In this document: positions 1-33,256 of the stretch, piece by piece
Numbering within the stretch: the stretch's first letter is position 1
Layout of the letters: the number at the start of each line of letters is the position of its first letter
Source: Rhodopila sp.
GTDB taxonomy: Bacteria; Pseudomonadota; Alphaproteobacteria; Acetobacterales; Acetobacteraceae
Direction: 5' to 3'
Assembly (NCBI GenBank): GCA_028291505.1
Contig: JAQGHW010000825.1
Location: 1-33,256, forward strand
Length of the DNA: 33,256 bases
The notes under the pieces: model-generated
The model's database searches: none
Told to the model about the DNA's origin: nothing
Seen by the model: only the letters and a program-made list of their open reading frames with translations
Position numbers and translations under genes: made by a program

Positions 1-716
1 AGCAGGGCCGCCAGTGCCGACAGGGTCGCCAGGGCCACCATCCGGTGGTGGCGTGGTTTGGCCTTGGTAAATGCCCATGTCCCGACCCTCGATCCGCCAA
101 ACAGCACGGGCAGCGACGCAGCTGACCAGACCAGGATGTCGCGGGTGATCATCCCGCGTGCCGCCATCGGGACAAACGACACGCAGCCGGACAGCATGAA
201 GTAGACGATCGCCGTCGCGCGCATGCGTGCCGGGGTGTGCCCGACCGCCAGGAGGTAGACGACGACGGGGGGACCGCCCATCGACGCGAGGCCACTGATA
301 ATCCCCGAGACGACGCCCACGGCGAGGCTGACCAGGCGCGACGGGTTGGGCGACAGGCGTACGCCGCGATGGATCAGCAAGACGGAGGACGCGATGATCG
401 CGCCGATCACCAGGCGCACCGGGTTGGCTGGTAGCTCGGTCAGGATCAGCAGCCCGATCGGCACGCCGATGATGAGGCCAGGCGACAGCAATCGGACGGC
501 ACGCCAGTCGCACGTGGTTGCGGCTGCGCGCAGTCCGGCCACGCCGATGACCACCTGAAGCGTGACCACCAGGGGCACGACCTCGGCCGGCGGCAACGCC
601 AGGCTGAGCAACGGGACCGCGGCGAGGCCGAAACCGAAGCCGGTGAATCCTCGCAGGATCGCCGCGGCGAGTACGCCGACCAAAGTCACGATCAGGCTAT
701 AGATCGTTGAATCCAC
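1..716 (-). CDS. TauE/SafE (TSUP) family sulfite exporter/permease, C-terminus runs off the left edge
   Basis: Read by hand on the minus strand from GTG at 716: VDSTIYSLIVTLVGVLAAAILRGFTGFGFGLAAVPLLSLALPPAEVVPLVVTLQVVIGVAGLRAAATTCDWRAVRLLSPGLIIGVPIGLLIL...MGGPPVVVYLLAVG. Open to position 1. RGFTGFGFGLAAVPLL and MGGPPVVVYLL are TSUP-like motifs. This ORF is absent from the supplied track, probably because it is open-ended. Confidence 0.88.
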   Translation of the reverse strand, partial: MDSTIYSLIVTLVGVLAAAILRGFTGFGFGLAAVPLLSLALPPAEVVPLVVTLQVVIGVAGLRAAATTCDWRAVRLLSPGLIIGVPIGLLILTELPANPVRLVIGAIIASSVLLIHRGVRLSPNPSRLVSLAVGVVSGIISGLASMGGPPVVVYLLAVGHTPARMRATAIVYFMLSGCVSFVPMAARGMITRDILVWSAASLPVLFGGSRVGTWAFTKAKPRHHRMVALATLSALAAL

Positions 717-1020
717 GTGATTTCTGGTCCCTCAGCGAGTTCGACCAGAATTCGATCATTGCGGCGATTCAGTCAAATCCCAGCAAAAAAGACCGATCCC
801 GGGGTTGTCACCCCAGTCGAAAGGCGGCATCCTGTCTGTCATGGTGCGGGGGACAACCTCACGCGGCACGAAAAAATGCCGCAAATTCACCTTTGTGGTG
901 AATTCCGTTAACACAGTGCCGGTCATTTCGACCGCATTGATGGGGCATTATTGCGCCCTTCACCACCAGCGCAACGGTTATTTATCTTTTGTTAACCGTT
1001 TGCCCCTAATTCAGTGAGGC

Positions 1021-1437
1021 ATGATGACCAGACATTTCGCGGCCGCCTTCGTTGCGGTTTCCGCACTTCTTGCCACCGCCTCGCATGGCGCGTTCGCACG
1101 CACTCCGTCGCAGAATGCTGTGCCTCCGGCGCCGAACGATACTGCCGCCTGGGTCTCTGAATCAGGCAAGGCCTCCTATTACGGAAAGGCCTATCATGGC
1201 CGCCGATCGGCAAGCGGTGCTCTGTTCGACCAGATGGCGCTGACCGCCGCGCACGCCTGGCTGCCGTTTGGCACCAAGGTGAGGGTCATGCTGGCCGGCA
1301 GCCGCCGCAGCGTCATCGTCACCATCACCGACCGGCTCTACTCAAGCCGGCGCGTGGTCGATCTGTCGGTGGCCGCGGCGCGCGAACTCGGCATGATGCG
1401 CCGCGGTGTCGCCGAGGTCACGCTCATCCCGGCCTGA
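1021..1437 (+). CDS. RlpA-like double-psi beta-barrel (septal ring lytic transglycosylase RlpA family) protein
   Basis: 138 aa with N-terminal signal peptide, then GKASYYGKAYHGRRSASGALFDQMALTAAHAWLPFGTKVRVML...VTITDRL...VDLSVAAARELGM, the RlpA/DPBB signature. Confidence 0.9.
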   Translation: MMTRHFAAAFVAVSALLATASHGAFARTPSQNAVPPAPNDTAAWVSESGKASYYGKAYHGRRSASGALFDQMALTAAHAWLPFGTKVRVMLAGSRRSVIVTITDRLYSSRRVVDLSVAAARELGMMRRGVAEVTLIPA

Positions 1438-1545
1438 CGCTTTTCTCCGCCGGCTCGTATGACAGCGTGATCGTGCATCGGGGCGAGGCGTCCTGTCCCC
1501 GACTGGGGCCATTTTCGGGCTGTTAAAACAGCTGGCAAATGGACT

Positions 1546-2913
1546 ATGGCCGGGTGCGGAGGGCTGACGATGTTCAACGATTGTCGCGGGCTGCCGGTGA
1601 CGACGGTGTCACAGCAGGCTGCCGCCGCGTTCGACCATGCCGTCGACGGGTATCTGGCCTATCGCGCCGATATGACCGCTCGGATGGAGGCACTGCTGGC
1701 CGCCGATCCGGATTTCGGACTGGCGCATTGCCTGAAGGGCTACCTGTTCCTGATGGGGTTCCGAGCCGACACGCTGGGGGCGGCCAGGGGTGCGCTGGCC
1801 GATGCGCGGCGCTGCGCTGGAACCGTTCGGGAAGCCGCCCATGCGCAGGCGCTGGCGCACTGGATCGAGGGCGACCCGGAACGTGCCGTCGCGGTGTGGG
1901 ACGATATCCTGCGCGACCATCCGCGTGACATCCTGGCGTTTCGGCTTGCCCATTTCGTGAATTTCTGGTGCGGACGGGTGGAGGCGATGCTGGCCTCGGT
2001 ACGGTGTGTCGAACCGTACTGGAGCGACGCGGTGCCTGGTTTCGTGTCGCTGCTGGCGTGCCGCTGCTTTGCGCATGAGGAGGCGGGGTACTACCTGGAA
2101 GCCGAACATGCGGGACGGGAGGCGGTGCGCCGCGATCCGACGGACCTATGGGCGGCGCATGGCGTGGCGCATGTGCTGGAGATGACCGGGCGGCGGTTGG
2201 AAGGGATCGCGTGGGTCGACGGCCTGCAGTCGCAGTGGGACGGCAGCAACAACCTGAAGCACCATCTTTGGTGGCATCAGGCGATGTATCACCTGGAACT
2301 GGGGGATTTCGCGACGGTCCTGTCACGGTATGACGCTGGATTCCGGGACCTGTTGTCGCCGCTGACCGGTATGGCTCCCGATTTGTATATCGATGTGCAG
2401 AATGCGGCCTCGATCCTGTTCCGCCTGGGCCGCCATGGGGTGGACCCCGGCGATCGATGGGTCGAGTTGGCCGACAAGGCCGAGGCCCGCATCGGCGACT
2501 GCCAGTCGGCGTTCACCTTGCCGCATTGGATGATGGCCCTGGCGGCAACGGGCCGCGACAGGGCCGCCAAGGCGATGCTGGCCGGCATGCGCGACTTCGC
2601 CCGCAACGGTCAGCCGATCGCCCGGTTGGTCGACGAAATTGCCCTGCCGGTCACCGAAGCGGTGCTGGCGAACGGGCAGGGGCGGCACGCCGCGGCGATT
2701 GCCCTGATGCGTCCCGTGCTGGGCGAGATGTACCGCATGGGCGGCAGCCACGCCCAGCAGGATGTGCTGGAGCAGGTGTTTCTCGATTCGGCGCTGAAGG
2801 CCGGGGCGCAGAATGACGTTCGCATTATGATGGAGCGGGCGGCCGGGCGGCATCCGGTTCCGCCGGTTCGGCGTCGCGGGTACGCAATGGGGGCCCATTT
2901 GCTGGCGGCATAG
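1546..2913 (+). CDS. Tetratricopeptide-repeat protein, TTC38-like family (start may be ATG 1570)
   Basis: 455-aa [47 protein letters not shown] and later helical repeats with [15 protein letters not shown] resemble the bacterial TTC38-like family. Confidence 0.8.
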
Positions 2914-2960
2914 GGGCAACCCGCGTGCTAACACTCGAGAGACAGGAAAAAGGCATCCGC

Positions 2961-3974
2961 ATGCTGGAGAAATTCGCGCGCTATCCGCTGACATTCGGCC
3001 CGACGCCGATCGAGAATCTGGAACGACTGGGCCGGCATCTCGGCGGCAAGGTCGAACTGTATGCCAAGCGCGAGGATTGCAATTCCGGGCTGGCGTTCGG
3101 CGGCAACAAGCTGCGGAAGCTGGAATACATCATTCCTGATGCGATCGCTTCGAATGCCGACACGCTGGTCTCGATCGGCGGCGTGCAGTCCAATCATACG
3201 CGGATGGTGGCGGCGGTCGCGGCGAAGATCGGCATGAAGTGCCGGCTGGTGCAGGAGAGCTGGGTGCCGCACGAAGATGCGGTTTACGACCGTGTCGGCA
3301 ACATCATGCTGAGCCGGATCATGGGCGCGGATGTGCAGATGGTCGACGAGAGCTTCGACATCGGCATCCGGGAAAGCTGGGAACAGGCGATTGCAGATGT
3401 GAAGGCCAAGGGCGGCAAGCCGTACGCGATTCCAGCGGGCGCCTCGGTGCATAAATACGGCGGCCTCGGCTACGTCGGTTTCGCCGAGGAGGTGCGGGCG
3501 CAGGAAACGGCGCTTGGCTTCGCGTTCGACTACATCATCGTCTGCACCGTGACCGGATCGACGCACGCCGGCATGGTGGTGGGGTTCGCCAAGGATGGGC
3601 GCGCGCGCAAGGTGATCGGCATCGACGCGTCGGCGACGCCGGCGAAGACCAAGGCGCAGGTGCTTGCGATCGCTCAAAACACCGCTGAACTGGTCGAACT
3701 GGGCCAGGCGATCGAGGCGGACGACGTCGTGCTGATCGAGGACTATGCCTATCCGGTTTACGGTGTTCCGTCGGAGCAGACGAAGGACGCGATCCGCTTG
3801 TGCGCGCGCCTTGAAGGGATGATCACGGACCCGGTTTATGAGGGCAAATCGATGCAAGGCATGATCGATCTGGTGGCCAAGGGGTATTTTCCTGAAGGTT
3901 CGAGGGTTCTGTATGCCCATCTTGGTGGGGCCCCGGCGCTCAACGGCTATGCCTACGCATTCCGCAACGGTTGA
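2961..3974 (+). CDS. acdS: 1-aminocyclopropane-1-carboxylate (ACC) deaminase
   Basis: [61 protein letters not shown]...[11 protein letters not shown]...[10 protein letters not shown]...[15 protein letters not shown]...[16 protein letters not shown]-Lys context [10 protein letters not shown]; diagnostic E in DPVYEGKS and L in AHLGG retained. Confidence 0.93.
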
Positions 3975-4141
3975 CCGCACCGGCATCGTGAACCTGCGCT
4001 GACCCACCGGCCGGCCCATCCGGTTTGACACGCCTTTCGATCAGGGCGGGAAACCCCAGACCATCTCAGGCTTTAGATCCCTAGCGCGGATGGTTGCGTT
4101 GCTTCCGCCGCGCGCCGAATCAACTGGGAAGGTCGACAACC

Positions 4142-5653
4142 ATGGCTGACGACACGACAAGGCCCACCCTGACGACCGCGTTCGGGCGTCCGGTGGAGGA
4201 TAATCAGCACTCGCTGACGGCCGGTCCGCGCGGCCCGGTGCTGGAGCAGGACTATCATCTCACCGAGAAAATGGCCCACTTCAACCGGGAGCGTGTGCCG
4301 GAACGCGTGGTCCATGCCAAGGGCTACGGCGCATATGGCACGCTGACCATAACCCGGGACATCTCCAAATACAGTCGCGCCAAAGTGTTCAGCGCCGTCG
4401 GCAAGAAGACCGAGATGTTTGCCCGGTTCTCCACGGTGGGCGGCGAGAGCGGATCGGCCGACACCGCCCGCGATCCGCGTGGGTTCGCGATGAAGTTTTA
4501 TACCGAGGACGGCAACTGGGACCTTGTCGGGAACAACACGCCGATCTTCTTCATCCGCGACCCGCTGAAGTTTTCCGACTTTATCCGGACACAGAAGCGC
4601 GACCCGGGGACTCATCTGAAGCCGCATTGGCGACGTTGGGACTACTGGGGTCTGTCACCTGAGGCGATCCATCAGGTCATGTTCCTGTACAGTGATCGAG
4701 GCACGCCGCTGTCCGCTCGGTTTATGAACGGCTACGGCAGCCATACCTACAGCCTGTGGAACGCCCAGGGTGAGCGGTTCTGGGTCAAGTTCCATGTGAA
4801 GACGAAGCAGGGCAACAAGACCTTCGACGATGCGGCGGCGGCGAAGATGACGGCGGACGACCCGGATTTCTCGGCCAGGGACCTGCACAACGCGATCAAG
4901 AAGGGTAATTTTCCGAAATGGACCGTGTCCATCCAGGTTATGCCGGAGACCGACGCGGATACGTACAAGTTGAACCCGTTCGACCTGACCAAGGTCTGGC
5001 CGCACGGCGACTATCCGCTGATCGAGGTCGGCGAATTGGAATTGAACCGCAACCCGGCCAATTACTTCGCCGAGGTTGAGCAGGCGGCGTTCGAGCCATC
5101 CAACGTCGTGCCGGGCATCGGCTTCAGTCCCGACAAGGTGCTGCAGAACCGGATTCTGTCGTATGCCGACGCGCACCGCTACCGCATCGGCATCAACTAC
5201 GACCATATCCCGGTGAATCAGGCGAAGGCGGCAAAAGTCCACACCTACCACCGCGACGGCAACATGGTGACGGGCGACAACGGCGGCGGGTCGATCGACT
5301 ACGAGCCGAACTCGTTCGGCGGGCCGGTCGAGGACAAGTCGATCATGGAGCCGCCGCTGAAGATCAACGGCAATGGCGCCAGGTATGCGACCTATCCCGG
5401 TGACGACGAAGACCTTTACGGCCAGCCCCGGGCATTCTGGGAGAAGGTGCTGGACGACACCGGGAAGGCGCATCTTGTGGCGAACATCGTCGGCAGCATG
5501 ACCGAACCCGCGATGGGGATGGAGGACGATGCGAAGCGGCATGAGATCCAGCAGCGGATGCTGAAGCATTGGTACAAGGTGCATCCGGATTTCGGTGCGG
5601 CCGTCGAAAAGGGCATCGGTGGAGCTGCCCAGGGCAAGATCGCGGCGGAGTAG
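4142..5653 (+). CDS. katA: Heme catalase (monofunctional, small-subunit/clade 3-like)
   Basis: [84 protein letters not shown], heme-ligand region [26 protein letters not shown] at 4142. Confidence 0.96.
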
Positions 5654-5660
5654 ATGTGAG

Positions 5661-5691
5661 AGCCTCCCTCCTTCGCCGGAGGGGGGCTTTC
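5661..5691 (+). terminator. Rho-independent terminator downstream of catalase
   Basis: 11-bp stem AGCCTCCCTCC (5661-5671) / GGAGGGGGGCT (5678-5688) with one G-T wobble, TTCGCC loop, then TTTCT; 8 nt after the catalase stop. Confidence 0.75.
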
Positions 5692-5756
5692 TGCCGAACG
5701 GCGATAGCTTTCCGGGCGCATAGCCCGATCGAGTCGCCTGTCGGTTAGCCCCGTTT

Positions 5757-6130
5757 CTAGGGCTCGCCTTTTAGGGTCCGCACAGCCGATTGCAGCCGCT
5801 GGATCTGGCGCTGGATAGCGGAGACTTCGGTGCTAAGCCCGGCACATAGCGTTCGACCGCGTCTGTACGATCATTCGCCCGATCAGCCCGGGCGAAGTTC
5901 ACCACGATATCGTCGCGCATCCCAGAGAACGAGGCCTGAAGCCGGTCGATTCGCGCCATAATCTCGGCCCGCATGCCGGTCATTTCGGAGCGCATGCCAC
6001 TCATTTCGGCGCGCGTGGTCGTCATCTCGGCGCGCGTGTCTGTGACGTCGCCCCGCAGATCCAGGACTTGCCTGGACAAGGCATTGATCGCTGACAGGAT
6101 TTGGTGGGTCCACTCATCGCTCATGATCAT
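5757..6130 (-). pseudogene. Small coiled-coil protein with heptad repeats; reading frame interrupted near its C-terminus
   Basis: In-frame ORF (5771-6130) gives MIMSDEWTHQILSAINALSRQVLDLRGDVTDTRAEMTTTRAEMSGMRSEMTGMRAEIMARIDRLQASFSGMRDDIVVNFARADRANDRTDAVERYV, then non-coding-like PGLAPKSPLSSARSSGC. The neighbouring frame continues AGLSTEVSAIQRQIQRLQSAVRTLKGEP* (stop 5757). A 1-nt insertion near 5843/5844 joins both. Confidence 0.6.
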
Positions 6131-6322
6131 CGTTTCTCAGGCACATCCGTCGCACACGTCAAGCGCCAATACGGTGAGGACCCTATCATGACCGCTGACA
6201 CCTTCTGTCCTACATTCTGCTCGCGCCGCCGGGTACTGGGGTGAGGCGGGGCTCCAATCGTCGACGATCCCGACCTGGTCCCGACCTCCCCGTATGCAAA
6301 CGGAACGGCTCGGCCTCTGTCG

Positions 6323-8104
6323 TCAGCCGCCCGCTTCAAGCTCATCGATGAACCCGGAAATCACGTCCAACCCTTTGTTCCAGAACGCCGGATCGGAGGC
6401 GTCCAGGCCGAACGGCGCCAACAGCTCCTTGTGGCGCTTCGTCCCCCCAGCTCGCAGCATATCCAGGTATTTCGCCTGGAATCCCGGGTGGCCTGACTGG
6501 AACACCGAGTACAGCGCGTTCACCAGGCAGTCGCCGAATGCATATGCGTAAACATAGAACGGCGAGTGGATGAAGTGCGGCACGTATGACCAGAATACGC
6601 TGTACTCCGGCGTGAACTCGAACGCCGGTCCGAGGCTTTCAGTCTGCACCTGCATCCACAGTTCGCCGATCCGCTCGGGCAGCAGCTCGCCGGTACGACG
6701 TTCATCGTGCAGCAGTGTCTCAAACTGGTAGAATGCCACCTGACGGACGACCGTGTTGAGCATGTCCTCGGTCTTCGCCGCCAGCATGATGCGGCGCTGC
6801 GCCGGGGTGGCGGAGTCCAGCAATGAGCGGAATGTCAGCATCTCGCCGAACACGCTTGCGGTTTCAGCCAGGGTCAGGGGCGTGTGGGACATCAGTGCGC
6901 CCTGCGGGCCGGCGAGCACCTGATGCACGCCGTGGCCGAGTTCATGCGCCAGCGTCATCACGTCCCGCGTCTTGCCGTGATAATTCAGCAGCAGGTACGG
7001 ATGCACGCTGGGCACCGTCGGATGGGCGAAGGCGCCGCCCGACTTGCCCGGTTTGAGACGCGCATCGATCCATGGCTTGTCGAAGAAGCGGCGACCGACG
7101 GAGGCCAGTTCGGGGCTGAATGCGCCGTATGCATCCAGCACCTGCCTGGTGGCGTCGGGCCATTCGATCAGCCGGTCGTCGTCGTTCGGCAGCGGCGCGT
7201 TACGGTCCCAATGCTGCAGCTTTGGGAGGCCGAGCCACTTGGCTTTCATCTGGTAGTAGCGGTGGGAGAGGCGGGGGTAGGACTGGCGTACCGCGGTGGC
7301 CAGGGCGTCGACGACCTCATCCTCCACCATGTTCGCGCGGTTGCGAAAACTGGCGGGGCGGGGGTAGTGACGCCACGTGTCCTCGATCTCCTTGTCCTTG
7401 GCCAGGGTGTTGGTGATCAGCGAGAACAGCCGGATGTTGTCGCCGAACGCCGTTCCGACAGCCTTGCCGGCGGCTTCGCGGACGGACCGGTCGCGATCGG
7501 ACAGTTTGTTCAGTGTGTCGCTGACGGTCAGGTCCTCGCCGTTCAGATTGATGCGCATGGCGGCGGTGGTTTCGTCGAACAGCCGTATCCAGGCGGCGCT
7601 GGCGGTCAGGTCGCGCTCATGCGTCAGCTTTTCCAGCTCGTCGCTGAGCTGGTGGGGACGGAACACCCGCAGGTCGCGCAGCCAGGGCCGATAGCGGGCC
7701 AAGGCGGGATCGGCGAGCTTCGCTTCCAGCACGGCGTCATCCACGCGGTTCATCTCAAGCGAGAAGAAGATCAGGTGGCTGCTGATCGCGGTTACCCGCT
7801 CATTCACGGTCTGGTAGAAGCGGCCGATGTTGGGATCGCTGGAATCGCCCGCGAACAGCAGTTGCGCGTACGATGCGACGCGGCCGAGGATTTCCTGGAT
7901 GCGCTCATATTCCGCGATCACCGCGGCCAGGGCTGCGCCGGACAGGCTTGCGAGGGTTCCGGCGTGGGCCTGGGCGAATCCCTTCGCCGTCTGCTCCGCC
8001 CGGGCAAGGTCGGCCATCACCTGCGGACTGTCGGGGGACGTGTATAGGTCGGACAGGTCCCAGGCCGGCAATGCACCCGGCTGGGCGGCGGTTGCGTCGT
8101 TCAT
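6323..8104 (-). CDS. pepF: M3 family oligoendopeptidase F
   Basis: 593 aa with zinc motif VMTLAHELGHGVHQVLAGPQGALMSHTPLTLAETASVFGEMLTF and PepF/M3 N-terminal region WDLSDLYTSPDSPQVMADLARAE. Confidence 0.94.
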   Translation of the reverse strand: MNDATAAQPGALPAWDLSDLYTSPDSPQVMADLARAEQTAKGFAQAHAGTLASLSGAALAAVIAEYERIQEILGRVASYAQLLFAGDSSDPNIGRFYQTVNERVTAISSHLIFFSLEMNRVDDAVLEAKLADPALARYRPWLRDLRVFRPHQLSDELEKLTHERDLTASAAWIRLFDETTAAMRINLNGEDLTVSDTLNKLSDRDRSVREAAGKAVGTAFGDNIRLFSLITNTLAKDKEIEDTWRHYPRPASFRNRANMVEDEVVDALATAVRQSYPRLSHRYYQMKAKWLGLPKLQHWDRNAPLPNDDDRLIEWPDATRQVLDAYGAFSPELASVGRRFFDKPWIDARLKPGKSGGAFAHPTVPSVHPYLLLNYHGKTRDVMTLAHELGHGVHQVLAGPQGALMSHTPLTLAETASVFGEMLTFRSLLDSATPAQRRIMLAAKTEDMLNTVVRQVAFYQFETLLHDERRTGELLPERIGELWMQVQTESLGPAFEFTPEYSVFWSYVPHFIHSPFYVYAYAFGDCLVNALYSVFQSGHPGFQAKYLDMLRAGGTKRHKELLAPFGLDASDPAFWNKGLDVISGFIDELEAGG

Positions 8105-8194
8105 CGCGGATTCATGTCCTCGGCCTGCTGCATCGTCCCGTCATGTAGGCTAGGAGAGGCCAACGTCAAAGGGCGGGCCGCCAAAGGGAGGCAC

Positions 8195-10027
8195 ATGGCG
8201 CGCCGCGACTTCGGAGGATGCGTGCAGAGCGACCGGACATGGCCGAACCTGGCTTCGATGATGTTTTCGCTGGCTGGACAATGGCCTGACAAGCCGATGT
8301 TGCGCGTGTGGCGGGGCGAAAGCTGGCGTTCGATCAAATGGGGTGAGTTCGGCCGTATGGCTGCCTCCTGCGCGCGACATTTGCGCGCCGTGGGGGTAGC
8401 GGCGGGCGACCGCGTCGTGCTTTGCATGGAAAACCGTCCCGAATTCCCGGTGGCCGAGACCGCGCTGTTGGCGATCCGGGCGGTGCCGGTGCCGGCCTAC
8501 ACGACGAACACGGTCGATGATCACGCGCATCTGCTGCGCGATTCGGGCGCGCGCGCGGTGATCGTGTCATCCGCCGTTCTGGCGGACCGGCTGCTGGCGG
8601 CCGCGGCGAAGGTTTCCGGACTCGATCTGCTGGTGGTGATGGATGGGGAGCGTTTGCCCCATGCCGCCCCGCAAGTCGTGGGTGGCCAGGCCAAGCCCGG
8701 CCATGACACAATCGGCCATGACACAATGGGCCGTGACACGATACAGCGGCCAAACCATGGCGGCGCCGTTCGGGTTATCCCCTGGTCCGGGCTGGTTGAG
8801 GACCAGCGGCCGCCGGACGATATCGCGGCGGAAGCGGCCGGGATCCCGGCGACCGCTCTGGCGTGCCTGATCTACACCTCGGGGACCGGCGGCTCACCGC
8901 GCGGGGTGATGCTGCCGCACCGGTGCATCCTGTCCAACTGCGCCGGTGCCGTCGAGCTGGTGCAGCCGTTGAAGCTGAAGGACGAGACCTATCTGTCCTA
9001 CCTGCCGCTGTCGCACGCCTATGAGCATACGGTCGGACAGTTCTTCCTGCTCAGCCTGGGGACGGAGATCGTCTATGCCCGCGGCGTCGAGCATCTGGCG
9101 GCGGACATGCTGGCGATCCGCCCGACGATTTTGACCGCGGTGCCGCGTGTGCTGGAGGTGATTCGGACGCGGGTCCTGACTCAGGTGGCGCGAGAGAAGC
9201 CGTTCCGGCAGCGTCTGTTCCAGATGGCGACGGCGATCGGCCTGAAGAAAGTGAACGGCAAGCGGCTGACCGTGACGGAATATCTGCTCGATCCGGTTCT
9301 CGATCGGCTGGTGCGAGCCAAGGTGCGGGCAAGGTTTGGCGGAAGGCTGGTCGCAGCGCTGTCCGGCGGCGCTCGCCTGGAACCGGAGGTCGGACGCTTC
9401 TTCCAGTCGCTGGGCCTGCTCATCATGCAGGGTTACGGCCAGACCGAGGCTGGGCCGGTGATCAGCGCCACGCCACCGGATGCCATCCGGATCGACACCG
9501 TCGGCAAACCGCTCACCGGTGTTGACGTGCGAATCGCCGCCGATGGCGAGATCCTGGTGCGCGGTGAACTGGTGATGGACGGATACTGGAACCGGCCGCA
9601 GGATACCGCCTCGACGATTCGCGACGGTTGGCTGCACACCGGCGATATCGGGGAGCTCGACCGGGGGTATTTGCGGATCACCGATCGCAAGAAGGACATG
9701 ATCGTGCTGTCCGGCGGCGAAAACGTCTCGCCGGCCAAGATCGAGGGCATGCTGATGGCTGAAACCGAGATCGCCCAGGCCGTGGTGACCGGAGAAGGCC
9801 GCAGCGGCGTGAGCGCCTTGGTGGTTCCGGCGGACGGATACGACGACGTGGCGGTTGCTTTGGCGGTGAACCGGACCAATTTACGTCTGTCGGTAACCGA
9901 GCGCATACGCAAGCACGCAGTGGTGCCAGCATTCACGATCGAAAACGGGCTGTTGACACCATCGCAGAAAATCCGACGTGTGTTGGTGATGCGAGCCAAT
10001 GCCGCGACGCTGGCGCGGTTGCACTGA
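8195..10027 (+). CDS. AMP-dependent synthetase/ligase (long-chain acyl-CoA synthetase-like, AMP-binding)
   Basis: LIYTSGTGGSPRGVMLPHRCILSNC, YLPLSHAYEHT, QGYGQTEAGPVIS, GWLHTGDIGELDRGYLRITDRKKDMIVLSGGENVSPAKIE. ATG at 8195 after an AGGGAGG-type SD; the longer ORF from 8114 is probably an over-extension. Confidence 0.92.
   Translation: MARRDFGGCVQSDRTWPNLASMMFSLAGQWPDKPMLRVWRGESWRSIKWGEFGRMAASCARHLRAVGVAAGDRVVLCMENRPEFPVAETALLAIRAVPVPAYTTNTVDDHAHLLRDSGARAVIVSSAVLADRLLAAAAKVSGLDLLVVMDGERLPHAAPQVVGGQAKPGHDTIGHDTMGRDTIQRPNHGGAVRVIPWSGLVEDQRPPDDIAAEAAGIPATALACLIYTSGTGGSPRGVMLPHRCILSNCAGAVELVQPLKLKDETYLSYLPLSHAYEHTVGQFFLLSLGTEIVYARGVEHLAADMLAIRPTILTAVPRVLEVIRTRVLTQVAREKPFRQRLFQMATAIGLKKVNGKRLTVTEYLLDPVLDRLVRAKVRARFGGRLVAALSGGARLEPEVGRFFQSLGLLIMQGYGQTEAGPVISATPPDAIRIDTVGKPLTGVDVRIAADGEILVRGELVMDGYWNRPQDTASTIRDGWLHTGDIGELDRGYLRITDRKKDMIVLSGGENVSPAKIEGMLMAETEIAQAVVTGEGRSGVSALVVPADGYDDVAVALAVNRTNLRLSVTERIRKHAVVPAFTIENGLLTPSQKIRRVLVMRANAATLARLH
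8701..8745 (+). repeat. Three 15-bp tandem repeats inside the acyl-CoA ligase gene
   Basis: ccatgacacaatcgg / ccatgacacaatggg / ccgtgacacgataca, encoding (P)GHDTIGHDTMGRDTI. Confidence 0.9.
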
Positions 10028-10172
10028 AGAATGACGGCACACTTCATCAGCCATTGCGAGGAGGCGGTCGCTCTGCTAGACGGCGCCGCTCGCGTTTTCG
10101 TCCAATCGTGGATTTCTGTCAGGCCTCGCGCGGTTCGCGGGGCATACGTCGTTAGAGAAGGGGCGCTGTCCC

Positions 10173-10376
10173 ATGGCTGTTCCAAAGAGAAAGACCTCCC
10201 CGTCGCGCGCGGGCATGCGCCGCAGCCATCAGGCGCTGCCGCACGAGGCGCACGCCGAATGCCCCAACTGTGGGGAACTGAAGCGGCCGCACCACGTATG
10301 CAGCCATTGCGGCCATTACGATGGGCGCGAAGTGGTTGCAGCCGGGAAGCCGCTGCGGGGCGCTGTCCGGATCTGA
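10173..10376 (+). CDS. rpmF: 50S ribosomal protein L32
   Basis: 67 aa [54 protein letters not shown]; four-Cys zinc motif. Confidence 0.97.
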
Positions 10377-10422
10377 GGCCGGGTCGCGGCGTGCTGCTGG
10401 TTCGCCCAGTTCTGGTTCGTCC

Positions 10423-11679
10423 GTGACCACCGGTCCCTTTTCGCTGGCCGTGGATGCCATGGGGGGCGACAATGCCCCTGACATGGTTGTGCAAGGCCTT
10501 GAATACGCGGCAGAACGCCACCCGTCGGCGCGCTTCCTGCTGGTTGGCAACGAGCCGGTGCTGACTGCGCTGCTCGGCCGCCACAAGCGTGCGCGTGCGG
10601 CCTGTACCGTGCGGCATGCCAGCGACGTCATCAGCAATGACATGAAGCCGACCGCCGCGCTGCGCAGCCGGCAATCCTCCATGCGCGTGGCGATCGACGC
10701 GGTCGCGTCAGGGGAGGCATCAGGCCTCGTCTCGGCTGGGAATACCGGCGCGTTGCTGGCAATGGCGAAAGTCGTCATCAAGTCGCTGCCGGGCATCGAT
10801 CGCCCAGCCATGGCCGGCATCGCACCGTCCGCTCGGGGCGACGTCGTCATGCTGGACCTGGGTGCCAACGTGCACTGCGACGTGCGGAACCTGGTGGAAT
10901 TCGCGGTGATGGGCGACGTGTTCGCGCGCACCGTGCTGGGCCTGACGGCACCGACCATCGGACTGCTGAACGTCGGGTCGGAGGAGCTGAAGGGCGACGA
11001 TACGGTCCGCGAGGCGGCCGAGATCCTGCGCGCCAGCCATATTGGCCCGCAGTTCCACGGTTTCGTCGAGGGCCACGACATCGCCGCCGGCACGACCGAC
11101 GTGATCGTCACCGACGGGTTCACCGGCAACGTTGCGCTGAAGACCGGCGAAGGCGCGTTGAACCTGATCGGCGAGTTCCTCAAGCAGGTCTTCACCAGCA
11201 GCATCTACGCGAAGGTCGCCTATCTCCTGGTGCGGCCAGGCCTGGACCGGCTGCGCGAATGGCTCGACCCGCGGCGCTACAACGGCGCGGTGATGGTTGG
11301 CCTGAACGGCGTGGTGGTGAAGTCGCATGGCGGGACTGACGCGCAGGGTTTCGCGCATGCTGTCGACGTCGCGATGGACATGGTCACGCACCGGTTCAAC
11401 GATCGTATCCGGGAGGATCTGGCTCGTATTGGGCTGGACAAGCGCGGGCCGACGGAGAAGAACGGGCGTGATCGCGAAACAGCAGGGTCCGTCGGCGACT
11501 CGGCGTCCGGCGAGTCGCGGCCCAGTGAAGCGCAGCCCAGTGAATCACGACCGGGCGAATCGCGACCGGGCGAATCGCGACCGGGCGAAGCGGGGCCGGG
11601 TGACTCTCTACCGGGAGAGTCGCAACCGGGGGAGTCGCGATCCGGCTCGAATGACGACCCCCAATTCGCTACTGCCTGA
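10423..11679 (+). CDS. plsX: Phosphate acyltransferase PlsX
   Basis: FSLAVDAMGGDNAPDMVVQGLEYAAE...SAGNTGALLAMAKV...LDLGANVHCD...GLLNVGSEELKGDDTVREAAEIL...FTGNVALKTGEG. Probable GTG start 10423 between rpmF and fabH. Low-complexity C-terminal tail follows the conserved domain. Confidence 0.94.
   Translation: MTTGPFSLAVDAMGGDNAPDMVVQGLEYAAERHPSARFLLVGNEPVLTALLGRHKRARAACTVRHASDVISNDMKPTAALRSRQSSMRVAIDAVASGEASGLVSAGNTGALLAMAKVVIKSLPGIDRPAMAGIAPSARGDVVMLDLGANVHCDVRNLVEFAVMGDVFARTVLGLTAPTIGLLNVGSEELKGDDTVREAAEILRASHIGPQFHGFVEGHDIAAGTTDVIVTDGFTGNVALKTGEGALNLIGEFLKQVFTSSIYAKVAYLLVRPGLDRLREWLDPRRYNGAVMVGLNGVVVKSHGGTDAQGFAHAVDVAMDMVTHRFNDRIREDLARIGLDKRGPTEKNGRDRETAGSVGDSASGESRPSEAQPSESRPGESRPGESRPGEAGPGDSLPGESQPGESRSGSNDDPQFATA
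11516..11650 (+). repeat. About nine degenerate 15-bp tandem repeats at the 3' end of plsX
   Basis: Units such as cgcgaccgggcgaat, cgcgaccgggcgaag, cgcaaccgggggagt; protein ...SEAQPSESRPGESRPGESRPGEAGPGDSLPGESQPGESRSG. Confidence 0.9.
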
Positions 11680-11691
11680 CCAGGATCAGTC

Positions 11692-12663
11692 ATGCCGCTC
11701 CGTTCCATCCTCGCCGGCTGTGGTGGCTATCTGCCCGAACGGGTCGTTACCAACGACGAATTGTCGCGGACGATCGACACGTCGGATGAATGGATCCGTG
11801 AGCGAACGGGTATCCGGCAGCGGCATTTCGCCGCCAAGCACGAGACGGCGGCGTTCATGGGCACTGCCGCGGCTCGGGTGGCCCTGGCTGATGCCGGCGC
11901 GACGGCGGCGGATGTCGATGCGATCATTTTGGCCACCAGCACGCCGGATCAGGCGTTCCCCGCCACTGCCTTGCGGGTGCAGGCAGAACTGGGCGTCAGC
12001 CGGGGTTTCGGTTTCGACCTGTCGGCTGCCTGTGCCGGGTTCATCTATGGCCTGTCCGTCGCCGACGGCATGATCCGAGCGGGGCAGGTGCGTGGGGTGC
12101 TGGTGATCGGCAGCGAGGTTTACTCGCGCATCCTGAATTGGCAGGACCGCGGCACCTGCGTGCTGTTCGGCGACGGGGCCGGGGCGGTGTTCCTGCGCGC
12201 GAGCAGCGGTGAAGACGACGACAGGCGCGGTGTGCTGTCCACCCATATCCACGCGCAGGGCACCCTTGGCGATATCCTGTATGTCGATGGCGCGGTCGGC
12301 CAGCCCGACAAGCCCGGCCACCTGGTGATGAATGGGCGGGAGGTATTTCGTCACGCCGTCACCCGTTTGGCCGAGGCGGTGGAGGAGGCGCTGGCCGCCA
12401 ACGGCCTGAAGCACGGCGATATCGATTGGCTGGTGCCGCATCAGGCCAACAGCCGCATCATCCAGGCGATGGGGAAGAAACTGGGGTTGCCGCCGGAACG
12501 GGTCGTGATGACGGTCGACCGCCACGCGAACACGTCGGCAGCCTCGGTTCCGCTGGCTTTGGCGGAGGCGCGTGGTGACGGACGTATCGTTCCCGGCGAT
12601 CTGGTGCTGCTGGAGGCGCTGGGTGGTGGGCTGACGTGGGGGTCGGCGCTGGTCCGGCTGTGA
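11692..12663 (+). CDS. fabH: Beta-ketoacyl-ACP synthase III
   Basis: GGYLPERVVTNDELSRTIDTSDEWIRERTGIRQRHFA, DLSAACAGFIYGL, DWLVPHQANSRIIQAMGKKLGLP, VDRHANTSAASVPLAL. Confidence 0.97.
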   Translation: MPLRSILAGCGGYLPERVVTNDELSRTIDTSDEWIRERTGIRQRHFAAKHETAAFMGTAAARVALADAGATAADVDAIILATSTPDQAFPATALRVQAELGVSRGFGFDLSAACAGFIYGLSVADGMIRAGQVRGVLVIGSEVYSRILNWQDRGTCVLFGDGAGAVFLRASSGEDDDRRGVLSTHIHAQGTLGDILYVDGAVGQPDKPGHLVMNGREVFRHAVTRLAEAVEEALAANGLKHGDIDWLVPHQANSRIIQAMGKKLGLPPERVVMTVDRHANTSAASVPLALAEARGDGRIVPGDLVLLEALGGGLTWGSALVRL

Positions 12664-12721
12664 CCTTAGCGATACGATCGCCCGCAAACCTCTGATCCGG
12701 TAAGATTTTTTATTCCAAACC

Positions 12722-12750
12722 TTGACGTGCCGGCATGATCTGCATAGCGT
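12722..12750 (+). promoter_or_regulatory. Possible sigma70-type promoter for ihfA
   Basis: TTGACG (12722-12727), 17-bp spacer, TAGCGT (12745-12750), just upstream of ATG 12757; the -10 is poor, so weak support. Confidence 0.3.
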
Positions 12751-12756
12751 CCGGCT

Positions 12757-13068
12757 ATGCTGACGATCACCCGTGCTCACATAGCTGAAATGATCTACAC
12801 GCAGGTCGGGCTGTCTCGGAATGAGTCAGCCGATCTGCTGGAAGATGTACTGGAGCGTGTTGCTTCGCGTCTGGAAAAAGGGGAATCCGTTAAAATCAGT
12901 GGGTTCGGGACGTTTTCTGTCAGGCAAAAGGGACGCCGTATTGGCCGCAACCCGAAAACGGGTGAGGAAGTTCCCATCTTGCCGCGCCGGGTTCTCGTGT
13001 TCCGGCCAAGTCATGTGTTGAAAGCTCATGTCAACGGCACCACGCCTGGTACGGATGACGATGAATGA
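12757..13068 (+). CDS. ihfA: Integration host factor subunit alpha
   Basis: [91 protein letters not shown] signature, in the plsX-fabH-ihfA-merR order. Confidence 0.95.
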
Positions 13069-13116
13069 TGCGGGCCACATAGGGACTGAATCGAGTGGCG
13101 GTTATTGGACGCCCCC

Positions 13117-13659
13117 GTGAGCGACGACCTGAAACAGGATGGATTCGACCAAGGGCTGCGGTCACGGCCGAAGAAGGCGCCGAATGCTTTTCGTACAATC
13201 AGTGAAGTAGCGGACGATCTTCACATCCCGCAGCATGTGTTGCGGTTCTGGGAGACGAAATTTCCCCAGGTGAGGCCGCTGAAGCGCGGTGGCGGCCGAC
13301 GGTATTATCGTCCGGATGACATCGTTCTGCTGCGGCGAATCGCCGATCTGCTGTACACTCAAGGTTATACGATCAAGGGTGTACAGCGTTTGTTACGTGA
13401 AGGTGGTGGCCAGTTATCCGATGACATCCCGCCGCCAACGGCGGACGAACGCGCTGCGGCCGAGGCGGAGAAGGCCGGCCATTCACCGGACGAACCGTTG
13501 CTGATCCCCGGCCTGGAACTGGTGTCGCAACCAGCCGCGCTGACACAGATGGTCCGCGCTGCCCAGCGGCAAAAGCCGGACGGGGAGCAGGAACGCCTGC
13601 GCACGTTGCTGCTGGAGGCGCTGCACGAACTCGAGGACCTGCGAGCGCGGTTGGGCTGA
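13117..13659 (+). CDS. MerR family transcriptional regulator (ihfA-linked type)
   Basis: [69 protein letters not shown]. Start GTG 13117 or TTG 13105. Confidence 0.93.
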
Positions 13660-13789
13660 GCCGGTAATCTGTGGGTCTTGCGCTGAGTCCATCAACGATT
13701 GTTGAACCCGACGATTGGGCCATCGTTGGCACCACGCTCGAATCCGCCGTGAATGACACTTGTGATAGAGCAGGCGGAAGCGGTTCCTA

Positions 13790-14380
13790 TTAGCTGGTCA
13801 CGCGCTGTTTCTGCTTGCTCCGGACGTCGAGCCGGTTCGGCAGCATGGCCGTAGGCGTGTTGTCGCGGCGCGCGAAGTGGTGGTACAGCCCGGCCGCCGC
13901 ATGCAGCGCGATCAGGGCCAGGAGCAGGTAGCCGGTATTCTCGTGAAGTTCATGCATCTGGCTGGCGAACGGTCGATCCGGGCCGGTAACGGCCGGTAGA
14001 GTGCCGAAGAAGAACAGATCAACTCTGTCGCCGTGTGCGCCGGTATAGATCAGCCCGAACAGGGGTTGGGTCAGCAGCAGGACGTAGAGCGCATACTCGC
14101 TGGCGCTGGTGGCGAATCGCATCGGCCGTGACATCGTGGCAGGCCAGTTGGGGAAACGGGTGAATTGGCGCCAAACCAGCCGGGCGAGCGTCACGATCCA
14201 GATGGTCAGGCCGAACGAACGGTGAAGCTGGAGGAAAATCTGCTTCACCGTGGCGGGCACAAGATCAATCGAGAACGCAAGCACGAAGACCGTGACGATG
14301 AGCAACACGGTCAGCCAATGCATGAACTTGATCACCGGATCAAATTCGAGCGGCGCGGCATCCAGGGTCGGGCGCGGCAT
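13790..14380 (-). CDS. Cytochrome b561 family protein
   Basis: FDPVIKFMHWLTVLLIVTVFVLAF...LQLHRSFGLTIWIVTLARLVWR...HELHENTGYLLLALIALHAAAGLYHHFARRDNT; conserved transmembrane His residues. Confidence 0.92.
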   Translation of the reverse strand: MPRPTLDAAPLEFDPVIKFMHWLTVLLIVTVFVLAFSIDLVPATVKQIFLQLHRSFGLTIWIVTLARLVWRQFTRFPNWPATMSRPMRFATSASEYALYVLLLTQPLFGLIYTGAHGDRVDLFFFGTLPAVTGPDRPFASQMHELHENTGYLLLALIALHAAAGLYHHFARRDNTPTAMLPNRLDVRSKQKQRVTS

Positions 14381-14472
14381 CTGGGTTTCTCACTCTCATG
14401 CTGGGGGTGCCCTGCCAGGGGCGCATGCGTGAAAGACTTTGAAGCGCGCGGATTATTCCCGTCTGCGGCGGA

Positions 14473-15699
14473 TCAGGCCTTGACCAGCGGACAGCCGCCC
14501 TCGCTCATCGGGCGGAACGCGTCGACGCCTGCGATCGTTTCCACCACCTCCAGCAGATCCCACTCGCTTTTTGACTGAGCCGGCTGCTTGGCGCGCAGCA
14601 GGAAGGTGTCGCGGACCACCCTGCCATCGATCCGCAGCTTGCCGTCTTTGGTCATGAAATCGTTGATCGGGATTTCCCTCATCTTTTCCATCACTGGGCC
14701 GGCGGCGTCGGTGCCGGCGGCCTGGATCGCCTTCAGGTAATGCGTCACAGCACCCCAGGTGCTGGCCTGGAACGCGGTGGGCGGCCGGTCCTTGTGCTGT
14801 TTGGCGAAGCGGGCGGCGAACGCTCGGGACGGTTCATCGTGATCCCAGTAATACGGCTGGCTGAAAATCATGCCCTGGGCGGCTGCCAGCCCGAGCGAAT
14901 GGATATTGGTCAGTGAGCAGTTCAGCGCGGCCGGGACGATGCCGCGCCTGGTCAGTCCGAACTCGCCCATCTGTTTGGCGATGTTGATGAAGTCGGCGCC
15001 GCCGGCGGCGATCCCGACCGCCTGTGCGCCGGACGACGCCGCGGCCAGCAGGTGGGCCGAAAAGTCGGTCTCCCCCAGCGGTGCCAGGCTGTGGCCCAGC
15101 ACCGTCGCACCCAGGCCCCGCAGGATCGCCGTGGCGTTCAGTTCCAGCGATTTGCCGAAGGCATAGTCGGAGGTGATGAAGAACCACTTCTTCTGGCCCT
15201 GTTTTACGAGCGCCTCGGCGGGTCCCTTGGCGGCGGAATAGTTGTCATATGTCCAGTGAACGCCGTACGGGGAGCATGCGGAGCCGGTCAGGTCGGTGGT
15301 TCCCGCCGCGATCGGCACATCGATCCGCTCGCGCTGTTTGCACAGATCCTGCACCGCCAGGGCGACAGCGGAATTTCCAAGACCGAAGATCGCATCGACC
15401 TTGTCCTCGTCGATCCAATGCCGAGCGGTCGACAGGCCGACATCGACCTTGTTTTGCAGGTCGGCCTGGATGACCTCGATCGGCGCGCCCAGGACATTGC
15501 CGCCAAAGTCTTCGGCCGCCATGCGGGCCGCGACAAAGTCGCCGTAACCCTGCTGGTCAGAGAATACCCCTGACATGTCGTCCAGTACGCCGATCTTCAC
15601 CACGCCGTCGGAGATCGCCGCGGCGGCGGCGCGCCTCGGCCGGAAGATGGCGGCCACCGGCAGCATCGCGGCGGCGGCGAGAAGGTTTCTGCGGTTCAC
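14473..15699 (-). CDS. ABC transporter substrate-binding protein (branched-chain amino-acid/Leu-Ile-Val type)
   Basis: Tat-like leader MNRRNLLAAAAMLPVAAIFRPRRAAAAA then VVKIGVLDDMSGVFSDQQGYGDFVAARMAAEDFGG...APIEVIQADLQNKVDVGLSTARHWIDEDKVDAIFGL. Confidence 0.92.
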   Translation of the reverse strand: MNRRNLLAAAAMLPVAAIFRPRRAAAAAISDGVVKIGVLDDMSGVFSDQQGYGDFVAARMAAEDFGGNVLGAPIEVIQADLQNKVDVGLSTARHWIDEDKVDAIFGLGNSAVALAVQDLCKQRERIDVPIAAGTTDLTGSACSPYGVHWTYDNYSAAKGPAEALVKQGQKKWFFITSDYAFGKSLELNATAILRGLGATVLGHSLAPLGETDFSAHLLAAASSGAQAVGIAAGGADFINIAKQMGEFGLTRRGIVPAALNCSLTNIHSLGLAAAQGMIFSQPYYWDHDEPSRAFAARFAKQHKDRPPTAFQASTWGAVTHYLKAIQAAGTDAAGPVMEKMREIPINDFMTKDGKLRIDGRVVRDTFLLRAKQPAQSKSEWDLLEVVETIAGVDAFRPMSEGGCPLVKA

Positions 15700-15773
15700 G
15701 GCGGTTTCCTTTTATCTTTATTCGACCGCATCAATAGCGCGATCATGCTCCCGGGCGCGACGACGATATGTTG

Positions 15774-15983
15774 TTAAATCGACATGCCCGCCGCGGCGAG
15801 CGCCTTGCGGAAGTTCGGCTCCGGTTGCGGCAGCGGTGCAGTTCCCAGCTACTGGTGCCGACCGGGCGTATTTCGCGCTCGACCGGGACTTCGATCAGGT
15901 ACGGGCGATTGGCGGCGATCGCGGTCTTGATCGCGTCCTCAAGTTCGCAGGAGGTTTGGTCGACGCCAATCGCTCGTTCAGAC
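15774..15983 (-). pseudogene. C-terminal remnant of a thiamine-pyrophosphate-dependent enzyme (acetolactate synthase/benzoylformate decarboxylase superfamily)
   Basis: Minus-strand reading SERAIGVDQTSCELEDAIKTAIAANRPYLIEVPVEREIRPVGTSSWEL, then one apparent missing base near 15838, then PLPQPEPNFRKALAAAGMSI*. In-frame stop just upstream; no N-terminal part present. Not in the ORF track. Confidence 0.7.
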
Positions 15984-16035
15984 GATTACCGTGCGAACCG
16001 CGGCATTCCGCCGATAGCCAACCGTCGCGCGCGCC

Positions 16036-19280
<3,245 letters not shown>

Positions 19281-19786
19281 TCCGCGCTGAGCCGCGGGGC
19301 GCGCCAGACAGCCAAACGCCAATCCGCGTTCAAGGTGTCCTGCATCCGCCCGCGCGCCGGGCGGGGTATCGGGACTACCAGGGCAAAAGTCAAGGATCGG
19401 CCTCGGGCGAATACAAGCGGTATTGCGTCATCGCCCCATTTTCTCGCTATGGCAGCGCAGCAATAGTGCCGACGGAGGCGGATGCGGGCGTCAGGCTGCC
19501 ACCCGTTGACGGCATTCAACGATGGATCAGCGTCCCGGCTCACGGCCTGGCCACGATCCGTGATCGCGTGGCCACCGGTTTGGATGACGTTCAACTTGGG
19601 CAGGATGCGGCGTGCCGGCGATCACCCGCCGGTCATAGCGCTGGCCCGTCAGTTTCGACGTGACGGGCTGGGCGCCGCTCATGACGCGGCTCCTTCCGGG
19701 ACCACCTTGTTGTCGATGATGGTGCCCACTGGCGGGCGGCGGCTTTCGCCAACCGCCGCCACCGAACCCCAACATTTGACCGGGCG

Positions 19787-21061
19787 CTATTCCGCCGCCG
19801 AACGGGCGACCCCGCCAAGTCCCGGCGAGGCCATCAATGATGATACCTTGGCCGGATCAAAGCCGAGCACGTCGCGCAGGATCTCTTCGGTGTGCTCGCC
19901 CAGCAACGGGGAGCGTTTCACTTCGGACACACTGTCCGACATCTTGATCGGGTTGCCGACGCTCAGATACTTGCCGCGGGTGGGGTGATCGACCTCCACC
20001 ACCGTGCCCGTGGCGCGTAGCGACTGTTCCTCGGCCAGTTCCTTCATCGACAGGATAGGCCCGCAGGGGATATCGAACTCGTTCAGGATGTCCATTGCCT
20101 CGAACTTGGTCTTGGTCATGGTCCACTGCTCGATCGTATCGAAGATGAACTTCAGACGCGGCAGCCGGGCAGCGGGCTTGGCGTAGTCGGGATGGGACTT
20201 CCACTCAGGTTTGCCGATCACGTCGCAGATCGCTTCCCAGACCGGGGCCTGCGCGATGAAGTAGATGTAGGCGTTCGGATCGGTCTCCCAGCCCTTGCAC
20301 TTCAGGATCCAGCCGGGTTGTCCACCGCCGGACGCATTGCCGGCGCGCGGCACCGCGTCGCCAAACGTGCCGTCCGGATATTGCGGGAATTCCGTCAGCG
20401 GACCGTGCTCCAGGCGCTGCTGATCGCGCAGCTTGACCCGGCACAGGTTCAGCACGCCGTCCTGCATCGCCACGTCCACCTTCTGGCCGCGGCCCGTGGT
20501 GTTGCGCTGGAACAGGGCTGCCACGATGCCGAGTGCCAGGTGCAGGCCGGTGCCGGAGTCACCGATCTGCGCGCCGGTGACCAGCGGCGGCCCGTCGTCG
20601 AAGCCGGTCGTGGACGCCGAACCACCGGCGCACTGGGCGACGTTTTCGTAAACCTTGCAGTCCTCATAAGGGCCCGGGCCAAAGCCTTTGATCGAGGCCA
20701 GGATCATGCGAGGGTTGAGCTGCTGGATCCGCGCCCAGGTGAAGCCCATGCGATCCAGCGCGCCGGGGGCGAAGTTTTCGACCATGACGTCGCAGGATTT
20801 GACCAGCGCTTCGAGGACTTCCTTGCCACTCTTGTCGCGTCCATCGATGGTGATGGAGCGTTTGTTGTGGTTCAACATGGTGAAATACAGGCTGTCGACG
20901 CCCTTGATGTCCTGCAACTGACCGCGCGTGATGTCGCCGACACCGGGCCGTTCGACCTTGATCACGTCCGCACCAAACCAGGCGAGAAGCTGCGTGCAGG
21001 TAGGGCCCGACTGGACGTGGGTGAAGTCCAGAATACGGACGCCATCGAGTGCTTTGGTCAT
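19787..21061 (-). CDS. frc: Class III CoA transferase, formyl-CoA transferase-like (CaiB/BaiF family)
   Basis: [109 protein letters not shown]...[24 protein letters not shown]. Likely start 21061. Confidence 0.88.
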
Positions 21062-21287
21062 TGGAGTTACTCCCGAACCTGAGGCTGAGTTGTTCTGTTC
21101 TTCATGGCGATGACCTGGCCGGTCGTGAGCTGCCGCTCCCCATCCCGGTGCGGTGCGATCCAAGCCATTTGCCACCACTGGGGACCGCGGCAGGTGGTCC
21201 GGGCAAGTCGAACCGTAAAGCGGAGGGAAACATCACGCCGGTAAACACGTTACTCGTCCATCGTCGCAGCCGGCATAATCGGCATTT

Positions 21288-22061
21288 TCATTGTCCTCCG
21301 CATTCGCTTTCTAACAAGGTCAGGCTGTCCTGGCTGGACTTCACCCCATCGAGAAAATCGCCATGCCGTTCCACATGGGCCGCCAGCCCCATCGTGTGAC
21401 CGCGCACCAGCCGCTCGGCGCGGTCGGGATCGCCTGCCTGCAAGGCCGCGATGATCGCGCGGTGGTCGGCGACCGATCTCCGGGCGCGATTGTCCTGTGT
21501 CATCGTGACCGCGCGGACGGCACGCATGTGGATGAACAGTGTGTTGGTCAGGCTCGACATCAGGCCGATGCCGCCCAGACGGATGATGGCTTTGTGGAAT
21601 ACCATGTTGGCATCGGAGTATTCGGTCGGATGCCTGGATGGATCTTCCTCGAACGCATCCATCAGGCCGGTCAGTTCGGCGATGCCGGCCAGGGGTTCAC
21701 CATCGGGACCGCCCTGGCGTACGGCGGTCGCCGCGATTCGCGCTGCCATGCTCTCGATACCCGCCCAGACCGTGATCATTTCGACGACCTCGCGTTTGGT
21801 CTTGCGAACGACGACGATGCCGCGGCGTGGGATGGAGCGGACAAAGCCTTCCTGCTCCAGCACCGAAAGGGCTTCCCGGATCGGTGTGCGGCTGACCCCG
21901 AGGTCTTCGCTGAGCTGGCGCTCATCCAGGCGGATTTCGCCGGCTTGCCCGTAGATGTCCATTTCCGTGATCGCGCGCTTGATCGAGTCGCAGGCCTGCT
22001 TGCGCAGACCCAGCCCGGTATCCAGCGGCTCAATCCGAAGCCTTGGCTGCGTTTCTGGCAA
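21288..22061 (-). CDS. GntR family transcriptional regulator (FCD effector domain)
   Basis: AGEIRLDERQLSEDLGVSRTPIREALSVLEQEGFVRSIPRRGIVVVRKTKREVVEMITVWAGIESMAARIAA; typical FadR/GntR wHTH plus all-helical FCD region. Confidence 0.93.
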   Translation of the reverse strand: MPETQPRLRIEPLDTGLGLRKQACDSIKRAITEMDIYGQAGEIRLDERQLSEDLGVSRTPIREALSVLEQEGFVRSIPRRGIVVVRKTKREVVEMITVWAGIESMAARIAATAVRQGGPDGEPLAGIAELTGLMDAFEEDPSRHPTEYSDANMVFHKAIIRLGGIGLMSSLTNTLFIHMRAVRAVTMTQDNRARRSVADHRAIIAALQAGDPDRAERLVRGHTMGLAAHVERHGDFLDGVKSSQDSLTLLESECGGQ

Positions 22062-22072
22062 CGCGTCCTCCC

Positions 22073-22085
22073 ATATTTGGAATAT
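22073..22085. promoter_or_regulatory. Candidate GntR operator: perfect palindrome ATATT-TGG-AATAT
   Basis: Perfect 5-bp arms around a 3-bp centre in an AT-rich island, 12 bp upstream of the GntR start codon at 22061. Confidence 0.45.
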
Positions 22086-22373
22086 TTTGTCTTTTGTATG
22101 CCACGGAAGTCAAGCCCCAGCGCAAGTGACGTGAAAGCCTGGCAAGCGGTCAGGATGGCGCACACGTCCCGCTGCTGTGGACATATCCCGCTCGTTTGGA
22201 CGGTTGATCGGCGTTACGACCGGCCGCCGCTCAGAGTCGTTGCTCCGGATGACGTCAACCGTTAAGTTTGCGCTCGCAACACGATCAAACATGGCGCACG
22301 TCCCTGGTGGGATCGTCGTCGATCGCAAGGTGTCGGATGCGTCAGCCCCCAGATCAGTGGTTCAGCAAAAGCA

Positions 22374-23957
22374 ATGAGTGACAAATTCAAACGCCGGCGT
22401 AGGCGGACGGGTTCGACTTCGGCACGGTTCAATCCATCGCAACTCGTTCCGGCAGAGGCCGGCCGCCCGGCGCGTGTCGGCAAGGCCGAACTCGCGGCGT
22501 GCGCGGGGGTTGCCATCGTCGCCATCGCGCTGATCGCGCTGATCTGGATCGTCACGACTCGCGCGATGCAGGAGCAACGGACCGAGATCCGCGAGGAGGC
22601 GGAGCTGGCCCTGAAGGGTGAGGCCGCCAGCATGGCGGAGACGATCTCGCATGAGCTGCTGATGATCGATCAGAGCTTGATCATCATTCAGTCGGCCTGG
22701 AAGGCGGATAGCGAAGCGGTCGATCTCGACAAATGGCAGAAGCAAATGCCTGCCCTGACCTCTGTCACGGACGACCTGTTCATCTGTGACGACCAGCAAA
22801 TCATCCGTCAGGACATTGTGCCGAAGGCGGTCGGGCAGGGCGTCGGGGCCGCCTACGTAACATTTCCCCACGGTTCGCTGGAGGTCTTCGAAAGCGACGG
22901 AACCAAGAACAAGGAGTCGTTGCTGCTGCAAGGGGACACCGGCGCCCCGATCGAGGCGCGGCAGTTCCTGATGTATATCGTCCGGCCGTTGGATCATCCC
23001 AAGGGGTGGCTGCTCGGTGCATCGTACCGATCCACGGAATTGACGAAACTCTTTGCCGAGGGGGCGCCCGGCAACAACTCGCTGGTCGCCCTGATGGATA
23101 CGAAGCGCGGCATCCTGCAGGCGGTCGTCGGACCGGCCGCGCGCCGGCCGACGACGGATCTTTCCAAAACCGTTCTGTTTGACGCCATTACCCGAAGCCC
23201 GACAGGAACCTGGGCCGGGACCACCCCGGTGGACGATGTCGACAGGCTGCACGCATTCCACCGGGTTGGCGATCGCGACATGGTGGTCCTGATCGCGGCA
23301 AACATGGCCGAGGTGATGGCGCCGGCGGATGACCTGGCCGCGGATACGCGTGGACTGGCGTTCGTGGCGACGGCGCTGGTCCTTGCGATCGGCTGTGTTG
23401 TTCTTTGGGAACTTTATACAATCCGTGGGCACGCGCGGCAGAAACGCAGGCTCGATCGCAGCAGAGGCGAATTGGAGCGCCTTCGCACCGAGGAGGCCGG
23501 AAACACCGCACGCGCACGGCTCAACGCGGCTCGGTTGCAGGTGGTTGTGGAGAGGACGACCGACGGCATCGCGTTGTTCGATTCCAGGTTACGGTTGGTG
23601 CAGTGGAACCACCCGTTTCTGCGCGGCATTGGCGTCGAGCCGCGGACGGAAATGCCACTCGACGAACTGTTGCGGGAACAGGTGGCGAGGGGCTTGTTCG
23701 GTCCGATAGCGGATGTCGAAGCCGAGATCGCCCGCCGGGCTGGCATCCTGCGCGGCGGCGACCCCGCGGGATTGCCGCAGCCCGGGCCCGACCATGAGGA
23801 ATTGATCCTGCGCGGACTGCCAATCACGGAAGGGGGCTTCATTCTTCTCCTCAACGGGCTTTCGACGTGGGAACGGCCGCCGCCGCCGCTGCCGCCAGCG
23901 GAAATCGACGAAGCTGCCGCCCCCGAAACGGCACCCGCCGCGCCGATCGAATGGTGA
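22374..23957 (+). CDS. Membrane sensor protein: N-terminal TM, extracytoplasmic Cache-like region, second TM, coiled coil and PAS domain; no output domain recognised
   Basis: TM LAACAGVAIVAIALIALIWIVTT, second TM GLAFVATALVLAIGCVVLWELYTI, PAS-like VVVERTTDGIALFDSRLRLVQWNHPFLRGIGV; ends in WERPPPPLPPAEIDEAAAPETAPAAPIEW*. Confidence 0.78.
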   Translation: MSDKFKRRRRRTGSTSARFNPSQLVPAEAGRPARVGKAELAACAGVAIVAIALIALIWIVTTRAMQEQRTEIREEAELALKGEAASMAETISHELLMIDQSLIIIQSAWKADSEAVDLDKWQKQMPALTSVTDDLFICDDQQIIRQDIVPKAVGQGVGAAYVTFPHGSLEVFESDGTKNKESLLLQGDTGAPIEARQFLMYIVRPLDHPKGWLLGASYRSTELTKLFAEGAPGNNSLVALMDTKRGILQAVVGPAARRPTTDLSKTVLFDAITRSPTGTWAGTTPVDDVDRLHAFHRVGDRDMVVLIAANMAEVMAPADDLAADTRGLAFVATALVLAIGCVVLWELYTIRGHARQKRRLDRSRGELERLRTEEAGNTARARLNAARLQVVVERTTDGIALFDSRLRLVQWNHPFLRGIGVEPRTEMPLDELLREQVARGLFGPIADVEAEIARRAGILRGGDPAGLPQPGPDHEELILRGLPITEGGFILLLNGLSTWERPPPPLPPAEIDEAAAPETAPAAPIEW

Positions 23958-24036
23958 ACGCGCCGACGAAGCGTGATCCCGCGAAGAACTACAGCAGCAG
24001 GATCAGGCCGAGGCTGAGCACCATTCGGCTGGCGCG

Positions 24037-25239
24037 TCAGACCAGTTCGATCAGGGCGGCGATACCCTGGCCGACGCCGATGCACATCGTCGCGATGGCG
24101 CGCTTTTGCCCGAGCGTCTCCATGGCGTTGACGGCGGTCAGGGCGAGGCGGGCACCGGACATTCCCAGCGGATGGCCCAGCGCGATGGCACCGCCATGCG
24201 GGTTCACGTGATCGGAGGCTTCCGACAGACCGAGTTGGCGTAACACCGCGATGCCCTGGCTGGCGAAAGCCTCATTCAGTTCGATGATGTCGACGTCGCC
24301 GATCGACAATCCGGTCTTGGCCAGCAGCTTTTGCACGGCGGGTGCGGGGCCGATGCCCATGATGCGCGGCGGCACGCCGGCGGTGGCCATCGCGACGACC
24401 CGGGCACGAGGCGTCAGGCCGTGCCGCTTGGCGCCTTCCTCGGACGCCAGGATCAGCGCGGCGGACCCGTCGTTGACCCCGGACGCGTTGCCGGCGGTCA
24501 CGGTGCCGGGATCGCGGAACGGGGTTTTCAGCTTCGCCAGCATCTCCAGCGTGGTGTCGGGGCGCAGATGTTCATCGTGTTCCACCACCGTGTCGCCCTT
24601 GCGGCCCTTGATCGTGACGGGCGTGATCTCCCTGGCGAAGAACCCGCTGTCCTGGGCTTTTTTGGCGCGCTGCTGGCTGGCGTAGGCGAATTTGTCCTGG
24701 TCGGCGCGGGAGATCTGAAACTCCTCGGCGACGTTCTCACCGGTTTCCGGCATCGAATCGGTGCCGTACGCCTTCTGCATCAACTTGTTGACGAAGCGCC
24801 AGCCGATGGTGGTGTCGTAGACCTCGGCGGAGCGGGAGAATGCCTCGGTCGCCTTGCCCATGACGAACGGCGCGCGGGTCATGCTTTCGACCCCGCCGGC
24901 CAGCATCAGGTGGGCGTCGCCGGACCGGATCGCGCGGGCCGCGGAACCGACCGCGTCCAGGCCCGACCCGCACAGGCGGTTGATGGTGGAGCCGGATACC
25001 GCGGTGGGAAGGCCGGCCAGCAGCACGGCCATGCGGGCGACGTTGCGGTTGTCCTCCCCGGCCTGGTTGGCACAGCCCATGATGCAGTCGTCCAGCGCTT
25101 CCCAGTCGATGCCGGCATTGCGCGCGGCCAGTGCGCGGATCGGGTGGGCGGCGAGGTCGTCGGTGCGGACATCCTTCAGCGCGCCGGCATAGCGGCCGAT
25201 CGGAGAGCGGGTGAAGTCGCAGATGTAAGCTTCGGCCAT
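24037..25239 (-). CDS. Thiolase (acetyl-CoA acetyltransferase / 3-oxoadipyl-CoA thiolase-like)
   Basis: 400 aa; STINRLCGSGLDAVGSAARAIRSGDAHLMLAGGVESMTRAPFVM, NEAFASQGIAVLRQLGL, NPHGGAIALGHPLGMSGARL, catalytic C in ATMCIGVGQGIA. Confidence 0.94.
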   Translation of the reverse strand: MAEAYICDFTRSPIGRYAGALKDVRTDDLAAHPIRALAARNAGIDWEALDDCIMGCANQAGEDNRNVARMAVLLAGLPTAVSGSTINRLCGSGLDAVGSAARAIRSGDAHLMLAGGVESMTRAPFVMGKATEAFSRSAEVYDTTIGWRFVNKLMQKAYGTDSMPETGENVAEEFQISRADQDKFAYASQQRAKKAQDSGFFAREITPVTIKGRKGDTVVEHDEHLRPDTTLEMLAKLKTPFRDPGTVTAGNASGVNDGSAALILASEEGAKRHGLTPRARVVAMATAGVPPRIMGIGPAPAVQKLLAKTGLSIGDVDIIELNEAFASQGIAVLRQLGLSEASDHVNPHGGAIALGHPLGMSGARLALTAVNAMETLGQKRAIATMCIGVGQGIAALIELV

Positions 25240-25333
25240 GGACGAGATTCCCCCTGGGTTGTTGGATCGCTTGACGTGTCAGGGGTATTTAGACCGTCAT
25301 GAACGATGAGACCAGACAGGGATGGTCCCGCTC

Positions 25334-26569
25334 CTAACCCGGCACCAGCGAGGCCGAGGCTGCAGACCGGTTCGCGCTGATCCGTGGGTTTACCGAGGTC
25401 AGCGTGCGATTCCGCCAGCCATGCAGGCCGTCCACGACCCGGATCCGGGCACGGTGCAAACGCCAGCCGAGTGTCGTTTCAGTTGATACCAAACGCCGAT
25501 ATTCCGAATCGTGCAGCGCCTTGTCGTCGCAGGCCCGCTTTACGGGATCGTCGTAGAAAGTCGCGATCTTGGTGGCACTCATCCCGGGCGTTTCCAGCCA
25601 TTTTGGCACGTGAAGCGTGGTGAGCCGCTCGATATCCGTCAACAGGCGCACCATCCCCATTCCGGTGGCGGGGCAGGAGGACTGGAAGGCATCGCCGATC
25701 ATCACGACGCCGTCCCGCCGATATCGCTCCGAAGTATAGAGGTCGATGGGACGCGCAACGACCGGTCCGACCGTTCGATAGGTTCCGATGACAGAGGCGA
25801 GACCGGGTAACACCTCAGCGAGGCCGGCAGCGGGATCGGTCAGGAAATCCCGGGTCCAGGCCTCGCGATGATCGCGATAGGTGAACAGGTTGACCCGGGT
25901 CGCGGCGCCCATCGTGAAGGCGGCAAGATAATCGATCCGATCGCGGATCCTCTCGCGCTGATAGACGACGAAGGAATGCTCGAACGACCCTCGCTCAACC
26001 GGCTCGATATCGAATCCGAACGTCAGCGAGTGGGCCGGCCGGATGATCCGCCGATCGACCCCGACCTGTTTGGCGAGCGCATAGCCTTGGCCGGTTGCGA
26101 GGACGATAAGGCGGCCGCTGATGATCCGACCGTCGGATATCCTGATCCGTTGGGTCGTATCGCTGGTCTCGACTATGGCCGCCCGCCCGGTGACGGTCGT
26201 CACGTTTGGCGGCAGCTTGGCGCGCGCGCGGTTGACCAGCGCCTCATAGCGAAGGCCGTAGTTTATCGTTCCGGTCGTGCTCATGACGCGGCTAGAACGA
26301 CCCAGGGTAACTGTTTCTCCCCGGTACAGCCCGTGTGTGAGGTCATCGAGAAAACCCAGATCCCTCAACTGTTCGACCTGCGGTCCATCCAGATGTTCGG
26401 CTCGGAAATCAGGAGGATAGACCTCGTACCGATCGATCAGGCACACGTCGTAGCCGGCGCGTCCGAGAACCGTCGCAGCCAAGGTACCGCTGATCCCACC
26501 GCCGACGATCACGATGTCGGCGTGATGGGAGGTCTCGCTGGAACGATCCGATAAGGCGCCGATGCTCAC
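25334..26569 (-). CDS. FAD-dependent oxidoreductase / class A flavoprotein monooxygenase-like
   Basis: DIVIVGGGISGTLAATVLGRAGYDVCLIDRYE (FAD Rossmann), GVVMIGDAFQSSCPATGMGMVRLLTDIERL (GD motif). Likely GTG start 26569; the ORF could extend to 26638. Confidence 0.83.
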   Translation of the reverse strand: MSIGALSDRSSETSHHADIVIVGGGISGTLAATVLGRAGYDVCLIDRYEVYPPDFRAEHLDGPQVEQLRDLGFLDDLTHGLYRGETVTLGRSSRVMSTTGTINYGLRYEALVNRARAKLPPNVTTVTGRAAIVETSDTTQRIRISDGRIISGRLIVLATGQGYALAKQVGVDRRIIRPAHSLTFGFDIEPVERGSFEHSFVVYQRERIRDRIDYLAAFTMGAATRVNLFTYRDHREAWTRDFLTDPAAGLAEVLPGLASVIGTYRTVGPVVARPIDLYTSERYRRDGVVMIGDAFQSSCPATGMGMVRLLTDIERLTTLHVPKWLETPGMSATKIATFYDDPVKRACDDKALHDSEYRRLVSTETTLGWRLHRARIRVVDGLHGWRNRTLTSVNPRISANRSAASASLVPG

Positions 26570-26748
26570 TAATCGCCACTCCAGATGGGTTGAAGGGATC
26601 ATATGCATGGGCTGTGTGGGATTACCGATCAACAGCAAATGAGCACGTAACCGGATTTAGCGGTTCCGGGTGTCTGTCGAGACCGTGCGGCTCTCGGTAA
26701 GCGTATATATTCCGTAGATCGGTCCGGAAGATTCAGCCATATTTGCCG

Positions 26749-26774
26749 ATATAAGTGCATATAAGCAATGTAAG
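26749..26774 (+). promoter_or_regulatory. AT-rich region with three helically phased direct repeats (ATATAAG, ATATAAG, ATGTAAG)
   Basis: Starts at 26749, 26759 and 26768 (10- and 9-bp spacing), in the divergent intergenic region between the flavoprotein and SDR genes. Confidence 0.35.
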
Positions 26775-26934
26775 CTCACCACCCTTGGCGATGGCGGTGT
26801 TTAGAGGAAACGACCTAAGTTCGTTATTTCTACCCGACAAACACGTCATCCCGCGGGTTCGGTCATCGGCGTTTGGTCATTGGCCTCCGAACCCGGCCGG
26901 GCTATCTGTGAGCGATCCAAAAGGGGAAACGAGA

Positions 26935-27753
26935 ATGCTTGATATGGCGGGAAAGGTGGCGATCGTTGCGGGCGCGGGATCGATTGGCCCGACCGGCGGC
27001 AAGATCTGGGGCAATGGCAAGGCGACCGCGGTTCTGCTCGCGCGCCAGGGAGCCGCGGTCTTCCTGCTGGATGTCAACGAAGAGGCGATGGCCGAGACCA
27101 GGTCGATCATCGAGGGCGAGGGCGGCGTTTGCGCCACGCATCGCTGCGACATGACGCTGGCCGCGGACGTGCAGGAGATGGTACAGGCCTGCGTGGACCG
27201 GTTCAAGCGGATCGACGTCCTGGTGAACAACGTTGGTGGGTCGGCGCCCGGCGACCCGGTTTCAATGACCGAGGAAGTCTGGGACCGACAGATCGACCTC
27301 AACCTGAAGACGGCGTTCCTGGGCTGCAAGTTCGTGGTGCCGGTGATGGTCGAGCAGGGCAAGGGGGCGATCGTCAACATCGCCTCGGTTGCCGGGATGC
27401 GGAACGATTTCCGCAGCGGGCGTTCGCATGTGGGCTACAGCGCATCGAAGGCCGGTGTGATCCAACTTTCGCGGTCGGTCGCGGGGACCTACGCGAAGCA
27501 GGGTATTCGTGTGAACACCGTCGTGCCGGGGCTGATGCACACGCCGTTGGTCGAGTATCGGCTGGCTCGGACGGTTGGTGGAAACGACGTGCAAAAGCTG
27601 ATCGAGGCGCGCAATGCGGCGGTGCCGATGGGGCATATGGGTGACGCCTGGGACGTCGCGCACGCAGTGCTGTTCCTGGTGTCCGATGAGGCCCGCTTCA
27701 TTACGGCGACGGAGATCGTCGTAGACGGTGGCAGCACCGCGGCGATGCCGTAA
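26935..27753 (+). CDS. SDR family NAD(P)-dependent oxidoreductase
   Basis: AGKVAIVAGAGSIGPTGGKIWGNGKATAVLLARQGAAVFLLDVNEEA, VNNVGGS, YSASKAGVIQLSRSVAGTYAKQGIRVNTVVPG, ITATEIVVDGG. SD AAAAGGGG before ATG 26935. Confidence 0.93.
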   Translation: MLDMAGKVAIVAGAGSIGPTGGKIWGNGKATAVLLARQGAAVFLLDVNEEAMAETRSIIEGEGGVCATHRCDMTLAADVQEMVQACVDRFKRIDVLVNNVGGSAPGDPVSMTEEVWDRQIDLNLKTAFLGCKFVVPVMVEQGKGAIVNIASVAGMRNDFRSGRSHVGYSASKAGVIQLSRSVAGTYAKQGIRVNTVVPGLMHTPLVEYRLARTVGGNDVQKLIEARNAAVPMGHMGDAWDVAHAVLFLVSDEARFITATEIVVDGGSTAAMP

Positions 27754-27791
27754 CTCTTACTGGCGGAGAGGCGCGCATCCCGGCGGGTTCG

Positions 27792-29426
27792 CTACTGCGG
27801 ACCGCCGCGGATGTGATCCAACAGTGCCGACGCCGACCGATCGAGGACGTCGCCGCGCCAGGCCACATGCTGATCCGGTCGGATCACCACCAGACGAGCG
27901 CCATAGAGATGCCGGAGCCGGTCGTCCCCCGGGGCCAGGATCTTGAGCGCCAGGCCGCATTCGGCGGCAGCGGATCGCAGCCGTTCGAGATCGCCCTCGG
28001 CACCAGGGCCAGTGACCAGCACGGTGAATCCCGGACCGAAGCGGTCGTACAGGGAGTCTCCCGCCGCCAGCCAGAGATGCGGCGCGAGACAGCCGGGCGA
28101 TGCCGATGGCTGGTAGTCGGAGAAGTGCCAGCTGGGCGGTTTGGTTCCATCGGAGGCGACAAGTGGGGAATCCGTGTAGGGAATGCCGAGGACGACACCG
28201 AGCGTCTTGAATTCTCGGAGTTTGTTTTGGCGGATTTCGGCGCCGATCGCCGATCGCAGGATGTCACCGTCAGGGCCGGCTGCTTCCATGCCTTCGCGGA
28301 CCAGGTGCTGGCTTAACATGGCGTTGTTGGCCACCGCTTCCTGGATGACCTTCTGGTGCACCGGGCGTCGTTCAATTTCGTAACTTGGAAGAAGCATTGT
28401 GCCACCCCAGCCGCGCAACACGGCGGCGAGCTTCCATCCGAGGTCGACGGCATCGCCGATCCCCAGGTTCATCCCGTAGCCGCCGAACGGCGGATGCAGA
28501 TGGCAGGCATCGCCCGCCAGGAAGACGCGGCCGTGCCCGTAGCTGTCGGCGATCAGGCTGTGGGCCGACCAGGGGTCGATGGTCAGGATCTCGATGTCGA
28601 GGTTGCCGCCGGGCACGTCGCCCAGAGCACCGCGAACGGCAGTCATCGCCTCGGTCTTCCCGATGTCGCCGGACCCTTGCCGGGCCGGCATGATCATGAA
28701 CCAGAGGTCGCCGGTGTCCATCGGTCCGGTCAGCCCGGGAGAATCCGGATTGACCAGCCAATACATGATCCCGGGCTTGTGTGGGTGCCGGTGCATCAGG
28801 CCCGGCGCGCGATAGACGATGCCGCAGTTCTGTGCGAAGCCGTGCTGGCCTTCCAGTCTGATCCCCAGCCTGGCACGAACCAGGCTGCGCGATCCGTCGG
28901 CGCCGATCATGTACTCCGCACTGATATTCCGTTGCCCGCCACTAATGAGGTCAGTCACCGTGGCGACCACGCCATCCTCGGTCTGCTCGAAATCCGTGAG
29001 TTCGGTGCTCATGTGCAGGGCGACGGTCGGCAGTGTCAGCACGTGGTCGCGCAGTACCGCCTCAACCTTGTACTGCGGTATCCATTGCGCCGGTTCGGAG
29101 AACAAATCGTTCCTTTCGCGCCTGCCGTAGAAGGCGTTTTCGAAATGCGCCAGTTCCGGACCGAACAGTCGGGTCGCGAAGATGATATCGGTCGGGTAGT
29201 CCGCCGGTAACGGCGCGGCGCGACGGATCGCCTCGGCGAGGCCCCAGCGCCGCATGTGCTCCATGGAGCGGACGTTGGTAGTCTTCGCCCGAGGCTGCTG
29301 GCCCACCCGGTCGTGCCGCTCCACGACGGTGGCACGGATGCCGCGGTGGCCGAGTTCGATCGCCAGCGAAAGTCCGATCGGACCGCCGCCGACGATCAGG
29401 ACCTCGGTGGGTGCGGTGTCACCCAT
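27792..29426 (-). CDS. FAD-dependent aromatic hydroxylase/monooxygenase (MhpA/TfdB/PheA-like)
   Basis: EVLIVGGGPIGLSLAIELGHRGIRATVVERHDRVGQQPRAKTTNVRSMEHMRRWG, MIGADGSRSLVR, GRVFLAGDACHLHPPFGGYGMNLGIGDAVDLGWKLAAVL, thioredoxin-like C-terminal region. Confidence 0.93.
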   Translation of the reverse strand: MGDTAPTEVLIVGGGPIGLSLAIELGHRGIRATVVERHDRVGQQPRAKTTNVRSMEHMRRWGLAEAIRRAAPLPADYPTDIIFATRLFGPELAHFENAFYGRRERNDLFSEPAQWIPQYKVEAVLRDHVLTLPTVALHMSTELTDFEQTEDGVVATVTDLISGGQRNISAEYMIGADGSRSLVRARLGIRLEGQHGFAQNCGIVYRAPGLMHRHPHKPGIMYWLVNPDSPGLTGPMDTGDLWFMIMPARQGSGDIGKTEAMTAVRGALGDVPGGNLDIEILTIDPWSAHSLIADSYGHGRVFLAGDACHLHPPFGGYGMNLGIGDAVDLGWKLAAVLRGWGGTMLLPSYEIERRPVHQKVIQEAVANNAMLSQHLVREGMEAAGPDGDILRSAIGAEIRQNKLREFKTLGVVLGIPYTDSPLVASDGTKPPSWHFSDYQPSASPGCLAPHLWLAAGDSLYDRFGPGFTVLVTGPGAEGDLERLRSAAAECGLALKILAPGDDRLRHLYGARLVVIRPDQHVAWRGDVLDRSASALLDHIRGGPQ

Positions 29427-29462
29427 CGGCGGCGCTGATTGGGTCAGGGACGTTGTCCGGTG

Positions 29463-30209
29463 TCACGGCATGAACGCGCCGCCGTTCACGTGGATGGCCT
29501 GTCCGGTGACGTAACGGGCTTCCGGCGAACACAGGAAGCGAACCATTGCGGCAACCTCATCGGGTTGCCCCCGACGGCCGAGCGGGCTGTCGGGCAGGAC
29601 GGACCGGCCATGGTTACCGCCCGCCGCGGCGCCGCGAATGGTCTCGATCGATCCCGGAACCACGGTGTTCACCGTGATGTTGTCTGCCGCCAGTTCCTTG
29701 GCGAGCGCGCGCGTCAACCCGAGCATACCGGCTTTCGCCGTCACCGCGTGGACCCGTCCGACGGCACCCACATGGGCCGAGATGCCGCCCAGGTTGACGA
29801 TCGACCCACCCCCGGCCGCCGCGATGTGCGGCGCCGCCGCGTGCGCGCAATAGAACGCACCATCCAGCGTCGTGCCCATGATCTCCCGCCATTCATCCGG
29901 CGTCATGTCGGTGAATTTTGTCTGCCGCCGCACCGAGGCATTGTTGACCAGCACATCCAGCCGGCCGAAATGCGCCACCGCTGCCTGCACCAGCCCGAGC
30001 GCCTGTGCGGGATCGGTGATATCGGCCATGTGCACGACCGCTTCGCCGTCTGCCTCGCGCACCAGCCTGGCGGTTTCTGCGGTGTCGTGTTCGGCCTGTC
30101 TTGCCGTCACAACGACGGAAAATCCGTCGCGTGCCAGGTGCAATGCGATCGCTCGGCCGATATTCAGTGCGCTGCCGGTGACGATTGCCACCTTCGCTTC
30201 GTCGGACAT
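29463..30209 (-). CDS. SDR family oxidoreductase
   Basis: MSDEAKVAIVTGSALNIGRAIALHLARDGFSVVVTAR, LVNNASVR, HAVTAKAGMLGLTRALAKELAADNITVNTVVPGSIET, YVTGQAIHVNGGAFMP. Start 30209; the longer ORF to 30410 is probably an over-extension. Confidence 0.92.
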   Translation of the reverse strand: MSDEAKVAIVTGSALNIGRAIALHLARDGFSVVVTARQAEHDTAETARLVREADGEAVVHMADITDPAQALGLVQAAVAHFGRLDVLVNNASVRRQTKFTDMTPDEWREIMGTTLDGAFYCAHAAAPHIAAAGGGSIVNLGGISAHVGAVGRVHAVTAKAGMLGLTRALAKELAADNITVNTVVPGSIETIRGAAAGGNHGRSVLPDSPLGRRGQPDEVAAMVRFLCSPEARYVTGQAIHVNGGAFMP

Positions 30210-30291
30210 TTTTCGGGCTCCCAAAGGTGCCGCGATTGGACAGCCAAAGCCGCTTGGTGTGCAATGGGGACAGGAGCAACAGGAGGAAGCC

Positions 30292-30618
30292 ATGGCACAA
30301 GCCCCATCGTCCGCATCCCGCGACCGCGTCCGCGAAACCGTTCCCAAGATGATCGAGGTGACCGAGAAGGTCCTGTTCGGCGATATCTGGGAACGTCCCG
30401 AACTATCCAAGCGCGACCGCAGCCTGATCGTCTGCGCCGTATTGGTCGCGACCTATCGTCCCGAACAACTGCGCGGCCATCTGCAACGGGCGTTGGACAA
30501 CGGGCTGACCAAAACGGAAATCTCCGAGATGATCACGCACGTGGCGTTCTATGCGGGCTGGCCGGCGTCGATGTCGGCGGCAAACATCGCGCGCGAGATA
30601 TTCGAGGCCAACCCGTAG
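30292..30618 (+). CDS. Carboxymuconolactone decarboxylase (CMD) family protein
   Basis: 108 aa; LSKRDRSLIVCAVLVATYRPEQLRGHLQRALDNGLTKTEISEMITHVAFYAGWPASMSAANIAREIF; SD AGGAGG before ATG 30292. Confidence 0.93.
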   Translation: MAQAPSSASRDRVRETVPKMIEVTEKVLFGDIWERPELSKRDRSLIVCAVLVATYRPEQLRGHLQRALDNGLTKTEISEMITHVAFYAGWPASMSAANIAREIFEANP

Positions 30619-30660
30619 CCACTGCAAACACGTTGCTTTTGAAGAATGAGGACTGAAACG

Positions 30661-31611
30661 ATGAAGGCGGGCTTTATCGGCCTCGGCACCATGGGTGCCA
30701 GTATGGCCGCAAACCTACAGAAGGGTATCCAGAAGGACGGTCACACCGTCCTGGTGCATGACGTGCGTCGAGAAGCGGCGGCATCCCACATCAAGAACGG
30801 CGCGGTCTGGGCAGCCAGCCCGGCCGCGCTGGCCGCGGAATGCGACGTCATCTTCTCCTCGTTGCCGGGCCCGGTCGAATTCGATGCGGTGACCTATGGC
30901 GAAACGGGCCTGCTATCGACGATCCGTAGCGGCGCCGCCTATTTCGACCTGACAACCAATGCGCCTTCGACTGTTCGCAAAGCTCACGCGGACTATGAGA
31001 CGAAAGGCGCCTACCTGTTCGACGCTCCGGTCAGTGGCGGTCCGCGCGGTGCCGCAACCGGCAAGCTGGCGATCTGGTGCGGCGGCGACCCGGACGTTTT
31101 CGAAAAATGGAAGCCGGTGCTCGACACCATCGGCGACCAGGCGAAATACATCGGCCCGATCGGCGCCGGTTCGGTGGCGAAGCTGGTGCACAATTGCTAC
31201 GGGTATATCGCCACCGCCGCCGCGGCCGAAGTCTTCAGCATGGGTGTGAAGGCGGGTATCGAGCCGCTGGCGATCTGGGAAGCCGTCCGCCAGGGCGCGA
31301 TCGGCCGCCGCGGCGCGTTCGACTCGCTGACCGATCAGTTCCTGCCCAACAAATACGAACCACCCGCCTTCGCGTTGCGCCTGGCGCACAAGGACGTCTC
31401 GCTGGCGACCGCATTGGGTCGCGAGCTGAACGTGCCGATGCGCCTGGCGAACCTGGCGCTGGCCGATCTGGCGGAGGGGTTGAACCGCGGCTGGGGCAAC
31501 CGGGACTCGCGCGCCATCATGGTGTTGCAGACCGAACGCGCCGGCGTCGAGGTGAAGGTGGACCCTCAGCGGCTGACGGAGGCGCTGGAGAACAAGGTGA
31601 AGAACGGCTAA
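30661..31611 (+). CDS. NAD(P)-dependent oxidoreductase, 3-hydroxyisobutyrate dehydrogenase-like
   Basis: MKAGFIGLGTMGASMAANLQ, DAPVSGGPRGAATGKLAIWCGGD, catalytic Lys context GAGSVAKLVHNCYGYI, LAHKDVSLATALGRELNVPMRLA. Confidence 0.93.
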   Translation: MKAGFIGLGTMGASMAANLQKGIQKDGHTVLVHDVRREAAASHIKNGAVWAASPAALAAECDVIFSSLPGPVEFDAVTYGETGLLSTIRSGAAYFDLTTNAPSTVRKAHADYETKGAYLFDAPVSGGPRGAATGKLAIWCGGDPDVFEKWKPVLDTIGDQAKYIGPIGAGSVAKLVHNCYGYIATAAAAEVFSMGVKAGIEPLAIWEAVRQGAIGRRGAFDSLTDQFLPNKYEPPAFALRLAHKDVSLATALGRELNVPMRLANLALADLAEGLNRGWGNRDSRAIMVLQTERAGVEVKVDPQRLTEALENKVKNG

Positions 31612-31619
31612 GACGGGGG

Positions 31620-31666
31620 CCACGCCCGTATCGCCTTGCCAATCAGTGACTTGCAATCGGGCGTGG
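31620..31666. other. Long-looped inverted repeat after the dehydrogenase gene
   Basis: Perfect 9-bp arms CCACGCCCG (31620-31628) and CGGGCGTGG (31658-31666), 29-nt loop, no T-tract. Confidence 0.4.
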
Positions 31667-31769
31667 GGGGGCAAATATGGAGTTGATGCCAATCCGGATG
31701 AGAACAACCGCCCAAACGAGAGCAGCCGGATGACCTCGTCCGTCCGGTCGCGCCTTGTCGGGTGTCCCC

Positions 31770-33125
31770 ATGAGCGACGCGATGTCTGGTAGCAACCTGT
31801 TCGGTGAGATCCGCCGGTTCGCTCGGACCTCCGGTGCGGTCGGCGGGATTGCTGCTCGCGTGGCGGGGGAGCGGGTTTTCGGGATCAAGACCGATCGCGC
31901 GGCGCACGCGGAGGATTTGAAGACCGTCCTGGGTGGCCTGAAGGGGCCGCTGATGAAGGTGGCGCAGTTCCTGTCCACTGTCCCCGACGCGCTGCCGGTG
32001 GAATATGCGGCCGAGTTGGCGCAGCTTCAGGCCAACGCCCCGGCCATGGGCTGGAACTTCGTCCGCCGTCGCATGGCGAGCGAGCTAGGTCCAGGTTGGC
32101 AGTCGAAATTCGCGTCGTTCAGTCAGGAGGCCTCGGCCGCCGCCAGCCTGGGGCAGGTGCATCGGGCCCGCCTGCCGGATGGAACGGATGTGGCGTGCAA
32201 GCTGCAATATCCGGATATGGCCAGCACGGTGGAAGCCGACCTGCGGCAGTTGAAGCTGGCGATGGCGGTGTATGCCAGGATGGACAACGCCATCCGCCAG
32301 GATGAGATCTACAAGGAACTGCGCGAACGCCTGCGCGAGGAGCTGGACTACCTTCGCGAAGCCGCACAAATGCGGTTGTATGGCCTGATGCTGAAGGACC
32401 AGCCGGGGGTGCACGTGCCCGTGCCGCTGCCGGAATTCAGCTCCAACCGCCTTTTGACGATGACCTGGCTGGATGGCCGGCCGCTGATGCATCGGCTCGC
32501 GGAAGACCCGCCGCAGGAGGAGCGCAACCAGATCGCCGAGGCGCTGTTCCGCGCCTGGTACGTGCCGTTCTACCGCTACGGCGTGATCCACGGCGACCCG
32601 CATCTGGGCAACTACCAGGTGCGGCCCGATGGTTCGGTCAACCTGCTGGATTTCGGCGCCATCCGGGTGTTCGGCGCGGGTTTCGTCACCGGGGTGATCG
32701 AGTTGTTCGAGGCGGTGCGCGACCACGACGATGCCAAGGCGCATCACGCCTACAAGACCTGGGGTTTTGTGGACCTGTCAGATGAAAAGATGGACGTGCT
32801 GAACCTGTGGGCTCGGTTTCTTTACGAGCCGCTGACCCAGGATCGCGTCCGCCGCATTCAGGAGACGGACGATTCGACCTTTGGGCGCGAAGTCGCCGAA
32901 CGGGTGCATGCCGGACTGAAGCGGACCGGTGGCGTCATGCCGCCGCGCGAGTTCGTGCTGATGGATCGTTCGGCCATCGGCCTGGGCGGCGTGTTCCTGC
33001 GGCTGAAAGCAGAACTGAACTGGAGCCGGCTGTTCCATGACCTGATCGCCGACTTCAATGAGGCGGCACTGGCGGAGCGGCAGGCCGCCGCGCTGTTGGA
33101 GGCCGGGGTTCCGCTGGCGCGATGA
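31770..33125 (+). CDS. ABC1/UbiB (AarF/ADCK) family atypical kinase
   Basis: LKGPLMKVAQFLSTVPDALPVEYAAELAQLQ, EASAAASLGQVHRARLPDGTDVACKLQYPD, GVIHGDPHLGNYQVRPDGSVNLLDFGAIRVF. ATG 31770 preferred over TTG 31755. Confidence 0.93.
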   Translation: MSDAMSGSNLFGEIRRFARTSGAVGGIAARVAGERVFGIKTDRAAHAEDLKTVLGGLKGPLMKVAQFLSTVPDALPVEYAAELAQLQANAPAMGWNFVRRRMASELGPGWQSKFASFSQEASAAASLGQVHRARLPDGTDVACKLQYPDMASTVEADLRQLKLAMAVYARMDNAIRQDEIYKELRERLREELDYLREAAQMRLYGLMLKDQPGVHVPVPLPEFSSNRLLTMTWLDGRPLMHRLAEDPPQEERNQIAEALFRAWYVPFYRYGVIHGDPHLGNYQVRPDGSVNLLDFGAIRVFGAGFVTGVIELFEAVRDHDDAKAHHAYKTWGFVDLSDEKMDVLNLWARFLYEPLTQDRVRRIQETDDSTFGREVAERVHAGLKRTGGVMPPREFVLMDRSAIGLGGVFLRLKAELNWSRLFHDLIADFNEAALAERQAAALLEAGVPLAR

Positions 33126-33170
33126 CAACGCATTGCGGTGCGCACTGCGAACTCGGCAAGATTTTTCTGC

Positions 33171-33199
33171 TTGTTCCCAGGTTGGGAACATCCTATATT
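33171..33199 (+). promoter_or_regulatory. sigma70-type promoter with embedded palindromic operator upstream of a HigB-type toxin gene
   Basis: -35 TTGTTC (33171-33176), 17-bp spacer, -10 TATATT (33194-33199); perfect palindrome TGTTCCCA-GGT-TGGGAACA (33172-33190) overlapping the -35 and spacer. Confidence 0.7.
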
Positions 33200-33204
33200 G
33201 AATC

Positions 33205-33256
33205 GTGCAGATCATCGCCAAACGGACACTCATGGTGTTTTGGGATCGCCATAACC
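33205..33256 (+). CDS. higB: HigB-like (RelE/ParE superfamily) type II toxin, N-terminus only, truncated by window end
   Basis: GTG at 33205 reads V(M)QIIAKRTLMVFWDRHN..., matching the HigB N-terminal pattern (M-x-I-I-x-K-x-x-L-x-x-F-W-x-x-H) as I recall it; preceded by a promoter/operator. Confidence 0.68.
   Translation, partial: MQIIAKRTLMVFWDRHN

What the first reader, a model, noticed from the sequence alone, without database searches (positions are those of the whole stretch)
33171..33256. Right-edge HigB-type toxin with a palindrome embedded in its promoter and almost no leader
Translating from GTG 33205 gives V(M)QIIAKRTLMVFWDRHN, a HigB-like N-terminus not in the ORF track. Immediately upstream is a -35 TTGTTC, 17-bp spacer and -10 TATATT, with the perfect 8+3+8 palindrome TGTTCCCA-GGT-TGGGAACA over the -35/spacer, as expected for autorepression by a cognate HigA antitoxin. 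Only 5 nt separate the -10 hexamer from the GTG, so the mRNA would be leaderless or nearly so if both calls are right.
Basis: partly seen in the sequence, partly recalled or inferred. Interest (0 to 1): 0.68.

Follow-up and report, generated by a model that had tools for sequence, protein, structure and literature searches.

The report
Leaderless HigB toxin start with operator
The contig's last 86 bases hold the start of an ordinary bacterial toxin-antitoxin operon (higBA), and comparison with about 145 relatives suggests that its toxin gene is read from an mRNA with no leader while the antitoxin usually keeps a normal ribosome-binding site, an arrangement conserved far beyond this bacterium that I did not find described.

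Summary
GTG 33205 opens 17 codons (VQIIAKRTLMVFWDRHN) matching the conserved N-terminus of PF09907 HigB. TTGTTC-17-TATATT and a perfect 8+3+8 palindrome lie where stated, and the -10 ends 5 nt before GTG. The contig ends inside higB, so the rest cannot be read here. A same-genus genome carries the same kinase followed by an intact operon: TTGTTC-17-TATCGT, 5 nt, GTG, a 98-aa HigB (PF09907, E 7.5e-29) and a 129-aa HigA starting in TGATG. The layout is conserved. Among 85 loci below 70% HigB identity, 46 have TTG-(16-18)-TA ending 3-8 nt before higB, mode 6 nt (shuffles: mean 2.4, max 9; higA starts 0/118). In an alphaproteobacterium with mapped start sites the -10 to +1 distance is mostly 6 nt, so transcription should begin at the start codon. 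higA usually has a Shine-Dalgarno; higB mostly lacks one. The operator half-site covaries with HigA's recognition helix, identifying HigA as the likely ligand. E. coli K-12 higBA, the characterised relative, is reported with an SD. The locus is a new member; the conserved leaderless-toxin/SD-antitoxin layout is a new variant, shown by sequence only. No start site was measured.

The parts
31755..33125 (+). ABC1-family atypical kinase gene just upstream (80 nt before the higB GTG); syntenic in G010 and G012
   Evidence: PF03109 E 7.3e-59; synteny
33171..33176 (+). -35 element TTGTTC, overlapping the left operator arm
   Evidence: sequence; TTG at 17-nt spacing conserved in relatives
33172..33190 (.). 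Operator palindrome TGTTCCCA-GGT-TGGGAACA, predicted HigA dimer site
   Evidence: related operators and covariation with the HigA helix
33194..33199 (+). -10 element TATATT
   Evidence: TATATT at 5-6 nt from the start also in L048, L064, L120
33200..33204 (+). Five bases between -10 and start codon; length conserved, sequence not
33205..33255 (+). First 17 codons of higB (VQIIAKRTLMVFWDRHN), GTG start and predicted transcription start; gene cut by the contig end
   Evidence: N-termini of relatives; sister protein PF09907 E 7.5e-29

Best explanation
This is the promoter, operator and first 17 codons of a chromosomal toxin-first HigBA type II toxin-antitoxin operon downstream of an ABC1 kinase gene. 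A sigma-70-type promoter (TTG-17-TA) sits against the gene, so RNA polymerase should start at or within a base or two of the GTG and give a leaderless toxin mRNA. A HigA dimer, alone or with HigB, binds the palindrome over the -35 and spacer and blocks polymerase (autorepression). The antitoxin gene, overlapping or closely following the toxin stop codon, has its own Shine-Dalgarno sequence in most relatives. Translation would therefore favour antitoxin over a toxin made only by the leaderless route. Shown: the sequence elements, the HigB N-terminus, conservation of layout and spacing, the SD contrast, covariation of operator with the HigA helix. Inferred: the exact start site, HigA binding, the window's own higA, and the effect on the toxin:antitoxin ratio.
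For: Elements in place. Syntenic sister with intact higBA, GTG start and 5-nt gap. 46/85 representatives with the promoter 3-8 nt before higB, mode 6, against 2.4 in shuffles (max 9), and 0/118 at higA starts; stricter version 25/67 against 0.45 (max 4) and 1/262 control ORFs; named alphaproteobacteria 33/47 against 1.3. The gap is kept where the operator has moved relative to the promoter, as in Burkholderiales. Mapped alphaproteobacterial promoters have 17-nt spacers and mostly 6 nt from -10 to start (PMC12403871). SD pairing weak at higB, strong at higA. Operator half-site follows the HigA recognition helix.
Against: No start site has been measured at any of these loci by me. The window's -35 is weak. 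About half of the representatives lack the element as I defined it, and several loci (L008, L050, L191, E. coli L095) look leadered. A leaderless GTG is unusual: all 171 leaderless starts mapped in S. meliloti begin with AUG, though that study defined them so. The sister L031 has a weak higA SD (-1.6 kcal/mol), so the SD contrast is not uniform. TTG and TA were fixed by my test, so conservation of those letters is partly built in; the shuffles and control starts, not the letters, carry the argument.
Confidence: 0.78

Rival explanations
1. A HigBA operon as above, but the working mRNA has a normal leader: transcription comes mainly from further upstream (kinase read-through or another promoter) and the promoter-like element beside the GTG is minor.
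For: The kinase ends only 80 nt upstream on the same strand, so read-through is possible; the -35 is weak; E. coli K-12 higBA is reported with an SD (PMC2814082).
Against: The element is kept 5-7 nt from higB in many genomic contexts with different upstream genes, and is absent at control starts. higB generally has poor SD pairing.
Confidence: 0.15
2. The right edge is a decayed higBA remnant, not a working operon.
For: In G012 the same site holds only the end of higB and a frame-broken higA; contig truncation hides the rest here.
Against: Promoter, perfect operator, start and 17 codons are intact here, unlike G012, where promoter and N-terminus are gone.
Confidence: 0.05
3. The palindrome is a transcription terminator of the kinase gene or an unrelated hairpin, not an operator.
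For: A perfect 8-bp inverted repeat with a 3-nt loop just after a gene.
Against: No T run and no terminator called; related palindromes occur upstream of higB in many contexts and their half-sites track the HigA recognition helix.
Confidence: 0.02

Closest known systems
E. coli K-12 HigBA (YgjN/YgjM), PF09907 toxin
   Same: Toxin first, HTH antitoxin second, single autorepressed promoter, translation-dependent mRNA interferase (PMC2814082); solved K-12/Shigella-type HigB chains are the sister HigB's best PDB matches
   Different: Reported with a putative SD; no -10-like element beside the ATG in its upstream sequence, and a different operator
PD-lambda-2 anti-phage system (Vassallo 2022, PMC9519451)
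   Same: First gene is a HigB of the same family (sister hit 1.8e-33) and the second has a HigA-like part (2.4e-33)
   Different: PD-lambda-2B is fused to a peptidase and a third gene is required for defence; the sister HigA is 129 aa and the next gene lies on the opposite strand
Leaderless regulator and TA transcripts (lambda cI, paaR2 of the E. coli O157 paaR2-paaA2-parE2 locus, TA genes of Methylosinus sporium and Synechocystis)
   Same: Transcripts starting at the start codon in TA or repressor operons
   Different: In cI and paaR2 the leaderless gene is the regulator; here it is the toxin, while the antitoxin usually has an SD. The Methylosinus and Synechocystis papers do not, in the text I read, single out this family
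HigBA of other toxin families (Proteus Rts1, M. tuberculosis HigBA1/TAC)
   Same: Toxin-first order, HTH antitoxin; in M. tuberculosis HigA1 binds a palindrome over a -35 (PMC3968373)
   Different: In M. tuberculosis the promoters lie 51 nt upstream of higB1 and 29 nt upstream of Rv1954A, so not leaderless for the toxin; different toxin families by my own knowledge

Membership tests
HigBA (PF09907 toxin, toxin-first type II TA) | Toxin of the PF09907 family | tested here: inconclusive
   Only 17 residues in the window, too short for a family scan; they align with the N-termini of relatives that pass PF09907, including the syntenic sister (E 7.5e-29)
HigBA (PF09907 toxin, toxin-first type II TA) | HTH antitoxin gene immediately downstream | tested here: inconclusive
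   Beyond the contig end; met in the syntenic sister, where HigA overlaps the higB stop, HTH_3 just under cut-off
HigBA (PF09907 toxin, toxin-first type II TA) | Operator for the cognate antitoxin in the promoter | tested here: met
   Palindrome over -35/spacer; half-site class follows the HigA helix across loci. Binding itself not tested
HigBA (PF09907 toxin, toxin-first type II TA) | Ribosome-dependent mRNA cleavage, neutralised by HigA | not testable with these tools
   Needs expression assays
Leaderless mRNA | Transcription starts at the start codon | tested here: inconclusive
   Predicted from the 5-nt gap and its conservation and from mapped alphaproteobacterial spacing; not measured
Leaderless mRNA | No Shine-Dalgarno before the start | tested here: met
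   GAATC precedes GTG; family median -2.9 kcal/mol at higB against -6.6 at higA
PD-lambda-2 anti-phage system | HigA-peptidase fusion plus a third gene | tested here: not met
   Tested in the syntenic sister only: HigA 129 aa, next gene on the opposite strand

The most novel reading that the evidence does not exclude
PF09907 HigBA modules use initiation mode as a ratio switch: the toxin is translated only by leaderless (SD-independent) initiation and the antitoxin by SD-dependent initiation. Conditions that impair SD initiation would shift synthesis towards toxin without antitoxin degradation, and selection keeps the promoter 5-7 nt from the toxin start across several phyla for that reason.
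Probability: 0.15. Interest if true: 0.78.

Novelty: new variant of a known kind. Interest (0 to 1): 0.5.

Why it matters
How toxin-first TA operons keep antitoxin ahead of toxin is an open design question. A family-wide layout with a leaderless toxin and an SD-led antitoxin gives a simple, testable answer and links TA control to how the ribosome initiates. The pairing of operator half-sites with HigA recognition helices (SRAS with TTCCC, ARVA with CTCCC, NRVY with GTCCC) also gives a usable prediction of which HigA controls which operator.

Tried and rejected
A search of the own genome for the rest of higB found only one weak 17-position hit, C656:867-917, another fragment and not the continuation. 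A regulon of the same operator in the own genome: one perfect site, and the 1-mismatch site is inside a coding ORF. Terminator reading of the palindrome: none called. Scoring the -10 alone was weaker (24/67 against 6.3, maximum 15) than the two-part test. A generic palindrome score was also weak (8/8 arms in 11 of 67 but 7/8 common in controls); the helix-operator covariation was more telling. The Bradyrhizobium report of a strong start site inside an annotated higB (PMC5082802) might be a leaderless start in an over-long annotation, but the position is only in a figure and could not be checked. The published S. meliloti leaderless table is in a supplement that could not be opened. Structure prediction was not used: the window has only 17 residues and the family already has solved structures.

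Full report
WHAT IS THERE. The stated elements are in the sequence at the stated coordinates: TTGTTC 33171-33176, a 17-nt spacer, TATATT 33194-33199, five bases, and GTG 33205 opening VQIIAKRTLMVFWDRHN. The palindrome TGTTCCCA-GGT-TGGGAACA (33172-33190) is unique in the window (0.10 expected for up to 3 mismatches) and the only perfect copy in the 7.06-Mb assembly. The window is a complete contig, so the gene is cut by the assembly. A plain sigma-70 scan does not reach its threshold here, so the promoter call needs comparative support.

WHAT IT IS. PF09907 HigB genes occur in 22 of 59 relatives and 48 of 385 genomes sampled from the class. The class is Alphaproteobacteria: the same-class locus G038:C11 (L016) and the named record JADHVO010000004 (L129) share contig length, position and upstream sequence. 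The window's N-terminus matches these proteins, and GTG as start at the same place is shared by L031, L011, L114 and L064. In G010 the same ABC1 kinase (91% identical) is followed by CTTGTTCCCGAATGTGGAACGGGCTATCGTACCTT-GTG and an intact 98-aa HigB and 129-aa HigA whose ATG overlaps the higB stop codon. In G012 the same site keeps only the end of higB and a broken higA. Most other genus members have unrelated sequence after the kinase. So this looks like a gained module that is lost in places; direction of change was not tested with a tree.

CONSERVED LAYOUT. The test element was TTGnnn, 16-18 nt, TAnnnn, ending 3-9 nt before the start. Named alphaproteobacteria: 33/47 against 1.3 in dinucleotide shuffles (maximum 4). 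Other phyla and classes: 14/32 against 0.9 (maximum 4). After collapsing to 85 loci under 70% HigB identity: 46 against 2.4 (maximum 9), gap 6 nt in 24, 7 in 9, 5 in 8; spacer 17 in 38. Controls: 1 of 262 other ORF starts under a stricter version that found 25 of 67 higB starts, and 0 of 118 higA starts. The five bases before the start are nearly random (0.01-0.35 bits), so length is kept and sequence is not. In Burkholderiales the operator lies across the spacer and -10 (TAGTCCCAAATTGGGACTA), yet the promoter stays 7 nt from the ATG. In Methylosinus sporium, an alphaproteobacterium with mapped start sites, the spacer is mostly 17 nt and the -10 to start distance mostly 6 nt (PMC12403871); applied here that puts +1 on or beside the start codon. 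The same study reports that its leaderless transcripts are mainly associated with stress regulators and toxin-antitoxin genes.

TRANSLATION SIGNALS. Anti-SD pairing upstream of higB is weak (median -2.9 kcal/mol) and upstream of higA strong (median -6.6); at -4.4 or better, 26% against 69%. The sister L031 has a weak higA SD, so coupling through the overlapping TGATG may matter more in this clade.

OPERATOR AND ANTITOXIN. Among 105 loci with both parts readable, the operator half-site follows the HigA recognition helix: SRAS with TTCCC (55 of 64 arms), ARVA with CTCCC (17 of 20), NRVY with GTCCC (13 of 14, in an alphaproteobacterium and in beta/gammaproteobacteria), QRAS mostly with TCACC or TAACC, TRIA mostly with CGCCC or CACCC. 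Mutual information is 1.9 bits against a shuffle maximum of 1.13; shared ancestry inflates this, but the NRVY case crosses classes. The window's TTCCC half-site predicts an SRAS helix, which the sisters L031 and L011 have.

HOW IT LIKELY WORKS. HigA (with or without HigB) sits on the palindrome and covers the -35 and spacer, blocking polymerase. When HigA falls, transcription starts at the toxin's first codon. Toxin is made by leaderless initiation, antitoxin by SD-led or coupled initiation, which should keep antitoxin ahead. The last step is inference. E. coli K-12 higBA, the characterised family member, is autorepressed and shown with a putative SD (PMC2814082); in its upstream sequence no -10-like element lies next to the ATG.

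NOVELTY. HigBA, autorepression and leaderless TA transcripts are each known. I found no description of a conserved leaderless-toxin/SD-antitoxin layout for this family in the open-access library; subscription papers were not searchable. The locus is a new member; the layout is a new variant. PADLOC files the sister pair next to PD-lambda-2, but the fused peptidase and third gene are absent, so a defence role is not claimed.

Noticed in passing
Relatives, table: HigA recognition-helix residues predict the operator half-site across classes (SRAS-TTCCC, ARVA-CTCCC, NRVY-GTCCC, QRAS-TCACC/TAACC, TRIA-CGCCC): a possible specificity code for this HigA family.
   Followed up: partly
L072 (G012, after the ABC1 kinase): Decayed higBA at the same site: promoter and most of higB gone, the last ~20 codons of higB and a frame-broken higA remain.
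   Followed up: partly
L038 and L046: HigA frames of 406-408 aa after a PF09907 HigB, with a length like the HigA-peptidase fusion of PD-lambda-2.
   Followed up: no
L195 (S. meliloti USDA1021 pSymB 728045-728338): An open HigB frame with a TTGACA-17-TATCCA promoter 7 nt from its ATG, without annotation in this record; a convenient strain for testing the start site.
   Followed up: partly
Own genome G000:C656:867-917 (L007): A second, truncated HigB-like fragment (18.7 bits, positions 58-74 of the profile), with what looks like a HigA start just beyond it on the same (minus) strand.
   Followed up: no
window 11327-11679, + strand: The PlsX-like protein (10321-11679) ends in a degenerate repeat tail (ESRPGESRPGEAGPGDSLPGESQPGES).
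   Followed up: no
window 17238-19322, - strand: A DEAD-box helicase-like protein has an N-terminal AEQTV repeat and a C-terminal tail of R/E/P-rich repeats.
   Followed up: no
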